NCBI GenBank assembly: GCA_018268315.1
Contig: JAFDWU010000004.1
Location: forward strand, 91,442-155,441
Direction of reading: 5' to 3'
Length of the DNA stretch: 64,000 nucleotides
Source of the DNA: Armatimonadota bacterium
GTDB lineage: Bacteria; Armatimonadota; Fimbriimonadia; Fimbriimonadales; Fimbriimonadaceae
Shown: piece after piece, positions 1 through 64,000 of the stretch
How positions within the stretch are numbered: position 1 is the first letter of the stretch
How the letters are laid out: the number at the start of each line of letters is the position of its first letter
Position numbers and translations under genes: made by a program
Notes under the pieces: generated by a model
What the model saw: only the letters and a program-made list of their open reading frames with translations
The model's database searches: none
Told to the model about the DNA's origin: nothing

Positions 1-1088
1 TCGTTGCGGCTTTGGCGCATCATTCGCGAGTTCATGCCTTCAAGAGAAAGCAGGATTGAGCCGCAGATGTTCTGCTTCACCTTATCAAGCTCATCGTTCT
101 TGACCGCGCCCTGCATCACTTTGTCAAACTCTTCGCGAACCAGCTTTTGGACTTGGGGCCATTGCTCTCTGCTCGTCCCGCCGAAGACGGTGAAGACACC
201 ACCCGCCGAATAGCTAAGGGTGTAGCTGCCCACCGAGTAAGCAAGCCCGCGCTTCTCACGAATCTCCTGGAATAGCCTGCTGCTCATGCCTCCGCCGAGG
301 ACTCCATCAAGCACGGCCAGCTGGTAAAGCTCATCATCGTACACGCTGCAGCCATCCGCTCCGATGCAGAAGTGCACCTGTTCCACGTCCCGCTTGATCT
401 CTTGATCTTTGATGGTGCTTTGCGGCCTATCGACTTTCTCGCTGTTCGCCTCATCAGCCGGTACGCCGCCAAGGCGCTTCTCCGCTTCCTTGATCACCTC
501 ATCAGGATCGACTGCGCCGCTGATCGAGAGCAATAGATGACTACCGCGGTAGCGGCGATCCATATAAGTCTGCAAATCCTTGCGCCCAAAGGAAGCTACG
601 CTGTCGCGAGTTCCAATGATTGGCTTGCCAAGCGGGTGACCTGCCCATCGCTGCTCGAGATGCAAATCGTGAACGTGATCGCCCGGCTCATCCTCGGAGC
701 GCTTGATTTCTTCGATAACCACCAACTCCTCTCGCTTAAGGTCTTCGGGGTCGATCAGGGGGTGAAGCACCATGTCGGTCAGCACGTCGATCGCGTTCGG
801 GACGTCTTCCATCAACACGCGGCAGTAGTAGCAGGTGCTCTCCTTATCGGTAAAAGCGTTAAGCGAGCCGCCCCTGCCTTCAATCGATTCCGCAATCTCC
901 TTGGCAGTACGAGTCGGCGTTCCCTTGAAGAGCATGTGCTCGATTAGGTGAGTGATACCGGCTTCGGAGTCAAGTTCATGGCGGCTGCCGGTTTGGCACC
1001 AAAGGCCAATCGCGGCCGACTTGACATAATCGACGGGTTCAACCAGAACCCGCACTCCGTTTGAAAGCGTGTGTTTGACTAAGCTCAT
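1..1088 (-). CDS. M16-family zinc metallopeptidase, C-terminal part beyond window
   Basis: Seen: the minus strand from ATG at 1088 is open to base 1 with no stop, giving about 362 residues; the C-terminus lies outside the window. The inverted zinc motif HLIEH (HxxEH) sits at residues 47-51, and a downstream VVIEEI segment supplies the usual distal Glu ligand. The C-terminal half of the visible part carries the GGGMSSRLFQEIREKRGLAY signature of the second M16 domain. Known: M16B peptidases (PqqL and mitochondrial processing peptidase relatives) use this layout and act on peptides or unfolded protein. The start overlaps the stop of the upstream FAH-family gene by 4 bp (ATGA at 1085-1088), so the two are probably translated together from one message. 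No signal peptide is visible, so a cytoplasmic site is inferred. The physiological substrate cannot be told. Confidence 0.93.
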   Translation of the reverse strand, partial: MSLVKHTLSNGVRVLVEPVDYVKSAAIGLWCQTGSRHELDSEAGITHLIEHMLFKGTPTRTAKEIAESIEGRGGSLNAFTDKESTCYYCRVLMEDVPNAIDVLTDMVLHPLIDPEDLKREELVVIEEIKRSEDEPGDHVHDLHLEQRWAGHPLGKPIIGTRDSVASFGRKDLQTYMDRRYRGSHLLLSISGAVDPDEVIKEAEKRLGGVPADEANSEKVDRPQSTIKDQEIKRDVEQVHFCIGADGCSVYDDELYQLAVLDGVLGGGMSSRLFQEIREKRGLAYSVGSYTLSYSAGGVFTVFGGTSREQWPQVQKLVREEFDKVMQGAVKNDELDKVKQNICGSILLSLEGMNSRMMRQSRN

Positions 1089-1876
1089 GTTGATATCTTT
1101 GTGGCAAGCATGCCGAGCCGCTCAACCACTACTTGAATCTCGTCGCCCGGCTCAAGCAGCCTCGATCGCGTCTCAGTTATTGCGATTGGGCCGGCAAGGA
1201 TCAAGTCCCCTCTGGCAATCATTGCTGACTCGCTGGCGACGCTCACAAGTTTCGCAGGGGTGTAAGGTAGCGCGGCGGCATCGCCCTTCATAACCTCTAC
1301 GCCGTTTATCCTCGCCTTTGCTTCCAACTTAAATCGCTTACCGTCCGATTCATCGATAACGGCTTCTTCCAGTTCGTCCGGAGTCGTTAGGGCGGGGCCG
1401 ATGGCGATTGCCACATCGCGCGAGCGCCCAGGGCCGCTGCCTGCGGTTCGCTCCTCGCCTTCCACGTCCCTTGCAATAAACATGTTTGCTATCGTGTAGC
1501 CAAGGATGTAGCTCTCAGCTTCCTGGGGAGTTAGCCCGCGGGCCGATTCGGCCACGACGATTCCCAGGTAGGGGCTGATTTCGATGGATGCGCTGAAATC
1601 GGGAAGCTCCAGATAGGTGCTTGGCGCGATCAGGCAATTCGGGTTGGCATAGGTGTGAAACGGGGTTGCGTCCTGAAACCGCATCAGCTCGTCGTTCTTC
1701 GAATCATAGATTCGAATGCTGGGCGGCAACCCGATTGGAGCAATCGGCTTGGTGCGATCCACTTCGTGGACGGCAATCGCGTTCTGGCCGTCGGTCTCGT
1801 AGACTTTGCCGCCGTAGATAATGCCCGAACGAACCTTGCCTGGCTGGTCTAGGAGTTCAAATCGGCAAAGCTTCAT
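1085..1876 (-). CDS. fumarylacetoacetate hydrolase (FAH) family protein, divergent
   Basis: A 263-residue protein with ATG start at 1876. Its C-terminal two thirds follow the FAH fold used by 2-keto-4-pentenoate hydratases, oxaloacetate decarboxylases and acylpyruvases. GYTIANMFIARD corresponds to the family GYTvaNDvsaRD motif, IGPALTTPDEL to the GPalvtpDE segment, and the C-terminus carries the usual LxxGDxIxxxxxxLGxL stretch. Family members bind Mg2+ through an ExE pair plus Asp. Here the expected EVE segment reads SIEISPYLGIVV, so one acidic ligand seems lost, and the Asp of ND is replaced (NMF). That suggests altered metal binding or substrate. The N-terminal ~70 residues match the usual short cap domain. 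It overlaps the M16 peptidase gene by 4 bp, giving a two-gene operon. The family is fairly sure; the substrate is unknown. Confidence 0.85.
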   Translation of the reverse strand: MKLCRFELLDQPGKVRSGIIYGGKVYETDGQNAIAVHEVDRTKPIAPIGLPPSIRIYDSKNDELMRFQDATPFHTYANPNCLIAPSTYLELPDFSASIEISPYLGIVVAESARGLTPQEAESYILGYTIANMFIARDVEGEERTAGSGPGRSRDVAIAIGPALTTPDELEEAVIDESDGKRFKLEAKARINGVEVMKGDAAALPYTPAKLVSVASESAMIARGDLILAGPIAITETRSRLLEPGDEIQVVVERLGMLATKIST

Positions 1877-1903
1877 CTGTGCCTTTCATCGTACCTAAGC
1901 GGT

Positions 1904-2761
1904 TTAGAAGTCAACCGGACGCAGGTAGTACTCGCCGATGGCGCTCGCGCTCATCATCGCCACGGTAGGCATGTGGCGCTTCCAATGCGTGCTCTTCACC
2001 TTTGATTCGACGAGCTTCACGTCTTCGCGAGAAAAGCCGAGGCTCTCAAGTTGGTCGGCTGTATAGTCTTGCACCAGATAGTGGAGGATTCGGTCCGCTT
2101 TCGCGTAGGTAATCCCAAAGTCGCCTTCATCGGTTTGCCCCTTGATCAAGTCCGCGGAAGCAGGCTTGTTTACAATTTCTTCGGGAACGCCAAGCTCGCG
2201 GGCAAGCTGCCACACCTGGGTCTTGAATAGGTCACCCAGCGGGTTGATAGGCGGAGAATCGTCGGCGTGCCACGTGAAGTAACCAAAGAGCCTCTCGCTT
2301 TTGTTGCCGGTGCCAACCGGTAGCCCGCCCACCCGGGCGGATTGATCAAACAGGATGATCATGCGGCAGCGAGCGCAAATGTTGCCGATGCGGCCACTGC
2401 TTACCTCGCTTTGGCCCGCAAGGTAGCCATCTACCATCTCGGTAATGGGGATCGTTTCAACCTGAATGCCGGTGTCGTCCACCACTAGCTGCGCGTGGGC
2501 AAGGCTCTCGGGCGAAGAAATCTTGTAAGGCATGCGGAAGGCGAACACATTCTCTGGGCCGAACGCTCGGGCGCAGAGATAGGCGACCACCGCCGAATCG
2601 ACTCCGCCGGAAAGGCCGAGCACTACTTTTGACATCCCTCGACGCCGCCGAACCTCGTCCTGAAGGAAGCGAACCAGCCAATCCGCGACCAGGGGGGCAT
2701 TGATTTGAGGTGGGGGTTCTTGCGCAAAATTACGCTGAACGCGAACAACTGGCAGAGCCAT
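1904..2761 (-). CDS. nadE: NH3-dependent NAD+ synthetase
   Basis: Makes NAD+ from nicotinic acid adenine dinucleotide, ATP and ammonia, the last step of NAD biosynthesis, in the cytoplasm. Seen: the PP-loop motif LGLSGGVDSAVVAYL near residue 55, the GTGNKSER nucleotide-binding segment and INPLGDLFKTQV, all signatures of the NadE family. There is no glutaminase domain, so it should use free ammonia. Length is about 285 residues, ordinary for the single-domain enzyme. I chose ATG at 2761 over the upstream in-frame TTG at 2791 because a CAAACT hexamer lies exactly 6 nt before the ATG, matching the leaderless-promoter pattern found across this window. The typical YxTxxGD segment reads YFTWHADD, a small deviation. 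It is divergent from the small membrane gene at 2900. Function is very likely. Confidence 0.93.
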   Translation of the reverse strand: MALPVVRVQRNFAQEPPPQINAPLVADWLVRFLQDEVRRRRGMSKVVLGLSGGVDSAVVAYLCARAFGPENVFAFRMPYKISSPESLAHAQLVVDDTGIQVETIPITEMVDGYLAGQSEVSSGRIGNICARCRMIILFDQSARVGGLPVGTGNKSERLFGYFTWHADDSPPINPLGDLFKTQVWQLARELGVPEEIVNKPASADLIKGQTDEGDFGITYAKADRILHYLVQDYTADQLESLGFSREDVKLVESKVKSTHWKRHMPTVAMMSASAIGEYYLRPVDF

Positions 2762-2767
2762 GGACCA

Positions 2768-2773
2768 AGTTTG
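2768..2773 (-). promoter_or_regulatory. -10-like CAAACT, 6 nt before nadE ATG
   Basis: On the minus strand CAAACT ends 6 nt before the nadE ATG, with no Shine-Dalgarno between. The sequence through the ATG closely matches the one before the penicillin acylase gene at 3111-3125. Inferred leaderless promoter. Confidence 0.45.
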
Positions 2774-2899
2774 GCACGATTTCAGACTCAACGTAGGTTA
2801 CCGGGCAGGGACTTTGGACCCTTCGGACCTCCAGTTCCGCCTAAAAATCGCCAAATTAGAGTAGATTCCAATTACGGAAGGGATGAAGTGGAGAACACA

Positions 2900-3091
2900 A
2901 TGCAAGGAACGTTAAGACTTGGGCTACTTTTGATCGGCGCCATCATCGTGGTGTCTTTCGCGTTGAGGCTCGTCCTAGGCCTTGTACATCTTCTCATGCC
3001 CATCCTCGTCGTCGCCGGTATCGTTCTCATCATTTACGGCCTTGTTGGTCCGAAATCGCTTGGCGGCGGACGCAGAAATATCCTTCCCTAA
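2900..3091 (+). CDS. small two-helix membrane protein, unknown function
   Basis: A 63-residue protein starting at ATG 2900, preceded by a GGAG at about 2890. The longer frame beginning at 2705 runs antisense to the nadE start and is not credible upstream of this ATG. Seen: nearly the whole chain is hydrophobic, with two membrane segments (about residues 6-28 and 31-50) separated by a short turn, then a Gly/Lys-rich polar tail. No catalytic residues are recognisable. It lies between divergent nadE and the penicillin acylase gene, which starts 31 nt downstream with its own promoter-like hexamer, so it may be monocistronic. I do not recognise the family; it resembles the many tiny integral membrane proteins of unknown role. 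Existence is supported by clean hydropathy and a usable ribosome binding site. Confidence 0.6.
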   Translation: MQGTLRLGLLLIGAIIVVSFALRLVLGLVHLLMPILVVAGIVLIIYGLVGPKSLGGGRRNILP

Positions 3092-3110
3092 CCTTTCACC
3101 CAGCCAGTGC

Positions 3111-3116
3111 TAAACT
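3111..3116 (+). promoter_or_regulatory. -10-like TAAACT, 6 nt before penicillin acylase ATG
   Basis: TAAACT followed by TGGCGC and then ATG at 3123. There is no Shine-Dalgarno. One of the clearest leaderless-type starts in the window; a -35 element is not obvious. Confidence 0.55.
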
Positions 3117-3122
3117 TGGCGC

Positions 3123-5327
3123 ATGGTTCTCGCCTGCCTGGGCCTTCTTGTAGCTTCTCACCTACAATCCGCTACCACTAACCTTGATTCCTACGGTGTT
3201 GCGCATATTGATGCCGCATCAGCGGCGGAAGCCTTCGAAGCCGCCGGCTACGCCGTCGCTCACGATCGCCTTTGGCAGATGGAAAGAAGCCGCCGGGTGG
3301 CGGAGGGGCGAATGGCTGAGGTCTTTGGGCCAAAGTATCTGGGCAGCGATAAAGAAGTCCTACTTTCACGCTACACCGACGAGGAATTGCAGCACGAAAT
3401 AGAATCGCTTTCGCCAGAAATTCAGACTGCATTTACATCCTATGCCGCCGGTGTGAACCATTACATTGAAGATGCCAAGCGAACGGGAACGTTGCCAGCC
3501 GAATATGCTCAGGCCGGCTTCCAGCCCGCACCTTGGACAACCTTGGATTCAGCCGCCGTCGCCGTGCGGCTGTTTCAACTATTCGGTCGGCAGGGCGGAG
3601 GCGAACTACGAAACCTCGCGCTGCTGAAGTATCTAGAGTCCCAACCCAAGGTTAAAGCGAAGGCGCTTGACGTATGGGACGACTTCCTTTGGAGCAACAT
3701 CAAGGAATCGCCCACCACCGTCCAGCCCAGCGATGATCCTCAGCGCAATTCGCACATCGTGATTGCCACCCCCACCCGCGCGATGACCGAGAACCAGTTG
3801 AAGGCGCTGCCGAAGCTGGGGCTGCTGGACCTCCTCCCCGCTCTTTCTATCGCCGAGAACGAGTCCTCTACATTGGTCGCCATGAACGAGGCGGTTCCCT
3901 ATCACACGGGAAGCTATGCGATTGTCGTCAGCGCGAAGCGCTCGCTTAGCGGCCACCCATTGCTTCTATCGGGCCCCCAAATGGGCTTCCAAGTTCCCAG
4001 CATCGCTCACGAGATTCACATCAAGTACCCGGGCGTAGACGTTACCGGCCTGGATGTTCCCGGCGTTCCCGGAGTGCTGGTTGGCAACACGCCAAAGGCG
4101 GCCTGGGCGCTAACCACCGGCGTAACCGATTGCGATGACTTCTTCTTTGTTCCGAAGGATGGCGATGGCTACAAGTACGCGAATCGGCATCGAGAGCTGC
4201 AGAACGTGCCCTTCGTGGTTCATGTGAAGGGGGGACCCGATGAAACGGTGGCGCAGCAGCGGACTCTTCACGGGCCGATTCTGCTAAAAGCTGGCGGGGC
4301 ATTTTTTGCTCGCCATTGGAGCACCTACCACAATGAGCTGCGTTCCATGAACGGTTTGTTCGATCTTTACCGAATGACTTCGGCTAAAGAAGCTCGCGCC
4401 GCAGTGGCGAGGGTGACTATGAACATGAACGTGTTTTACGCCTGCCAAAACGGCGACACCGGTTGGAGCTACAGTGGCATGGTTCCCATAAGAGCCCCAG
4501 GCATCGACCCCCGCGTTCCAACCCCCGGCGCGCCGGAGAACGAGTGGAAGGGCATGATCCCGTCCGACAAGATGCCCTACGTGGTCAACCCGGCAAGCGG
4601 CCTGATCTACAATTGGAATAACAAGCCGGCCGAGTGGTGGCCAAACGGCGACACCCCGGTTTGGGGCGAGATATTCCGCAATGCGGTCATCGGGTCACGT
4701 TTAACGAAGCCAAAGTTCGCCGAAGCCGACTTGGAGCAAGCAATCTGGTACGCCGCGCGAACAAGCGATACTCGTGCCGCCTTCGCTCCATACTTGCAGG
4801 CGCTCTCGCCGGAACTCTCAGGTTGGGATGGCGTCGAGATGTTTGGCTCTCCGGAAGCTGCCATCTACCGCGAGTGGTTCACGGCTTTGCGAGATCAGCT
4901 TTTCAGGCCCTCCGTCGGCAGCCTGGTCTCTCCCGACCTCTTCGATGCGGCCGTCCAACCTTCGCTCACCCTGCGCGCGCTTCGCGGCAAAACCCGCTTC
5001 AACTATCTGGCCGGACGTAGTGCGAAGGCGGTTGTTCAGGCGGCGGCGGATGTGGCGGCAAAGCGCCTGGCGGCTAAGTTTGGAGATAGCGATGCCGAGT
5101 GGCGGCTTGGCGCCTACAGCAGCATTCCCACCCCGGAGGGGCCGAGGATTCCTTACAGCAACCGGGGAACGTTTATTCAGATAGTTTCCGTTGGCGATAC
5201 GGTACACGCCCGTAGCGTCCTGACGCCCGGAGTGGCTGAATCGGGGCCTCATCGGAACGACCAGGTGATGCTTGCCGCCTCTTGGACCTACAAGACGTCG
5301 CGACCGCAAGAGAAGACAGGCAAGTAG
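3123..5327 (+). CDS. penicillin acylase family N-terminal-nucleophile amidohydrolase
   Basis: A 734-residue precursor of the family that includes penicillin G acylase, acyl-homoserine-lactone acylases (PvdQ, QuiP) and aculeacin acylase. These hydrolyse amide bonds after self-cleavage into alpha and beta chains, usually in the periplasm. Seen: a short hydrophobic N-terminus consistent with a signal peptide; the alpha-chain segment ending in HTGSY, with Ser264 as the expected new N-terminal nucleophile of the beta chain; AIVVSAKRSLSGHPLLLSGP, equivalent to the canonical segment after the nucleophile; and AAWALTTGVTDCDDFF, matching the family AWGxTxxxxDxxD block. Length is normal. Whether it acts on beta-lactams, acyl-homoserine lactones or peptides cannot be told. 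It ends 3 nt before the stop of the convergent gene at 5331. Confidence 0.92.
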   Translation: MVLACLGLLVASHLQSATTNLDSYGVAHIDAASAAEAFEAAGYAVAHDRLWQMERSRRVAEGRMAEVFGPKYLGSDKEVLLSRYTDEELQHEIESLSPEIQTAFTSYAAGVNHYIEDAKRTGTLPAEYAQAGFQPAPWTTLDSAAVAVRLFQLFGRQGGGELRNLALLKYLESQPKVKAKALDVWDDFLWSNIKESPTTVQPSDDPQRNSHIVIATPTRAMTENQLKALPKLGLLDLLPALSIAENESSTLVAMNEAVPYHTGSYAIVVSAKRSLSGHPLLLSGPQMGFQVPSIAHEIHIKYPGVDVTGLDVPGVPGVLVGNTPKAAWALTTGVTDCDDFFFVPKDGDGYKYANRHRELQNVPFVVHVKGGPDETVAQQRTLHGPILLKAGGAFFARHWSTYHNELRSMNGLFDLYRMTSAKEARAAVARVTMNMNVFYACQNGDTGWSYSGMVPIRAPGIDPRVPTPGAPENEWKGMIPSDKMPYVVNPASGLIYNWNNKPAEWWPNGDTPVWGEIFRNAVIGSRLTKPKFAEADLEQAIWYAARTSDTRAAFAPYLQALSPELSGWDGVEMFGSPEAAIYREWFTALRDQLFRPSVGSLVSPDLFDAAVQPSLTLRALRGKTRFNYLAGRSAKAVVQAAADVAAKRLAAKFGDSDAEWRLGAYSSIPTPEGPRIPYSNRGTFIQIVSVGDTVHARSVLTPGVAESGPHRNDQVMLAASWTYKTSRPQEKTGK

Positions 5328-5330
5328 AGG

Positions 5331-6077
5331 TTACGGAAGACAGCGGGCGACGCGCGCGCGAAGCTGCTTCTTCTCGTAGGCGAAGGTGACTCGATAGGGG
5401 TCGTCGTAGATTGTGAGGTCGAGAGCTTCCGGGATGGTTGCTTCCTGCCACATCTTGCGAGCGGCCTCCTCGATCACAGCGGACACTATCACCCGCCGAT
5501 CTTCTGGGGCATGATGGCTCACGATTTCAGGGAGCCCGATCTTCGCAAGGCCGTGGGTCGAAGCATGCCCATTCTGCCAAGTAACGCTAAGGTGCATCGC
5601 GATATCCTCTCCCGATCGGTCCCGCAATAACTCTTGGTGCAGCGTTTCAACCCAGAAGACCCGCGCCGCTGTGCGGTCAGTGGCGAGCCGTCCATTTTGC
5701 AGCGAAGCTACGCCTTTGACGGCAAATGCCAGGAGCCGCAGGTGCGCCCGGCTCTTGAGAGGCTCCTCCGAGTTGTAGCGAAGGAGGGTCATCGCCTCGC
5801 AGTCCGCTAGCTCCGCCAGCATCTCGCTTTCAATGTTCGCTGACTCGATTAGAACATCGGGCCGAAAGACGTGGGGGTTGCGCTTCCGAAGCACGAGCGC
5901 CATGTGGAAGCGGACGTCGCTAAACATCAGGCCCTCCTGACCCGAAATCGGCGCGTACGGGTTCTCCTTCAGGAGCCAATCCAGGAGCTTTTCTTGAGTT
6001 AGCTGCTCTGGCTTTGGATGGTAGACCCAGTACTCGTTCAGAGCCAGATACTTGGGCTTAGATTGAAACCAAGGCAC
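5331..6077 (-). CDS. unknown protein coupled to a zinc-ribbon protein
   Basis: About 248 residues. The frame is open from 6155, but that part overlaps the upstream gene. I prefer GTG at 6077, which overlaps the upstream TAG by one base (TAGTG) and implies coupled translation. No signal peptide or membrane segment is seen. The sequence is a mixed alpha/beta globular type, with a middle segment AHLRLLAFAVKGVASLQNGR and a C-terminal region rich in charged residues. I do not recognise the family, and no catalytic motif stands out. Since it shares an operon with a CxxC...CxxC protein it may work with it, but that is only an inference from the overlap. It is convergent with the penicillin acylase gene. 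Confidence 0.75.
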   Translation of the reverse strand: MPWFQSKPKYLALNEYWVYHPKPEQLTQEKLLDWLLKENPYAPISGQEGLMFSDVRFHMALVLRKRNPHVFRPDVLIESANIESEMLAELADCEAMTLLRYNSEEPLKSRAHLRLLAFAVKGVASLQNGRLATDRTAARVFWVETLHQELLRDRSGEDIAMHLSVTWQNGHASTHGLAKIGLPEIVSHHAPEDRRVIVSAVIEEAARKMWQEATIPEALDLTIYDDPYRVTFAYEKKQLRARVARCLP

Positions 6078-6301
6078 TAGGGTCCGACCCCACTTAAGTA
6101 GCGCTGGGCAACCCCAAACTCCTCTTCCGTGAGTTGGCTGTAGCAGCTTCCGCAAAGCGCTGCCTCGTTAACCGACTTGCGGCGGCAAAGCAAGCAGTAG
6201 CCCGCCCTTCGAGCGAACGCTATGCGCCGAGCATCTCGCAGGTAGGCAATCAGGCGGTCTCTGGGCAAGCCTTCAGAATTGTCGCGCTCGCCGATTTCCA
6301 T
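6077..6301 (-). CDS. small zinc-ribbon-like protein
   Basis: A 74-residue protein with ATG at 6301. Seen: a CLLCRRKSVNEAALCGSC segment, two CxxC knuckles about 10 residues apart, as in short treble-clef or zinc-ribbon domains that bind one Zn2+. Upstream of it is a basic helix (DRLIAYLRDARRIAFARRAG) that could contact nucleic acid or protein. It has no membrane segment. A GATAAT hexamer lies 8 nt before the ATG, so it is probably the first gene of the 6301-to-5331 operon and may be leaderless. A role in nucleic-acid binding or as a partner of the downstream protein is possible but not shown. The metal-binding call is reasonably safe; the function is unknown. Confidence 0.75.
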   Translation of the reverse strand: MEIGERDNSEGLPRDRLIAYLRDARRIAFARRAGYCLLCRRKSVNEAALCGSCYSQLTEEEFGVAQRYLSGVGP

Positions 6302-6309
6302 GTACCCCG

Positions 6310-6315
6310 ATTATC
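6310..6315 (-). promoter_or_regulatory. -10-like GATAAT, 8 nt before zinc-ribbon gene
   Basis: Minus-strand GATAAT, then 8 nt, then ATG at 6301. It lies in the 85-bp divergent gap with the GH63 gene, whose own hexamer is at 6373. Confidence 0.45.
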
Positions 6316-6372
6316 CACGAATACGCCTCTCGGATGCGGCGCTACCGACTCGACTTCGGTAGGCAATCGTGA

Positions 6373-6378
6373 CATACT
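6373..6378 (+). promoter_or_regulatory. -10-like CATACT, 8 nt before GH63 GTG start
   Basis: CATACT lies 8 nt before GTG 6387, with a TCGACT 17 nt further upstream that matches a -35 at 4 of 6 bases. This supports the GTG rather than the ATG at 6429 as the start. Confidence 0.5.
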
Positions 6379-6386
6379 GGCTCTAG

Positions 6387-9032
6387 GTGAACCCGGAGCT
6401 TGCCAGGATAACGGAAAACGCGGCCTCAATGGATGAGCCTTGGTATCGTTGGGGGCCATATCTTTCTGAGCGGGAGTGGGGCACGGTGCGCGAGGACTAT
6501 TCGCCGTATGGCACCGCTTGGGATTACTTCCCTCACGATCATGCCCGCTCGCGGGCGTATCGTTGGAGCGAGGATGGGTTGCTTGGCTATTGCGACAAGC
6601 GCGGAATGCTCTGCTTTTCCTTTGCGCTATGGAACGGCAAGGACCACATTCTTAAGGAGCGCCTGTTCGGCCTGACGAACTCGCAGGGTAACCACGGCGA
6701 GGACGTCAAGGAGTGTTACTACTACCAAGACGCCACCCCAAGCCACAGTTATCTGAAAGCAACCTACCTTTATCCGCAGGCGGAGTTCCCCTACGGGCAG
6801 TTGGAAGCAGAGAACCGTGACCGAAGCAAGGAGCTTGGCGAATTTGAGCTTTGGCACACCCAAGTCTTCAATGCCAACCGCTACTTCGAAGTAACGGTGG
6901 AATACGCAAAATTTGAGCCTGGCGACACCGCCATTCGGCTGACCGTTCATAACGCTGGCCCCGATGAAGCGGCGCTAACACTCATCCCGCAAGTGTGGAT
7001 GAGAAAACGAAATCCGTGGATTCCCGGCGCGCTGATTACGCCCTTTACCGATCGCGGGGACGCTTTCGCAGTTAATCATCCGCTACTCGGAGAGACCGCA
7101 TTAACCTGGCAGGACAACCCAGAGCACGTGTTCACCGACAACGAAACAAACGACGAGCGCTTGTACGGCACGCCAAACCCAACGCCTTACGTCAAGGACG
7201 CCTTTCACGAGTACATCGTGAACGGCAAGAACGTGGTCAACCCGTCGAAAACGGGAACAAAGGCGGGCCTTGTTTACCGTTGGAACCTGGCGCCAGATGA
7301 GACCCAAGTGGTTCGGTTGCGGCTCAAAGAGGGTGATGCAAAGCCCGTCGATGCCAACGATATTGACCAACTATTTGCTACGCGAACTCAGGAAGCGGAT
7401 GAGTTCTACAAGAACGTAGCCGGTGATGCGCCGACCGAAGCCGCGCAGCTGCAGCGGCAGGCGTTCGCCGGGCTGATCTGGAGCAAGCAGTACTACCACT
7501 TCGACGTTGCCCGCTGGCTCGATGGCGATCCTGGCGAGCCACCGCCACCGCCTGAGCGCACCCAAGGCCGAAACAAGTCTTGGCGGCATGTCCGCGCGGC
7601 TGAGGTGGTATCGATGCCGGACAAATGGGAATACCCTTGGTTTGCCGCATGGGACCTGGGGTTTCAGTGCATTCCCTTTGCGCTCATCGATGCCCACTTC
7701 GCCAAGCAGCAGCTTTTGCTTCTATTCAGAGAGTGGTACATGCACCCGAACGGGGCGGTGCCCGCGTTCGAATGGTCTTTTGACGACGTCAACCCGCCCG
7801 TGCATGCTTGGGCGGCGTGGCGCGTTTACACGATTGACCGCCGGTTAAGCGGAAAAGCGGACGTCGACTTCCTTACTCGCATCTTCCACAAGCTGCTGCT
7901 CACATTCACTTGGTGGGTGAACCGCAAGGACTCTGAAGGCAATAACGTGTTTGAAGGCGGTTTCTTGGGGCTGGACAACATCGGGGTCATCGACCGCAAC
8001 AGCCACCTCATTAACGGGCAAACGATCGAGCAATCGGACAGTACAAGCTGGCTGGCGATGTACTGCCTGAACATGATGAACATCGCACTTGAGCTTGCCA
8101 AGCACGAGCAAGCTTACGAGGACGTTGCCAGCAAGTTCTTTGAGCACTTCATGTTCATTGCCGACGCCATGAACAACATGGCCGATCAGTTTGAGCTTTG
8201 GGATGAAACCGACGGGTTCTACTACGACCTGCTACGCGGGCCGACCGACACCCAGCGAATGCGTGTCCATTCAATGGTAGGTCTGCTCCCAATGTTCGCA
8301 ACCGAGGTTGTCGAAGAGGACTCGTTTGAGCACCTCCCTGCATTCAAGGCGCGAATGGAATGGTTCCTCAAGCACCGAAAGGACATCGTTGACCATGTGG
8401 CTTGCATGGACGTGCCGGGAATGGAATCGCGACGCCTCTTCAGCGTCGTGACCCGAGACAAGGTCGAGCGGCTCATTCGAAGAATGCTTGACGAGACCGA
8501 ATTCCTTTCGCCCTACGGCTTGCGCGCGCTTTCCAAATATCACGAAGCCCACCCCTACACGCTCGATCTCGACGGTGAACACCACCAGGTGGACTACGAG
8601 CCCGGAGAATCGACCACCGACGTATTTGGCGGCAACAGCAACTGGCGCGGGCCTATCTGGTTCCCCCTGAACTACCTGATGATCGAGACGCTACAGAAGC
8701 TGGACTACTATTACGGCGACTCTTTCAAAGTTGAAATGCCTACCGGATCGGGAGTCACCCACACGCTCGCCCAAGTCTCGCTGGAACTTGAGCGCCGCCT
8801 GATGAGCATGTTCCTCACGCCAGCATCCGGCGCTATTCCGCCAAGCATGATCGATAACGGCCCTCTTGGCTATGGAGCGCTGTTCCACGAATACTTCCAC
8901 GCCGACACAGGCCGCGGACTCGGCGCAAGCCATCAAACAGGCTGGACAGCGCTTGTCGCAAAGATCGTCCAACAACTCTACAACTCAGGTTATTCGGAAA
9001 GCGAAGCCCTGTTCGTTGAATACGGCGGATAG
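6387..9032 (+). CDS. glycoside hydrolase family 63 protein (glucosidase / glucosylglycerate-hydrolase type)
   Basis: An 881-residue cytoplasmic-type enzyme with an (alpha/alpha)6 barrel. Seen: the N-terminal WGPYLSEREWGTVREDYS and WDYFPHDHARSRAYRWSEDG blocks, characteristic of the bacterial GH63 group; the KWEYPWFAAWDLGFQC segment, which contains a catalytic-type Asp; and a C-terminal block with WRGPIWFPLNYL and SHQTGWTALVAK. Known: GH63 covers processing alpha-glucosidase I of eukaryotes and bacterial enzymes acting on alpha-glucosides, including mannosyl- and glucosylglycerate. I kept GTG 6387 because relatives have about 15-20 residues before the WGPYLSER block and because a promoter hexamer is correctly placed; ATG 6429 is the alternative. 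No signal peptide. It stands alone, divergent from the zinc-ribbon operon. The exact substrate is not decidable. Confidence 0.93.
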   Translation: MNPELARITENAASMDEPWYRWGPYLSEREWGTVREDYSPYGTAWDYFPHDHARSRAYRWSEDGLLGYCDKRGMLCFSFALWNGKDHILKERLFGLTNSQGNHGEDVKECYYYQDATPSHSYLKATYLYPQAEFPYGQLEAENRDRSKELGEFELWHTQVFNANRYFEVTVEYAKFEPGDTAIRLTVHNAGPDEAALTLIPQVWMRKRNPWIPGALITPFTDRGDAFAVNHPLLGETALTWQDNPEHVFTDNETNDERLYGTPNPTPYVKDAFHEYIVNGKNVVNPSKTGTKAGLVYRWNLAPDETQVVRLRLKEGDAKPVDANDIDQLFATRTQEADEFYKNVAGDAPTEAAQLQRQAFAGLIWSKQYYHFDVARWLDGDPGEPPPPPERTQGRNKSWRHVRAAEVVSMPDKWEYPWFAAWDLGFQCIPFALIDAHFAKQQLLLLFREWYMHPNGAVPAFEWSFDDVNPPVHAWAAWRVYTIDRRLSGKADVDFLTRIFHKLLLTFTWWVNRKDSEGNNVFEGGFLGLDNIGVIDRNSHLINGQTIEQSDSTSWLAMYCLNMMNIALELAKHEQAYEDVASKFFEHFMFIADAMNNMADQFELWDETDGFYYDLLRGPTDTQRMRVHSMVGLLPMFATEVVEEDSFEHLPAFKARMEWFLKHRKDIVDHVACMDVPGMESRRLFSVVTRDKVERLIRRMLDETEFLSPYGLRALSKYHEAHPYTLDLDGEHHQVDYEPGESTTDVFGGNSNWRGPIWFPLNYLMIETLQKLDYYYGDSFKVEMPTGSGVTHTLAQVSLELERRLMSMFLTPASGAIPPSMIDNGPLGYGALFHEYFHADTGRGLGASHQTGWTALVAKIVQQLYNSGYSESEALFVEYGG

Positions 9033-9057
9033 TGTGCCGAATTGAGTCAAGCCAACG

Positions 9058-9063
9058 TATGAT
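9058..9063 (+). promoter_or_regulatory. -10-like TATGAT, 8 nt before the 9072 gene
   Basis: TATGAT followed by 8 nt and ATG 9072, with no Shine-Dalgarno. Inferred near-leaderless promoter. Confidence 0.45.
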
Positions 9064-9071
9064 GTAGATGT

Positions 9072-9371
9072 ATGGCTAGCATTGATGACGTTCGAGGCAC
9101 GAAGGCCGCTAGAAGCGCTTTCGGAAAACATGGGATCGACCTAACAATGGCCGACGTCCGTGTCCAGCACGGCGTCTGCTTTGTCCGCGGTCAGCTAAAG
9201 GCTCTGCCTAAGTGGCGAATGCCGAGCGTCGAACACGAAGCTGAGAGAACGGCAAGTTTGCTAAAGCGCACTCCGGAAATCAAGGAAGTTGTGCTTGAAT
9301 GCACCTACCGCGAAGATCACTTCAACGACGAATCGGGCGGAACCCACAAGATTGGAAAGCACGGGCACTAA
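9072..9371 (+). CDS. small BON-like domain protein, function unknown
   Basis: A 99-residue protein with no signal peptide or membrane segment. Seen: residues about 25-85 follow an alpha/beta pattern (VRVQHGVCFVRGQL, a Glu/Arg-rich helix, then TPEIKEVVLECTY) that resembles the BON fold of OsmY-like proteins, where a strand with xGxVxLxG is followed by a helix and a second xxGVxxVxxxL strand. The match is by pattern only. The C-terminus is charged and His/Gly-rich. It has its own promoter-like hexamer and ends with a 4-bp stop-on-stop overlap (CTAA at 9368-9371) with the convergent receiver-domain gene. BON domains bind phospholipid or protein in other settings; here the role is unknown. Confidence 0.7.
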   Translation: MASIDDVRGTKAARSAFGKHGIDLTMADVRVQHGVCFVRGQLKALPKWRMPSVEHEAERTASLLKRTPEIKEVVLECTYREDHFNDESGGTHKIGKHGH

Positions 9372-10045
9372 GCCGCTTCGGCTTCCGCAAATGCAATATG
9401 CCGCGCGATCATCTTGCTAAGATCGCGGGCGCTGAAAGGCTTTGACAGGAAGTCGTTCATCCCGCAAGCCAGACAAGCATCCTTATCCGCTTCGCCCGAC
9501 ATTGCCGTGAGCGCGATAATGGGCATCTCGCTTCCCTTGCCCTCTATGCCCCGAATCTCGGACGAAGCCTGAAGGCCGTCCATGACCGGCATTTCCAGGT
9601 CCATGAAGATGATGTCGAAATCGTTGTCTTGCACGAGTTTGACTGCTTCGGCGCCGTTCTCGGCGGTCTCAACTTCGCAGCCGAATCGGCGCAAAGTGTG
9701 CGCGGCCACACGCTGGTTAACGGGGTTGTCCTCAACAAGCAGGACTCTCACGCCGGCAAAATCGCTAATCATCGGCTCGTCGACTTCTTGCGAAGCGACA
9801 CTCGCATTGAGCACGTGCTCGACGGTTTCGATGAACTCAACCTCGTCGCGGCGATGCTGCGCGTTGGTTAGGATTGAAAGCAGCGCCAGGTGAGCCAAGC
9901 TGCAAAAGGCGCATCCGAAGAAAACCATTCCCGGCGAAAGGAATTGATAGCTTTCAGAAAGCCAGCGAACCCACCACGGAGAAACCGCGAGGCATCCCAT
10001 GGCAGCAATGCGGGTGAGAGTTGTGACAATGAATTCTTTGCGCAT
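9368..10045 (-). CDS. membrane-anchored response-regulator receiver protein without output domain
   Basis: A 225-residue protein, ATG at 10045. Seen: two hydrophobic segments near residues 10-25 and 38-60, a short linker with a Glu-rich helix, then one complete receiver domain at about 98-215. The receiver has the acidic pair in LLVEDN, the phospho-acceptor Asp149 in FMDLEMPVMDG, the ALTAM Thr and the SKPF Lys. Receivers are usually cytoplasmic and carry an output domain or stand alone. Here the domain is tethered to the membrane and nothing follows it. It most resembles the C-terminal receiver of hybrid kinases such as the one at 20596, so it may be a remnant of a hybrid kinase or a phosphate sink. 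No kinase is adjacent. A TAGATC lies 6 nt before the ATG. Confidence 0.85.
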   Translation of the reverse strand: MRKEFIVTTLTRIAAMGCLAVSPWWVRWLSESYQFLSPGMVFFGCAFCSLAHLALLSILTNAQHRRDEVEFIETVEHVLNASVASQEVDEPMISDFAGVRVLLVEDNPVNQRVAAHTLRRFGCEVETAENGAEAVKLVQDNDFDIIFMDLEMPVMDGLQASSEIRGIEGKGSEMPIIALTAMSGEADKDACLACGMNDFLSKPFSARDLSKMIARHIAFAEAEAA

Positions 10046-10097
10046 CTCGCTGATCTAGCAGGATTATCGGCGAACCGCGGTTCGTACGTTAGCGTTA

Positions 10098-10817
10098 TTA
10101 AACAAAAGGATTCGTGCGCTCTGACATTGAAGCTACGTGGAGCTCTTCCCAAGCTGAATAATCCTCAACCGGAGCCGCCGCCAAACCATAAAAACACTCT
10201 TCAAGACCAAGGCGAACCGCCCAGCCTGCGTCCCCGTAGCTGTAGTGCCACCATTCATCGCGGCAGTTTGAGAAACCGGCGGAAACCATCGCTTCGTAAA
10301 GCAGAGAGCGTTCCTTTTGCGCCTCCTCACTGAGCCCAAGAGTGAAGGTGGGCGCAGCCTTGAAGCGATCATACGGCGCGGAGACATCGATGAGCTCGCC
10401 TGCGGCATCAAGCAGATGCACGTCAATCGCCGCCCCGGTGCAGTGACCCGGGGGCGCAGGTTGATCCGTTGGCGCGACCCAACGGCAAACCGTTCTGCGG
10501 AGGCTCGAGTGGGGTCTTTCCGGGTACGCCTCCAAGGCGCAGTTCATGAAGAAATCGTAAATCCGCTGCTGGCGTGCAAGTGGGCGCCACGCGTCGATCA
10601 ACCCCAACTGGCGGTCCTGGGGCAAAGCATCGATGGCCCTGTTCAGCATGTCCGCTACCGTTTTGCGAAGAAACGGGATTGCAGCCGGACGAATAATGAC
10701 CAACCTTGGCGCTTCGATACGCAAGTCCACCAAGGGCTCTCCGTTCTCACGCTCGATGATGCGGTTGAGGGCTCTTATTGGCTCTGGCCGACCCTTGGTT
10801 CGGTCCCAGCGGATCAA
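10098..10817 (-). CDS. D-alanyl-D-alanine dipeptidase (VanX/DdpX type, peptidase M15D)
   Basis: Cleaves D-Ala-D-Ala, either recycling peptidoglycan dipeptide or, in VanX, removing the vancomycin target precursor. Seen: DAWRPLARQQRIYDFF, the zinc-site segment PPGHCTGAAIDVHLLD (equivalent to SxHxxGxAxD) and DEWWHYSYGD with the catalytic Glu and the third zinc His. Length is 239 residues against about 190-200 for VanX, with extra residues at the C-terminus. The start is TTG at 10817, sharing TTGA with the stop of the upstream SLBB gene; no earlier alternative is possible without a long overlap. No clear signal peptide, so a cytoplasmic recycling role is more likely than resistance, and no VanH/VanA homologues are nearby. 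Confidence 0.9.
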   Translation of the reverse strand: MIRWDRTKGRPEPIRALNRIIERENGEPLVDLRIEAPRLVIIRPAAIPFLRKTVADMLNRAIDALPQDRQLGLIDAWRPLARQQRIYDFFMNCALEAYPERPHSSLRRTVCRWVAPTDQPAPPGHCTGAAIDVHLLDAAGELIDVSAPYDRFKAAPTFTLGLSEEAQKERSLLYEAMVSAGFSNCRDEWWHYSYGDAGWAVRLGLEECFYGLAAAPVEDYSAWEELHVASMSERTNPFV

Positions 10818-11797
10818 TTGACGCCTCCAAAGAATGGCGCTTCCAGAATATCGCCGGTCTTGATCAGCACATCCTCGGGGCCGCCAATCTTAATCACGTT
10901 GTAATTGATCTTGATGGCTTTACCATCTAAGCGCCTAAGCACGATCGCCCTTCGGTCGGCCCTCGCATCGAATCCTTGCGAAAGCCGGATGAGGTCGGTT
11001 AGATGCAGACCTGCGCCGATTCGCATCATTCCCGGATGCTTGAACGCGCCAACGAGGCTCACGTACTCCTTCTGCGGCGATTCGGGGACGCGAATGATGT
11101 CCCCGCGCTGTAGGGTCACGGTGGGCCGGTAAGGAAAAGTTTCTGATTGCCGCTCGATGGTGGTGCGCGCCTCGACTGCATACGGCGCGATTCCGCCCGC
11201 CCCCGTGACCGCGTCGAGCGCAGTCATGTTCGCTTTCCACTCAATAGCCCCCGGTTTAACCACCGCGCCTAACACGAATACTTGTAGCGGCCTTGTGTTG
11301 AGTTGAAAGGACACCCGATCACCCGGCTTGAGTTGAAGGTCAGGGGTGAGGTTCAGTGAGCCGGTGATCACCTTGCCATCCCAAGACTCGATCACGATCC
11401 CATCAGGATCGGCCAGATCGCTCGGCGCAGCGATTTGAGCTAGCTGAGCCAGCGATAGCCCCTTGCCAACCCGCAGTTGACCAGGATGCACGACTGCGCC
11501 TTCAACTAGAACCGGTTCAGCTTCATCGTAAAGCCTTATGATTTGCGAGGTCAACGAGACGCCGCGCTGCTTGAACGATTGATCAATCCTAGCCGCGAAC
11601 GCTTCGGCAGTTAGATTCTCCGCTTGCAGATAGCCCACGCCGGGTACGGAGACCTCTCCGAAGGAATCAATGGTTGATAGGAGGCAGAGCTCAGGACGCC
11701 CTGGACATGAAACGGAAATGCGATTGCCAGGCCGCAGCAACACCTGGGAGCCAAGAGCAAATGGTGCGAGGATTAATAGGAGAAGAATAAGGAAGAT
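10814..11797 (-). CDS. polysaccharide export protein (Wza-like, SLBB domains); start codon unresolved
   Basis: A secreted protein with a hydrophobic signal-like segment (IFLILLLLILAPFALGS) at the very start, a polysaccharide-export motif region (LRPGNRI...GEVSVPGVGYLQAENLT) and at least two SLBB-type beta-grasp units (VVHPGQLRVGKGLSLAQLAQ; GAVVKPGAIEWK...LDAVTGAGGI; GAFKHPGMMRIGAGLHLTDLI). Wza-type proteins form the outer-membrane channel for capsule or exopolysaccharide. Oddity: the hydrophobic stretch begins directly after the CCA end of tRNA-Phe and there is no ATG, GTG or TTG between. The first in-frame standard codon, GTG 11743, would remove the signal. The frame stays open back through both tRNA genes. 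I set the boundary at the ATC codon ending at 11797 as a placeholder. The downstream VanX-like gene overlaps by TTGA. Confidence 0.8.
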   Translation of the reverse strand: MFLILLLLILAPFALGSQVLLRPGNRISVSCPGRPELCLLSTIDSFGEVSVPGVGYLQAENLTAEAFAARIDQSFKQRGVSLTSQIIRLYDEAEPVLVEGAVVHPGQLRVGKGLSLAQLAQIAAPSDLADPDGIVIESWDGKVITGSLNLTPDLQLKPGDRVSFQLNTRPLQVFVLGAVVKPGAIEWKANMTALDAVTGAGGIAPYAVEARTTIERQSETFPYRPTVTLQRGDIIRVPESPQKEYVSLVGAFKHPGMMRIGAGLHLTDLIRLSQGFDARADRRAIVLRRLDGKAIKINYNVIKIGGPEDVLIKTGDILEAPFFGGVN

Positions 11798-11872
11798 GGT
11801 GCCGCCAGCCGGACTCGAACCGGCGACCCAAGGATTTTCAGTCCTTTGCTCTACCAACTGAGCTACAGCGGC
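11797..11872 (-). tRNA. tRNA-Phe (GAA)
   Basis: 76 nt including an encoded CCA. It folds with a 7-bp acceptor stem (GCCGCTG with TGGCGGC, G-T pairs at the base), D-arm starting GCTC, anticodon loop CTGAAAA giving GAA, and T-arm with TTCGAGT. The 3' end abuts the SLBB reading frame with no spacer. Confidence 0.96.
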
Positions 11873-11883
11873 ACGTGATCTAA

Positions 11884-11959
<76 letters not shown>

Positions 11960-12063
11960 GCGCGAGAAGTTAGTATGGCGTAGTTCCATATTCGATTGCA
12001 AGGACTGAATACTCGCCATACCGCTTGATTTTAACCTGCGCGAAGCTGCAACGTTCAGACGAG

Positions 12064-13053
12064 CTAGGCGTCCTTCATTGTCGCAACCTTGGGATCGAAG
12101 CGGCCCGTTTGCAGGAAATGACTAAGTCTCTTCTCCACAACTGTAAGATATTTCGGACCGATTTCCCTGATTTCGGCGGTGTTGTTGCCCAGAATATCGT
12201 TTGCCAGGAGGAGAGACCGACCGGCAACCATGGCCTCAAATTCAAATTGGCTCACGCCGAGGGTTTCCGGCGTAGCCTTCAAGCCTTTCCAAAACGCGCT
12301 TTCAACTTCCTCGTGCTGCTTCCAAGCACGAAGATAGCCGATGCTTTGAGCAGCATCCGCCGCCGGCCATGCGTACTCGGCATCGTCAAAATCGAAAACG
12401 TAAGCCTTGCCTTGATGCATTTTCACATTCCAGGCGTGGAGATCGAAGTGAGTAAGGATTGCCTTTTGCTCTTTGCGCAAGCGATCCAGCGCTTTATTGC
12501 CTGCCTTAAACACTTCTTGGAACGGAGCGCGGTCAGGCAGACGCCATTCAAGATGAATGAGCACGGTATCGACTTCCCTTCTTTCAGCGCCCGGCGGCAG
12601 AACCACGCCGTCCGCCTGCTTGTGCAGGCTATTCATGATCGCGCCAATGTGTCGCGCTAGGTTGATCGATCCGCCTTCCCTTACATGCCGTCCTGGCAGC
12701 CAACTGTAGGCGACAACGGGGCACTCTTGCTCAATTCCCGCGATATGGGCGAGGCCGATTGGGCTTCCGCTGAAGATTGGGAGCGGATGAGGAACGATAT
12801 CGAGTCCGCTTTCAAGGATCGATTGCACCCATGCGACTTCGCCGCGAACTTCGCTAAGGCTGCGATTTGAATTCGTGTTAACGCGCAAGGCGGTGTCCTG
12901 GCCGTTGATAACCGCCCGAAACGTGGTGTTGTACGCATGAGCCGCAAGCCTGAGGCCATCCGCTTGCACATTTTGCTTCTCGAGCAGGTCCTCCAGACCC
13001 CGGCGCATCACCGCTATCTGCCTTCGCTGGGAGAGATCTGCATAATCTGACAT
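12064..13053 (-). CDS. aminoglycoside-phosphotransferase/SrkA-like kinase family protein
   Basis: A 329-residue protein with the protein-kinase-like APH fold. Seen: the N-lobe with TALRVNT (Lys replaced by Arg), the catalytic loop ILTHFDLHAWNVKM (HxDxxxxN) and the metal-binding VFDFDDAEYAWPAADAA (DFD). Relatives phosphorylate small molecules (aminoglycosides, homoserine, choline, methylthioribose) or stress-related proteins (SrkA). The change of the usual ATP-anchoring Lys is worth noting, although this superfamily is poorly conserved there. It is monocistronic, with ATG 13053 and a CATAAT 7 nt upstream. It lies after the tRNA pair on the same strand. The substrate cannot be assigned; antibiotic resistance should not be assumed. 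Confidence 0.85.
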   Translation of the reverse strand: MSDYADLSQRRQIAVMRRGLEDLLEKQNVQADGLRLAAHAYNTTFRAVINGQDTALRVNTNSNRSLSEVRGEVAWVQSILESGLDIVPHPLPIFSGSPIGLAHIAGIEQECPVVAYSWLPGRHVREGGSINLARHIGAIMNSLHKQADGVVLPPGAERREVDTVLIHLEWRLPDRAPFQEVFKAGNKALDRLRKEQKAILTHFDLHAWNVKMHQGKAYVFDFDDAEYAWPAADAAQSIGYLRAWKQHEEVESAFWKGLKATPETLGVSQFEFEAMVAGRSLLLANDILGNNTAEIREIGPKYLTVVEKRLSHFLQTGRFDPKVATMKDA

Positions 13054-13060
13054 TTCAACG

Positions 13061-13066
13061 ATTATG
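13061..13066 (-). promoter_or_regulatory. -10-like CATAAT, 7 nt before kinase-like gene
   Basis: Minus-strand CATAAT, 7 nt, then ATG 13053. A TTGAAG lies about 15 nt further upstream as a possible -35. Confidence 0.5.
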
Positions 13067-13152
13067 AAGGCAGAATCGCAGCTTCAAACCAAGCTCTTTG
13101 CGCTTCGACAATTAAATGTTGTACAGTCCTCTTAAGCAAGGAAATTGTTGAA

Positions 13153-15522
13153 ATGATTTGTTTTAGATTGCACAAGCTCGCCGCTCTTCCTCTCCTTTGT
13201 CTTGCAAACCTCGCAAGTGCCGCAAATTGGTATGTTTCCCCAACCGGCAGCGATAGCAATCCGGGAACCTCCGGGTCGCCATTCCAGACCATCCAAAAGG
13301 GCGTTACTAGCGCAGGCTCCGGCGACGTGATCTACCTCTTGCCGGGAACATATAGCGGAACTGGGAATAACAACATTGCTATTTCGATTCCAAACTTGAC
13401 TGTCACCTCTACCGGCGGGGCAGCTTCCACAACCATTAGTGGACCTTTGAGCTCGCAGCATCCAAATCCGCCCACGACGGTCGCCTTTAGTGTCAGCGCC
13501 TCCGGCTTCCAGACCTCCGGCATCCAGATGACCAATTTCTACAGCGCGCTCTATGTTGGAGCCCAAGCTAGCGCAATCGGCTGTATCTTCTCGAACGCAG
13601 GAATCACAACCTCTGCTGGCGGCAATCTCACATTAACTGGCTCGAGCATGCTCGGACCGCAGCACTTTGCGGGATACGCCCTCAGGATATCCGCGTCGTC
13701 TTCATGCACGATCAGCGGTTGCCGGTTTGATTCACTGGTGGGGTGTATCCAGAACAACGGAGCCATCTCTGTATCAGGCAGCATTTTCACAAGTAATTCA
13801 AGTTACAGCGTTGATCCCGGCGGGGCAATCTACTCTAACGCCTCGACCTCAAGTGTGTCTATCTCGGATTGCACATTCTCAGAGAACGTGTCTCACGATG
13901 GAGGCGCTGCCATAGCCGCAACTGGAGATCAAGCGACGGTTGTGCAAATCGCAAGGTGCAATTTCACCAACAATGCAGGCTATGCAGACGACGGCGGAGC
14001 GCTGCACTTGACGCAACCCGCGACGATCAGCAACTGCACATTCACAAATAACACTGCGGTTTCTAACGCTTCGGGTGGGGCGATTTCTTACTACAATCCG
14101 ACTTTGAGCACGCCGCTCACAATCCGCAATTGCACGTTCGCTTACAATACCGGACTCTACGGGGGCGCTCTTGAGTTTTACACCGGCACCGTAAACATTT
14201 CAAATTCCATCTTCACGGGAAATGCGTGCACTGCTGGCGGCGCGGGTGGGGCCATTGATGATGACCCCAACACCGGCGATCTTACAATTCAGGACTCCAC
14301 GTTTAGCGCCAACAACTCGGCAGGGTCCGGCGGAGCCATCTATCACGAGCCAACCAGCGGAACTCCAGTGTGCTACCTCATCAATAACGTGTTCTGGGGC
14401 GATACCGCGAACTCCGGTAACGAGCTGGCGACTACGGCAAGTGGCCAATTGCAGGTTCAGTACTGCAATGTTCAGGGCGGATATTCTGGCACAGGCAACA
14501 TCAATTCCGATCCGAAATTTGTAAGCAACAGTGATTTCCACTTAAAGGCGGGCTCACCCTGCTTTGGGGCGGGAACTCCTCTTAGCGGCATCGTTGCGGA
14601 CCTTGACGGCAACCCGCGCCATGCTAATCCAACCATCGGAGCTTACGAAACCCTCGGCGGCGGAAATAGCTGGGCGCCGGTAGACGCATCGGTTGGAGCA
14701 GACACTAAAGATCGCGTGCTCTGGAAAGGAATTAACAGTCTTAGCGGCTACTCTTTGCTGTGGCGCGTGGCCAATCCGGGCGGTCCAACCTATCACGCGT
14801 ACTCAACGCCTGGCTACACCCCGATCAAAATCGCAAGCGGTCCCAACGGGCATGATCGCATGTTGCTCGTCAACTCAACGAACGGGACCGTTCTGCTCTA
14901 CGACATCGCCTCCGACTTCTCAATCACGAACTACGCGACCTACGGCCCGTTGTCGGGTTGGACTCCATGGCTGATGAGCGTGGATAGCAACAACAACGTC
15001 ATCCTGACTTGGCGCAATACAAGCGGCCAGGTTGCCGTATGGTCCATCGCTACAAATGGAGCCGTTTCCTACAACTCCTACGGCCCGTTTAACGACGGGT
15101 CGGGCAATAACTTGTGGTCTGTGGTCGGCACCGCAGTTACGTCCGGTGGGACGAATATTCTCTGGGGTGGACAGAACGCGGTCGCAGGAGACTTGTTGCT
15201 CTGGCGTGGAGGCGGCACCACGTACAACGTATACGGCCCCTTCTCGACTTGGAATCCGGCTCTATTTGGGGTTGGCCCAAACGGGCATGAGCGAATTCTG
15301 CTCAATGACGGAGCACACGATTTTGCCCTCTGGGACGTTGCTTCGAACTTCTCTGTAAGCTACTCAGGCTACGGGCCATATTCAACCTGGACTCCAATGT
15401 CGCTCAGCGTGGACTCCAACAACGCCGCCCACATCATGTATGCAAGCTCCAACGGGACTGTCCTCCTGTGGACGGTCGCTACAAACGGCAGCATCGTTTA
15501 CGGGCTATATGGACCCTTCTAG
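13153..15522 (+). CDS. secreted parallel beta-helix protein with C-terminal six-repeat propeller-like domain (paralogue 1)
   Basis: A 789-residue protein with a signal peptide ending near LASAAN and an AAGGAA ribosome site. Seen: WYVSPTGSDSNPGTSGSPFQTIQKGV, the DUF1565-type entry to a right-handed beta-helix; then many rungs with short repeats (C.F..N....GGAI) to about residue 470, typical of pectate-lyase-like or autotransporter helices; then GAYETLGGG and a different C-terminal domain of roughly 290 residues. That domain repeats a unit of about 45-50 residues with LLW.V....Y..YGPF..W.P. Five YGP turns are visible plus one YSTPGY variant. The first segment (NSWAPVDASVGAD) looks like the half missing from the last unit, suggesting a closed six-blade propeller. 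It probably binds or degrades polysaccharide outside the cell. Catalytic residues are not apparent. Confidence 0.85.
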   Translation: MICFRLHKLAALPLLCLANLASAANWYVSPTGSDSNPGTSGSPFQTIQKGVTSAGSGDVIYLLPGTYSGTGNNNIAISIPNLTVTSTGGAASTTISGPLSSQHPNPPTTVAFSVSASGFQTSGIQMTNFYSALYVGAQASAIGCIFSNAGITTSAGGNLTLTGSSMLGPQHFAGYALRISASSSCTISGCRFDSLVGCIQNNGAISVSGSIFTSNSSYSVDPGGAIYSNASTSSVSISDCTFSENVSHDGGAAIAATGDQATVVQIARCNFTNNAGYADDGGALHLTQPATISNCTFTNNTAVSNASGGAISYYNPTLSTPLTIRNCTFAYNTGLYGGALEFYTGTVNISNSIFTGNACTAGGAGGAIDDDPNTGDLTIQDSTFSANNSAGSGGAIYHEPTSGTPVCYLINNVFWGDTANSGNELATTASGQLQVQYCNVQGGYSGTGNINSDPKFVSNSDFHLKAGSPCFGAGTPLSGIVADLDGNPRHANPTIGAYETLGGGNSWAPVDASVGADTKDRVLWKGINSLSGYSLLWRVANPGGPTYHAYSTPGYTPIKIASGPNGHDRMLLVNSTNGTVLLYDIASDFSITNYATYGPLSGWTPWLMSVDSNNNVILTWRNTSGQVAVWSIATNGAVSYNSYGPFNDGSGNNLWSVVGTAVTSGGTNILWGGQNAVAGDLLLWRGGGTTYNVYGPFSTWNPALFGVGPNGHERILLNDGAHDFALWDVASNFSVSYSGYGPYSTWTPMSLSVDSNNAAHIMYASSNGTVLLWTVATNGSIVYGLYGPF

Positions 15523-15572
15523 CCTCACTTAATAGAAATCTATTTGCTTGACAATTTCGTCCCGAAGATAGA

Positions 15573-17894
15573 ATGGTGTTACGTAACATATTTCGGCTTG
15601 CCTTCATTCAGGCCATTAGCGTCCTTGCTGCCGTTTCTGGCGCCACGACCTGGTATGTCTCGCCAACTGGGAACGACGCCAACGCAGGCACGTCCGCTGG
15701 CGCGCCTTTCCAAACCATTCAAAGGGGCATTAACATTGCCGTACTTGGAGATACGGTTAAGCTTCTCCCCGGAACTTATTCGGGTGCGGGCAATGTTAGC
15801 AGCAGCGTTCCAACTTCGTATCTCACCATAACCTCAACGGCAGGGGCTGGTTCAACCATTATCGATGGTGGAGGCTCCGCCGTTCTCGCCGTGAGCGGCC
15901 TTGGCTTTCAGCTATCAGGTGTCACGATCCAAAACTCTGACATTGGGCTGAACATCGCCAACTCGGCAACAGTTAGTGGCTGTATTTTCAACGCGAGCGG
16001 CATTTTTGTTGGCGCAAACGGCAACCTCACCCTTTCAGGGTGCAGCGTGGTGCAGGAAGCCAATGTGCCAGCCCTACGTAACGCAGGCACTTCTACAATC
16101 AAGAACTGTCTTTTCGATAGCAACGCCAAGGGCGCCGTCCTCAACATCGGACAGCTAATAGTTCAAGGCAGCACCTTTAACAACAACACGCGTTTTGACA
16201 ACGTAGGTGGCGGTGGCGCCATCAGCAGCCTCAGCAATTCTCAAATCGCCATCACTGATAGTGAGTTTGATTACAACTATGCCGCAGAAGTGGGGGGAGC
16301 GATCGATATCGAAACGTCCTTGACTGCCCCGACAGCCACGATCATCCGGTGCAAGTTCAAGAATAACGCAGCTAACGGGGACGGGGGCGCAATCTACGGC
16401 ACTGTACCCGTCAACATCCAGGGTTGCACCTTCTCTGGAAATACCTCATTCCTTGATGGCGGCGCGATTAGCTTTGCCCAGACGCTCAACGTTACAAACT
16501 GCGTTTTTCAGAATAACTCGAGCGGCGAGTATGGAGGCGCCATCGAACTTTACGATGGCCCTGTATCCTTTACGAATTGCCTATTCACAGGCAATGTCGC
16601 TCAGCTAGGAACGGGCGGCGGCGCAATCGACGATTTTATCGCCAGTGGCGATCTGAACATCAGATCTTGCACATTTTCACGCAACGTAACCGATGGCGCA
16701 GGCGGCGCTATCTTCCAAGAGCCGCAGAACACATCCAATCTCAATATCTCGAATTGCATCTTTTGGGGCGACACCGCTGCCCAGGGCAACGAGATATCGG
16801 TCACGGCGCCACTGCAGATAACGGTTCAATACTGCGACGTTCAAGGTGGATTCTCTGGCACCGCGATAATCAACCAAGATCCGCGCTTTGTAAGCGCGAC
16901 GGGAAGCGATTTTCACTTGACGCCAGGCTCGCCGTGCTTCGGAACGGCTACGCCGATTTTGGACGTCTTTACCGACCTGGATAGTAACCCGCGCCACGCG
17001 AATCCCACCATTGGGGCATACGAAACACTCGCAGGAGGCTCCGTTTGGGCTCCCGTTGATGCCGCAGTAGGCGCTGATGGCCAAGATCGCGTGCTATGGT
17101 CGGGGATTAACAGCCTGAGCGGCTACACGCTGTTATGGCGCGTGGCAAACCCCGGTGGCCCTACTTATCACGTATTCCCAACGGCCGGCTACACGCCGCT
17201 AAAGATCGCCAGTGGGCCAAACGGGCATGATCGTATGCTGCTCACCAGCGCAAACGGCAGCGTTCTTCTCTACGACATCGCCTCCGACTTCTCGATTACC
17301 AACTACCGCACATACGGGCCTTTGCCGGGCTGGACGCCAGTGCTCATGAGCGTTGACGCCAACAACAACGTAGTCCTTACCTGGAGGAACGTTTCCGGCC
17401 AGGTGGCGGTTTGGTCAATTGCCACAAACGGTGCGGTCTCCTACAGTTCCTTTGGCCCGTACAACGATGGATCGGGCAATCAACTTTGGTCGGTGGTAGG
17501 CGCTGGTGTCACGCCTGGCGGGGTTGATGTTCTGTGGAGTGGACAAAACGCACTTCTTGGCGACATCCTGCTGTATCGAGCTGGCGGCGTCACCTACAAC
17601 GTCTACGGCCCATTTACTGCGTGGAACCCCGCACTCTTTGCGGTCGGACCAAATGGGCATGAGAAGGTTCTTCTGAACGATGGCGCGCACGATGCCGTGT
17701 TGTGGGATGTCGCGTCTAATTTCTCGCTGACCTACACTGCCTACGGACCCTTTGCGGTTTGGACGCCGATGTCGCTCACCGTTGATTCCAATAACAACTC
17801 CCACATTATGTGGGTGAGTGCTAACGGCACAGTGCTCCTGTGGACAATAAACAGTAACGGATCGATTGTCTACGGAGTCTACGGCCCCTTCTGA
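15573..17894 (+). CDS. secreted parallel beta-helix protein with C-terminal six-repeat propeller-like domain (paralogue 2)
   Basis: A 773-residue paralogue of the preceding gene, 50 nt downstream on the same strand. Same architecture: signal peptide (AISVLAAVSGATT), DUF1565-like entry WYVSPTGNDANAGTSAGAPF, beta-helix rungs with GGAI repeats, GAYETLAGGS linker, then the same six-unit C-terminal domain. The C-terminal domain is far more alike between the two copies (for example LLWRVANPGGPTYH and IASGPNGHDRMLL identical) than the helix regions, so after duplication the helix diverged while the propeller-like domain was held or homogenised. ATG 15573 is preceded by a weak GAAGA. A TTGACA lies at about 15549, so it may also have its own promoter. 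It is followed by about 200 nt without a gene. Confidence 0.85.
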   Translation: MVLRNIFRLAFIQAISVLAAVSGATTWYVSPTGNDANAGTSAGAPFQTIQRGINIAVLGDTVKLLPGTYSGAGNVSSSVPTSYLTITSTAGAGSTIIDGGGSAVLAVSGLGFQLSGVTIQNSDIGLNIANSATVSGCIFNASGIFVGANGNLTLSGCSVVQEANVPALRNAGTSTIKNCLFDSNAKGAVLNIGQLIVQGSTFNNNTRFDNVGGGGAISSLSNSQIAITDSEFDYNYAAEVGGAIDIETSLTAPTATIIRCKFKNNAANGDGGAIYGTVPVNIQGCTFSGNTSFLDGGAISFAQTLNVTNCVFQNNSSGEYGGAIELYDGPVSFTNCLFTGNVAQLGTGGGAIDDFIASGDLNIRSCTFSRNVTDGAGGAIFQEPQNTSNLNISNCIFWGDTAAQGNEISVTAPLQITVQYCDVQGGFSGTAIINQDPRFVSATGSDFHLTPGSPCFGTATPILDVFTDLDSNPRHANPTIGAYETLAGGSVWAPVDAAVGADGQDRVLWSGINSLSGYTLLWRVANPGGPTYHVFPTAGYTPLKIASGPNGHDRMLLTSANGSVLLYDIASDFSITNYRTYGPLPGWTPVLMSVDANNNVVLTWRNVSGQVAVWSIATNGAVSYSSFGPYNDGSGNQLWSVVGAGVTPGGVDVLWSGQNALLGDILLYRAGGVTYNVYGPFTAWNPALFAVGPNGHEKVLLNDGAHDAVLWDVASNFSLTYTAYGPFAVWTPMSLTVDSNNNSHIMWVSANGTVLLWTINSNGSIVYGVYGPF

Positions 17895-18092
17895 TTAGAC
17901 AGCAACGGCTGCTTTAGTTTTCTCGCTCACGCGAACGGCGTGGCTATTGGCTGGGCAGCCGCCTCGCATACATTATCTTGATCTTTTTCGGAACTCAGAG
18001 CCCCAGCGCTTAAGCAGCCTGTTCTTTTTGCCGATAGTAAAAAAAGCGGAGAGACTTTAAGGGCATTGGCTGGTCCTTTTCCGGCGGGCAAT
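17895..18092. other. intergenic region before the TonB receptor operon
   Basis: 198 nt with no credible gene. It holds an inverted pair GGCTGCTT (17907-17914) and AAGCAGCC (18012-18019), the latter followed by a T-rich stretch that could end the upstream message, and an A7 run at about 18041-18047 just upstream of the receptor gene. No known riboswitch class is recognised. Confidence 0.4.
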
Positions 18093-20060
18093 ATGAGTAT
18101 TCAAAAGGTTGTAGCGGTAATCCTGGCGGCATGGACGGCCTCATGCGTAATTGCCCAGCAGAGGGGAAAGGATTTAAGCGAAATGAGCATTGAAGAGCTC
18201 ATGAAAATCGAGGTCACCAGCGCTTCGAAGAAGACCCAACCGCTCAATACTGCCCCTGCAGCAATCACCGTAATAACCCACGACGATATAAAGCGCTCCG
18301 GCGCCCGCTCTCTCGCTGAGGCGCTTCGCCTCGTACCTGGAATCCAAATTGCCCGGACAACCCAAAACTATTACGCCATCACCGCCCGAGGCTTTAACAA
18401 CGCCAATTTCGACGGATCATTCGGCAACAAACTCCTTGTTCTCATCGACGGGAGAAGCATCTATATTCCCTACACCTCCACCGTTTACTGGGAAGTGGCA
18501 GACCTGCTGCTCGAGGATGTCGATCGAATCGAAGTGATTCGAGGACCGGGCGGAAGTCTCTACGGAGCGAATGCCGTTAACGGAGTCATCAACATCATCA
18601 CGAGGAGCGCGGCGGCTACTCAAGGCGGTTTGCTCATCGGCTCTGCTGGCACCCTTGAATTGGAACGAGAAGCCTTTCGGTATGGCTGGAAGCAGGGCGA
18701 TGCCGCGTTCAGAATTTTCGGCAAGCACGGTAACGATGGCGATTCCCGTCTCGACGACGGAAGCCGCGCAGGAGACGGACGAAACCTCAATGAACTTGGA
18801 TTTCGCAGCGATATCTCAGATTCAAAGCATGGCTCCCTGATGTTTCAGGGCAATTACGGGCGGTTCGGCATCAATGAGTCCGACGTAACCCCGATTCTTA
18901 CGCCGCCATACCAAAGCATAGATGCAGTGAAGGATATGATCACCGCGAGCAGCCTCGTGGGACGCTGGCAGCTTGACGACAAGGCCGGGGGTCAGACCGC
19001 AATCCAAGCCTATTACGATCTGCTTGACTATCCCTACACAAACTCGGGATCGAAAACTACGACCTGGGACTTAGACTTCCAGAGGCAGTTCCCTCAATCC
19101 AAATTTGGCAGCCTGATTGTCGGCATGGGCTATCGTTTTGTCGACAACGATTCGATGCAGGAACCAACCCAGGAACTCCTGCCCCCGCGGCGGCGCGATA
19201 CAACTTTCAGCCTCTTCGCCCAGAACCAGTCGACGGTTAATAAAGTGGATACGCTCACCCTTGGGCTTAAGGTGGAACACAACACCTACACCGGGTTTGA
19301 ATATCAACCGAGTGTGAGGTACTTCCACCCAGTTGACGCATCCCATAGTTGGTGGGGCGCCGTTTCAAGGGCGGTGCGCACGCCGAGCCAGACAGAGCTT
19401 AACGACCACCTTGTAACGGCAGTTGATCCTCCCGTGAATTCGGGTCTTCCGACAGCCTACGAGTCAATCGGCAATCCCAACCTGGTCTCGGAGCACTTGA
19501 TCGCGAACGAAATCGGTTACCGAATGCAGGCTGGAGACAGAATCTCCCTAGACGTAACTGCGTTCTACAACATCTATACGGACCTGATTTACATGGTGCA
19601 GGGCGATCCCTACACGAGCATCGAGTTTGGAACGCCAGTCACCGTCATCCCCACCTATCTTCGGAACGGCGAGCATGGCAATGTGTTTGGCGGCGAGCTT
19701 GAGACCAAGTTGAAGTTGAACCGTAGAAGCCGACTGACGTTTGGATACAGCTATCTTTGCCAAGATCACTTTAGCAAGGACACTTCGATCGACAGCCCTC
19801 GGCATCAAGCATTTCTGCGATTCTCAAACGACTTCCACCATAAACTCAAGCTGGACGCGATGCTTTACTGGTACGGAGACATTCCTTCTCTTGGAGTTAC
19901 ATCTTACGAAAAGCTGGATGTTCACCTAAGTTGGAAGCCAGATGAGTTTACGGAAGCCAGTCTCGGTGGCCAAGACCTACTCCATAGGCAATCTCTCCAA
20001 TTCGCCAACAGCTACGCGATTCCGCGTTCGATCTACTTCCAGCTTTCGCGCCGCTTCTAA
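18093..20060 (+). CDS. TonB-dependent outer-membrane receptor
   Basis: About 655 residues from ATG 18093 (an earlier TTG at 18066 would add nine residues before the signal peptide). Seen: a signal peptide ending around CVIAQQ; SEMSIEELMKIEVTSASKKTQ, the TonB-box-like N-terminal segment typical of the group that precedes YfiR/kinase operons; a plug domain (AAITVITHDDIKRSGARSLAE, VLIDGRSIY, RIEVIRGPGGSLYGANAVNGVINI); and a beta-barrel ending in the C-terminal aromatic FQLSRRF. Such receptors import large substrates or serve as sensors, with energy from TonB-ExbBD. The gene overlaps yfiR-like 20060 by one base (TAATG), and a hybrid kinase follows. This points to a receptor-regulator-kinase signalling unit rather than simple nutrient uptake. 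The ligand is unknown. Confidence 0.93.
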   Translation: MSIQKVVAVILAAWTASCVIAQQRGKDLSEMSIEELMKIEVTSASKKTQPLNTAPAAITVITHDDIKRSGARSLAEALRLVPGIQIARTTQNYYAITARGFNNANFDGSFGNKLLVLIDGRSIYIPYTSTVYWEVADLLLEDVDRIEVIRGPGGSLYGANAVNGVINIITRSAAATQGGLLIGSAGTLELEREAFRYGWKQGDAAFRIFGKHGNDGDSRLDDGSRAGDGRNLNELGFRSDISDSKHGSLMFQGNYGRFGINESDVTPILTPPYQSIDAVKDMITASSLVGRWQLDDKAGGQTAIQAYYDLLDYPYTNSGSKTTTWDLDFQRQFPQSKFGSLIVGMGYRFVDNDSMQEPTQELLPPRRRDTTFSLFAQNQSTVNKVDTLTLGLKVEHNTYTGFEYQPSVRYFHPVDASHSWWGAVSRAVRTPSQTELNDHLVTAVDPPVNSGLPTAYESIGNPNLVSEHLIANEIGYRMQAGDRISLDVTAFYNIYTDLIYMVQGDPYTSIEFGTPVTVIPTYLRNGEHGNVFGGELETKLKLNRRSRLTFGYSYLCQDHFSKDTSIDSPRHQAFLRFSNDFHHKLKLDAMLYWYGDIPSLGVTSYEKLDVHLSWKPDEFTEASLGGQDLLHRQSLQFANSYAIPRSIYFQLSRRF

Positions 20061-20587
20061 TGAAACTCCTCGTTCCCCTGATGTTCTTGGCTCTTGCGAC
20101 GCCCGCAGTTCATGCGGAGGCATTCGATCGTGAGCATCAAATTAAGGCCGCATTCATTGGCCAATTCGTGAAGTTTATCGAGTGGCCAGATCTTGGCCCT
20201 GCAAAGTCCAACTTTGTCATCGGCATCTACCGGGCAGATTCGTTTGGGAGCAGTATTGAGGATGCTCTTGCAGGCAAAGTCGTCGCTGGCCACCCCATCG
20301 TGGTCGAACACATCCATTCTGATGCAGAAATTCGGCATTGCCGTTTGGTGGTCTCTGGCTGTGGATCCGAGGAGCGGATTGCATCCCTTTCCAAGCTTGG
20401 CGCAGCCACCCACACGGTATTGGTTGGAGAGACGGAGGACTTTGCCAAATTTGGTGGAGTGATTGGGTTAGTTGTTGTTCCACCAAATGTCCGATTCGAA
20501 GTCAATCTTGTCGCAGCCCGGAGGGCAGGCGTCGCGGTCAGTTCAAAACTACTTTCATTGGCGAAGGTGGTCTACAAGGAGCCCTGA
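20060..20587 (+). CDS. YfiR family (DUF4154) periplasmic protein
   Basis: A 175-residue exported protein with a signal peptide ([10 protein letters not shown]). Seen: [20 protein letters not shown], the hallmark opening of YfiR proteins; the [21 protein letters not shown] core; and the closing [27 protein letters not shown]. In Pseudomonas YfiR is a periplasmic repressor of the diguanylate cyclase YfiN, and the family often sits between a TonB receptor and a CHASE8 sensor kinase or cyclase. Here the partner is the kinase that starts 8 nt downstream. The two Cys residues in the middle (CRLVVSGCG) match the disulfide region of the family. The start ATG shares its A with the receptor stop TAA. 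It probably controls the kinase periplasmic sensor domain. Confidence 0.92.
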
Positions 20588-20595
20588 GTCTCATC

Positions 20596-22944
20596 ATGAA
20601 ACGTCAGTCGATTCGCAGCAAACTTATCTTGATTACTACCGCGCCGTGCGTTATCGCGCTTGGCTTGTTCGCAATCGTCTTTGCGTCTCGGGACCAGGCA
20701 TCGGCACGAGTAAGCGCGCTCCAAACAATGTCCATCCAGGCGCATGTAATCGGCTCCAACAGCGCTGCTGCGATAGCGTTTGGCGATCATAACGCCGCGG
20801 CCGACGTGCTTAACGCTCTCTCGGCCGACCCCGATGTCGAACTTGCCGTCATTTACGATAGCCATGGAAAGCTATTTGCCAGCTATGGACCACCGGGCAC
20901 AGAAGCCATTGCAGCCTCCATCAGCGGCCTTAAACAGGTTGAGGGAGAGGGGTTCCTTCGTGTATTGGAGCCCATTATTGTAAAGCGTGAAACGATTGGA
21001 TCAGTGCTGGTGCAGGAAAGCGTGGCGCCACTTGAAGCTCGGCTCAACAGCCTCATGATCACGATCATTGCGTTGACTCTGGCCTCTTTGTTTGCAGTGG
21101 TGTTGATTGCCAGCAAATTGCAGGGCGTGATCTCCAAGCCACTGAGAGCCATCGTGGAAGCGATGACCCTGATTTCGGCGGAGAAAGACTACAAAGTCAG
21201 GCTCTCCCCACGCGGAAACGATGAGATTGGGCAGCTAGTTGAAGGCTTCAACGAGATGCTTGCTGAGATTGAAAGCCGGGACCACGATCTAGAAGACCGC
21301 GTTGCGGCAAGAACCGCTGCGCTCAGCGAAGAAATTGAGGCTCACCACGCGACCGAAGCAGAGTTACAAGCGGCGCTGCAGGAAGCGAACCGGCTCGCGA
21401 AGTTAGCCGAAGAAGCCAGCCTTGCCAAATCTCAGTTCCTCGCAAACATGAGTCATGAAATCCGCACGCCAATGAACGGCGTGATCGGGCTTACTTCGAT
21501 CTTGCTTGAAACCAAGCTGGATGAAGAACAACTTGGGCTCACCCAGACGATTCGAGCCAGTGGCGAATCGCTTCTTGGAATTATCAACGACATCTTAGAT
21601 TTCTCAAAGATCGAGGCTGGCAAGTTCCAGGTCAAGCCTGAGCCGTGCAATCTGCGGAGCCTGATCGAAGAAGCGGGCGATCTCATGGCTCAACCAGCCG
21701 AAGCCAAGGGTCTTGAGCTCATCTGCTATTCAGACCCGAGCATTCCTGGGGTTGTTAGCGCGGATTACGGGCGGCTACGCCAGGTGGTGTTAAACCTCGT
21801 AAGCAACGCAGTTAAGTTCACGTCGCAAGGGCAGGTTCTCCTTGAGGCGAGATTGGTTAACAAGGATCAGGAAACGGCGCACATTGAAATCGCTGTCACC
21901 GACACGGGTCGAGGCATTCCGGTTGAGCAGCAAGACAGGGTATTCGAGAGCTTTACCCAGGCTGACGGGACGAGCACTCGCCACGAGGGTGGCACCGGCC
22001 TGGGCTTAACCATCAGCCGGCAGATCATCGAGATGATGAGCGGGCGAATAACCTTACAGAGCGAGCCGGGCATGGGCTCGACCTTCACTTGCTCGATTCC
22101 TTTCCCAATCATAAGCGACCAGCCTAACGGATCTCTTCCTTCGCAGGAATGGAATGTCCTTGTCGTGGACGATAACGCCCATAACCGCCGAATCTTACAG
22201 GAGTACATCCTTAGCTGGAATTGCCGCTGCCATACAGCAGAGTCGGGCGAAGACGCCCTACGACTGCTAAGTGAAAGCAGCGAACGCTTCGACGTTATCC
22301 TGATGGATTTACACATGCCGGGTTCGGATGGCATTGAGACGGCCCGTAGAATCCAGAACGATTCGAAACACGGCAACGTGCCGGTTGTGATCATGTCAAC
22401 TCCCCGCGCCCACGGGAAGAACGACGATCACAGCCTAGTCAAGCTTGCCGGCACGGTCACCAAGCCGGTCGGCCCGAGCCGGCTGCTAAATGCGGTGCTT
22501 ATTGCGCTTAATCAGATGCCGTCTCTAGAAATGCCTGCCGCTGAGGCTTCCCTTTCGTCAGCATCAAAACCGCTTATTCTGCTTGCCGAGGACAACGAAG
22601 TCAACCGTATGGTGGCGATCAAGGTCTTGAAGAAGCTTGGGTATGAGTGCGATATCGCCCTCGATGGCATTGAGGCAGTATCCATGGCCCAGGCTAAGGA
22701 GTACGGCTTAATTCTGATGGACCTTCAGATGCCGAACATGGATGGATATACCGCTACCGGCAAGATTCGCGAGCTTGGCGGCAGCAACAGCTCTGTTCCG
22801 GTGATCGCTATGACCGCAAACGCCATGCCCGGGGACAAGGAACTTTGCCTTGATGCCGGAATGGACGACTACATTTCCAAGCCGTTTAAGCCGGAGCAGC
22901 TCAGCCAAATGCTCGACTACTGGCTTGGTAAGAAGGCAGCTTAG
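20596..22944 (+). CDS. hybrid sensor histidine kinase (CHASE8-HAMP-HisKA-HATPase-REC-REC)
   Basis: About 782 residues from ATG 20596; the longer frame from 20338 overlaps the yfiR-like gene and starts with non-coding-like sequence. Seen: TM1 (about 10-30), a periplasmic domain of about 120 residues with the CHASE8 pattern ([22 protein letters not shown]), TM2, HAMP, coiled coil, HisKA with phospho-acceptor His287 in [10 protein letters not shown], ATPase N-box [11 protein letters not shown]1 DTGRGIP and G2 GTGLGLTIS, then two receivers with Asp571 (LMDLHMPG) and Asp709 ([11 protein letters not shown]). The first receiver keeps KPVG and the second SKPF. It is the third gene of the receptor-YfiR-kinase operon. 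No HPt or DNA-binding output lies nearby, so the phosphorelay must continue elsewhere. Confidence 0.95.
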
Positions 22945-23014
22945 ATTCCTTCGATAAGTCAGTCTTAGGCTTGACTTAAGGCTCGCCGAGCTTTCAGGAT
23001 AATCGTACTCATAC

Positions 23015-23773
23015 GTGCGAGAATTGTCCGAGGAAGAAAGGAAGCGGGACCGCCGAGCGCGGCTGAAGAAGTTGCGTCGGCGTTTTCTTGGGCCTACCTG
23101 GAGAGAGCTCGATCGCCGAGGGCGAATCCGACTGGTTGCCTACCTGTTTGCCTGCCTGTTTCTGGCAACCATGATCCCCTTTGCACTAATTCCAGCGATA
23201 CCGCAAACAACGGCCTACCTCGATGCGGTACGCGATCGCTCGGATGATCAAGCGAGGAAGAGTGGAGTGAATTTGAAGGAAGAAATCAATTCCGTGTCTG
23301 AGGTTTACGGCCTCTCATACTCTGATCTACCTAAACTCAACCCGGGCCTACTTTCTAACTTGGATGAACTGGAGCGGGGCATGTGCCGTCAATGCGCTCC
23401 GCAATTCCGTAGTGGGTACATATTTCAGCTCGCCACCAGGGGGACCGTACACCCTGTGCAATGGGGTGCTAATGAGGTGGATTACTACAAGAGCCCTGCA
23501 AACAAGCTGCTCTGGATCGGCAAGTACAGCAACGCCGCCGCAATCCGCGAAGTCCTAGAGTTGCCCGACGAAAGCTCTCCTGTTTATCCAAGCCGTAGCT
23601 GGGGCCGGAAAGAATGCTCCTTTCCCTTCGCTAAGCTGGATCCGCAACCCGTTTACGAGCACGATTACTACGAGGATGGCAAGGTCATCTACGTTTACGC
23701 GGAGTTCTCTACAGAAGCAGAACGTGACATAGCCACCATCGCAGACGCAGGGATAAACCCATACGGAAGATAG
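23015..23773 (+). CDS. single-pass membrane protein, unknown function
   Basis: A 252-residue protein with GTG start at 23015 (a GATAAT lies 11 nt before it). Seen: a strongly basic N-terminal 35 residues (KRDRRARLKKLRRRF), one transmembrane segment at about 43-65 and a soluble domain of roughly 185 residues, probably outside the cytoplasmic membrane. The latter has a CRQC motif near residue 123 that could bind metal or form a disulfide, and is rich in Tyr and Trp. No family is recognised. It is followed by two further unknown genes in the same direction. No catalytic signature, so function is open. Confidence 0.7.
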   Translation: MRELSEEERKRDRRARLKKLRRRFLGPTWRELDRRGRIRLVAYLFACLFLATMIPFALIPAIPQTTAYLDAVRDRSDDQARKSGVNLKEEINSVSEVYGLSYSDLPKLNPGLLSNLDELERGMCRQCAPQFRSGYIFQLATRGTVHPVQWGANEVDYYKSPANKLLWIGKYSNAAAIREVLELPDESSPVYPSRSWGRKECSFPFAKLDPQPVYEHDYYEDGKVIYVYAEFSTEAERDIATIADAGINPYGR

Positions 23774-23850
23774 CCCAACTATTGCAATTCTTTTACTACA
23801 CAGCTTAAACTATGGGTACCCACATTACTAAAACGTAAGGTGATAGTCCC

Positions 23851-24192
23851 ATGCTCAAACAGACATCTTGCTTTCGGGTTGCCAGCACAGTCTGCCTAAT
23901 GCTCTTTGTTGCGACACAGCAATCAGAGACCGCAACCTTTCCTCCGTTCATTCCGCGCTCACCCCAAGATACTCCGAGCAGCGGAGGAGGAGGAGGAGAG
24001 GCGCCGGAGACCGTGGACGCTGCAAAAATATGTGAGCTAGAGGTTGCCACGTTACGTCTCCTATGGGACCGCAATCACCGTAAGGATAAGCCCACATTCG
24101 AGAAATTTGTGTGTCCTCGCCCGATGAGCAAGGCTGAACAAGCCATCTATGATCTTAAACTCATTAATGCCGTTCTGGAAGCCCTCAAGTAA
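23851..24192 (+). CDS. small exported protein, unknown function
   Basis: A 113-residue protein with ATG 23851 after a good AAGGTGA ribosome site. Seen: a signal-like hydrophobic N-terminus (STVCLMLFVATQQS), a Pro/Gly-rich spacer with a run of Gly (SSGGGGGE), and a helical C-terminal half with two Cys residues. No lipobox. The next gene begins 2 nt after its stop, so the two are surely cotranscribed. No family is recognised. The presence of a ribosome site and tight spacing supports it as real. Confidence 0.6.
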   Translation: MLKQTSCFRVASTVCLMLFVATQQSETATFPPFIPRSPQDTPSSGGGGGEAPETVDAAKICELEVATLRLLWDRNHRKDKPTFEKFVCPRPMSKAEQAIYDLKLINAVLEALK

Positions 24193-24194
24193 TC

Positions 24195-24605
24195 ATGCCG
24201 TTCGCCCAGATTCCTAAGAACTCCAAGCGAAACTCTTTTCACGATGACCTCGCGAATGTCGACCTCAACGCAATGGTTGCTCACGCTGGCCAGAAGAGCG
24301 CGTTGAAGACGGCACCTACGCTTGACGGTTGGCGCGACGAGTTCATTCATCGCGCCTATGAGAGTCAGCTCTCGGCAACAAACGACATTTTCTGGGTCGT
24401 CATTGTCGCTTTGGTAATTGGCTTTGGCTCAGGAATCTGGCAACTTTTCGCTGGAGTGAAGGTGAAGGGAGATGAGACAGAAATTGAGGTTGCCATGCAA
24501 AGCCTGAAACTGAAGACAAAATCGCTCGGTGTGGTGATTATGTTCGCATCAATCGCGATGTTCTTCATGTACCTCAAGATTGTCTATCCCATCAATGACC
24601 ACTAG
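24195..24605 (+). CDS. two-helix membrane protein, unknown function
   Basis: A 136-residue protein starting 2 nt after the stop of the preceding small exported gene. Seen: a polar N-terminal 65 residues, TM1 (FWVVIVALVIGFGSGIWQLF), a loop of about 30 charged residues (VKVKGDETEIEVAMQSLKLK) and TM2 (VVIMFASIAMFFMYLKIVY). The loop between helices looks like a small beta/helix element. No enzyme motif. It ends 12 nt before the stop of the convergent pilT gene. The family is not recognised; partnership with the exported protein before it is inferred from spacing alone. Confidence 0.65.
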   Translation: MPFAQIPKNSKRNSFHDDLANVDLNAMVAHAGQKSALKTAPTLDGWRDEFIHRAYESQLSATNDIFWVVIVALVIGFGSGIWQLFAGVKVKGDETEIEVAMQSLKLKTKSLGVVIMFASIAMFFMYLKIVYPINDH

Positions 24606-24617
24606 CCGAATCGGCCC

Positions 24618-25787
24618 CTACTTGGTGCCAGGGCGGAAGAGCTTCTGCATGCTGGAAGGCTGCTGAGTGCCGGGCGGATGATGCTTATTCTGATCGTGAA
24701 TCTGCTCCGCCGTTAGGCCCGTGTTCGGATTCAGCAGGCGATCAAACTCGTAGTGATCCTTCGCCTTGTAACGCGCTTCTTCCTTCGTAATAATTCCACG
24801 CTGGACCATGCTCACGAGATAAGAGTCGAGCGTATGCATCTTGGCGCGCGCGCCGGTCTGGATAAGCGAACCAATTTGGTAAGTCTTGTTCTCGCGAATC
24901 ATGTTACGAACGGCGGAAGTTGCCACCATAACCTCAAAAGCCGCTGCGCGGCCCTTGCCGTCCGCCCGCTTAATAAGCGTCTGCGAGACAACGCCAATAA
25001 CGTTTACCGCAAGCTGCATGCGGATCTGCTGCTGCTGGTGGGTTGGGAACACGTCCACAATGCGGTCGATGGTCTGCACGGCATCCACCGTATGCAGCGT
25101 GCCAAACACAAGGTGTCCGGTCTCGGCGGCGGTTATCGCAAGGTGGATGGTTTCCAGGTCGCGCATTTCGCCAACGAGGATTACATCGGGGTCCTGCCGC
25201 AACACATGCTTCAGAGCGGCGGCAAACGAGAGAGTGTCTTGCTCAAGCTCGCGCTGATTAACCAAGGCTTCCTTGTCTTCGTGGACAAATTCGACAGGGT
25301 CTTCAACCGTCACAATGTGCACGGGCTGGGTGCGGTTAATCTTATCGATCATCGCCGCCAACGTTGTCGATTTGCCCGAGCCTGCCGGCCCGGTTACCAA
25401 CACTAGACCGCGCGGTCGCTCAACAAAATCGTAGGTTGCTTCCGGCAGCCCAAGATTCTCCATCGTTTGAATCTTGTAAGGGATGGCGCGGAAAGCCGCC
25501 TGCATCACGCCGCGCTGGCGGTAAAGGTTGCCGCGGAAGCGGGAGAACCCGGGGATTTCATGGGCGAAGTCAAGCTCCCAATCGCGCTCAAAATGCTCAA
25601 TTTGGTGTGGCTTCAGAAGGGCATAGATTTCCTTTCGGAACTCGTCTTCGGTGAAGACCGGCCACCCTTCCACATCTTGGAGGTCTCCATTGACACGAAT
25701 ATAGCTCTTGCCGGTATCGACCTTGAAGTGAAGGTCCGAGCCCCCAAGGTTTACGCAGTATTCAAGCAGCTTGTTAATGCGCTCCAT
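24618..25787 (-). CDS. pilT: type IV pilus retraction ATPase PilT
   Basis: A 389-residue hexameric AAA-type motor that disassembles pili and drives twitching motility from the cytoplasmic face. Seen: Walker A GPAGSGKST, Asp-box region VTVEDPVEFVHEDK, Walker B VILVGEMRDLET, His-box HLVFGTLHT, and the C-terminal AVRNMIRENK that corresponds to the AIRNLIRE element needed for retraction in PilT. A Pro/Gln-rich C-terminal tail follows. The gene overlaps the upstream PilT-like gene by 14 bp and is last in a row of three. No other pilus gene is in the window. Of the three this one and the next look most like PilT. Assignment to the retraction-ATPase family is certain; which paralogue is the main motor is not. 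Confidence 0.93.
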   Translation of the reverse strand: MERINKLLEYCVNLGGSDLHFKVDTGKSYIRVNGDLQDVEGWPVFTEDEFRKEIYALLKPHQIEHFERDWELDFAHEIPGFSRFRGNLYRQRGVMQAAFRAIPYKIQTMENLGLPEATYDFVERPRGLVLVTGPAGSGKSTTLAAMIDKINRTQPVHIVTVEDPVEFVHEDKEALVNQRELEQDTLSFAAALKHVLRQDPDVILVGEMRDLETIHLAITAAETGHLVFGTLHTVDAVQTIDRIVDVFPTHQQQQIRMQLAVNVIGVVSQTLIKRADGKGRAAAFEVMVATSAVRNMIRENKTYQIGSLIQTGARAKMHTLDSYLVSMVQRGIITKEEARYKAKDHYEFDRLLNPNTGLTAEQIHDQNKHHPPGTQQPSSMQKLFRPGTK

Positions 25788-26868
25788 AATCCGCCGCCGT
25801 AGCTATTCCTTGATTCAATGCTCGCCGCTGAAACTCAGTCGCATTCGAGCTCTTCGCCAGTGCATGCTCAAAGTCGATAACGCCTGCCTTGCAAAGTGTC
25901 AGCAAAGAATTGTCCAACGTGACCATTCCCATCTCATGGCCAGTCTGGATATCAAGATAAATCTGGTGAGTCTTCCCTTCTCTGATGAGAGTCCGGATTG
26001 CCGGAGTTGCCAACATCACTTCAAACGCGGCAACGCGACCGTGGCCCTCTTTCAACGGCAGCAGAGTCTGACTGACAACGGCTTGGAGCGTCACCGCAAG
26101 CTGAGTTCTGATTTGCGCCTGCTGCTCGGGGGAGAAAACGTCGATGATACGGTCGATGGTCTGAGGAGCGTCCACGGTATGCAGCGTGGACATCACAAGG
26201 TGCCCGGTTTCGGCAGCGGTGATTGCCAGCTGAATTGTCTCGAGGTCTCGCATCTCGCCCACAAGAATCGTATCCGGGTTCTGGCGCAGCACGTGCTTCA
26301 AGGCGTCAGCGAAGGAGTGGGTGTCTTCAGAAAGCTCGCGCTGGTTGATGATGCTGACCTTATCGGGATGCACGTACTCGATCGGGTCCTCGATGGTCAT
26401 GATGTGCTGCCGCCGGTTCTCGTTGATATGGTTAATCATCGCGGCGAGAGTGGTCGACTTGCCCGAGCCCGTAGGGCCGGTAACCAGAATCAGACCGCGC
26501 GGCAACAGGCAGACCTGTTTGCAAACCTGCGGAACTCCGAGCTCATCGATGGTCTTGATCTTGAACGGGATTACGCGGAAGACTGCGCCGATTTTCCCGC
26601 GCTGCCAATACATGTTTACGCGAAAACGCGCAAGTCCCTTCACTAGATAGCTGAGATCGAGCTCAAGGGTTTCTTCAAGCCGCTTTTGTTGAACCGGAGT
26701 AAGGATCCCCCACAGGATGTCGTGAAGGTGCTGTTCCGAGATCGGCTCGCCGGTTCGGATGAGATCGCCATGCACGCGCATGACTGCCCGAGCCCCTGCT
26801 TTAAGGTGCAGATCACTGCTATTTCTCCCCACCATTTCACTGAGGAGCTCATTAAGTACGGCGCTCAT
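25774..26868 (-). CDS. PilT-family retraction ATPase (second paralogue)
   Basis: A 364-residue PilT-like ATPase, ATG 26868. Seen: N-terminal domain with SSDLHLKAGARAVMRVHGDL, Walker A GPTGSGKST, MTIEDPIEYVHPDKVS, Walker B TILVGEMRDLET, His-box HLVMSTLHT and AIRTLIREGK near the C-terminus, so all catalytic and coupling elements are intact. It starts 9 nt after the stop of the third paralogue's gene and overlaps pilT by 14 bp, which argues for coupled translation of all three. Compared with the 24618 protein it lacks the Pro-rich tail. It may form separate or mixed hexamers; this is inference. Confidence 0.92.
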   Translation of the reverse strand: MSAVLNELLSEMVGRNSSDLHLKAGARAVMRVHGDLIRTGEPISEQHLHDILWGILTPVQQKRLEETLELDLSYLVKGLARFRVNMYWQRGKIGAVFRVIPFKIKTIDELGVPQVCKQVCLLPRGLILVTGPTGSGKSTTLAAMINHINENRRQHIMTIEDPIEYVHPDKVSIINQRELSEDTHSFADALKHVLRQNPDTILVGEMRDLETIQLAITAAETGHLVMSTLHTVDAPQTIDRIIDVFSPEQQAQIRTQLAVTLQAVVSQTLLPLKEGHGRVAAFEVMLATPAIRTLIREGKTHQIYLDIQTGHEMGMVTLDNSLLTLCKAGVIDFEHALAKSSNATEFQRRALNQGIATAADYGAH

Positions 26869-26877
26869 CTAACGGCC

Positions 26878-27993
26878 TTATCGGCGCATCATCTGTTTCA
26901 ATTCTGAAGAGACGCCTGCGTATAGCAATGCCATTTCTTCTGAGACGATGCCTGCTTTATAGTATCTTAGCAGGCTTTGGTTCATTGTCTGCATGCCCCA
27001 GAATTCGCCTTCGTTCATGGCGTGATAAAGATCGCTGAAGTGTGAGTCCTCAATGAGTTTGCAAACCGTCGGCGTGCAGATCAAGATTTCGTTAGCGGCA
27101 ACACGTCCCGGCTTGTCGCATCGAGGCACCAGCTTCTGCGCGATGATCGCCTTCAACGAGTTCGCCATTCGCTGGCTGATGTGGTGCTTCTCGTGGGGCG
27201 GGAACATATTGACGATACGGTCCATCGTCTCATAAGCGGAGGCGGTGTGAACGGTTGAGAAGACGAGGTGGCCGGTTTCACCGGCTTGGAGCGCGATGCC
27301 CATCGTCTCCGAGTCGCGCATTTCGCCGATGAGGATGACGTCCGGCGCCTGCCGCAACATCGCGCGAAGCGCGTGCTGGAAGTGCTTGGTGTCGATACCA
27401 AGTTCGCGCTGGCTTACATAGCAGTTCTTATCGGGATGGACGAACTCCAGCGGGTCCTCAACGGTTACGATGTGACCCTTTCGCGTGCGGTTGATGATAT
27501 CAAGAAGAGCGGCAAGAGTCGTGGTCTTTCCGCATCCCGTAGGACCAGTGACTAGGACTAAGCCCTGTTTGTACTTCGTGACTTCTTCAAGCACTGGGGG
27601 CAGGCCCAGTCCCTCGAGCGAAGGGATTTCCAAAGGAACGATTCGTGAGACGAGCGCATAGTGACCGCGCTCAAAGTAGATGTTTGTTCGAACGCGGCAG
27701 CGGCCATCAACCATGAGGCCAAGGTCAAACTCGTAATACTGCTCAAACTCCGCCTTCATGCGTTCGTCCATGAGGCCGCTGATCAGCTTCCCTGCAACTT
27801 CGTCTGACAGCACGGGAAACTCTGGGCTCACGGGCTTGATTTCGCTGAATTGCTTCATCATTGGAACTTGGCCGCCCTTAAGGAAGAGGTCTGAACCCTT
27901 CTGCTCAAGAACGCTAAGAACCAATTCATTGAAGGTCACAGTCTTAGGGTCTTTCACGGCAACACTGCTCGGCATCGACACGGTTTGTTCCAT
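26878..27993 (-). CDS. PilT/PilU-family ATPase (third paralogue)
   Basis: A 371-residue ATPase, ATG 27993. Seen: Walker A GPTGCGKTT (Cys instead of Ser), VTVEDPLEFVHPDK, Walker B VILIGEMRDSET, HLVFSTVHT, and a C-terminal region with FWGMQTMNQSLLRYYKAGIVSEEMAL, the MQTFDQxL block shared with PilU and late-branching PilT proteins. The AIRNLIRE element is replaced by TVCKLIEDSH, so it is the most divergent of the three and is best compared with PilU, which assists PilT in forceful retraction. It follows a gene for a secreted, membrane-anchored protein by 24 nt and precedes the second paralogue by 9 nt. Confidence 0.9.
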   Translation of the reverse strand: MEQTVSMPSSVAVKDPKTVTFNELVLSVLEQKGSDLFLKGGQVPMMKQFSEIKPVSPEFPVLSDEVAGKLISGLMDERMKAEFEQYYEFDLGLMVDGRCRVRTNIYFERGHYALVSRIVPLEIPSLEGLGLPPVLEEVTKYKQGLVLVTGPTGCGKTTTLAALLDIINRTRKGHIVTVEDPLEFVHPDKNCYVSQRELGIDTKHFQHALRAMLRQAPDVILIGEMRDSETMGIALQAGETGHLVFSTVHTASAYETMDRIVNMFPPHEKHHISQRMANSLKAIIAQKLVPRCDKPGRVAANEILICTPTVCKLIEDSHFSDLYHAMNEGEFWGMQTMNQSLLRYYKAGIVSEEMALLYAGVSSELKQMMRR

Positions 27994-28017
27994 ATTCTTT
28001 CAGCAATCCAATAGCAC

Positions 28018-28728
28018 TTAAGTCTTACGAGACGATCTTCGACTAAGCAACGAGTATACCAACAGCCCTAAGGCTGCGGCGAACCCAAAAATGCCCGCCC
28101 AGAGCCCGATTTTCGGCCCCTCCGATGGGTGCGCGTTTGCCTCCATCACAGGTTTTTCCGGCCCCTTTTCTATTTCGGCATTTTCGGGGATTTTGATCAT
28201 GTCTACGTCCTTTGTGAGCAAAAGAATTCGATATTCAAGCTCAGGGATATCTAGGACGGTTGTTGCCGTGGCAGTTACTCGCACCGCATCCGATTTAAAG
28301 GACTTAATAGTCTTTGAAGACGGCTTGATTCCCTTGAACTCCACCGCGATCTCTTTGATTGGGCTGTTCGGGCCGCCGAGGGCCTTAGCAATCGCCTCCA
28401 AGCGTAAGCCATTTTCGCTAATGATAGAGTTCAGGCCAAAACGCGCCCTTAGGAAGCGGAGCTTCGGGGTGATGTCCACCGGCGCGACTTGCAACCCGCG
28501 AGGGCCGTCGCCCACAAGTTGACCCATCGTTTGACATTGCTGCGTCAGGAGTTCGGCGGAATACTGGGGGTCGACGACGGTTACTTCAACCACATCGCTG
28601 CCTATAGGAAATTTCTCTACCGTCACGGTCACGTCTGGGTGGCTGTCGGGCACGGCCTCTTTTGAGTCCGTCTGAGCAACAAGGCCGCTTGCAACCAAGA
28701 AAACAGCAATTACAGGCAGTGCCCTCAT
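28018..28728 (-). CDS. exported C-terminally anchored protein, first gene of the PilT operon
   Basis: A 236-residue protein, ATG 28728. Seen: signal peptide (ALPVIAVFLVASGLVAQ), an extracytoplasmic region of about 170 residues with many Val/Thr strands, and a C-terminal transmembrane segment (IGLWAGIFGFAAALGLLVYSLL) followed by RRSSRKT, a stop-transfer that fixes the domain outside the membrane. No family is recognised. It has a TACATT 7 nt before its ATG and is followed after 24 nt by three PilT-like ATPases, so it may belong functionally with pilus retraction or surface sensing. That link rests only on operon position. Confidence 0.75.
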   Translation of the reverse strand: MRALPVIAVFLVASGLVAQTDSKEAVPDSHPDVTVTVEKFPIGSDVVEVTVVDPQYSAELLTQQCQTMGQLVGDGPRGLQVAPVDITPKLRFLRARFGLNSIISENGLRLEAIAKALGGPNSPIKEIAVEFKGIKPSSKTIKSFKSDAVRVTATATTVLDIPELEYRILLLTKDVDMIKIPENAEIEKGPEKPVMEANAHPSEGPKIGLWAGIFGFAAALGLLVYSLLSRRSSRKT

Positions 28729-28735
28729 TCAGCCC

Positions 28736-28741
28736 AATGTA
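28736..28741 (-). promoter_or_regulatory. -10-like TACATT, 7 nt before the PilT operon
   Basis: Minus-strand TACATT, 7 nt, then ATG 28728. The identical hexamer sits 6 nt before the lipoprotein gene at 46266. Inferred leaderless promoter of the four-gene operon. Confidence 0.5.
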
Positions 28742-28897
28742 CCCGTTGGATTTCTTGTGAGGATTTTGTGCAACTGTGCAACGACGGCTCAAATTCGAGC
28801 GTCTACCAAGGAATTGAGGGGAACTTGCACACAGCGAACCGATGCAACTTTCCAACTATTTTTGCCAATGACTAACAAAACGGGCAGGGAAACCGGT

Positions 28898-28903
28898 TAT
28901 AAT
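28898..28903 (+). promoter_or_regulatory. -10 element TATAAT of greA
   Basis: A perfect TATAAT lies 29 nt before the greA ATG, giving a normal leader with a GGGA-type ribosome site. No good -35 at 17 nt. This is a contrast to the leaderless arrangement elsewhere in the window. Confidence 0.5.
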
Positions 28904-28932
28904 GCCGCCTGCTTTCGAAAGGGACGCACGGA

Positions 28933-29439
28933 ATGAATGAACCTGGAATGATGAATGAGGTACGGGGAGAGGTCTTTGCCTTGACCCCGCGAGGATACAA
29001 GGCTTTGCAGGCCGAACTTGAGAACTTGACCACCGTCAAGCGCCCCGAAATTGCTGAGCGCATTCGCGAAAGCCAGCAGCACGGGGAGTTCAGTGAGGAT
29101 AACAGCGAGCTAGACGAAGTCAAGTTTGAGCAGGCTATCGTCGAGGGCCGCATTTCCGAACTGAAGACCATCTTCAGCAGCGCTCGCGTGATTGAGCAGG
29201 ACGAGATTTCGACCGAGTTCGTAACGCTTGGCGGAAAGATTGAAGTTGTAGACCTTGAGCACGGCGATCAATTCTCTGTTCGCCTGGTTTCCAGCGTTGA
29301 AGCCGACCCCAATGAGGACCTCATCAGCAACGAATCGCCGATGGGCCAAGCGCTGATGGGCAAGAAGGAAGGCGAAGAGTTTAAGTTCGATTCGCCGGAC
29401 GGAAAGAAGCGCTACCGCGTCGTCAGCATCAGCCGATAA
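28933..29439 (+). CDS. greA: transcription elongation factor GreA
   Basis: A 168-residue factor that enters the RNA polymerase secondary channel and stimulates cleavage of backtracked RNA. Seen: LTPRGYKALQAELENL at the start of the N-terminal coiled coil, the acidic hairpin tip HGEFSEDNSELDEVKFEQ (Glu/Asp residues that hold Mg2+), EGRISELKTIFSSARVI, and the C-terminal FKBP-like domain with VSSVEADPNEDLISNESPMGQALMGKKEGEEF. The tip differs slightly from the usual GDLSENAEY but keeps two acidic residues. Several nearby Met codons make the exact start uncertain by a few residues. The 3' end overlaps the convergent PadR gene by 11 bp. Confidence 0.95.
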   Translation: MNEPGMMNEVRGEVFALTPRGYKALQAELENLTTVKRPEIAERIRESQQHGEFSEDNSELDEVKFEQAIVEGRISELKTIFSSARVIEQDEISTEFVTLGGKIEVVDLEHGDQFSVRLVSSVEADPNEDLISNESPMGQALMGKKEGEEFKFDSPDGKKRYRVVSISR

Positions 29440-30010
29440 CTTCGGTTGGCCGCTCTGCTTCTCCAATGAGGGCGAAGCCAGAGGTTGTTGCCTGGATATC
29501 GTCCAACAGCATCTGAAGCCACTTCCCTCGCGCCTCTGCAAGCAGATAGAGGTTCATCAAGGACATCCGATCAGCGGGATTCTTAATCATCGACTTGTCT
29601 AGCCGGATCAGCAGAACCTCGTTCTCTTCTTGCCACATCTTGAGGATGCGGCGGTGATGCTCTTTCGGCACTGCCCTCAGATAGCGATAGCGTGTGCGGA
29701 GAGGATCATTGATCACTTCCACCTCTGACATTGGAGGAGACGAGGCAAGCCAGTCCTGAACGACCTCGAGGCCCGCTGTAGTTGCCTTGTACTCAGTGCG
29801 TTCGCGGCGCGGCGCTCCAGATTTGCCGATTTCCTCAACCAAGCCGCGCTCAGAAAGCCTGCGAAGCACACGATAAACCGAACCGCTTACCGGGCTAAAG
29901 CGGCCCCGCATCGAGTCCAGTTCTTTGCGCATGGCATAACCGGACTTGATGCCATTTGCCGCCATCGCCAAGATGACGAACTCCAATTCCGTTAGTTTTC
30001 CTGTGCCCAT
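29429..30010 (-). CDS. PadR family transcriptional regulator
   Basis: A 193-residue regulator, ATG 30010 with GGGGAAGAG as ribosome site. Seen: winged helix at about 5-85 (LTELEFVILAMAANGIKSGYAMRKEL, then SGSVYRVLRRLSERGLVEE and the wing REYRTEYKAT-like segment), followed by a C-terminal helical dimerisation region typical of the long (Vir-type) PadR group. PadR proteins repress genes for detoxification or transport and often their own gene. A perfect palindrome, ATCCTA-GCA-TAGGAT, lies 24 nt upstream of the start at 30035-30049 and is a likely own operator. No transporter is immediately adjacent. The 3' end overlaps greA. Confidence 0.9.
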   Translation of the reverse strand: MGTGKLTELEFVILAMAANGIKSGYAMRKELDSMRGRFSPVSGSVYRVLRRLSERGLVEEIGKSGAPRRERTEYKATTAGLEVVQDWLASSPPMSEVEVINDPLRTRYRYLRAVPKEHHRRILKMWQEENEVLLIRLDKSMIKNPADRMSLMNLYLLAEARGKWLQMLLDDIQATTSGFALIGEAERPTEVIG

Positions 30011-30034
30011 CTCTCTTCCCCAAACCAGGTAAAA

Positions 30035-30049
30035 ATCCTAGCATAGGAT
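30035..30049 (-). promoter_or_regulatory. palindrome ATCCTAGCATAGGAT, probable PadR operator
   Basis: Perfect 6-bp arms with a 3-bp centre, placed over the likely promoter region of the padR-type gene. Autoregulation at such sites is common in the family; the assignment here is inference. Confidence 0.45.
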
Positions 30050-30101
30050 AGCAGGAATTTGGGCGTCAATGATAGACCGTTGCGTTGACGCGAATGCGGA
30101 A

Positions 30102-30124
30102 ACGCCTGTTCTGAGAACAGGCGT
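30102..30124. repeat. perfect 10-bp hairpin with 3-nt loop
   Basis: ACGCCTGTTC-TGA-GAACAGGCGT. It lies between divergent genes and lacks a T-run on either side, so it is not an ordinary intrinsic terminator. It could be an operator for a dimeric regulator or an RNA element. The rest of 30011-30250 holds no gene. Confidence 0.5.
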
Positions 30125-30250
30125 GGGGGCCCGACTTCATCCCTCAGACAAACAGTGAAAGCGGACTAATTTGCCGTTTTGTCCAGCATCCCCGGTTGTG
30201 CCCCGCGATTGGACCCGGTGCACCCTCTAGCTTAGGAAAGAATAGAAGGG

Positions 30251-30448
30251 ATGGATGAAGCCGCTTCCAACACCCCTTCCAAACTGCTGATCAACTTGAT
30301 CACAATCGTTGGCGTCTTCATGATCATGATCGGGGCAATGTATGCCTCGGGAATGCTCAAGGTGAAGGTGGAACGGACCAAGGACCCGCAGCACGGCATT
30401 CTTCCAACCTTTAGGGTCGAAGGAGGACATTCAGGGCAGAAGCCTTAA
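30251..30448 (+). CDS. small single-pass membrane protein, unknown function
   Basis: A 65-residue protein, ATG 30251, with AGGAAAG about 10 nt upstream as ribosome site. Seen: a short polar N-terminus, one transmembrane helix (LLINLITIVGVFMIMIGAMYASGM) and a basic tail of about 28 residues. No family is recognised. Its stop overlaps the stop of the convergent gene at 30445 by 4 bp (TTAA). Codon composition and the hydrophobic helix support it being real, but such small proteins are hard to verify. Confidence 0.55.
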   Translation: MDEAASNTPSKLLINLITIVGVFMIMIGAMYASGMLKVKVERTKDPQHGILPTFRVEGGHSGQKP

Positions 30449-30693
30449 GTTTCGAGGTTGTACTCTTGCGCTTCGCTGGAAGCGAGATACTCTTCAGCCT
30501 GCTTCAACGTATCCGCCGGTTCCCAAAGAAAGCCCTTCTCGTTCACGACCCAGAACTCGTAGCCCTGCCAGTAGGGCGCCTCTAACTTCACTACGCGAAA
30601 CTTGCCATCTTCCAGCACCTGCTCATAAGGCACACTCACTTGCGCCAAATTGCGCGCGATCTGGCTGGAACTCGGGTAGTTGTCGTTACGCAC
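30445..30693 (-). CDS. small cytoplasmic protein, unknown function
   Basis: An 82-residue protein starting with GTG at 30693, three nt after the TAA of the upstream lipoprotein gene, so it is likely translated from the same message. Seen: a compact alpha/beta sequence with aromatic residues (APYWQGYEFWVVNEKGFLWEP) and an acidic helix at the end (KQAEEYLASSEAQEY). No signal, membrane segment or metal motif. No family is recognised. Confidence 0.6.
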   Translation of the reverse strand: MRNDNYPSSSQIARNLAQVSVPYEQVLEDGKFRVVKLEAPYWQGYEFWVVNEKGFLWEPADTLKQAEEYLASSEAQEYNLET

Positions 30694-30696
30694 TAC

Positions 30697-31656
30697 TTAT
30701 TTTGACGGCTCAACGACGAGTCTCAACTCAACGTCGCCGAACTCTGCCACTGCGCTATACAGCGACCAGTAAACGTCACCCGTCGCCGGATCAACGATCC
30801 CGTTGGTTTTCACGATCCTGCCCTTGAACCCAACGGTGAACGTAAGCGGCGTCAAGCCATCGTTGCCCGAGTCTTTGGTAGGCGGAGCGGTCGGATCGGG
30901 CGGAGTAGGATGGGCGTTGTTCTTCATCACCGTACTCGAGTCTAGGTCGGGCATCATTTTTCGAAGAACCGCCTTCGCTTCGTCATCAGTCATTCCCGTC
31001 GCCTCTTCTTGAAAGGCGGGGACGAGACGAGCAAAGAAGGCGCCGTGCATCTTCAGCTCAAACAGATCCTGGTTCAGCAATGCGGTGCTAAGCAAAGGAT
31101 CGGCCGGGCCAAAGAGGATATGAACGGTCTCCGTCAGGACGCGATGCGTCAGCTTATCGATGACTGCCGTGGTCTGAAAGCGAGCGGGCAACGCCTTCTT
31201 GATGATTGCCCTGAACTCTCCGGGAACATCTTGGTCACTCTTCGTTTTCGGGCCAACCCAGTGGAGCAGTTCGACGTACTCGATGTTGCCGTCGCCGAGT
31301 CTCTTTACGGAGACAGAGCTAGTCAGTACGGGCGTCTTCTTTGAACTCAGAAGGGTCACGTCCTGCATGGCGTTTGCGCCCGCAGCAACCGAGCGAGTGA
31401 CGGTCACGACGGTTTGCTCCTTCTCTGTGGTGGTGTCAACCTTTACTCCGGGAGCTGATGACGGGATTCGGAAGACGTCATCGGGCTTGGAAGGGACCCC
31501 AGACATCCCCTGTGCCTGGTCGTTCTTCGTGACGGCATACTTCACCGTCCGCGTGAAGCTCGAATCCCCGTTGAGGACCGTTTTCACGCCAACTTTGGCG
31601 CACCCGGTTAGGGCGATCGCTCCAAGAAGAAGTAGGCCAAGATTTCGAAGTCGCAT
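30697..31656 (-). CDS. lipoprotein, unknown function
   Basis: A 319-residue lipoprotein: signal LGLLLLGAIALTGC with lipobox LTGC (lipidated Cys near residue 19). The mature part has beta-rich segments in its first half, a helical middle (MTDDEAKAVLRKMMPDLD), a Pro/Thr spacer (HPTPPDPTAPPTKDS) and a C-terminal beta domain of about 65 residues ending VELRLVVEPSK. No family is recognised. It heads a two-gene operon with the 82-residue protein and has TAAGGT 6 nt before its ATG. It is divergent from the exported protein at 31810. Confidence 0.75.
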   Translation of the reverse strand: MRLRNLGLLLLGAIALTGCAKVGVKTVLNGDSSFTRTVKYAVTKNDQAQGMSGVPSKPDDVFRIPSSAPGVKVDTTTEKEQTVVTVTRSVAAGANAMQDVTLLSSKKTPVLTSSVSVKRLGDGNIEYVELLHWVGPKTKSDQDVPGEFRAIIKKALPARFQTTAVIDKLTHRVLTETVHILFGPADPLLSTALLNQDLFELKMHGAFFARLVPAFQEEATGMTDDEAKAVLRKMMPDLDSSTVMKNNAHPTPPDPTAPPTKDSGNDGLTPLTFTVGFKGRIVKTNGIVDPATGDVYWSLYSAVAEFGDVELRLVVEPSK

Positions 31657-31662
31657 GTTCTG

Positions 31663-31668
31663 ACCTTA
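31663..31668 (-). promoter_or_regulatory. -10-like TAAGGT, 6 nt before lipoprotein gene
   Basis: Minus-strand TAAGGT, 6 nt, then ATG 31656, without a Shine-Dalgarno. Inferred leaderless promoter. Confidence 0.4.
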
Positions 31669-31809
31669 CCCACTGCAAGCATCGCTTGCTGCACATAAAC
31701 ACGTCGAAACCAACCACAGGCTAACGTGGTAGCCGCCAGAGGAGGACGAATCCCAATATTATCAAAAATTTGGAACGCTTTTTTTCTTATCAACGTTGTC
31801 TCTAATGTG

Positions 31810-32238
31810 ATGACTAACGCTCTATCAAGAAATTCCATTCGTCTGGTCGCGATTTCGCTCTGCGTATTCACGGCCGGCGCCTGCCTCGCCGCTCCCTCAC
31901 CGGGCGCCAAGCTCATGGACCGCTTTGTCAAGGCGCTCAACAGCAAGAAGAAGGAAGCGATCATGGCCTTCATCAAGAGTGACTGCGACACCGCGATTCC
32001 AGCTGAGGCCCGTTACCGAAACTGGACTCCGCTTCGCGACCATGTCCCAATCAAGGTCGTCAAGATCGAGTCGGAAACCCCCACCGGTATGAAGGTGAGC
32101 TTAAAGAGCGGCCCCGTAACCATGAAGCTTTTTGTTGGCATGAGTGGCGGCAAGTTAACCTTCCTTCGCCCTGATGGACCGATGCAGGCTCCTCCTGGCG
32201 CGAAGATCGAGACGAGCAACGGCGGCGGGGGCCATTGA
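31810..32238 (+). CDS. exported protein, unknown function
   Basis: About 142 residues from ATG 31810; the frame is open from 31726, but the ATG directly precedes the signal peptide (RLVAISLCVFTAGACLA). Seen: a helical segment (GAKLMDRFVKALNSKKKEAIMAFIKSDCD) and a beta half that ends in a Gly/His tail. The first part resembles the small alpha+beta domains found fused to beta-lactamase-like serine hydrolases (a DUF3471-like or NTF2-like arrangement, recalled pattern only). It overlaps the following serine hydrolase gene by TTGA, so the pair may act together. Confidence 0.7.
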   Translation: MTNALSRNSIRLVAISLCVFTAGACLAAPSPGAKLMDRFVKALNSKKKEAIMAFIKSDCDTAIPAEARYRNWTPLRDHVPIKVVKIESETPTGMKVSLKSGPVTMKLFVGMSGGKLTFLRPDGPMQAPPGAKIETSNGGGGH

Positions 32239-33290
32239 TCCAGCTCGCCATAGTTATCGCGTTGGGGCTGCTTGCCCCAACGCCTAACGTCGTCGCCCCC
32301 AACGCAAAGGGTTTGGATTCGTTTTTGAAGAAAGCGACGAAGGAAGATTGGGGTGGCCAGGTTCTGCTCTCCAAGGACGGCAAACTGCTACTTCGCAAGA
32401 GCTATGGCAAGCGCGATGAATCGGGCGCGAAGATCGATAACGACACTCGCTTCAGCCTGGCAAGCCTCGCCAAGCCGGTCACCGCCGCGGCGATTCTGCG
32501 CTTGGTGACCCTTGGCAAACTAAGCCTTGACGACACCGTGGGCAAATTCTTCCCGGAAACGCCCGAGGACAAGAAAAGCCTGACGATTCGGCAGCTACTG
32601 TCTCACAGCTCGGGATTGCCAGAATATCACACGCAAGGCGACTATGTAAAGATATCGCGACAGGAGGCTCTCAAGCTCATATTCACCCCGCCGCTGCGCT
32701 TCACCCCGGGCACCCAAACCGCTTACTCAAACAGCGGTTTCACGGTCCTCGCGGCGATCTTGGAGCAAGTCACCGGAAAGAGTTACGAATCGGCGATGGC
32801 CGAACTCGTCTTCAAGCCCTTGGGCATGACGCACACCTTCTTCTATGGACAAAACCCAACGTTGAAGAATGTCGCCGTCGGATACGGCGTGCTGAACACC
32901 GCCGACAACCGGCCAAGCCACTTCCCCTACACATGGGCTTTGAGGGGCGCGGGAGGGATTATAACCACCGCGACCGATTTCGGATTGTTTTGCGACGCCA
33001 TCAACGGCCCATACCTTTCCAAGAGCGTTCGGGACGAGATGAACTCGCCGATTAAGATTTCGGGAGGCGGACCGCCGGTATCTGAGGGGCTTGGATGGCT
33101 GGTGGGCAAAAGCAGGCGCGGCACGCGGGTGGCGAACCATGGCGGGGGAAGCATGAACGGCTTTCACACCAGCGTCGTTCGATACATCGATGAAGGCGTC
33201 GTGTTGATCGTGCTAAGCAACCGAGACGGCGGGCCGGACCTGTTGGACCTCTCGCGGGAAGCGACGAAGGTGTGGCTTAAGAAGAGTTAG
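32235..33290 (+). CDS. beta-lactamase-related serine hydrolase (class C / penicillin-binding-protein-like)
   Basis: A 351-residue exported protein with TTG start inside a TTGA overlap with the upstream stop. Seen: hydrophobic N-terminus (LAIVIALGLLAPTPNVVA), the SxxK nucleophile motif SLAK in RFSLASLAKPVTA, the YxN motif AYSNSGF, and HGGGSMNGFHT in place of the KTG box (HxG). This is the serine beta-lactamase-like family that includes esterase EstB, D-aminopeptidases and peptidoglycan-linked hydrolases. It does not identify an antibiotic-resistance enzyme. The N-terminal signal suggests periplasmic action. It is second in a two-gene unit. Confidence 0.9.
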   Translation: MIQLAIVIALGLLAPTPNVVAPNAKGLDSFLKKATKEDWGGQVLLSKDGKLLLRKSYGKRDESGAKIDNDTRFSLASLAKPVTAAAILRLVTLGKLSLDDTVGKFFPETPEDKKSLTIRQLLSHSSGLPEYHTQGDYVKISRQEALKLIFTPPLRFTPGTQTAYSNSGFTVLAAILEQVTGKSYESAMAELVFKPLGMTHTFFYGQNPTLKNVAVGYGVLNTADNRPSHFPYTWALRGAGGIITTATDFGLFCDAINGPYLSKSVRDEMNSPIKISGGGPPVSEGLGWLVGKSRRGTRVANHGGGSMNGFHTSVVRYIDEGVVLIVLSNRDGGPDLLDLSREATKVWLKKS

Positions 33291-33298
33291 GGCTGGAT

Positions 33299-33374
<76 letters not shown>

Positions 33375-33421
33375 AACCCTAGCGGCAATAATACCGCGAG
33401 CATTGAAGATGAACGGGAGCG

Positions 33422-34030
33422 CTAGTCGCGCTTGCTCTTAACCAAACCCGAGAGCGAGTGCCGCTCCATGCGCCGGGTGGCTTCGTGCAAAGCAAAGCCG
33501 AAGGCTTTGAAAAGCGCTTCGCAAAGATGGTGGTCGTTCTCGCCCGCCATCTTGCGCAGATGTATCGTGATGTGCCCTCCGGCGGACACCGCTCGGAAGA
33601 ACTCCCGCACCGATTCGGTGGCCATCGTGCCGATGCGCTCTCGCTTGAATGGTACATCCCAGTGGAGCTGGCCACGACCGGCAAGGTCGAGCGCGCACGT
33701 TACAAGCGCGTCATCAACCGGCGTGATATTGCCGGCGACGGTGTGAATGGCGGTGTTGTCATCTAAGCAAAGGCGAATTGCTCGGCCAAGAACGGTGCCA
33801 ACTTCCTCAACGCTGTGGTGGTCGTCCACCAGCAGGTCGCCTTCGCACACCACGCCAAGATCAAGCTGGCCGACTTCGGCGAATTGGCCAAGAAGGTGAT
33901 CGAAGAACGGGATGCCAGTGCTGACGTCGCGGCGCTCGCCGCCATCCAGGTCAATTACTGCCTGGACCCGCGTGGCCCGCGTTTCTTTATCAACTTCCGC
34001 GTATCGAACTCCGGGCGCGTCTTTGCTCAT
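33422..34030 (-). CDS. hisB: imidazoleglycerol-phosphate dehydratase
   Basis: Sixth step of histidine biosynthesis: imidazole glycerol phosphate to imidazole acetol phosphate, using bound Mn2+. Seen: FFDHLLGQFAEVGQLD, the first metal motif LLVDDHHSVEEVGTVLG, and the mirrored second motif GENDHHLCEALFKAFGFAL; the family is an internal duplication. The 202-residue single-domain length is normal (no phosphatase fusion as in E. coli). It stands apart from other his genes. An AAGGT about 6 nt before ATG 34030 may serve as ribosome site, and TATAAC lies 12 nt upstream. Confidence 0.96.
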   Translation of the reverse strand: MSKDAPGVRYAEVDKETRATRVQAVIDLDGGERRDVSTGIPFFDHLLGQFAEVGQLDLGVVCEGDLLVDDHHSVEEVGTVLGRAIRLCLDDNTAIHTVAGNITPVDDALVTCALDLAGRGQLHWDVPFKRERIGTMATESVREFFRAVSAGGHITIHLRKMAGENDHHLCEALFKAFGFALHEATRRMERHSLSGLVKSKRD

Positions 34031-34148
34031 TGATTACCTTCAGTTATACACCGTTTCGCGTTAACATTGACCGCTGTTACGGCTCAGATGTTCGCTCAAG
34101 TTAAGCGAACCTTGGGTCTGTTGGACTATTCGGACGGAAGACAGCAGT

Positions 34149-34176
34149 GAAATGGGCTCCCGAAGGAGCCCATTTC
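34149..34176 (-). terminator. 12-bp hairpin with TTCG loop after the MFS gene
   Basis: Minus strand GAAATGGGCTCC-TTCG-GGAGCCCATTTC, beginning 2 nt after the MFS stop. A perfect stem capped by the very stable UUCG tetraloop. No long U-tract follows, so it may act as a weak terminator or as a 3'-end stabiliser. Confidence 0.65.
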
Positions 34177-34178
34177 GA

Positions 34179-35555
34179 CTAAGCCGATGCCGAAGCGTCG
34201 CACTCCCTTGGGAGCGGGAAGGCTTCTTGAACCTCCGGCTCTTCCACGAGCGCTTTCACCTCTGCATCCGGCAGTTCGACCTCAATGCGTCGAATCCGAG
34301 GATTCAGCACATTAAGCGCCGAGATTGCCGCGCAGCACAGGCCGATCATGCCGAACATCAAGCGGATGCCCGCCCCCGGCCCGGTACCGATAATCGGCCC
34401 GAAAGTGGCGGCTAGGTGGCCCCCCGGCATCATCGCCGGCCCGAAGTACTTGTCGGCAAGCGGTCCCGCGCTTGCAAACGAGATCGGCGTGGCAAGCATC
34501 GCCGCCATTCGCCGCACCGAGAACACGCGGCCATGCAGATCCGCCGGCACCTTCGTCATCCATATTCCCTGACTGCAGGTGTACTGCACGGTTCCCGCAA
34601 CCGAGATGCCCAGGGCGATGCAAACGAACAGTGCGATTGACGGTGGGAACATGATGGTGAACTGGAGGATGCTGAAGATAAAGCCGCAGATTAACAATCC
34701 GCGCGCCTTTCGCTTCGGTGTTCCGGCAATGCTAACGGCGACGCCGCCAAGCAACGCACCTATTCCGAAGAACCCTTCGATCTGACCCGTTAGCTTCGCG
34801 TTGTACAGAGTCAGCAGCAAAGGAGTGAACAAAGTCCAAACCATGTTGCCGAAGAAGTTCATGCAGAAAAAGTAGGTCATCAGGCCGAACAGGCCCTTCC
34901 TTTCCCACGTGTACTTGAACCCAAAGAAGGCATCTTGAAGGAACGTGTTATCGTGATGTTCCCCATCGCTTACCACGCGCGGAATCGTGGTTGTCGCTAT
35001 CAAAGTGATTGCGATTGCGAAACTCAGAACATCGAGCTGTAGCAGCCTTGGCAAGCCACCAGCATAGATAACCGCGCCTCCGATCATCGGGGCGAAGATC
35101 ATCGCGGCGGACTCGTTGTACATCATGAGCCCGTTGGCGCGACCCAGCTGGTCTTTAGAGACCAGCGTGGCGATCGCGGCCGACATCGATGGCCATGTAA
35201 AGGCCATGAATGTTGATGACACGGCGGCCAGGACATAGATGTGCCATAGCTGCAAGTGATTCGTTACCGCCAGAATTGCCAACCCGGATGAGGCGATGCC
35301 TCCCCCGATTTCGGCAACCATCAGAGTGACCTTACGATTCAACCGATCGCAGATCGCTCCGATAAACGGCATCAAGACGATGGTGGGCAGACTGCCCGCC
35401 AACAGGATGTATGCAAAGTCGGTCGCGTGATGGGTCTTCAAATAAACCCACGCGCCTACACCAAAATTGGTCAACCCAGTACCCAGGATCGAGATCAATT
35501 GCCCAAACCAGAGCACTAAGAAGGTACGACCTTCCTTAGATTTCCAAAAACTCAA
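34179..35555 (-). CDS. MFS transporter (EntS/MFS_3-like)
   Basis: A 458-residue membrane carrier with about 12 hydrophobic segments. Seen: a short N-terminal SKEGRTFLVLWFGQLISILGTGLTNFGVGAWVYL, the MFS loop 2-3 signature GAICDRLNRKVTL, GAINGL-type segment (GRANGLMMYNESAAM) and the repeat loop in the second half (GTPKRKARGLL). This pattern is that of the enterobactin-exporter-like and macrolide-efflux-like branch, which exports drugs or siderophores by proton antiport. The start is TTG 35555, chosen because TAGGAG lies 7 nt before it. It is followed by a UUCG hairpin. The cargo is unknown; no siderophore genes are close. Confidence 0.88.
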   Translation of the reverse strand: MSFWKSKEGRTFLVLWFGQLISILGTGLTNFGVGAWVYLKTHHATDFAYILLAGSLPTIVLMPFIGAICDRLNRKVTLMVAEIGGGIASSGLAILAVTNHLQLWHIYVLAAVSSTFMAFTWPSMSAAIATLVSKDQLGRANGLMMYNESAAMIFAPMIGGAVIYAGGLPRLLQLDVLSFAIAITLIATTTIPRVVSDGEHHDNTFLQDAFFGFKYTWERKGLFGLMTYFFCMNFFGNMVWTLFTPLLLTLYNAKLTGQIEGFFGIGALLGGVAVSIAGTPKRKARGLLICGFIFSILQFTIMFPPSIALFVCIALGISVAGTVQYTCSQGIWMTKVPADLHGRVFSVRRMAAMLATPISFASAGPLADKYFGPAMMPGGHLAATFGPIIGTGPGAGIRLMFGMIGLCCAAISALNVLNPRIRRIEVELPDAEVKALVEEPEVQEAFPLPRECDASASA

Positions 35556-35879
35556 TAAAAACTCCTACCCCGCAGGGAAAGACTGTGTAAATAAGATCCG
35601 AGTCGAGGGTGCGTCGGCAGACACACCGATAAAGGTGATGAGCGGGCTTCCTGACGAAGAAGATGTCAGGCCAGAATGACGCGGCGGATCATCGCAAAGA
35701 CACTTTAACAGAAATTGGTTGCGAAAGGCAAGATCATTGGGACCTATTTGCGGAAATGAGGCAGAAGACCCAGCAACCTTTACGGGATACACCTTTCTAT
35801 CTTCGGCTGGGTTCGCGTGCAGGTAAAGTGGCAATTAATCCTTGGTTCGGCGTCTATTATTTTCAAGACCTGATCAGAC
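35556..35879. other. 324-bp divergent region between MFS and acyl-ACP-reductase-like genes
   Basis: No gene supported. The frames open here (about 90-100 codons on each strand) show no protein-like composition. A small inverted pair CCTGAC...GTCAGG lies near 35650-35670, and TATTAT occurs 18 nt before the ATG at 35880. Promoters for both flanking genes are expected here. Confidence 0.4.
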
Positions 35880-36962
35880 ATGACCCGCTTTGCCTTTATC
35901 ATTCACCCGATTTCCGCCCGGGATGTTGCGCGCAAGTATCCAATCGCAAAGATTGCGCCTGACAAGCTGATCGAGTTCATCCTGCCCCGCATGTCGCCGA
36001 AGATCGCTAGCTTCATCGACGGCATCAAGGCATTGAATGGCGCGGAAACCGAAGGCTGGTTCATCGGCTGCCCGCTCACCCCGCACCAGATGCTGACGAT
36101 GCCGGAGCCGGAGGTCTATGAGAAGATCGGCCAGTGCTGCAACATTGCAGCCGAACTCGGGGCGAAGATCATCGGGCTCGGAGCTTTTACCGCGGTGGTT
36201 GGCGATGGCGGATTGACGATTGCCAAGCACAGCCCGATTGCCGTCACGACGGGAAACAGTTACACAGTAGCGACTTCGATTCAGGGCGTGATTAAGGGCT
36301 GCGAGATGGTAGGAATCAACCTGCCGGAAGCCAAGCTAGCGGTAGTTGGCGCGACCGGCTCCATCGGCAAAACCTGCGCGAAGATGCTCGCCCCTCAATT
36401 TGGGCAGACGATCCTGATTGGCCGCAATCTGGAAAAGACCCAGCATGTGGCAAGCGAGATCGAAGGCGCAATCGCCAGCACCGATCTAGACCTGTTGCGG
36501 GACGTGGACGCGATTGTGACGGTGACTTCCTCGGATTCAAGCGTTATTCAGCCCAACCACCTTAAGCCGGGCGCGGTTGTATGCGATGTAGCCCGGCCGC
36601 GAGACGTTTCCAAGCGTGTTGCGAAAGAGCGACAAGACGTCCTCGTCATTGAGGGCGGCGTGGTGGAAGTCCCTGGCGAGCCTAATTTCCGCTTTAATTT
36701 CGGATTCCCGCCGAAGATGGCCTATGCCTGCATGAGCGAGACGATGATGCTCGCCTTAGAGAACCGACCCGAGAACTACACGCTGGGCAAGGACGTAACC
36801 GTTAAGCAGGTCGAAGAGATGATAGAGATGGCGGATCGGCTTGGCTTCAAGCTTAGCGGTTTCCGCTCGTTTGAGAAGGCGGTTAGCCAAGAAGCCATCG
36901 ATCGCGCCCGCCGCGCGCGGCAATCCTTGCGGCCCTCGCCCAGAACGCCAGTTACGCAATGA
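35880..36962 (+). CDS. acyl-ACP-reductase-like (AAR family) Rossmann oxidoreductase
   Basis: A 360-residue protein. Seen, compared from memory with cyanobacterial long-chain acyl-ACP reductase: IGLGAFTAVV (LGGFTS), TTGNSYTVATSIQGV (TTGNTHTAYVIC), the NAD(P) site KLAVVGATGSIGKTCAKML (VAVVGATGDIG), VIEGGVVEVPG (NGGVVE), YACMSETMMLALE (FACFAEAMLLEFE, with the catalytic Cys conserved) and a matching C-terminal helix. AAR makes fatty aldehyde from acyl-ACP with NADPH and in cyanobacteria pairs with aldehyde-deformylating oxygenase, which is absent here. Some databases label such proteins shikimate/quinate dehydrogenase-like because of the Rossmann domain. It overlaps the NurA-like gene by ATGA, so it is the first gene of an operon with NurA and HerA. 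Substrate is inferred, not shown. Confidence 0.75.
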   Translation: MTRFAFIIHPISARDVARKYPIAKIAPDKLIEFILPRMSPKIASFIDGIKALNGAETEGWFIGCPLTPHQMLTMPEPEVYEKIGQCCNIAAELGAKIIGLGAFTAVVGDGGLTIAKHSPIAVTTGNSYTVATSIQGVIKGCEMVGINLPEAKLAVVGATGSIGKTCAKMLAPQFGQTILIGRNLEKTQHVASEIEGAIASTDLDLLRDVDAIVTVTSSDSSVIQPNHLKPGAVVCDVARPRDVSKRVAKERQDVLVIEGGVVEVPGEPNFRFNFGFPPKMAYACMSETMMLALENRPENYTLGKDVTVKQVEEMIEMADRLGFKLSGFRSFEKAVSQEAIDRARRARQSLRPSPRTPVTQ

Positions 36963-37918
36963 CGGCAAACCCAACTATCCGCAAGGCGTTTGGCGATCTT
37001 GAAGACTTCAAGATTTCGCGCGCCCCGGTCGCCACCGAATTCGTGGGCTTTGCCGAGCAAGACGCGCCTGAAAGCTATCAGCCGGAGGTTGCGGAAGGCT
37101 CGAAGTTTGAGGCGGTAAAGGTTAGCGAACCCACAGGCAGCGGCATCACCCACTTTCTGGATGGCGCGCAGCGCCAGTGGAGCCGCTTAACGGTTGGCTT
37201 CCACCCGATTGTCCTCGCCCACACCAGCGCCGCCGTACTTGTGCGCGAAGAGCGCAACCTACGGTTGCCTTCGGAGGACGCTTACCGAGGCGGCCTTGCC
37301 GCCTATGGGCCCGATCGCCCTGCGATTGCCGACCGTTTCGGCGAGTTAGGAATTCCCTACGTGATAGTTCAGGAAACGGAAGAAAAGGGCTACAACCCGT
37401 CGCTTGCCATCGGCAAGCGGCGCGAGGCGATGGAGCGGGAGATTGGCCAGCCTTTCAAGGCGGATTGCCTACTGGTGGATGGCGGCATCGGCTGGATGCT
37501 GGAGGGCGCGAACACCTCGACCAATTACATCGGCCTCGTGAAGAGCCACAAGCATCGCTATTTCAAGACCGTTGAGGAGCAGGCGGTGGTGCTGGGCCTG
37601 AGAGCGGGTGAGCGCACGCGCGTGTTTAACCGGCCGCGGTCGGAGAAGCAGGGCGGCGCGGCGTACAGCTTCTATATGCGGCTTCACGCCGCTACTGATT
37701 TCGATCCGCTGTATGGCCTTGTGAGGATTGAACTGGCGCAGGTGCAACGGTCGATTGAGCAGGCGGATGAGATTGCCGGATGGTTGATGGCGGAGACCGC
37801 GCCGCTAAGCCTTCCCGACCCGCGCTACCACTGCCTGATCTATCCGATTCGGATGGTGGAGCAGTATTTGCGCTCGCGTCAGCCGTCGGATGCCGCAATC
37901 GCAGGCATTCTCGGCTAG
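36959..37918 (+). CDS. NurA-like nuclease domain protein
   Basis: A 319-residue cytoplasmic protein. Seen: an N-terminal acidic motif THFLDGAQRQW (the NurA family DGS/DG motif that binds Mn2+), a second acidic element CLLVDGGIGWML, GLVKSHKHRYF as in bacterial NurA homologues (GLxKSHxxxY), then RLHAATDFDPLYGLVRIEL and a closing CLIYPIRMVEQYLRSR that matches the family P(L/I)xxADR-like end. Known: NurA is a 5'-3' nuclease that works with the HerA translocase in archaeal DNA-end resection, and bacterial pairs also occur in antiphage systems. A HerA-like ATPase follows 16 nt downstream, which strongly supports the call. It overlaps the acyl-ACP-reductase-like gene by 4 bp. Confidence 0.8.
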   Translation: MTANPTIRKAFGDLEDFKISRAPVATEFVGFAEQDAPESYQPEVAEGSKFEAVKVSEPTGSGITHFLDGAQRQWSRLTVGFHPIVLAHTSAAVLVREERNLRLPSEDAYRGGLAAYGPDRPAIADRFGELGIPYVIVQETEEKGYNPSLAIGKRREAMEREIGQPFKADCLLVDGGIGWMLEGANTSTNYIGLVKSHKHRYFKTVEEQAVVLGLRAGERTRVFNRPRSEKQGGAAYSFYMRLHAATDFDPLYGLVRIELAQVQRSIEQADEIAGWLMAETAPLSLPDPRYHCLIYPIRMVEQYLRSRQPSDAAIAGILG

Positions 37919-37934
37919 CGCCGGTTTATGTAAG

Positions 37935-39893
37935 ATGATGAGCATGCAGGATTCGCCCGAGATTATTGGCCGTGTGTTTGGCACCGAAGAAAAGCCGAAC
38001 ACCGCCTACAAGTTCACGTTCTGGAGCCATCCAAACGCGCGAGTGGGCATCGGCACCCTTGTCACCGTAACTGCGGGCGAGGCGACCATCTACGGCTCGG
38101 TCATCGAGGCGAAATCCTACAACGATCTAGAAAGCCCCCTGCACGAGTTTATGGCCCATCAAGGCGCGCCGGACCTTGAGCCGCCCACGAATCGCCAGGA
38201 CATTCGCGTTTACGAGGCGGCGGTGCTTCGCAGAATTCCCGAGGAGCCGGTGGGCGCAGTTCCCTTCGGCCTCGTTACACTGGCTGATGAAGCAGACGTG
38301 CGCAGGGCGCTACGAACCGAAAGCTACTTGGAGCAATACGGCATCCCGGCAGGTTGCTACGGCGAGAAAGATAAGCCCCATGCTGTACACGTAGACTCCC
38401 GCTTCCTGCTCGGGCCGGAAGCCGGCCACCTGAATGTCACGGGGACTAGCGGCCTTGCAGCCAAGACCAGCTACGTGTTGTTCCTGCTACAGTCGATCTT
38501 CGCCGCTTACAAAGGCGACCCCGAGGAACTTGGCAATACCGGCGTCGCGGCATTCATCTTCAACACCAAGGGCGGCGATCTGTTGTTTGTGGATCAACCG
38601 GGTCGCACGGATGCGTTGACCGACGACGACCGTGGCATGTATGCGGCGCTGGGCATGACTCCAGGGCCGTTCAAGAACGTGCGATTTTACGCCCCATTTG
38701 AGAACGCCGACGACAGCGCCCTCAAAACCCTTCGCAACAGCCCGAAGCTGGATGAAGTCAACCCAACCCGCGGGTACCGGTTCGGGCTGAAAGAGATCGT
38801 TTCCAACTTGGAGGTCACGCTAACTAAGGGCGATTTGGATTCCAAGGCGGACGCCTATCTGCAGTCGCTGGTGAATGATTACATCGAGAAGGAATCGCCG
38901 ATCGGCGATAAGAACTACCGAACCGCCCACGCGAAGACGATCGATGACCTTCTCGCCATCGTTGAGGAGCAGATAGGCGAGGCGCGGGCGAACCAGGGGT
39001 CGTTCCGTGGGCACCACGTCTTCACGATGGCCAAGATGCGAAACCGCATCAAGTCGGTGAAGGACCGCTTCCCTGGCCTGGTGGCAATGGACGGCCACAC
39101 TCAAGGGCCATTCTCCCAGCCGCTGGAGCACCAAACGCTTTACGTCATCGACGTCGCGAAGCTATCGCTGGAGGCCCAGGAGTTGGTGTTCGCCATCTTC
39201 ATCTCCGAGTTGCACAGCCGAATGGAGCTTGGAACACTGGGAGTCGCGCGAACCATTGTGGTGGTCGATGAGCTGAACAAGTACGTGCCCAGCAGCGGCG
39301 CCGAGAACCACATCGCCCGTGCGCTAACCGAGATCGCCTCGCGCGGACGATACATGGGCCTGACGCTCTTTGGCGCGCAGCAATTCAGGAGTAGGGTTGA
39401 TAAGGAAGTGGTCGGCAACTGCGCAAGCCACGCCTTCGGCCATATCGAAGCCGAGGAGCTTGCCCAGCCTGGCTATAGCTACTTCTCGCCTGCGGTCAAA
39501 GAGAAGCTGGCGAACCTGGAAACCGGACAGGTGCTGTTGAAGCACCCCTACTTTGGGCAGCCAGTGTTCCTGCGCTTCCCTCGCCCGGATGTGATGAAGG
39601 GCGGCGATGGCATGCGCGAGTTCCCCGCGACCTCGGTCGACATCATCGAACGCATCTATGGGCAGGTGAGGCGTATCGACTCCACCAAGCTGAACCTTGT
39701 GAAAGAAAAAGTCGGCAACATGCCGAAAGGCGATGCGCTTAACGAAGTCTGGAGCAAGCTGAGCGCGATGAAGCCAGGCGACGACCCGATGCGCGCGCTT
39801 CCGCGCAAAGATGGCGCCCCAGTTCTCGTCCTTGGCTCGTCCGAAGAAGGTGACCCGTTTGTCAGCGGCCCTTCGATGCGAGACGAATACTGA
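37935..39893 (+). CDS. HerA-like ATPase (HAS-barrel plus FtsK/HerA motor) with variant Walker A
   Basis: About 652 residues from ATG 37935 (ATG 37938 and 37944 are close alternatives). Seen: an N-terminal beta-barrel of the HAS type (IIGRVFGTEEKPNTAYKFTF... VGIGTLVTV), a P-loop at about residues 169-178 reading GTSGLAAKTS, Walker B TIVVVDELNKYVP with Asp about 445, an Arg/Ser block ALTEIASRGRYMGLTLFGAQQ equivalent to the HerA sensor region, and a C-terminal tail with VLVLGSSEEGDPF. In the P-loop the Gly before Lys is Ala; I recall related bacterial proteins with GxSGxAxKT, so this may be a subfamily trait rather than decay. It should form a hexameric DNA translocase with the NurA-like protein. 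The following sugar transferase has its own promoter-like hexamer. Confidence 0.88.
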   Translation: MMSMQDSPEIIGRVFGTEEKPNTAYKFTFWSHPNARVGIGTLVTVTAGEATIYGSVIEAKSYNDLESPLHEFMAHQGAPDLEPPTNRQDIRVYEAAVLRRIPEEPVGAVPFGLVTLADEADVRRALRTESYLEQYGIPAGCYGEKDKPHAVHVDSRFLLGPEAGHLNVTGTSGLAAKTSYVLFLLQSIFAAYKGDPEELGNTGVAAFIFNTKGGDLLFVDQPGRTDALTDDDRGMYAALGMTPGPFKNVRFYAPFENADDSALKTLRNSPKLDEVNPTRGYRFGLKEIVSNLEVTLTKGDLDSKADAYLQSLVNDYIEKESPIGDKNYRTAHAKTIDDLLAIVEEQIGEARANQGSFRGHHVFTMAKMRNRIKSVKDRFPGLVAMDGHTQGPFSQPLEHQTLYVIDVAKLSLEAQELVFAIFISELHSRMELGTLGVARTIVVVDELNKYVPSSGAENHIARALTEIASRGRYMGLTLFGAQQFRSRVDKEVVGNCASHAFGHIEAEELAQPGYSYFSPAVKEKLANLETGQVLLKHPYFGQPVFLRFPRPDVMKGGDGMREFPATSVDIIERIYGQVRRIDSTKLNLVKEKVGNMPKGDALNEVWSKLSAMKPGDDPMRALPRKDGAPVLVLGSSEEGDPFVSGPSMRDEY

Positions 39894-39896
39894 GGC

Positions 39897-39902
39897 TAGA
39901 AT
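39897..39902 (+). promoter_or_regulatory. -10-like TAGAAT, 6 nt before sugar transferase ATG
   Basis: TAGAAT, 6 nt, then ATG 39909. It starts right after the HerA stop, so the transferase can be transcribed separately. Confidence 0.5.
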
Positions 39903-39908
39903 TTAAGA

Positions 39909-40505
39909 ATGAAGCCGGGGAAGCGCCTATTCGACCTTCTGCTTGCGCTGCTGTTCCTGCTTCTGTTTTGGCCCCTTCTTTTGATTCTTGCCTTGCTGGT
40001 GCGCATTAAGCTTGGCTCGCCGGTTTTCTTCAAGCAAGAGCGCCCCGGCTTGGGTGGCAAACCGTTCATGCTCATCAAATTCCGCTCGATGACCGATCAG
40101 CGAGATGAGCACGGCGAGTTGCTGCCCGACCACGTGAGGCTCACCTCATTTGGGAAGATGCTGCGGGCAACAAGCCTTGACGAACTTCCCGAAATCTTCA
40201 ACGTACTGAAGGGCGAGATGAGTTTCGTGGGCCCGCGGCCCTTGCTGATCAAATACCTTCCCCTCTACTCACCCGAACAGAACCGAAGGCATGAGGTTCT
40301 GCCCGGCATCACCGGCTGGGCGCAGGTGAACGGGCGCAATGCCATTGCCTGGGATGAGAAATTTCGGCTCGACGTTTGGTATGTCGATCATCAGTCGCTG
40401 GCGCTGGACATCAAGATTCTGTGGATGACCCTCGCTAAGGTCGTGAAGCGCTCGGACATCTCCGCCGACGATCATGCGACGATGCCCGAATTCACCGGCA
40501 GCTAA
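39909..40505 (+). CDS. initiating sugar phosphotransferase (WcaJ/PglC type, polyprenyl-phosphate)
   Basis: A 198-residue monotopic membrane enzyme that transfers a sugar-1-phosphate from a UDP-sugar to undecaprenyl phosphate, the first step in building exopolysaccharide or glycan repeat units. Seen: membrane helix [45 protein letters not shown], the catalytic Asp-Glu pair in [28 protein letters not shown], and [13 protein letters not shown]. Only the minimal catalytic core is present, without the WbaP/WcaJ N-terminal multi-pass domain. No other polysaccharide gene is adjacent, but the UDP-FucNAc cluster lies 20 kb downstream in the window, and it could supply a lipid-linked first sugar. Confidence 0.94.
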
Positions 40506-40537
40506 TCTGTGCCTACCCGGTTAACGTACGAGAGTTG

Positions 40538-40543
40538 TAAACT
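40538..40543 (+). promoter_or_regulatory. -10-like TAAACT, 6 nt before TlpA-like gene 1
   Basis: TAAACT, ACCGGT, then ATG 40550. The same layout (TAATCT, 6 nt, ATG) precedes the paralogue at 41728. No Shine-Dalgarno. Confidence 0.55.
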
Positions 40544-40549
40544 ACCGGT

Positions 40550-41632
40550 ATGAGAAAATTCGCACTTCTCGGATTGCTTGCTGTTGCTGCGTTGGCCAAT
40601 TCGCAGGACCTTAAGGCCGGCATGCCCGCCCCCCAACTCAAAGTTTCTTCGTGGGTTAAGGGCCACGAATTCAAGGAGTTTAAGAAGGGCAATATCTATG
40701 TGGTCGAGTTCTGGGCTACATGGTGCGGCCCTTGCCGCATGTCGATTCCTCACCTTACCGAGCTTGCTAAGGAGCACAAGGACGTCACCTTCGTGGGTGT
40801 AAGCGTCTGGGAGAACGATCAGGCAAAGGTGAAGCCCTTCGTGAAAGAAATGGGTGACAAGATGGATTACAACGTGGTGATGGACGATCAAGCCTCGCCG
40901 ACCGCCCGCGAAGGTTTCATGTCCAAACACTGGATGGAAGCGGCCGGACAAGATGGAATACCCACCGCATTCATCGTCGACAAGGATTCCAAGATCGCTT
41001 GGATCGGCCACCCCATGGAACTCGCCGAGCCTCTTCAGAAGGTCGTTGACAACAAGTGGGACGTTGCGGCGTGGCAGGCAACAGAAGCTCAAAGGAGGGC
41101 TGCGGAGAATCCCGACCCCAACTCCCCTCTGATCAAGGAGCTCATGAAGCTGGGCGAGCTCATCAAGAACAAGGATTACCCGGCGATCTTAAAGGAAGCC
41201 GACGTTCTGCAGACGATGGACGCGGTTCCCGGTGTGCCAGAACCCGTCGAGACGGCGCTAAAGGCGAAGATGCGCGCCTATCGCGGCCTGAAGCAGATGG
41301 ATAAGTGGTACGGAACCGCTCGCGAGATGCTGGCCAAGCGTCCGCAGGCAGTTTCTGCACTGAACTCGATCGCGTGGGCAATTGCCGACCCGGAAAGCAA
41401 GTTCGCACCGAGCGAGCGGGATTTCAAGGTGGCGATTGAAGTCGCCCTTGGCGCAGCGAAGGCAACTGAGTTCAAGAATCCTTCGATTCTGGACACCCTC
41501 GCTTGGGCCTACTTTGGCGATGGGCAAAAGGCAAAAGCGATTGAGACCGAGAAGAAGGCAATCGAGCTTGCTGAGGACGCTGACCAGAAGGCTGATCTAC
41601 AGAAATCGCTGAAGAAGATGCAAGGCTCTTAG
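40550..41632 (+). CDS. TlpA-like thioredoxin protein with helical C-terminal repeats (paralogue 1)
   Basis: A 360-residue exported thiol oxidoreductase. Seen: signal peptide (ALLGLLAVAALANS), then a TlpA/ResA-type thioredoxin domain with VVEFWATWCGPCRMSIPHLTELA (CGPC active site), VTFVGVSVWEND and DGIPTAFIVDKDSKIAWIGHP (cis-Pro loop), and after about residue 190 an all-helical region with TPR-like helices (KNKDYPAILKEADVLQ; ILDTLAWAYFGDGQKAKAIETEKKAIELA). Such proteins reduce disulfides in the periplasm, for example in cytochrome c maturation. The gene is followed by a clear terminator. Two further paralogues and MsrA lie just downstream. Confidence 0.92.
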   Translation: MRKFALLGLLAVAALANSQDLKAGMPAPQLKVSSWVKGHEFKEFKKGNIYVVEFWATWCGPCRMSIPHLTELAKEHKDVTFVGVSVWENDQAKVKPFVKEMGDKMDYNVVMDDQASPTAREGFMSKHWMEAAGQDGIPTAFIVDKDSKIAWIGHPMELAEPLQKVVDNKWDVAAWQATEAQRRAAENPDPNSPLIKELMKLGELIKNKDYPAILKEADVLQTMDAVPGVPEPVETALKAKMRAYRGLKQMDKWYGTAREMLAKRPQAVSALNSIAWAIADPESKFAPSERDFKVAIEVALGAAKATEFKNPSILDTLAWAYFGDGQKAKAIETEKKAIELAEDADQKADLQKSLKKMQGS

Positions 41633-41651
41633 CACGCCGCCCTTTAGCGAT

Positions 41652-41691
41652 AACGCTCCCACGCCCAGCAGGCTTGGGAGCGTTTTAATTT
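41652..41691 (+). terminator. intrinsic terminator after TlpA-like gene 1
   Basis: AACGCTCCCA...TGGGAGCGTT, a perfect 10-bp stem with a 13-nt loop, followed by TTAATTT. Starts 19 nt after the stop. Confidence 0.85.
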
Positions 41692-41715
41692 CCCTACAAC
41701 ATTTTGAGAATCCTG

Positions 41716-41721
41716 TAATCT
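41716..41721 (+). promoter_or_regulatory. -10-like TAATCT, 6 nt before TlpA-like gene 2
   Basis: TAATCT, ATGGGT, then ATG 41728. It fixes the start at 41728 rather than the ATG at 41722 inside the spacer. Confidence 0.5.
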
Positions 41722-41727
41722 ATGGGT

Positions 41728-42785
41728 ATGAGAAAGCTTGCCTTACTTGGATTGCTAATCCTCTCGGGACTCTCGGCCGCACAGAACCTGAAAGTGGGGA
41801 TGACGGCTCCCAAGCTCAAGGTCGTTTGGCTCAAGGCAATGAGGTTAAGGAGTTCAAGCAGGGCTATGTTTATGTGGTTGAGTTCTGGGCTACATGGTGC
41901 GGACCGTGCCGGGACTCCATTCCCCACATCACTGAGCTCGCGAAGAAACACCCGGAAGTCACGTTTATTGGCGTGAGTATCGGAGAGCAAGATCAGGCGA
42001 ACGTGCAACCCTTCGTTAAAGAGATGGGTGACAAGATGAACTACAACGTCGCCATGGATTCGCAATCTTCGCCTACCGCCGGTTCGGGCTTTATGTTCGA
42101 CAACTGGATGAATGCCGCTGGGCAGAATTCAATCCCCACCGCCTTTATCGTCGACCGGGACAGCAAGATCGTGTGGATTGGGCACCCGATGGCAATGGCT
42201 GATCCGCTTCAGAAGGTTCTTGATAGGAAATGGGATGCTGCTGCCAGTCAATTGAGCTCTGCTGGGAAAGCTCCTGCCGAAAGCGTTCTCAGGAAGGAAC
42301 TTAATAAGCTCGGCATACTCCTTCGCGCTAAGAATTACCCCGAATTACTTAAAGAAGCCGAGGTGCTACAGGCTATGTCGCCAATTCCCGGCGAGCGAGA
42401 CCCGGTCGAGGCTGCCCTCACCTTTAAGCTAATGGCTTACGGCCGTCTCAAACAATGGGACGCGTATTACGTGGGAGCCAAGGAACTGCTCGACAAGCGG
42501 CCAACTGCGCCTTTCATTGCCTCTATTGCATGGACCATCGCCTGCCCGGACAGCAAATTCGAGGGACCCCGCGACTACAAGCTTGCTCTTAAAGCCGGGC
42601 TGGCTGCGGCGAAAGCAACCAACTTTAAGGATGCTCTCGCCCTCGACTCACTTGCTTGGGCCTATTTTGGCGATGGGCAGAAGGCAAAGGCAATCGAAGT
42701 TGAAACCAAGGCCCTGGCCCTTGCCGATGACCCTGACACAAGAGGGGCCATTCAAAAGTCGTTGAAACAGATGCATGGCGCCTGA
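41728..42785 (+). pseudogene. TlpA-like thioredoxin protein (paralogue 2), interrupted by a 1-bp frameshift
   Basis: A paralogue of the 40550 gene with the same order: signal peptide (LALLGLLILSGLSAAQ), thioredoxin domain with VVEFWATWCGPCRDSIPHITELA, SIPTAFIVDRDSKIVWIGHP, and the TPR-like C-terminal helices (SLAWAYFGDGQKAKAIEVETKAL). The signal peptide and first ~35 codons are in one frame and everything after about 41836 is in another. Aligned with paralogue 1, TGG GTT AAG GGC CAC becomes TGG CTC AAG GC AAT: one G is missing at 41835-41837. The remaining 950 nt are intact and well conserved, so the change is recent, a sequencing or assembly error, or read through. A second open frame begins at TTG 41826 but would lack a signal peptide. 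Confidence 0.85.
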
Positions 42786-42805
42786 CCCAAGCCGCTGAAT
42801 TCTGA

Positions 42806-42837
42806 ACGCTACCAAGCCGATATTGGTTTGGGAGCGT
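42806..42837 (+). terminator. degenerate copy of the TlpA terminator, overlapping the next promoter
   Basis: ACGCTACCAA...TTGGT-TTGGG-AGCGT. It shares sequence with the terminator at 41652 but has a 5-nt bulge. Its last base is the first base of the TATTAT hexamer of the next gene, so terminator and promoter are interleaved. Confidence 0.5.
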
Positions 42838-42842
42838 ATTAT
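42837..42842 (+). promoter_or_regulatory. -10-like TATTAT, 6 nt before TlpA-like gene 3 GTG
   Basis: TATTAT, ATTTCG, then GTG 42849. It selects this GTG over the in-frame TTG at 42828. Confidence 0.55.
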
Positions 42843-42848
42843 ATTTCG

Positions 42849-43436
42849 GTGGTCAGATTCCGCAAAAGTTGGATAGGGCTTGGCGCAGCCCTCGTGTTGG
42901 TCGCCATTGGTTGCGTTGATCCCGAGCAAGACCACCGCCCAGCCGAGGTGGCGGCCGCTACCACGCAGCAAGTTTCCAAAGGCAAGATCCAAATTGGCGG
43001 CGACGCGCCCGCCCTCAAGGTTTCCAAGTGGATCAAAGGCGAGCCGGTTAACGGTTTTCAAAAAGGTCAGACCTACGTCGTCGAGCTTTGGGCCACTTGG
43101 TGTCCACCTTGCCGGGAGTGGATTCCCCATATCACGAAGCTAGCGAAGGCCCATCCCGAGGTTACTTTTATCGGTGTCAGCATCCTTGAAAAGGATCAGA
43201 AGGACGTTAGGCCATTCGTCGAGCAGATGGGGGCGAAGATGGACTACCACGTCGCCATCGATCTTCAATCATCACCGACCGAAGTGGTTGGCTACATGGC
43301 CAAGAATTGGCTTGGTGAATGCGGACAAGACGGAATTCCCTACTCGTTCATTATTGATAAGAACGGCAAAGTCGCCTGGATGGGCTTTCCTTGGGAATTA
43401 GAAAGCGCGTTGATGTCAGTGCTTAGTAAGCCCTAG
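42849..43436 (+). CDS. TlpA-like thioredoxin lipoprotein (paralogue 3, short form)
   Basis: About 195 residues from GTG 42849. Seen: a lipoprotein signal (LGAALVLVAIGC, lipobox AIGC), a linker, then the thioredoxin domain with VVELWATWCPPCREWIPHITKLA (CPPC instead of CGPC), VTFIGVSILEKDQ, a middle segment with the same KMDYHVAIDLQSSPTEVVGYM pattern as its paralogues, and DGIPYSFIIDKNGKVAWMGFP. The helical C-terminal region of the other two copies is absent. CPPC usually gives a more reducing or differently tuned thioredoxin. It shares a 4-bp stop-on-stop overlap (CTAG) with the convergent lipoprotein gene at 43433. Confidence 0.9.
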   Translation: MVRFRKSWIGLGAALVLVAIGCVDPEQDHRPAEVAAATTQQVSKGKIQIGGDAPALKVSKWIKGEPVNGFQKGQTYVVELWATWCPPCREWIPHITKLAKAHPEVTFIGVSILEKDQKDVRPFVEQMGAKMDYHVAIDLQSSPTEVVGYMAKNWLGECGQDGIPYSFIIDKNGKVAWMGFPWELESALMSVLSKP

Positions 43437-43816
43437 CCGCCCGAATCTCCGCCAGTGTCGGTGGTGGGAATGTTGTTCGCTGAGCCAGCGACTCGCTTGG
43501 CCTGAGACTTCGCCGCATTGCCAATTCCACCGGACTGCGCTCCCTCCATCGGAGCCACGGGGCTAAGTCCGCCTGCGGCGCCCCCGGCGTATGGCGTACC
43601 TGCCGCCGATCCGCCGCCGCTTTCGGATTGTGCGGGAGGCGCAGGGTTGCCTTGGCCCTGTGCCGTGAGCGAAGGCGCCTGCGGTGCATCCTTGGAGCGG
43701 AATGTATTCTCCGGCTTCGCTTGGGCGCTGCTCGTCTGAGCCGAACTAGCGGACTCCTCGCCCTTGCTACATCCGATTAGACCACTAACGACAACCAGCA
43801 GAAGAAACCCACGCAT
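43433..43816 (-). CDS. small Gly/Ser/Pro-rich lipoprotein, unknown function
   Basis: A 127-residue lipoprotein: signal GFLLLVVVSGLIGC with lipobox LIGC at about residue 16. The mature chain is low-complexity (Gly, Ala, Ser, Pro, Gln) with no predicted fold and a C-terminus TTDTGGDSGG. TAGGAT lies 6 nt before ATG 43816. A similarly small, Gly-ended lipoprotein occurs at 45997. It sits between the TlpA genes and msrA. No family is recognised; it may be a surface or periplasmic spacer protein. Confidence 0.65.
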   Translation of the reverse strand: MRGFLLLVVVSGLIGCSKGEESASSAQTSSAQAKPENTFRSKDAPQAPSLTAQGQGNPAPPAQSESGGGSAAGTPYAGGAAGGLSPVAPMEGAQSGGIGNAAKSQAKRVAGSANNIPTTDTGGDSGG

Positions 43817-43822
43817 AGATTA

Positions 43823-43828
43823 ATCCTA
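43823..43828 (-). promoter_or_regulatory. -10-like TAGGAT, 6 nt before lipoprotein gene
   Basis: Minus-strand TAGGAT, 6 nt, then ATG 43816. It lies in the 52-bp gap shared with divergent msrA. Confidence 0.45.
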
Positions 43829-43868
43829 TCTCAAACCAACTCGAGCGTGTGGGAACATGTGATATAGA

Positions 43869-44606
43869 ATGCGTATTAGGATGTATATGAAGGCTCTCGT
43901 ACTAACCTGCATTCTCTGCGCAGTCGGCTGTGAAACTACTCATGTGCTCGCGGCCAAACCTGCGATGGCAGCCCCTCAGGCGGCCCCTCTCGTTGCAGAG
44001 AAAGCGGTCGGAGATTCTGAGCAGGACCCCAACAACTACGAGATCAACCTCAACACCAAGACTGGCTTAAAACTCACTAAGGCGTACAAGGCCAGACCAG
44101 CAAAGACGGAGTTTGCCGCGTTTGCCGCCGGTTGCTTCTGGGGAGTCGAGGACGAATACAGAAAGGAGCCAGGAGTGGTGGCTACCGCGGTGGGGTTTAG
44201 CGGCGGCCATGTGAAAAACCCCAGCTACAAGCTCGTCTGCGGCGACAAGACCGGCCACGCTGAAACTGTCTTGGTTGAGTTTGACCCAGCGAAGACCAGC
44301 TACTCCAAGCTGCTTGATCTGTTTTGGGTCGTTCACAACCCGACGGAAGTGAACCATCAAGGCGTGGATTATGGCACCCAGTATAGGTCCGTAATCTTCT
44401 GCTTCAACGACGAGCAGCGTAAGGAGGCTTTGGCTTCGAAGAAAGCCGAAGAGAAGGCCGAGCACCTTGAGGACCAGATTGCCACAGAGATTGTCCCCTC
44501 AGCGCCATTCTATCGGGCAGAGGAATACCACCAACAGTGGGTAGAAAACGGACACCCTTCCTCCTGCCATCGGCGGAAGAAGGGCGACCTAAAGCCGGAA
44601 CTCTGA
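43869..44606 (+). CDS. msrA: peptide-methionine (S)-S-oxide reductase, lipoprotein form
   Basis: Reduces methionine-S-sulfoxide in proteins back to methionine. Seen: a lipoprotein signal (ALVLTCILCAVGC, lipobox AVGC), a spacer of about 65 residues, then the MsrA domain with AAGCFWGVEDEY (catalytic Cys), VGFSGGHVKNPSYKLVCGDKTGHAETVLVEFDP, VDYGTQYRSVIF and AEEYHQQW. The C-terminal tail carries a resolving-type Cys (SSCHRRKK). Most MsrA are cytoplasmic, about 170-210 residues; here the enzyme should be membrane-tethered outside the cytoplasm, close to the TlpA-like proteins that could re-reduce it. Several Met codons (43869, 43881, 43887) compete as start; the lipobox is kept by all. Confidence 0.93.
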   Translation: MRIRMYMKALVLTCILCAVGCETTHVLAAKPAMAAPQAAPLVAEKAVGDSEQDPNNYEINLNTKTGLKLTKAYKARPAKTEFAAFAAGCFWGVEDEYRKEPGVVATAVGFSGGHVKNPSYKLVCGDKTGHAETVLVEFDPAKTSYSKLLDLFWVVHNPTEVNHQGVDYGTQYRSVIFCFNDEQRKEALASKKAEEKAEHLEDQIATEIVPSAPFYRAEEYHQQWVENGHPSSCHRRKKGDLKPEL

Positions 44607-44609
44607 CGC

Positions 44610-45221
44610 CTACTTGGAGGCTTCGATCTTCACCGTGATTTTGCCGCGGTTCGTATCGAACACCACTTCCGACTTCGTGAGTCGATGAGTGGTGGCGTTG
44701 AACACGCTCTTCACCGTGTAGTTGTTTGAAAACGATTCGGTGGAAATGTCGAACGCGCCTTCAACGGTAACGTCTTGAGTCTTCGGATCGGCCGACATAG
44801 AAGTGAATTTCCCCTTGGTCTCAAGGTGGTCGTTCTTCAGGTTCACTTCAAGCGGCTTTCCATCCGCAAGGGCCTTTTCGGGCAGCAAGTTAGCCAGCGT
44901 ATAGATCTTGAATATCTCGAAATCTTGCCCCGCTTCCAGGGCATCGGGAAGACCTTTCTCGCACGTCCCGGCTAGGCTTGTCTTTAACTCAATCGGCGCA
45001 TTCTCAATGTCCGAGATGCTCCATTCGAGGCTGACTTTCTCGCCCTCAACCTTTGCCACCTTCTCGGTCAGCTTGCCTGTCACCATACCGCCGCCGAGTT
45101 CGCTAGCGTCGGCGCTCCAATTGTAAGTAATAGAGTCGTTAGCCTTATAAATGTGTTTGAAATCTTGCTCGGCCTGGACCGCTTGAAAACCCAACACAAT
45201 TGCAAAGAGAGCTTTGATCAT
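44610..45221 (-). CDS. exported protein of a tandem paralogous pair (copy A), unknown function
   Basis: About 203 residues from ATG 45221 (the open frame extends 7 codons further). Seen: signal peptide (LFAIVLGFQAVQA), DFKHIYKANDSITYNWSADA, then repeated beta-strand segments with VTGKLTEKVAKVEGEKVSLEW, LLPEKALADGKPLEVNLKNDH and a C-terminal VKSVFNATTHRLTKSEVVF. It resembles all-beta lipocalin-like or DUF6263-type exported proteins in pattern only. The copy B gene is 129 nt upstream on the same strand, about half identical by eye. It ends 3 nt from the msrA stop (convergent). Confidence 0.75.
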   Translation of the reverse strand: MIKALFAIVLGFQAVQAEQDFKHIYKANDSITYNWSADASELGGGMVTGKLTEKVAKVEGEKVSLEWSISDIENAPIELKTSLAGTCEKGLPDALEAGQDFEIFKIYTLANLLPEKALADGKPLEVNLKNDHLETKGKFTSMSADPKTQDVTVEGAFDISTESFSNNYTVKSVFNATTHRLTKSEVVFDTNRGKITVKIEASK

Positions 45222-45292
45222 CGTAATAACACTGTACAGCACCTGGCCTAAAGCGGCTGGGGATTAGTCCTCAGGGCAGCTTACAAACAAGC

Positions 45293-45328
45293 CCGCCCTT
45301 CATCCGCTGTGAGTCGCAGGAAGGGCGG
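45293..45328 (-). terminator. intrinsic-terminator-like hairpin after copy B
   Basis: Minus strand CCGCCCTTC...GAAGGGCGG, a 9-bp stem with an 18-nt loop, followed by GCTTGTTTGT. It lies about 22 nt after the stop of the 45351 gene and separates the two paralogues. Confidence 0.7.
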
Positions 45329-45350
45329 TCCCAGTTTTCGAATCGGATCC

Positions 45351-45959
45351 CTACTTGGCTAGTCCAATCTTGAACACGATCTTGCCGTTTCTCATTTCGT
45401 ACGAAATGTCCGATTTCATCAGACGGTGCGTGGTGCTATCGAAGACGCTCTTCACAGTGTAGGTTATCGTTTCCGAGTCGTTGGCGACGTCGAATGTGCC
45501 TTCCACGGTTGCATCATGAGTCTTAGGATCGATTGTCGCTGCGGTGAACTTCCCCTTGATTTCCATGTGGTCATTCTTCAAATTGACCTCGAGAGGCTTC
45601 CCTTCTTCCAGCGCTTTTTCCGGCAGGAGGTTTGCCAAATTGAAGACTTTGTAAACCTCAAATTCAATGCCCGGCTCAAGCGCATCGAGTAAGCCCCCTT
45701 TTGAGACCCCTGCCAAGCTGGGATTGAACTGAATAGGTGAGTTATCGACGTCCGAAATGCTCCATTCGAGGCTGGCATTATCGCCTTCGACCTTCGCAAC
45801 CTTCTCGGTTAGCTTGCCGTTTATCGTCAAGCCGTGCATGCTTACTTCAGCGCTCCAAGCGTAGACCGCCGCATCATTCGCTTTGTATATATGCCGGAAA
45901 TCGGGAGGCATTTGGGATGCCTGGTAACACAATATAATTGCACTAATAATCTTGATCAA
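45351..45959 (-). CDS. exported protein of a tandem paralogous pair (copy B), unknown function
   Basis: A 202-residue paralogue of the 44610 protein. The start is TTG 45959, supported by AAGGAG about 10 nt upstream. Seen: signal peptide (ISAIILCYQASQ), DFRHIYKANDAAVYAWSAEV, the shared INGKLTEKVAKVEGDNASLEW and LLPEKALEEGKPLEVNLKNDH segments, and VKSVFDSTTHRLMKSDISYE. The conserved blocks are LTEKVAKVEG, LEWSISD, ANLLPEKAL and THRLxKS, which probably mark the fold core. No active-site residues stand out. Function is unknown; it may be a periplasmic binding or structural protein. Confidence 0.75.
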   Translation of the reverse strand: MIKIISAIILCYQASQMPPDFRHIYKANDAAVYAWSAEVSMHGLTINGKLTEKVAKVEGDNASLEWSISDVDNSPIQFNPSLAGVSKGGLLDALEPGIEFEVYKVFNLANLLPEKALEEGKPLEVNLKNDHMEIKGKFTAATIDPKTHDATVEGTFDVANDSETITYTVKSVFDSTTHRLMKSDISYEMRNGKIVFKIGLAK

Positions 45960-45996
45960 TGGTGATGGTCTCCTTTATGCAACCTTTAGCTGAGAG

Positions 45997-46266
45997 CTAC
46001 TTGCCGCCGCCAATACCGAGCGAAGCTGCCGCCTTCTTGCGGCGATCGGCGTTCGATTGATCCTCCACGGATCGCCCGTTACCGGTGCCTTCGCCATCTT
46101 CAGAAGCGGTTTCTGTGGCCCCCTTGCCCATTCCATCTTGAACTGGCTTATCGCGATTTAGGGCGTGAGCGTCCGGAGTATTGTCCTTACTGGCCATGTC
46201 ATGGACCTTGTCGCACCCGCAAACGAGGAGCGATAGGAGCAACAGAGCAGCGGCTAGGTTTCGCAT
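45997..46266 (-). CDS. small lipoprotein, unknown function
   Basis: About 89 residues from ATG 46266. Seen: signal (NLAAALLLLSLLVCGC) with lipobox VCGC, then a charged, low-complexity mature part ending ASLGIGGGK. It is similar in size and composition to the 43433 lipoprotein, though not obviously homologous. TACATT lies 6 nt before the ATG. It precedes the tandem exported pair on the same strand, but the 38-nt gap contains the start region of copy B, so cotranscription is possible. Confidence 0.6.
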   Translation of the reverse strand: MRNLAAALLLLSLLVCGCDKVHDMASKDNTPDAHALNRDKPVQDGMGKGATETASEDGEGTGNGRSVEDQSNADRRKKAAASLGIGGGK

Positions 46267-46272
46267 GCCTAC

Positions 46273-46278
46273 AATGTA
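46273..46278 (-). promoter_or_regulatory. -10-like TACATT, 6 nt before lipoprotein gene
   Basis: Minus-strand TACATT, 6 nt, then ATG 46266; same hexamer as at 28736. No Shine-Dalgarno. Confidence 0.5.
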
Positions 46279-46316
46279 CAACAATTCGGTTGCAAAGGCA
46301 GCCTATTTTCCCGGAC

Positions 46317-47813
46317 CTATGCCGCCCGTCTGTCCGGAATTCCTTTGGTTCGCTTCTGAGTGCCTTCGGGCAGCTCATCAAAGTGGCTTACGCGGTTGCG
46401 GCCCTGCTCCTTGCTGTAGTACAAGGCGATATCAGCTTCTGAGAGAATCTGCTCCCACCGCTTGCCCGCGGCAAAGGTTGCCACTCCGAAGCTCGCAGTA
46501 ACGTCCCGATTCATCCACTTCGCTGACTCAACAGCCGACCTAAAACGCTCTGCGGCGCGCACTCCCGCTTCGTGGGAGCATCCGCGGAGGATGACCGCAA
46601 ATTCCTCACCACCATAACGACTGACCGTCTCATCTTCCCGCGAGCTCTGCCTGAGCAATGTTGCGAAGTGGCGCAGAACGTCGTCGCCGGCCTGGTGGCC
46701 GAAGGTGTCGTTGTAAGCCTTAAAGTAGTCGACGTCAAGCAAGATGACCGATAGCGGTCGCTGCGTCTCTTCCGCCTCAAGACAAGCCGCTTCAAGATCG
46801 GCTTTGAACCGGCGGTGGTTCAGCAGGCCCGTGAGTCCATCAGTGTCAGCCCGAAGCGCCAGCAGCTCGTTAGCTTGCTCCAGGGCGCCCTTCTGCTGCT
46901 CAAGTAGGTGAGCAAACTCGTTGATCTGGCGCATCTGCTCTTCAATCCGGCGCTGAGCCTCAAGCCGTTCCGTGATATCGAGGTTGGCGCTGATCGCCCC
47001 GATGAACTCGCCCTTATTGTTTCGCAGAGCGAAAATGCTGCACGCAAGATGCCGCGATAATCCGTTGTACACCTCGTATTCCCAATCGAATGGGTCGTGG
47101 CTTCCCTCGGTGGCTACCTTCTCAACCAGAGGGGTGTTCCATACAGTGCTCCCGTGCATTCCGAAAACGTCCCACACCTTGGTTTGGAAAGCTTTGTAGG
47201 ACGGGATGCCGAAAGCGGCCTCGGCCGCGCGGTTCCATTCGTGAATCACGCCATCTTGATCAAAGGTAAAGCAGGCGACCGGCAATCCGTTAAACAGCTC
47301 TTCGAACCGGCGGCTTGCCATCGTCAGGTTCGCGTTCATCTCCTGAACGATTACGTGGGCCTTCTCGATCTCCCACTTCTGGCGCTGGATATTGTCTTCG
47401 CTTGCCAAGATTCGTCGGGCCGATTTCAGACGGCCGAGAAGCTCCTCTCGGTCAAGCGGTTTGGTTAGAAATTCGTCGACCCCGGCGTCATACGCTTCCA
47501 GCCGATCGGAGCGATCATTCTTCGAGGTGCAGAGAATGATGTAGGTGTAAGAGGTCTCGGCATTCCGAAGGGCTTCGCAAAGCTCAACCCCGCTCATTTC
47601 CGGCATCATCCAGTCGGAAACCACCAGGCGGTAGCGATGCTTGCAGTACATCTCAAGCGCTTGAGAGCCGTTGATGGCCAGATCGCAATCAATTCCCTGC
47701 TCTTTCAGAAGCCGCTGAACCACCTTTGCCGCGACAGGGTCATCCTCAACCACGAGCACGCGTGGCGATAATCCTCCGATGAGAACGTCGGAATAGACTT
47801 CGAATTGATTCAT
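46317..47813 (-). CDS. response regulator diguanylate cyclase (REC-PAS-GGDEF)
   Basis: A 498-residue cytoplasmic enzyme that makes cyclic di-GMP. Seen: receiver at about 17-135 with acidic pair EDD, phospho-acceptor Asp67 (VVSDWMMPEMSG) and TKPL Lys; a coiled coil; a PAS domain (RFEELFNGLPVACFTFDQDGVIHEWN... ISANLDITERLEAQ); a second coiled coil; and a GGDEF domain with DTDGLTGLLNHR, DVDYFKAYNDTFGH and the active-site YGGEEF. The inhibitory I-site five residues before that motif reads REDE rather than RxxD, so product inhibition may be weak. It has no nearby kinase; the hybrid kinase at 20596 or another may feed it. Start ATG 47813 follows GGGG. Confidence 0.94.
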   Translation of the reverse strand: MNQFEVYSDVLIGGLSPRVLVVEDDPVAAKVVQRLLKEQGIDCDLAINGSQALEMYCKHRYRLVVSDWMMPEMSGVELCEALRNAETSYTYIILCTSKNDRSDRLEAYDAGVDEFLTKPLDREELLGRLKSARRILASEDNIQRQKWEIEKAHVIVQEMNANLTMASRRFEELFNGLPVACFTFDQDGVIHEWNRAAEAAFGIPSYKAFQTKVWDVFGMHGSTVWNTPLVEKVATEGSHDPFDWEYEVYNGLSRHLACSIFALRNNKGEFIGAISANLDITERLEAQRRIEEQMRQINEFAHLLEQQKGALEQANELLALRADTDGLTGLLNHRRFKADLEAACLEAEETQRPLSVILLDVDYFKAYNDTFGHQAGDDVLRHFATLLRQSSREDETVSRYGGEEFAVILRGCSHEAGVRAAERFRSAVESAKWMNRDVTASFGVATFAAGKRWEQILSEADIALYYSKEQGRNRVSHFDELPEGTQKRTKGIPDRRAA

Positions 47814-47911
47814 TCCCCACTTGAATCTTCGGCACGCCGTATTAAGAAACTCAGCCAGTTCGCCCGGAACCTAGCATTGTCATTTCAGACACTGCGCACA
47901 TGGGATAACAA

Positions 47912-47954
47912 AAGGCGTCAGACTCTCGCCACTGCTGGCTGAGGCTGACGCCTT
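47912..47954 (-). terminator. intrinsic terminator after PEP-CTERM gene
   Basis: Minus strand AAGGCGTCAG...CTGACGCCTT, a perfect 10-bp stem with a 23-nt loop, followed by TTGTTATC. It lies 25 nt after the stop of the 47980 gene. Confidence 0.8.
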
Positions 47955-47979
47955 GAGAAGACTATCCTGTGTTACCGAG

Positions 47980-48531
47980 TTACTTGGTCGCTTTGCGTCG
48001 TCGCGCCAGGAGCGCAAAACCTGCGAGACCGGCAAGGGTCATTGGTTCAGGGACGGCGTTCGGGGAAATATTGAACGAGTCAACCGCGAAATCGCTGTCC
48101 TTCAGAACCTCAGCTTCAAAGCCAAAGGTATTCGATGACTGAGTGGCTACGAAGTTGTAGGAGAACTGCGTCCAATTATCAACCCGGGCATCTGGCCCAG
48201 TGAAGATAACATTGCCGTTGAGGGTCGCCAGGAAGGGATCGCCGGAATTGTAAATCACTAGGGTGTGGAACCAACCCGAAACCGTGTAGCTGTTGCCGAC
48301 GGTAAATCCGCCCACCGTCTGCTCGATGCGGGGAACCGTTGAAGTGCCATTGCTGTTCAGCCACATCCAGCCGATGTTTCCATCCTGACCAGCCGAATTC
48401 TGATAGCCGCCGAAATCGCAATCTAGTACAGACCAGCCGCTTGCATCACCCGCAAAATTGGGGTTAACGAAGTTCTGAGAAAACGCCGACGTGGCCATGA
48501 CGGCGAGACCGGCAAACACAAGTAGTTTCAT
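47980..48531 (-). CDS. PEP-CTERM sorting-domain protein
   Basis: About 183 residues from ATG 48531, preceded by AGAGGAG, one of the best ribosome sites in the window. Seen: signal peptide (LLVFAGLAVMATSAFSQ), a beta-sandwich-like domain of about 135 residues (NPNFAGDASGWSVLDCD, choice-of-anchor style carbohydrate-binding pattern) and the C-terminal sorting signal VPEPMTLAGLAGFALLARRRK: PEP motif, hydrophobic helix, basic tail. Such proteins are recognised by an exosortase and usually occur in exopolysaccharide- or biofilm-forming bacteria. No exosortase gene is in the window. A clear terminator follows. Confidence 0.92.
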   Translation of the reverse strand: MKLLVFAGLAVMATSAFSQNFVNPNFAGDASGWSVLDCDFGGYQNSAGQDGNIGWMWLNSNGTSTVPRIEQTVGGFTVGNSYTVSGWFHTLVIYNSGDPFLATLNGNVIFTGPDARVDNWTQFSYNFVATQSSNTFGFEAEVLKDSDFAVDSFNISPNAVPEPMTLAGLAGFALLARRRKATK

Positions 48532-48704
48532 ATCTCCTCTTATAAATACGGGCGCCAATAGGAACCCACCCAAGCATTGTACATCACTCTAGCCCGATCA
48601 AGGCTGATGAGTTTCATTTGCCATAGATTAACACCACAACGGGAATACCTGGTCAGCATTCAAGAGCATCAGACAGGGGGTGCTGCTTCGTTCTATCCCT
48701 AGCC
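48532..48704. other. divergent gap before the AmpG-like gene
   Basis: 173 nt, no gene. It contains the PEP-CTERM leader with its ribosome site and, nearer the AmpG-like gene, TCTATC 7 nt before GTG 48705, a weaker form of the start-proximal hexamer. Nothing else stands out. Confidence 0.35.
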
Positions 48705-50219
48705 GTGGCAAGTTCAGGCGCTTCTAAACCCCTCCTTTTTGTGCCTCTCCTGTATTTCATGCAGGCGATCCCGGTCACCGTCGTGCAAGAGCTGTCCGAG
48801 ATCGTCTTCAAAGACCTCGGCATCGATAACCAGCACATCACCCAGTGGACCAGCATCATCGCGCTGCCGTGGACGATCAAGCTGCTTTGGGGGCCGCTGG
48901 TGGACGCCACCCGCACCAAGCGAGACTGGACCCTTAGCCTACAATGGCTGCTGGCCGGGTGTCTGGCGCTGACCGCTTTCGCGCTGAAGCTGCCAAACGC
49001 CTTCGGGATCACGCTCGCAATCATGACCGTCACCGCGCTATTCAGCGCGACCTGCGATATCGCCACCGATGGCTACTACCTCCTCGCGCAAAACAAGGAG
49101 CAGCAAGCCGCCAACGTGGGCATCCAAACCGCGTTCTACCGCCTTGGGCGCGTGTTTGTGGTCGGGCTGCTAGTCACGCTTGCGGGCGTGCTGCACGAGC
49201 GCGGCATGGAGCAGATGAGCGCCTGGACCGTGGTGCTGGTCGGCTGCTCTTTGGTTTATGCGGTGGGGCGGGGGATGCTGACCACCTTAGCCCCGGTCTC
49301 GCCGCTGGACGACGAGCGCAGCCTTCCGCCGGGCGACGCCCGGCGCTATGTCCTGCTTTCGGTACTCGTTGTCGTGGTGGGGCTGGCGGGATACTTTGTT
49401 CTGAACTCCCTGACCCGCCTGGCCGCTCACGGCTTTTGGCTGGCGCTTGGGGAGACGGTGAAGGGTTGGCGTCTGAGCGCGGACGCCCTGAATCTGGAGT
49501 ACATCCAGCTTGCGGCGTGCTTGATCATCACCGTGTTTGCGGGACGGCTGCTCGCCCGTCGGCTGCGTGGCACCGAGCTTGCTGATTCGTTCGGCAGCTT
49601 CCTTTCACAGCGCAGCCTCATTGGCATCATGCTGTTCCTTACCTTCTACCGATTCGGCGAGGCGATGGTGATGAAGATGGCGCCGCTATTCCTGAAGGAC
49701 ACGGTAGCGGCGGGAGGTCTGGCGCTTTCCGATAAGCTGGTGGGGCCGATTACCGGCCTTAGCGGCGTTCTGGGGTTGGTGGCGGGTGGCATGATTGGCG
49801 GGCTGGTGGTCTCGCGGCTGGGCCTTGCCCGCAGCATCTGGCCGATCGCCATTCTGATGCACCTTCCCCACCTCGGCTACATCTGGGCGTCGTACGCGCA
49901 ACCGTCGGCATCGCTGATGCACCCGGTGGCGTTTATGGATAGCTTCGGCTACGGCTTTGGCTACGCGGCGTACGTGATCGTGCTTCAGCGCGTCGCGCAG
50001 CAAGTCCCAAAGTTCCAAACCGCGCACTACGCCATCTGCACGGGGCTGGGGGCGCTTTGCATCCAGGTCAGCGGCATCTTCGCGGGCATCGTGCAGGCGA
50101 ACTTCGGCTACCACACGTTCTACTGGACGGCGCTGATCTGCGCGGTGCCGGGCATCCTCACGTTGCTGCTGCTGCCGAAGGCGCTCACCGTAACGGAACA
50201 ATCGCCCCAACCCGTCTAA
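48705..50219 (+). CDS. AmpG-like MFS permease
   Basis: A 504-residue membrane transporter with about 12-14 helices, GTG start 48705. Seen: FVPLLYFMQAIPVTVVQELSEIV and the ATDGYYLLAQNKEQQAANVGIQ segment, typical of the AmpG/acetyl-CoA transporter branch of the MFS; LLWGPLVDATRTKRDW as the loop signature; and a second-half block with FYRFGEAMVMKMAPLFL. AmpG imports anhydro-muropeptides for peptidoglycan recycling, but this branch also contains permeases of unknown substrate. Codon use is more GC-rich than in neighbours (many GCG/GGC), though still in frame with the chromosome style. The next gene, 57 nt downstream, is an unrelated DUF4139 protein. Confidence 0.85.
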   Translation: MASSGASKPLLFVPLLYFMQAIPVTVVQELSEIVFKDLGIDNQHITQWTSIIALPWTIKLLWGPLVDATRTKRDWTLSLQWLLAGCLALTAFALKLPNAFGITLAIMTVTALFSATCDIATDGYYLLAQNKEQQAANVGIQTAFYRLGRVFVVGLLVTLAGVLHERGMEQMSAWTVVLVGCSLVYAVGRGMLTTLAPVSPLDDERSLPPGDARRYVLLSVLVVVVGLAGYFVLNSLTRLAAHGFWLALGETVKGWRLSADALNLEYIQLAACLIITVFAGRLLARRLRGTELADSFGSFLSQRSLIGIMLFLTFYRFGEAMVMKMAPLFLKDTVAAGGLALSDKLVGPITGLSGVLGLVAGGMIGGLVVSRLGLARSIWPIAILMHLPHLGYIWASYAQPSASLMHPVAFMDSFGYGFGYAAYVIVLQRVAQQVPKFQTAHYAICTGLGALCIQVSGIFAGIVQANFGYHTFYWTALICAVPGILTLLLLPKALTVTEQSPQPV

Positions 50220-50275
50220 CCTAGGGAGCAACGCAGTACTTACAGAAACGTCTTGCAACAACAGGAAAAGAAACA

Positions 50276-51691
50276 ATGCTTACAACTCTTGCACTTGCAT
50301 TCGTCACCGCGACCGCCGCGCCGCGCGAAGTCACCGTTTACAACCAGGGATTCGCGCTCGTCAAGGAATCGCGCACGATTTCGCTTAAGAAAGGCCGTCA
50401 GGAGATCGCCATCGAAGATGTGCCGTCCCAAATCCAGCCGACGAGCGTGGGAATTCGCCCGATGTCCGGCCCCATGTTCTCCGTGCTGGAGCAGAACTAT
50501 CAGTTCGACCTCATCAGCCCCGCCGCGATCCTCAACAAGGCGGTCGGCAAGAAGGTCCGCTACGTGCGAACGGTGGCGGGCAAGCGAGACGTGCTTGAGG
50601 GCACGCTGCTCAGTTCCCCAACCTCGGTTGTGCCGAACGGCGAGGGGCAGAACTATGTGTACAACGGCATGGTTATCCGCACCGACGACGGCCGGATTGT
50701 GCTGAACCCGGAAGGCGAGATCGAGGTTGCAGAGATACCCGAAGGGCTGATCTCGGTTCCGACCCTGAAGTGGGACGTGCTCTCCGATGACAGCGGCTCC
50801 GCGAACATGGAGCTGAGCTACCTGACAAACGGCATGAGCTGGGAAGCCAACTACGTGCTGGTGCTGGGCGATCCAGGCAAGAATTCGAACCTTCAGGGCT
50901 GGGTCTCCATGACCAACAACTCCGGCGCAACCTACAAGGATGCGACCCTGAAGCTGCTCGCGGGCGATGTGAACGTTGTCAAGCAGAGATTTATGGCTGG
51001 GGCAGCGAGTCGGGCAAAAGCGCAGATGGCGGAAGACCAGAGTGGGCTTGGCTTCGCCGAGCAGCAGCTTTTCGAGTACCACCTGTACACGCTGCAGCGA
51101 CCGGCAACCATCCGCAACAACGAAATTAAGCAGCTAAGCCTTCTGGAATCCAGCGATATCCACCCGAAGAAACGAATCCTCATCGACTCCATGGCCGATT
51201 TCGGTGACTACTACCCGAGCGAGGGGGAGGTGGGCACCGGCAAGATCACCCCACTCGTAAAGGTCGAGTTCAAGAACACGAAGGAGAACGGGCTGGATAT
51301 GCCGCTGCCAATGGGCAAGTTCCGAATCTATCAGCGCGATAAGAGCGGAAGCGTGCAGATGCTTGGCGAAGACCAGATCCAGCACACACCGCGCAAAGAG
51401 ACGGTATCGCTAACCGTGGGTCGGGTGTTCGACATCGTGGCAAATCGAACCCGCAAATCCTATCATCGCCTAAGTAGCACCGCCTACGAGGAGACCTTCG
51501 AAATCGAGGTTCGCAACCGCAAGGAAACCGCGGAGCACGCGGAGGTGATCGAACGACATTGGGGCGATTGGAAGATCACCGATGAGAACATGGCGCACAC
51601 GAAGCCATCGGCGTTCGTAGCCAAGTTCGACTTGGATCTTGCGGCGAACGAAACGAAGACAATTCGCTACACCGTCGTCACTCGTTGGTAA
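50276..51691 (+). CDS. DUF4139 domain exported protein
   Basis: A 471-residue protein, ATG 50276 with AGGAAA at about 10 nt. Seen: a short signal-like N-terminus (LALAFVTATAA), then REVTVYNQGFALVKESRTISLKKG and IEDVPSQIQPTSVGIRPM, LLSSPTSVV... and LTNGMSWEANYVLVLGDPGKN, NLQGWVSMTNNSGATYKDATLKLLAGDVN, followed by VEFKNTKENGLDMPLPMGKFRIYQRD. This series of strands is the DUF4139 layout, an all-beta exported family with no known activity. The C-terminus repeats the ATSLDL-like aromatic strand. It is probably not an enzyme by motif. A hairpin follows at 51715. Confidence 0.88.
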   Translation: MLTTLALAFVTATAAPREVTVYNQGFALVKESRTISLKKGRQEIAIEDVPSQIQPTSVGIRPMSGPMFSVLEQNYQFDLISPAAILNKAVGKKVRYVRTVAGKRDVLEGTLLSSPTSVVPNGEGQNYVYNGMVIRTDDGRIVLNPEGEIEVAEIPEGLISVPTLKWDVLSDDSGSANMELSYLTNGMSWEANYVLVLGDPGKNSNLQGWVSMTNNSGATYKDATLKLLAGDVNVVKQRFMAGAASRAKAQMAEDQSGLGFAEQQLFEYHLYTLQRPATIRNNEIKQLSLLESSDIHPKKRILIDSMADFGDYYPSEGEVGTGKITPLVKVEFKNTKENGLDMPLPMGKFRIYQRDKSGSVQMLGEDQIQHTPRKETVSLTVGRVFDIVANRTRKSYHRLSSTAYEETFEIEVRNRKETAEHAEVIERHWGDWKITDENMAHTKPSAFVAKFDLDLAANETKTIRYTVVTRW

Positions 51692-51714
51692 GGCGATAGC
51701 GAAGCAAAAAAATG

Positions 51715-51740
51715 GGTCCTCCGAGGCATTTTGGAGGACC
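51715..51740 (+). terminator. hairpin after DUF4139 gene
   Basis: GGTCCTCC...GGAGGACC, 8-bp stem with a 10-nt loop, preceded by an A7 run. Only a weak T-rich tail follows, so it may work in either direction. The rest of 51741-51906 holds no supported gene. Confidence 0.5.
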
Positions 51741-51906
51741 AACAAGTTGTTTAGGAGTTAGATGAGTCTGCCGCAACGGAGTCGCTTCAAACCTTTCTGG
51801 ACGGCAGTGCTCTTTGGCCCTTCGCGAGTTTCCTCGTCTTCCGTCGCTGATGATTTAGCAACCAAAATTCGTGCCAAAACGGGCGGAAACCGGGAGAATA
51901 TCCTTC

Positions 51907-52446
51907 ATGCCCGCTTACACGATTCGCATCGCGACCCCACTTGATACTGAGGGCATCGTCTCCACCATCAAGGAGGTGTACGACGAGTACAACTTCGAAT
52001 GGGAGCCGGAGGGGTATCACGCCGACCTTTACGACCTTGAGGGCAAATACATCGCCCTTGGCCACACGTTCTGGGTCGCCGAGCAAGATGGGCAGATTGT
52101 GGGCACCGGCGCGCTGGAGCGCTTCCCCGCCATCCCAGGCCCTGCGAAGACGATTGTAGAGTTCGAGGGCAAGCGCCGCATCGGCGGTTGCGATTCCTCC
52201 ATCGAACGGGTTTATGTTCGGCCGTCAGCGAGGCGTCAAGGTATCGGTAAGGCGATTTCGCAGGTGGTGTTTGAAACCGCGCGGGAGGAGAAGCTGAACC
52301 TAGTGGAGATTTGGAGCGACAAGCGCTTCAAGGAAGCCCACCAGATGTATCAGGCGTTCGGTGCGCAGCAGGTGGGCGACCGCCTATGTCACGACCCCGA
52401 ACAAAGCCCCGAGTGGGGCTTTGTCCTAGACCTGTCGATCCACTAA
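51907..52446 (+). CDS. GNAT family N-acetyltransferase
   Basis: About 179 residues from ATG 51907, with GGGAGA about 9 nt upstream. Seen: the N-terminal strand YTIRIATPLDTEGIVSTIKEVYDEY, the beta-4 region FWVAEQDGQIVGTGALERF, the acetyl-CoA loop VYVRPSARRQGIGKAISQVVFETAREE (RxxGxG) and EIWSDKRFKEAHQMYQAFGAQQVGD, the C-terminal motif B. GNAT enzymes transfer acetyl to amines of small molecules or proteins. The substrate cannot be inferred. The stop overlaps that of the convergent ankyrin gene by 4 bp (CTAA). Confidence 0.92.
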   Translation: MPAYTIRIATPLDTEGIVSTIKEVYDEYNFEWEPEGYHADLYDLEGKYIALGHTFWVAEQDGQIVGTGALERFPAIPGPAKTIVEFEGKRRIGGCDSSIERVYVRPSARRQGIGKAISQVVFETAREEKLNLVEIWSDKRFKEAHQMYQAFGAQQVGDRLCHDPEQSPEWGFVLDLSIH

Positions 52447-53174
52447 GCGCCGTGCGCCTTGAGGTAGGCAACCACTTTGGCCTGCTTGGCAGATTCAGCG
52501 ATCATCAGCGGCGTCATCTTCTCGTCGTTCGCCTTCTTGACGTTCGCGCCGTGCTCGACCAAGTATTTGATGATCTCAAGATCGCCGTGGAGGGCGGATT
52601 CATGCAAAGCGACGGAGCCATCGGTCTCCGCCATATTCACGTCCACGCCATGCTCGACAAGAACCTTGATGCACTGAAGATTGCGGCCAAAGGCGGCTGA
52701 GTTCATCGGGCCCGCGCCTTCGATCACGGAACGGGCATTGTGGTCCGCCCCATGCTCCAGCAGCATTTTGGCAACGTCTGGGTGACCCATGCCGACTGCG
52801 AGGCACAGCGGCGTGTTGCCGTCAGGAGATTGCTTATCGATGAGTTCCTTGTGCTTTTCCACTTCCCAGGTCGCCTCTTTAAGCATCCCCGCCGCACATG
52901 CTGCCCAAATATCAAGTTTCGCCCCGTGTTTGATCAGAATCTTCGTGATCTTGGGCTTCATCGAGTAGGCGGATGCAAGTACAACGCCCGCGCCGTCGTG
53001 AGTCTTGGCATTGATGAGTTTGGGATTTGCCTTAAGCATTGCCAGCACCTGCTGACTGTCTCCGAGCCCGATCGCCCTAATGAACTTCTTTTCTTCGGAG
53101 CTGCGGGTATCCGGTGCTTGCGCGAATGCCGAGACCGCCAACACGAGCGATAAGAGGGTGAACCAACGTTTCAT
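52443..53174 (-). CDS. exported ankyrin-repeat protein
   Basis: A 243-residue protein with a signal peptide (LLSLVLAVSAFAQ). Seen: at least five ankyrin units of about 33 residues, e.g. DGAGVVLASAYSMKPKITKILIKHGAKL, DGNTPLCLAVGMGHPDVAKMLLEHGAD, GPMNSAAFGRNLQCIKVLVEHGVDVN and DGSVALHESALHGDLEIIKYLVEHGANV, with the TPLxxA and VxxLLxxGA consensus. Ankyrin repeats bind proteins; exported forms are fairly common in didermic bacteria and may pair with periplasmic enzymes. TATCAT lies 6 nt before ATG 53174. It is the only gene of its transcript in this direction before the AraC regulator. Confidence 0.9.
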   Translation of the reverse strand: MKRWFTLLSLVLAVSAFAQAPDTRSSEEKKFIRAIGLGDSQQVLAMLKANPKLINAKTHDGAGVVLASAYSMKPKITKILIKHGAKLDIWAACAAGMLKEATWEVEKHKELIDKQSPDGNTPLCLAVGMGHPDVAKMLLEHGADHNARSVIEGAGPMNSAAFGRNLQCIKVLVEHGVDVNMAETDGSVALHESALHGDLEIIKYLVEHGANVKKANDEKMTPLMIAESAKQAKVVAYLKAHGA

Positions 53175-53180
53175 GCCTGC

Positions 53181-53186
53181 ATGATA
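53181..53186 (-). promoter_or_regulatory. -10-like TATCAT, 6 nt before ankyrin gene
   Basis: Minus-strand TATCAT, 6 nt, then ATG 53174. No Shine-Dalgarno. Inferred leaderless promoter. Confidence 0.5.
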
Positions 53187-53212
53187 GGCATGCTCGCCGC
53201 TTCAAAAGTTAT

Positions 53213-54139
53213 TCAGCCTTGCGAAAATGAGGAGCCCCTGAGCGCGGAGGCATTCTGACCGAAGCGCTTTCGGAATTGGTTGCAAAACGTGGGCAGGCTC
53301 TGAAAGCCCACTGCTTGGCAGATATTGGACACCGGCTCATCGGTGGAAGCGAGCAGGCTGCGCGCCCGGTGCATGCGGCAATCGGTCAGGAATTGCCCAG
53401 GCGTCTGCCCGTAAGCCTCTCGGAACAGACGATGGAAGTGGAAAGGCGAGAGAGCTGCGGGATCGGCCATCGACTGCAAATCAAGGTTCTTATCCAGATT
53501 GCTGATGATGTAATCGCGGGCGATGTTGAGACGCTTGAAAATCTCGGTTCGGGTAGCTTCGCGCGCCGTGGGAAGCGCCTGATGCTGGGCCTTCGCCTCT
53601 CCGGCGACATCCACAATTCTTTCGGCAATCAGCAGGAAGCTGTCAACCATCACAAGCTCTTGGCTTTGGGGATTCTGCAAAAGCGCGCGTAGGCCGGCAA
53701 GATGGTTCGAGAGCTGTTCATCGGGCAATGCGAGCCTCTCGGCAAACTCAAACGTGGTTGGGGCGCCCTCTCCCAGGATGTCGGATCGAGACGCCAAAAG
53801 CTCGTTCATGAACCCGGGGCGGAAGAAAATGCAGAAGGTTTCCACCGGAGTCTTCGAGTTGATATCAAGCCGATAGCCCGTGCCTTCGTTCAGAAGCAGG
53901 TAACGGGTTCGATCCAGCTTGAACGCTCGTCGGTTGGCAGTCCAGGTTGCTTCGCCATGCAGAACGGTTTTGAGCGACAGAGTGCCCGTTACCGTGGGCG
54001 TCTCATACGACTTGGCGCGGCCCCACAGGATGCTGTTTTGGGACCAAAGCCGACTGTCGCCCGGATTGCAGAGGATCGATTCCAATACATGCCAATACGA
54101 CCAACGTTGCGATAAGGTTACGCAGGGTCCTAGCGGCAA
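53213..54139 (-). CDS. AraC family transcriptional regulator
   Basis: A regulator of about 290-308 residues. Seen: an N-terminal cupin-like domain (TLSLKTVLHGEATWTANRRAFKLDRTRYLLLNEG... FCIFFRPGF) and a C-terminal pair of helix-turn-helix motifs (NLDLQSMADPAALSPFHFHRLFREAYGQTPGQFLTDCRMHRA, cut here only to show order; second helix ASTDEPVSNICQAVGF). AraC proteins respond to small molecules. The start is uncertain: TTG 54139 (with GCTAAT 6 nt upstream) or TTG 54085. The first would leave only 26 bp to the divergent HAD gene. The target genes are not obvious. Confidence 0.85.
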   Translation of the reverse strand: MPLGPCVTLSQRWSYWHVLESILCNPGDSRLWSQNSILWGRAKSYETPTVTGTLSLKTVLHGEATWTANRRAFKLDRTRYLLLNEGTGYRLDINSKTPVETFCIFFRPGFMNELLASRSDILGEGAPTTFEFAERLALPDEQLSNHLAGLRALLQNPQSQELVMVDSFLLIAERIVDVAGEAKAQHQALPTAREATRTEIFKRLNIARDYIISNLDKNLDLQSMADPAALSPFHFHRLFREAYGQTPGQFLTDCRMHRARSLLASTDEPVSNICQAVGFQSLPTFCNQFRKRFGQNASALRGSSFSQG

Positions 54140-54151
54140 GCCGTTATTAGC

Positions 54152-54157
54152 TACAAT
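54152..54157 (+). promoter_or_regulatory. -10-like TACAAT, 8 nt before HAD gene
   Basis: TACAAT, 8 nt, then ATG 54166. It lies in the very short divergent gap with the AraC regulator. Confidence 0.45.
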
Positions 54158-54165
54158 CGAGTCTT

Positions 54166-54774
54166 ATGGTGACCACGGTTTTTACGGATTTAGGCGGGGT
54201 TCTGCTCACGAATGGTTGGGACCGCACCGCGCGACGGCGCGCGGCGGAGCAGTTTAGCCTGGATTACGAAGACATGGACGAGCGGCATCACCTGACCTTT
54301 GATACCTACGAGATCGGCCGTCTGAGCCTGGACGAGTACCTGAACCGTGTCGTCTTCAACAAGCCTCGGGGATTCAGCCGCGAGGATTTCCGGGCATTTA
54401 TGTTCGCGCAATCCCAACCGATTCACGAAATGCTGGAGCTGATGCGCCAGGTGAAGCAGCATAACAGCGTCCGCATCGTAGCGATCAGTAACGAGGGGCG
54501 CGAGCTTGCCCAACACCGCATCGACGCCTTCCGCCTGCGCGATTTCATCGACGCCTTCTTCGTTTCCGGCTTCCTGCACATGCGCAAGCCGGATCGCTAC
54601 ATCTTCCTGACCGCCCTCGATGCGATTCAAGCGCCTCTGCAGGACTCGATCTACCTGGATGACCGGCTGCTGTTTGTCGAGATTGCGACGTCGCTGGGAA
54701 TGAACGCCTTCCAGCACGTGAAGTACGAAGAAACCCGCGATCGCCTGCTGAGCCTTGGCCTCAAGCTAGGTTAA
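54166..54774 (+). CDS. HAD superfamily hydrolase
   Basis: A 202-residue protein. Seen: motif I TTVFTDLGGVLL (nucleophile Asp; Gly replaces the second Asp as in many HAD phosphatase-like members), motif II RIVAISNEGRE (Ser), motif III Lys in MRKPDRYIF, and motif IV IYLDDR. The cap is short and helical. HAD enzymes are phosphatases, dehalogenases or epoxide-related enzymes; the DLGG form with YLDDR resembles the group of alpha-D-glucose-1-phosphatase/epoxide-hydrolase-N-terminal-like proteins (YihX type). The substrate is unknown. The 3' end overlaps the convergent fusion gene by 14 bp. Confidence 0.88.
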   Translation: MVTTVFTDLGGVLLTNGWDRTARRRAAEQFSLDYEDMDERHHLTFDTYEIGRLSLDEYLNRVVFNKPRGFSREDFRAFMFAQSQPIHEMLELMRQVKQHNSVRIVAISNEGRELAQHRIDAFRLRDFIDAFFVSGFLHMRKPDRYIFLTALDAIQAPLQDSIYLDDRLLFVEIATSLGMNAFQHVKYEETRDRLLSLGLKLG

Positions 54775-56857
54775 GCAGGAACTCGTTTAGGGCGTTCGTG
54801 ACGGCCTTGTCTTCATAGAGAGCGCTCACGTCGATGCCCTTCATGGCTTCGGCTAGGCGATCTGGACTGCATATAAGGTCGAGGTAGTCGTTCTCATCGC
54901 GGGCAATGAGCCCTTCCCCGCCGCATTGCTTCAGAAAGGCGTACGTATGCCTTCCGCGCATGAACTTACCGGGCAAAGTGACCACCGGGACGCCCACCGA
55001 GAGAGCCTGAATCGTGGTATTGCCTCCGCTCCACTCCGGCGGATCGATCGAGACCGACAGACATCGCGTGAGCGCCTCAAAGTCAAGTTCGGGCATTGAG
55101 CCGAGCAATACGTGATCCCCACCGCTACGGTTAAGTCTTTCCATCAGCACACGGTGCGGATATGGGTTGACGTTCGCTTGGAATACCACCGGCTTGCGCA
55201 GCCTCTCGGCTATCTGCGCCAGCAGTTCATCCCTCTCTGGCAGCCACTTGCTGGCGTTCTGAACCATGCCAACCAGATGGCCTTCTGGCAGTCCAAAATC
55301 CGCCCGTTTCTTGCCGGAGCTGCTTCGCTCGCGCCTCTCGATGAAGAGCCCGCTGCCCGGTAGCCGGACCAGCTTTTCTGTGTACTCAGCGTCCGCATCA
55401 TCGGGCTCCATCAGCTCAGACGACAGGTAGTAATCAATTTCGGAAAGTCCGCTTGTAACCGGATGCCCCCAGGCAGTGCACTGCACCGGCGCAAGACGGA
55501 AAGCGCCGAAGCGATAGCTATCTGGATGCATCCCGATATCCGTGAAGATGAGAACATCCAGACCAAGGGAGCGGACCCATTTCGCCGCCTCAAGACGGTC
55601 GCCACCGAGCAGGAAGTAATGATCGGCCGCTTGCTTCCACCTTAGGCTGACGGAGTCCTCTTTAGCGCCGACGTTGATCCCGTACGTCTCGATTTCCGGG
55701 CCGTGGTTCTTCAGCCAACCAAGCGCCCAACGAGACCCATTTGATCGCGTGAGATTGCCACTGATGTAACCGACCTTGAGCTTGCCGCTGCGCTTCCGCT
55801 CAATCGGTTGAAGCAATTCAGGCGCGACCGACTCGGCAATGCGCCGAATCAGCTTGCCATGCTTTTCCAGAATGGGCCGGACAGAGCGACCCTGGTACGC
55901 CAGGAAGAAAGTGTCGTGAAACGCGAGCGCTCGATATGCCTCATCGCCACGTATTTCGCGGGTCAGGAGGGCGTCAAGATCGGCTTCATAGCTCTGCCAG
56001 CACTCATCCATTTGGGCTTGGCTTTCATAGATTTGCGGTAGCCGCATCCGCGCCAAGGCTCTCAGCCACGTATCAGGTTTGACCAACGCGCGATAGCACG
56101 CGGCATCGCCTTCCGCAAGTGTTGCGTCAGCTTGTATCAGCGCGGGATCGGCGGGAATGTCGTTTGCCGGTCGCGGGCCCAAAGTCGGCTCAGTTCTTGG
56201 AAGCGGGTTGCCCTGCTCACTGGCGATCCACTCATCAAACGACTTGCCGGATTGGAAGTAGGAATCCAAAGCTCGTCCGAGTTCGAACACTCGAGCGTCC
56301 CCGGATTGCACTTGCGTGGAGTACAGTCCCGCAGCCACCGCATCGTAGGGAGCGGCGGCTCCAGGAAGAGAGCGGAGGCGAACGTCATCCTCAGGGTGCT
56401 GTCGCTGCCGCACGCAGTCCTCCACATTCAGGCTGAACCGGCGGCGGCAATCTAGCGGCCGCGCGGTGTAGACCGTGCATTCCTCGTTCAGAAGCAGGGG
56501 GCAATCAAATCGCGCCAAGCCTTCCGTGCCTCGTTTGAATGGCGCAAGATTGGCTACGTATTCCGAGCTGCGCTTCCGCAGGCTCGCCTGTTCTTCTGGG
56601 GAGAATGACTCCTCAATCGCGCCCACGATCGCCGCAAGTTCAAACTGAGAAACGAGAATTGACCTGCGGCAGCACTGTGCGCAACCGCGTCTGCAGTGCA
56701 GTTTCTCCTGGTGCTGAGCGATCGCGCTGGCGGATGCCTCATCGGCCATTAAATCCAGCTTGGTGATCAGCTTTTGACTACGCTCGGCGGTCAGCCCGCG
56801 GCGCAAAGCGCCATCGGCAAGCATGGCGGCGGTTTCGCGAAGAGCTTCGGGCTGCAC
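54761..56857 (-). CDS. fusion of YkgJ-type CxxCxxCC metal-binding domain with GT41 (O-GlcNAc-transferase-like) glycosyltransferase
   Basis: A 698-residue cytoplasmic protein with GTG start 56857. Seen: residues about 50-150 carry CRRGCAQCC and CPLLLNEECTVYTARPLDCRR, the full Cys pattern of the YkgJ/UPF0153 family that chelates Zn or an Fe-S cluster; a helical middle (about 200-350); then the GT41 core with KVGYISGNLTRSNGSRWALGW, CTAWGHPVTSGLSEIDYYLS, SIDPPEWSGGNTTIQALSVG and VPVVTLPGKFMRGRHTYAFL, equivalent to the UDP-binding blocks of SPINDLY/OGT. GT41 enzymes attach a sugar to Ser/Thr of proteins, usually recognising targets with TPR repeats; here TPRs are absent and the metal domain takes their place. 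TATAAT sits 7 nt before the GTG. I know of no described example of this pairing. Confidence 0.85.
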   Translation of the reverse strand: MQPEALRETAAMLADGALRRGLTAERSQKLITKLDLMADEASASAIAQHQEKLHCRRGCAQCCRRSILVSQFELAAIVGAIEESFSPEEQASLRKRSSEYVANLAPFKRGTEGLARFDCPLLLNEECTVYTARPLDCRRRFSLNVEDCVRQRQHPEDDVRLRSLPGAAAPYDAVAAGLYSTQVQSGDARVFELGRALDSYFQSGKSFDEWIASEQGNPLPRTEPTLGPRPANDIPADPALIQADATLAEGDAACYRALVKPDTWLRALARMRLPQIYESQAQMDECWQSYEADLDALLTREIRGDEAYRALAFHDTFFLAYQGRSVRPILEKHGKLIRRIAESVAPELLQPIERKRSGKLKVGYISGNLTRSNGSRWALGWLKNHGPEIETYGINVGAKEDSVSLRWKQAADHYFLLGGDRLEAAKWVRSLGLDVLIFTDIGMHPDSYRFGAFRLAPVQCTAWGHPVTSGLSEIDYYLSSELMEPDDADAEYTEKLVRLPGSGLFIERRERSSSGKKRADFGLPEGHLVGMVQNASKWLPERDELLAQIAERLRKPVVFQANVNPYPHRVLMERLNRSGGDHVLLGSMPELDFEALTRCLSVSIDPPEWSGGNTTIQALSVGVPVVTLPGKFMRGRHTYAFLKQCGGEGLIARDENDYLDLICSPDRLAEAMKGIDVSALYEDKAVTNALNEFLLNLA

Positions 56858-56864
56858 GACAGGA

Positions 56865-56870
56865 ATTATA
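56865..56870 (-). promoter_or_regulatory. perfect -10 TATAAT, 7 nt before GT41 fusion GTG
   Basis: Minus-strand TATAAT, 7 nt, then GTG 56857. The strongest hexamer among the start-proximal set. The gap to the divergent gene at 56893 is only 35 bp. Confidence 0.6.
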
Positions 56871-56892
56871 GTTCGGTATTCTGCCTCTGCCG

Positions 56893-59289
56893 ATGGATGA
56901 TTTCTCCTTTGAAAGCCCAGAACTCACCAGTTCGCATACGCTGATGGAGTTCGGCAATGGGGGGCGCATTTCGCGACTGTGGGTTATCGACCCCAACCAC
57001 ATCGGAGAAGACAACGAGCTTCAGACGGTGATGCCAAATCTGCCGGTTGAAGCCGAATTTACCGAGGACTACTACCCCGGCACCATCCTGATTGGCGCGC
57101 GCGCCAACCCCCATGAGCCATGGATCGTAAGCCGTAACATCGACGCCGCCCAAGAAGAAGGAGACCTTGAGCCGAACCAGGTGACGTTCAATTACGAATT
57201 CGCTTTTCTTTCTGAAATCCGGGCCACCGGCCGGTTCTACGAAGTACAGAACCCAATCCCGCACGTGGCGTGGGACGTGACGATCACCAACGATGGCGAC
57301 AACGCCCTTGAAATTGGCGAACTCGCATTCCCAATGGGCTTTGACAACATCCTTTATGGTTTTCCAACCACTACCGAGGGCATCCGGCGAATGTGGCGCG
57401 AGAAGTTCCACATCCACAAGTTCATTGGCGGCTCGGGAAGCTATCTGCACGTGCAGCTTCTGAATGGGGAATCGCCTGGCTTGCTGGTCTGCCCCGGCGC
57501 GAACACATCGTGGGAGTTTTACAATCACGCCAGCGCAACGCTGACCAGCAGCTACCGTTCGGAGGGGGTGCCAATCGTGTATGCCCACTCGGTGGCCACT
57601 CTTGATCGGGAGGGATGGAAGCCGTGGTTCAACGGCCACACTTCCGCTTTTCTTGCCCCTGGAGAATCGCGCACATTCCAGACTCTTTTCGCACCCATCG
57701 GCGAGAAGGGCACCGGCTTGCACGAGACGTTGGCAAAGCTGCGTCGCCCCGCGTTTAAGCTGCTGCCTGGCGCGGTGGCGCCGGCATCCGTGGGCATCGC
57801 GGTGGAAGTCACCGGCGTGACGCCCGCCCGATTTACCGCCGACGTAGACGCGGAGCTTGAGAAGGACTCCGACGAATTTGGCGGGTTCTGCTTTGTAAAA
57901 CCAGAGCAGCCTGGCGCGCTATCACTACAGATGACGGACACGCGAGAGCTGTCCTCCATGGTCCATCTGGTCTTCACGAAGGAGATCGACGAGCTGATTC
58001 AAAAGCGGGCGGACTGGATTTTGCTTCACCAAGTGTATCGAGGCGACGGACAGTGGAAGGGCGGAATCGCGCCATGCGATAACGACACCCTCTCGCCCAT
58101 CATCGACACTGACGAGAGCGGCGGCGTCATCCTTGGATCGCTTGCCGACACACTTTTCCTTGCCGAGAAGAACCTGATTGTCCCTAACCCGCTGGAAATC
58201 GAAGCGCTTGTAGGAGCGCTGGCGTTCATTCGCAAATGGATTCATAACCCCGGCGACCACTCCGTGGGCAGCGTATTTGGCTTGACCGAGGGCGTGGCAA
58301 CAAACCGCTCGCGAGCAAAGCACTATCAGGTTCTGGCTGCCATTTATGACGCCATGGGCAAGCTCTCCGCAGAAACCGGGTTACTGGATCCGAACCCTGA
58401 CTGGTATCGCCTGGAATCCGAAGCGGTGCTGGCAGCGGCGTCCACATTTGCCGATCCGCTTGAGCTAACGTTTGAAGCCTTCTCTCTCCCCTGGCTTTCT
58501 CCGCTGATTCGAAGCCTCTCGCCGACGATTGGCGAAGCGCAAATGCTTGCCGGAAGGTCGAGCGCGCCAAGCTGGTGGTGGTATGCCGGAGATAAGAACT
58601 GGCCGGACCTGGCGACCAGCTACACGCACGACAAAGGAGAGCAGTGCCTATCCGCTTCAAATGCCTCTAACGCGCGGCAGCTCCTTGCTGGACTTCGCGA
58701 TGGCGTCAGCGCGGACGAATTAAAGGTGCGACTTGCGTTTGGCGGACTCTTGAGCGTGTGGGCATTGGTCCAGGAGGATGGCGCGGCCGCAGACAGTTAT
58801 TGCCCCGATTCCGCTTCGCGCGACCTGGGAATGAGCAGCACTACCGGCGTCTCTGGCCTTGCCCTGTCGGCGTATCTACAGAATGCCCGCTCTCTGGTCT
58901 TCCATGGCGCCAACCAGGGTTCGCTTGGATGCCATGCGACGGTGGAGATGATCGACGAGGTCGAGCATTTGGTTATCAAGCCCTGGGATGGTGTGCGCCA
59001 GCGCATCGAGGTTTACGGCCTCGGGGTTTCGATACGCGTACGCGGCGCTGCGATTGCGGAAATGCAGATTCAGACCGACAAGCAGCGCATGAAACTGACT
59101 CTGCGCAATGTCTCGCAAGTCGGCCGCAAGGTCGCAATGGAGATTAACGGGCTCTGGGGCCGGGCGGCTGAGGCGAATGGGCAAGAGCTAAATTTCGTCC
59201 CCGGTAGTGATGCGGGCGGATATTTTTCTTACAATTCATCCATTAAGCCGCTTGAAGAGACCACAATCGAAATAAAGGTGATTCAATGA
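56893..59289 (+). CDS. large glycosidase-like protein, possibly DUF5695-related
   Basis: A 798-residue protein, ATG 56893. Seen: an N-terminal all-beta region of about 300 residues (SSHTLMEFGNGGRISRLWVID... HVAWDVTITNDGDNALEIGELAF) resembling the beta-sandwich that precedes (alpha/alpha)6 glycosidases; a middle helical domain with ADWILLHQVYRGDGQWKGGIAPCDNDT, then SSAPSWWWYAGDKNWPDL; and a C-terminal beta domain. No signal peptide. From memory it resembles the DUF5695 group; that is uncertain. Tentatively a cytoplasmic sugar-active enzyme. It is divergent from the GT41 fusion and is coupled by ATGA to the following small membrane gene. Confidence 0.75.
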   Translation: MDDFSFESPELTSSHTLMEFGNGGRISRLWVIDPNHIGEDNELQTVMPNLPVEAEFTEDYYPGTILIGARANPHEPWIVSRNIDAAQEEGDLEPNQVTFNYEFAFLSEIRATGRFYEVQNPIPHVAWDVTITNDGDNALEIGELAFPMGFDNILYGFPTTTEGIRRMWREKFHIHKFIGGSGSYLHVQLLNGESPGLLVCPGANTSWEFYNHASATLTSSYRSEGVPIVYAHSVATLDREGWKPWFNGHTSAFLAPGESRTFQTLFAPIGEKGTGLHETLAKLRRPAFKLLPGAVAPASVGIAVEVTGVTPARFTADVDAELEKDSDEFGGFCFVKPEQPGALSLQMTDTRELSSMVHLVFTKEIDELIQKRADWILLHQVYRGDGQWKGGIAPCDNDTLSPIIDTDESGGVILGSLADTLFLAEKNLIVPNPLEIEALVGALAFIRKWIHNPGDHSVGSVFGLTEGVATNRSRAKHYQVLAAIYDAMGKLSAETGLLDPNPDWYRLESEAVLAAASTFADPLELTFEAFSLPWLSPLIRSLSPTIGEAQMLAGRSSAPSWWWYAGDKNWPDLATSYTHDKGEQCLSASNASNARQLLAGLRDGVSADELKVRLAFGGLLSVWALVQEDGAAADSYCPDSASRDLGMSSTTGVSGLALSAYLQNARSLVFHGANQGSLGCHATVEMIDEVEHLVIKPWDGVRQRIEVYGLGVSIRVRGAAIAEMQIQTDKQRMKLTLRNVSQVGRKVAMEINGLWGRAAEANGQELNFVPGSDAGGYFSYNSSIKPLEETTIEIKVIQ

Positions 59290-59699
59290 TCGAAGTTCCT
59301 TCCTGGTGGCTCGTACTCTCGCTAATCTTCTTCGCAATCAATGCCCTATCGTTCCTGGGAATGTTCGTCGCCATCTGGAAGATGAAGCAAGCCGTCGAGC
59401 AGATGCAGCCGAAGGTTGACGATCTCGTCTCCGAAGTCAAGGCGGTCACCGTCAAGGTGAACGACCTCACCACCACGGTTAATGAAACCGTAAAGGGACT
59501 CAGCGGACACGCGAACAGCGTCGCCGGCTCCGCCGATCTCATTGCCTCCACTGCGGCAAGAATATTTGAGCGTAACGCCCCACTTGTGATGGGAGTTCTC
59601 AGCGCAATCCGCATCGTCTCCGCTGTTCGGGGGGCCAAGAAGGACGAAAAGAAGCGTGCCCAGAAGGAACTGCCTCGTCGCTCTCACTCCCGGGATTGA
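59286..59699 (+). CDS. membrane protein with coiled coil (DUF948-like)
   Basis: A 137-residue protein overlapping the preceding stop by ATGA. Seen: one membrane helix at residues 8-30 (LVLSLIFFAINALSFLGMFVAIW), then a long alternating polar/hydrophobic stretch (MKQAVEQMQPKVDDLVSEVKAVT... VNDLTTTVNETVKGL), which looks like a coiled coil as in DUF948 proteins, then a second hydrophobic segment (LVMGVLSAIRIVSAV) and a basic tail. DUF948 proteins are common membrane-anchored scaffolds of unknown role. The pattern match is moderate. Confidence 0.7.
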   Translation: MIEVPSWWLVLSLIFFAINALSFLGMFVAIWKMKQAVEQMQPKVDDLVSEVKAVTVKVNDLTTTVNETVKGLSGHANSVAGSADLIASTAARIFERNAPLVMGVLSAIRIVSAVRGAKKDEKKRAQKELPRRSHSRD

Positions 59700-59803
59700 G
59701 TTCAAGTTAAGAAAGTCTTGTTTCTGCAAGGTAACCTTTAGCCCACTTAAGCGTCGGGTCCCCGTAATTAGGGTCTGCGGCGCTTGCCCGACTTTCTTAT
59801 CTT
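59700..59803. other. intergenic region before the sugar-nucleotide operon
   Basis: 104 nt. No gene. It contains TCGGG and CCCGA arms about 30 nt apart that could form a loose hairpin, and a CTTATC close to ATG 59804. The promoter of the operon is presumably here. Confidence 0.35.
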
Positions 59804-60697
59804 ATGAGTAATGTAGACAAGGTGCTGGTGCTCGGATGCGCTGGCATGTTAGGCCATAAAATCTTTTGCGAACTGAACGCGCGGGGAGCAAATGTAATCG
59901 GGACCGTCCGGTGGGAGAATCCGCCCGAGCCGCTTTCCAAAGTTCCTTTCCTCCAAGCCAAGAATGTTCTGCGAGGCATCGACGCCGGGGACCTCGACCT
60001 TCTCACCCGTATCCTGCAGCACGAGCGGCCCGGCATCATCGTCAACTGCGTCGGCGTGATCAAGCAGAGAGGCGAAAGCCATGAGGCAATCCCTAGCATC
60101 AAGATCAATTCGCTGCTGCCTCATGTGCTTGCCGAGAAGGCAAACGCCTACGGCGGCAAAGTCATCCATTTCTCTACCGACTGCGTCTTCAGCGGCAAAG
60201 ACGGACTCTACGAGGAAGACTCGTTCGCGGATGCCGACGACCTTTACGGCCGTTCAAAGTTCCTCGGAGAACTCCACGATAAGAATTCGCTCACTCTGCG
60301 AACATCCATCATTGGCCGGGAGCTTAGCAACTTCGCCTCCCTGCTGGAGTGGTTCTTGAGTCAGGAGGGACGCTGCAACGGGTATCGGAAGGTAATCTAT
60401 TCGGGCGTAACCACGAACTACCTGGCCGCGCGCGTTGCCGACCTCATTGCCGACGATCTGCCAATCCGAGGCTTATATCAGGTAGCGGGCTCGCCGATCA
60501 GTAAGTTCGAGTTGCTCAGGAAGCTCAAGTCTGCCTATCAAAAGGACATCGAGATTGATCCGGTGGATGAGCCGGCGCACGATAAGAGCCTTATCGGAGA
60601 TAGGTTTGAAGCCGAGACCGGCTACAAGACTCCTTCCTGGGACGACATGGTTTACGAAATGGCCGCGGACGAAACTCCATACGCCGACTGGAGATAG
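59804..60697 (+). CDS. wbjC: SDR reductase, WbjC/FnlB/CapF type (UDP-FucNAc pathway)
   Basis: A 297-residue Rossmann enzyme of the RmlD-like group. Seen: VLVLGCAGMLGHKIFCEL (NAD(P) site), IVNCVGVIKQRGESHEA, HFSTDCVFSGKDG and the catalytic YxxxK in YGRSKFLGEL. In the UDP-N-acetyl-L-fucosamine route (P. aeruginosa O11 WbjBCD, S. aureus CapEFG) this enzyme reduces the 4-keto hexose formed by the 4,6-dehydratase/epimerase. The other two enzymes follow at 61642 and 62703 in the same operon, which makes the assignment stronger than the sequence alone. CapF also has a C-terminal cupin domain, which is lacking here. It abuts the epimerase at 60698. Confidence 0.85.
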   Translation: MSNVDKVLVLGCAGMLGHKIFCELNARGANVIGTVRWENPPEPLSKVPFLQAKNVLRGIDAGDLDLLTRILQHERPGIIVNCVGVIKQRGESHEAIPSIKINSLLPHVLAEKANAYGGKVIHFSTDCVFSGKDGLYEEDSFADADDLYGRSKFLGELHDKNSLTLRTSIIGRELSNFASLLEWFLSQEGRCNGYRKVIYSGVTTNYLAARVADLIADDLPIRGLYQVAGSPISKFELLRKLKSAYQKDIEIDPVDEPAHDKSLIGDRFEAETGYKTPSWDDMVYEMAADETPYADWR

Positions 60698-61645
60698 ATG
60701 AAAGTTCTTGTTACTGGGGGAGCGGGCTTTATAGGCTCGAACATCGTTCGACGCCTCGTTGATCGTGGCGATCAGGTTACGGTGATCGATAACCTGCAAT
60801 CTGGCTACGCGCAAAACCTCGATCCCTTCCCCACCGTCAACTTCATCCATGGCGACATCCGCAGTGAATCGTCGATGAATCAGGCAATGGAGGGTATCGA
60901 CGTGGTGTTTCACCTCGCCGCCTCCGTGGGCAACAAGCGCTCCATCGACATGCCGATGGACGATGCGGAAACAAATGTGCTTGGCACTATTCAAGTTCTG
61001 GAAGCCATGCGAAAGCACGGCGCGAAGCGGATTGTCGCTTCAAGCTCCGCAGGCATTTTTGGCGAGCTGAAAACTCTGCCGATTGCTGAGCAGCACCAAG
61101 TCGAGCCAGATTCGCCTTACGGTGCAACGAAGCTGGCGATGGAGAAGCTGTGCCTGGCTTACGCGAAGCTCTACGATATGGACGCGGTTTGTCTGCGCTA
61201 CTTCAACGTATTCGGGCCGAACCAGCGCTTTGACGCCTACGGCAACGTCATCCCGATTTTCGTATTCAAAATGCTGCGCGGCGAGGGCCTAACCATCTTC
61301 GGCGACGGCGAGCAGACGCGCGACTTCATCCACGTTGACGATGTCGTGCAAGCCAACCTGAAGGGCGCGGATGCGCCGAAGGGCGTGAGCGGCGCCTTCA
61401 ACCTTGGCAGCGGAGAGCGCATTTCCATCAACAACCTGGTGAAGAAGATTCAGGAGCTTGCGGGGCGCGAAGTGCGGTACGAATATGGCCCGCCGCGCGC
61501 CGGAGACGTGCGCGACAGCCTCGCCGACTTCACCAAAGCAACCAAGGAACTTGGCTTTAAGCCGCAAGTAGAGTTTAATGAAGGTCTGAGGAACTACATT
61601 CAATGGGCGGAGAAAGAGGCAGCGCAACCGGTGGGCAGCCGATGA
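60698..61645 (+). CDS. NAD-dependent sugar epimerase (UDP-Glc/UDP-GlcNAc 4-epimerase type)
   Basis: A 315-residue SDR starting at the base after the preceding TAG. Seen: KVLVTGGAGFIGSNIVRRL (NAD site), VVFHLAASVGNKRSID, SSSAGIFGE, catalytic YGATK, LRYFNVFGPNQRFDAYG and DFIHVDDVVQANLKG. Long-chain SDR of the GalE/WbpP family, which converts UDP-GlcNAc to UDP-GalNAc or UDP-Glc to UDP-Gal in surface polysaccharide synthesis. The stop overlaps the next start by ATGA at 61642-61645. It could also be a 4,6-dehydratase-related or a uronate epimerase; the sequence does not separate these. Confidence 0.85.
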   Translation: MKVLVTGGAGFIGSNIVRRLVDRGDQVTVIDNLQSGYAQNLDPFPTVNFIHGDIRSESSMNQAMEGIDVVFHLAASVGNKRSIDMPMDDAETNVLGTIQVLEAMRKHGAKRIVASSSAGIFGELKTLPIAEQHQVEPDSPYGATKLAMEKLCLAYAKLYDMDAVCLRYFNVFGPNQRFDAYGNVIPIFVFKMLRGEGLTIFGDGEQTRDFIHVDDVVQANLKGADAPKGVSGAFNLGSGERISINNLVKKIQELAGREVRYEYGPPRAGDVRDSLADFTKATKELGFKPQVEFNEGLRNYIQWAEKEAAQPVGSR

Positions 61646-62706
61646 ACAAGCCGTTCGATGGCAAACGCCTGCTGATAACCGGCGGCACCGGCTCGCTTGG
61701 CAAAACGCTGCTGAGACGCCTGCTCGGCGGCGCGATGGGCGATCCCGCCAAGATCATCATCTACTCGCGAGACGAAGCAAAGCAGCATTACATGCGGATG
61801 GAATATCTGCACCGCAGCGCGGCGACCGACGAAGTCATCTACCGCAATTTCCTTTCCAAGCTGGAATTCCGCATCGGCGATATTCGCGATATCGACAGCG
61901 TTGCCACCGTTCTGCGAGACGCCGACATCGTTTTCAACGCCGCCGCCATGAAGCAGGTGCCGACCTGCGAGTACTACCCCTACGAGGCGGTTAAGACCAA
62001 CATCGAGGGCGCAGAAAACATCGTCCTTGCCATCTCCCGCCACAACCTGAACGTCGAGACCGTCATCGGCATCTCCACCGACAAGGCATGCAAGCCCGTC
62101 AACGTGATGGGGATGACGAAGGCCATCCAGGAACGCATCTTCATCCAGGGCAACATGCGCTGCCCCAAAACCCGCTTTGTGTGCGTTCGCTACGGCAACG
62201 TGCTTGCCTCGCGCGGCTCGGTAATTCCGCTATTCCACGACCAGATTAAGAACGGCGGACCGGTAACGGTCACTACACCGGATATGACGCGCTTCCTGCT
62301 AAGCCTGGACGATGCGGTGGACACCGTTTTCGCCGCCTATAATGATGGCAGCCCCGGCGATATCTACGTCCCTCGCGCGCCATCGGCGCTCGTCCTGAAC
62401 GTGGCCAAGGCGCTGATTGCGGACCGCAATATTCGGCTGGACATCACCGGCATCCGCCCGGGCGAGAAGATTCACGAGATCATGGTGAGCGACGAAGAAG
62501 CCCACCGCGCGGTGCTGGCGGGCGCCTGGTACGCCATTAAGGCGATGCTGCCGGAGATTGTGGATGAGCCGGTGATTCCGGTTCTGAACAAGGAGTACAG
62601 CTCTGGCGATGAGGTGCTTGATCTTGACGGCACCATCGACCTGCTGAAACGCCACCGCCTGATGCTGGAAGATGTGGCCACTGAAGTTGGGGAAACTCTG
62701 CGTTGA
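61642..62706 (+). CDS. wbjB: inverting UDP-GlcNAc 4,6-dehydratase/5-epimerase, WbjB/FnlA/CapE type
   Basis: About 354 residues from ATG 61642 within the ATGA overlap. Seen: RLLITGGTGSLGKTLLRRL, IFNAAAMKQVPTCEYYPYEAVKTNI, the catalytic MGMTK (MxxxK, the Met-for-Tyr substitution typical of the inverting dehydratases PseB, FlaA1 and CapE), FVCVRYGNVLASRGSVIPLF and FLLSLDDAVDTV. It makes the 4-keto-6-deoxy sugar that WbjC reduces and WbjD epimerises to UDP-L-FucNAc. The 62703 gene follows by a TTGA overlap. Function is well supported by motif and context. Confidence 0.9.
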   Translation: MNKPFDGKRLLITGGTGSLGKTLLRRLLGGAMGDPAKIIIYSRDEAKQHYMRMEYLHRSAATDEVIYRNFLSKLEFRIGDIRDIDSVATVLRDADIVFNAAAMKQVPTCEYYPYEAVKTNIEGAENIVLAISRHNLNVETVIGISTDKACKPVNVMGMTKAIQERIFIQGNMRCPKTRFVCVRYGNVLASRGSVIPLFHDQIKNGGPVTVTTPDMTRFLLSLDDAVDTVFAAYNDGSPGDIYVPRAPSALVLNVAKALIADRNIRLDITGIRPGEKIHEIMVSDEEAHRAVLAGAWYAIKAMLPEIVDEPVIPVLNKEYSSGDEVLDLDGTIDLLKRHRLMLEDVATEVGETLR

Positions 62707-63827
62707 AGGTCATGACCATTCTGGGCACCCGCCCGGAGATCATCCGCCTAAGCCTGGTCATTAAGCTTCTCGATGAGTTCGCCGAGGAGCACATCTTGGT
62801 CCACACCGGCCAGAACTTCGACGACCGCCTAAGCAAGATATTCTTCGAGCAGCTTCAGGTGCGAGAGCCGGATTACCACATGAATGTGCGCGGCGCGGGC
62901 TTCAGCGACCAGATAGGGCAGATACTCACCCAGTCCGAGGCGTGCTTCCGCAAATTCAAGCCGGATCGCCTCCTGATTCTGGGCGATACGAACAGCGGCC
63001 TCAGCGCCATCGTCGCGCGAAGAATGGGCATTCCGGTGTATCACATGGAAGCCGGCAACCGATGCTTTGACGACCGCGTGCCGGAAGAAGTGAATCGGCG
63101 GGTGATCGATCACAGCAGCTCGATCCTGATGCCGTACACCCACAACAGCAAAGAAAATTTGATGCGCGAGGGCATCGCTCAGGACCGCCTGTACGTGACC
63201 GGCAACCCGATTTTCGAGGTGCTGGAGGCGTTCACACCCCAAATTAACGCCAGCGAGGCGATGAAAACCTACGGCGTGGAGAAGGGCAAGTTCTTCCTGG
63301 TGACCCTGCACCGCTCCGAGAACGTGGATCACGAAGGGCGCCTGAAGAACTTCTTAGAGGGTCTGAAGCGGCTGCACAAAGCGTATGGCTTCCCGATCAT
63401 CGGCTCGCTTCACCCGCGGACACGAGATAAGATTGCCGCCTTCGGCATCGACCCGAAGGCGTATGGCATCACCTTCGTAGAACCCCTGAGTTTCTTCGAT
63501 TTTGTGAACCTTGAAAAGAACGCCTTCTGCCTGCTTTCCGATAGCGGCACCGTGCAAGAGGAAGGCTGCATCTTCGGTGTGCCGAACGTGACGATCCGCG
63601 ACGTGACCGAGCGGCCGGAGACGGTGGAGTGCGGCTCCAACATCCTAACCGGCGCCGAGCCGGAAGGCATCGAGCGCGCGGTGAAGATGGTCACCCGCGT
63701 GGCGGGCGGCTGGAATCCGCCGGTCGAGTATCTTGCGCCGAAGGTCTCGGAAACCGTCGGGCGCATCGTTTTAAGCTACCGGCTCCCTGATCATGCGGAG
63801 CTGCTTTATCGTCAAAGCAAGAACTAG
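62703..63827 (+). CDS. wbjD: UDP-N-acetylglucosamine 2-epimerase family, WbjD/FnlC/CapG type
   Basis: A 374-residue GT-B-fold epimerase starting at TTG 62703 inside TTGA. Seen: KVMTILGTRPEIIRLSLVI, HTGQNFDDRLSKIFFEQL, LGDTNSGLSAIVARR, YHMEAGNRCFDDRVPEEVNRR (the WbjD/CapG-like form of the 2-epimerase signature), HRSENVD and LLSDSGTVQEEGCIFGVPN. It converts the last intermediate at C2 to give UDP-N-acetyl-L-fucosamine. The three pathway enzymes are consecutive except for the inserted 4-epimerase. After the stop there is a 76-nt stretch before the NeuD-like gene. Confidence 0.92.
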   Translation: MKVMTILGTRPEIIRLSLVIKLLDEFAEEHILVHTGQNFDDRLSKIFFEQLQVREPDYHMNVRGAGFSDQIGQILTQSEACFRKFKPDRLLILGDTNSGLSAIVARRMGIPVYHMEAGNRCFDDRVPEEVNRRVIDHSSSILMPYTHNSKENLMREGIAQDRLYVTGNPIFEVLEAFTPQINASEAMKTYGVEKGKFFLVTLHRSENVDHEGRLKNFLEGLKRLHKAYGFPIIGSLHPRTRDKIAAFGIDPKAYGITFVEPLSFFDFVNLEKNAFCLLSDSGTVQEEGCIFGVPNVTIRDVTERPETVECGSNILTGAEPEGIERAVKMVTRVAGGWNPPVEYLAPKVSETVGRIVLSYRLPDHAELLYRQSKN

Positions 63828-63835
63828 TCCTTGTC

Positions 63836-63907
63836 GTGAACCAAGAATCGCGCTATCATAAACTGAAAATGCTCGAAGAAGAGCCTCCCGCGGAGCCGCG
63901 GATTTGA
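63836..63907 (+). CDS. possible 23-codon leader/coupled small ORF
   Basis: GTG at 63836 to TGA at 63907 gives a 23-residue charged peptide (start VNQESRYHKLK, end EPPAEPRI). Its stop is shared with the TTG of the NeuD-like gene as TTGA, the same overlap type used three times between real genes in this window. No Shine-Dalgarno is seen, and a Met codon inside (63869) could also start it. It may be translated to couple the next gene, or be chance. Confidence 0.3.
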   Translation: MNQESRYHKLKMLEEEPPAEPRI

Positions 63908-64000
63908 AGATTGCCGTTATCGGGGCGGGCGGACACGCTAAGGTCGTGGTCGCCACCCTGCAAGCCATGGACCACATTGTGGGTGGCATTTTCGACGATA
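63904..64000 (+). CDS. NeuD-like sugar O-/N-acyltransferase, N-terminal part only
   Basis: Open from TTG 63904 to the window end, 32 codons. Seen: KIAVIGAGGHAKVVVATL, the Rossmann-like N-terminal signature of PglD/NeuD acyltransferases, then DHIVGGIFDD. Such enzymes acetylate a sugar nucleotide or sialic acid in surface polysaccharide synthesis, using a C-terminal left-handed beta-helix that is not included here. It fits the sugar-nucleotide operon. Confidence 0.8.
   Translation, partial: MKIAVIGAGGHAKVVVATLQAMDHIVGGIFDD

Follow-up and report, generated by a model that had tools for sequence, protein, structure and literature searches.

Enzymes of glycosyltransferase family 41 (GT41), such as OGT, SPINDLY (SPY) and NGT, choose their substrates via N-terminal helical domains. 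The YkgJ family of cysteine-rich proteins is widespread and little studied; our literature search yielded no function for YkgJ itself and no paper pairing YkgJ with a GT41 enzyme. The catalytic lysine of GT41 has been assigned to K341 in the Thermobaculum enzyme TtOGT (PMC4683255), and to K665 and K842 in SPY and OGT, respectively, which also have a threonine near the phosphates (PMC9715652).

The protein described here combines features of both families. It is encoded in a 64,000-nucleotide stretch of DNA from a Fimbriimonadaceae bacterium (Armatimonadota), hereafter the window. Its GT-B core finds its best solved matches in TtOGT (5djs) and Xanthomonas XcOGT (2jlb), with K537 in the place of TtOGT K341, but these enzymes have a TPR N-terminus instead of the eight-cysteine module found here and are only ~20% identical. 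The SPINDLY O-fucosyltransferase and human OGT share the GT41 fold, the catalytic lysine and the threonine near the phosphates (PMC9715652), but carry a long TPR superhelix, and the region of their active-site histidine is variable in the fusions. The soluble N-glucosyltransferases of the HMW1C/NGT type likewise have a helical domain ahead of the GT-B core and are weakly matched by the NCBIfam NGT model, although the scores are 20–36 versus 1000 bits and no cysteine module is reported in NGTs (PMC10507012). The nearest glycosyltransferase sequences outside the clade are ‘SPINDLY family’ GT41 proteins from cyanobacteria and proteobacteria (30%–36% identity), which, however, show no cysteine motif in any of the 115 ORFs examined and in which TPRs are expected. 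Finally, the N-terminus displays the eight-cysteine pattern of the YkgJ/CxxCxxCC family (PF03692), including CP..L...C..Y..RP..C. The fusion would represent a natural swap of the N-terminal domain for a cysteine-cluster module, opening to test whether protein glycosylation can be steered by Fe-S or metal status, and would provide the first functional context for the YkgJ family.

A glycosyltransferase with an unusual N-terminus

The initial annotation had placed a YkgJ-type cysteine pattern and an OGT/SPINDLY-like core in one continuous frame, and this description is accurate down to the coordinates (Table 1): the gene is a single intact frame without internal stops. Both families are also recovered in the one protein by Pfam, above their curated cut-offs, with Glyco_transf_41 (PF13844) matched at 1.8e-13 and scoring 50 bits where 25 suffice. 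A paralogue encoded in the same genome likewise exceeds the PF13844 cut-off (34.4 bits).

Table 1. Features of the fusion gene and its upstream region (window coordinates)
Feature	Position	Strand	Description
Full fusion gene	54761..56857	-	GTG start, 698 aa; YkgJ-type cysteine module and GT41-like glycosyltransferase
N-terminal module	56222..56857	-	Residues 1-212; helical, eight invariant cysteines
Metal-site stretch (putative)	56411..56695	-	Residues 55-149: C55, C59, C62, C63, C119, C127, C137, C148
Linker	56147..56221	-	Residues 213-237; pLDDT below 50 at 221-232
Helical domain	55808..56146	-	Residues 238-350, between module and GT-B core
GT-B catalytic core	54764..55795	-	Residues 355-698
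Sigma-70-like promoter	56865..56893	-	TCGGCA-17-TATAAT; 10/12 matches, TATAAT perfect; ends 7 bp before GTG

Judged from its sequence, the glycosyltransferase part is a divergent relative of GT41. Among solved structures, TtOGT is the closest in sequence (5djs; 2.3e-23), and the best 50 matches in a Foldseek search against the PDB are all GT41 structures (OGT, XcOGT, TtOGT, SPY and NGT; top match 1.3e-24). K537, which aligns with residue 341 of 5djs (K341M in that structure), is invariant in all ten fusions identified in this study, as are H413, Q533, D605, W609, T615 and R634 of the GT-B core, whereas residues 367–376, corresponding to the region carrying the active-site histidine in OGT and SPY, vary among them. 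The match to the NCBIfam NGT model (NF049992) reaches 20.3 bits, far below the equivalog cut-off of 1000.

The AlphaFold model of the whole protein (pLDDT 90.9), the kind of model that the initial annotation had called for, shows the module as a unit of its own, predicted with confidence and joined by a disordered linker to the helical domain and the GT-B core. Homologues from outside the fusion clade mostly align from residues 240–300 onwards, indicating that the helical domain is common to both and that the module lies upstream of it. No TPR family appears in the Pfam result for the window protein, the module occupying that end; it thus sits, as had been proposed, at the N-terminal place held by TPRs in other GT41 enzymes. 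The accompanying statement that normal GT41 enzymes use TPRs holds for the OGT/SPY type but not for the HMW1C/NGT type, which uses a helical domain instead (PMC10507012).

The reading that we favour, with moderate confidence, is that a YkgJ-type metal module replaces the TPRs of a GT41-like protein glycosyltransferase or, alternatively, supplements its acceptor-recognition region, serving acceptor recognition or gating. The enzyme would be cytoplasmic and nucleotide-sugar-dependent, carrying a complete YkgJ-type metal-binding protein at the end where its OGT/SPY-type relatives carry TPR repeats. The module may dock or select the acceptor protein in their stead, with its sequence varying around a fixed metal core; the cluster would keep the module folded and might also let it sense iron or oxygen. 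Sugar transfer would be left to the GT-B core, following the inverting mechanism usual for GT41, and the acceptor would be a protein other than flagellin, perhaps a pilin or another surface protein.

The eight-cysteine module and its possible roles

The PF03692 match of the window protein spans residues 54–140 (4.8e-05, 24.4 bits against a curated cut-off of 23), and two other fusions score 33.1 bits (G076, above the cut-off) and 19.4 bits (G077a, below it). Taken alone, the match is marginal, but the conservation of eight cysteines confirms the assignment. All eight are invariant in 10 of the 10 fusions, whereas the remaining six cysteines of the window protein (C254, C286, C460, C599, C645 and C663) vary. 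When 24 fused and stand-alone modules with 19%–31% identity to the window copy are compared, no columns are invariant other than those of the eight cysteines and of G58, P120, R133 and P134. The leading motif is CX3CX2CC rather than a literal CxxCxxCC. Beyond the Pfam stretch, nearly the full length of a stand-alone YkgJ-type protein (~240 aa) aligns collinearly with the module. Its AlphaFold model is confident and mostly helical (pLDDT 93.1, pTM 0.88), and this predicted fold found no match at E ≤ 0.001 among the PDB structures searched.

The eight cysteines likely bind a metal, an Fe-S cluster being the best candidate. Such binding is plausible because the related CX4CX3CC motif of Salmonella FliB, a protein with eight conserved cysteines, binds a [4Fe-4S] cluster (PMC8598068). 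Of the initial proposal of an N-terminal metal or Fe-S domain, the cysteine site stands, being intact and conserved, while the ligand itself is likely only by analogy with FliB (PMC8598068).

Outside the cysteines the module is considerably more variable than the enzyme to which it is attached. Across the ten fusions, identity averages 32% for the module versus 47% for the GT-B core; between the window protein and its paralogue from the same genome it is 28% and 54%, respectively. An invariant cysteine core within a variable remainder would equally suit a module that is purely structural, binding zinc or an Fe-S cluster without any sensing and serving to stabilize the N-terminus or to mediate oligomerization; the glycosyltransferase-only (GT-only) paralogue located directly downstream of two fusions is compatible with hetero-oligomers. 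We regard this explanation as possible, if doubtful.

A regulatory version, in line with the redox- or metal-dependent glycosylation suggested by the initial annotation, whereby the Fe-S cluster switches acceptor binding or the activity of the core, so that glycosylation answers to oxygen or iron and the GT-only paralogues act as unregulated partners, is attractive but seems unlikely. The existence of GT-only paralogues, which also counts against the favoured reading, suggests that catalysis does not require the cluster in all members; the module may be dispensable in some copies or provided in trans.

More unlikely still is a bifunctional modifier, in which the module, as an Fe-S methyltransferase of the FliB kind, would act on the very protein glycosylated by the GT core. 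FliB, which modifies a protein and has eight conserved cysteines (PMC8598068), is the sole characterized protein with a related motif to emerge from the literature search, and stand-alone modules exist. However, membership in the FliB family was rejected because the corresponding NCBIfam model (NF038110) has no match in the window's genome, even at E = 10; moreover, the motif spacing differs (CX3CX2CC versus CX4CX3CC), the module spans ~212 aa compared with 373 positions in the FliB model, and flagellin, on which FliB acts, is missing in two of the genomes with fusions.

Stand-alone YkgJ-type genes are also present in the window's genome, where four of them, each encoding ~240–260 aa with the motif, are arranged in tandem (L031:10684-14017; G000:C2:355.7-359.0 kb), with a galactokinase-like gene on one side and a small unknown gene on the other. 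No glycosyltransferase partner was seen in the neighbourhoods of stand-alone modules that were inspected.

Genomic context and candidate acceptors

Inspection of the window and the other fusion loci revealed no conserved operon, RiPP context or common partner gene, and a defence system was rejected for want of a PADLOC hit. In the window, the neighbours of the fusion gene are a convergent gene for a HAD hydrolase and a divergent DUF5695 gene. The divergent starts are 35 bp apart (56857-56893), and the putative promoter of the fusion gene shares bases with the DUF5695 start codon. The promoter ends so close to the GTG codon (Table 1) that its position suggests a leaderless mRNA. About 3 kb away, on the opposite strand, starts a sugar-nucleotide set (59804-63827, plus strand) encoding an RmlD-like reductase, an NAD epimerase, a CapD-like dehydratase and a UDP-GlcNAc 2-epimerase, which may serve to make a UDP-FucNAc-like sugar; the set is close to the fusion gene, not evidently linked with it.

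That the fusion is simply a flagellin glycosyltransferase with an unusual N-terminus appears highly improbable. The window's genome does have four flagellins, and TPR-type GT41 genes of Fimbriimonadaceae often lie within a few kilobases of flagellin genes. By contrast, the fusion is 49 kb from flagellin in G000:C8 and at least 13 kb in G019:C46, among the flagellins listed, and flagellin was rejected as a general target because two fusion-bearing genomes, G076 (99% complete) and G012, are devoid of both flagellin and FliF. The GT41 genes adjoining flagellin are often in tandem (G009:C1:668-677 kb, G082:C6:56-63 kb, G088:C118, G091:C1:267-274 kb and G107:C24) and likely represent flagellin glycosylation islands. 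PilM is encoded in five of the five fusion-bearing genomes, leaving pilins or pseudopilins as possible acceptors.

Distribution and evolution of the fusion

Ten distinct fusion proteins were identified in five independent assemblies of Fimbriimonadaceae from four genera: two in the window's genome (G000), four in G019, two in G077 and one each in G012 and G076. Searches of 291 Armatimonadota genomes with the fusion alignment found no matches at E ≤ 1e-60 outside Fimbriimonadaceae. When 84,980 species genomes were scanned with two peptide patterns, an approach reaching only relatives that carry them, 207 relatives emerged, and among the 80 loci kept the cysteine motif is found in those from Armatimonadota only. 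With the listed fusions set aside, none of the 115 ORFs at the examined loci contains the motif. The fusion is real and conserved and, as far as these searches reach, a new combination of domains.

Both parts also occur separately in Fimbriimonadaceae, but an origin of the fused frame by misassembly, by a frameshift (the two dangers that the initial annotation had named) or by accidental read-through from one gene into the next is hardly credible and is refuted by the fusion-bearing relatives, given the identical architecture in independent assemblies, the second copy (41% identity) elsewhere in the window's genome and a linker that continues in one frame without stops.

In the phylogeny of the glycosyltransferase part, the fusions and three GT-only proteins form a single clade (100/100 support), which adjoins cyanobacterial and proteobacterial sequences without the module. 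The GT-only copies, present in G019 and probably also in G012, where the copy runs to the contig edge and is hence less sure, are nested inside the fusions. On the other side of the tree, a Fimbriimonadaceae relative (L052) has strong TPR matches in Pfam; L052 alone was scanned, the TPR label on the other rows being based on length and relationship. The tree topology fits one gain of the module with later losses, yet requires three label changes, and the module tree, with its long branches and weak support (69/66), is too weak to settle the matter. In G019 (L033:6482-12357; G019:C59), three GT41-like genes nearly overlap, two with the cysteine module followed by one without it. In G076, a GT41-like gene (L157:6913-9201; G076:C97:46912-48246) is split by two in-frame stops and is probably a pseudogene.
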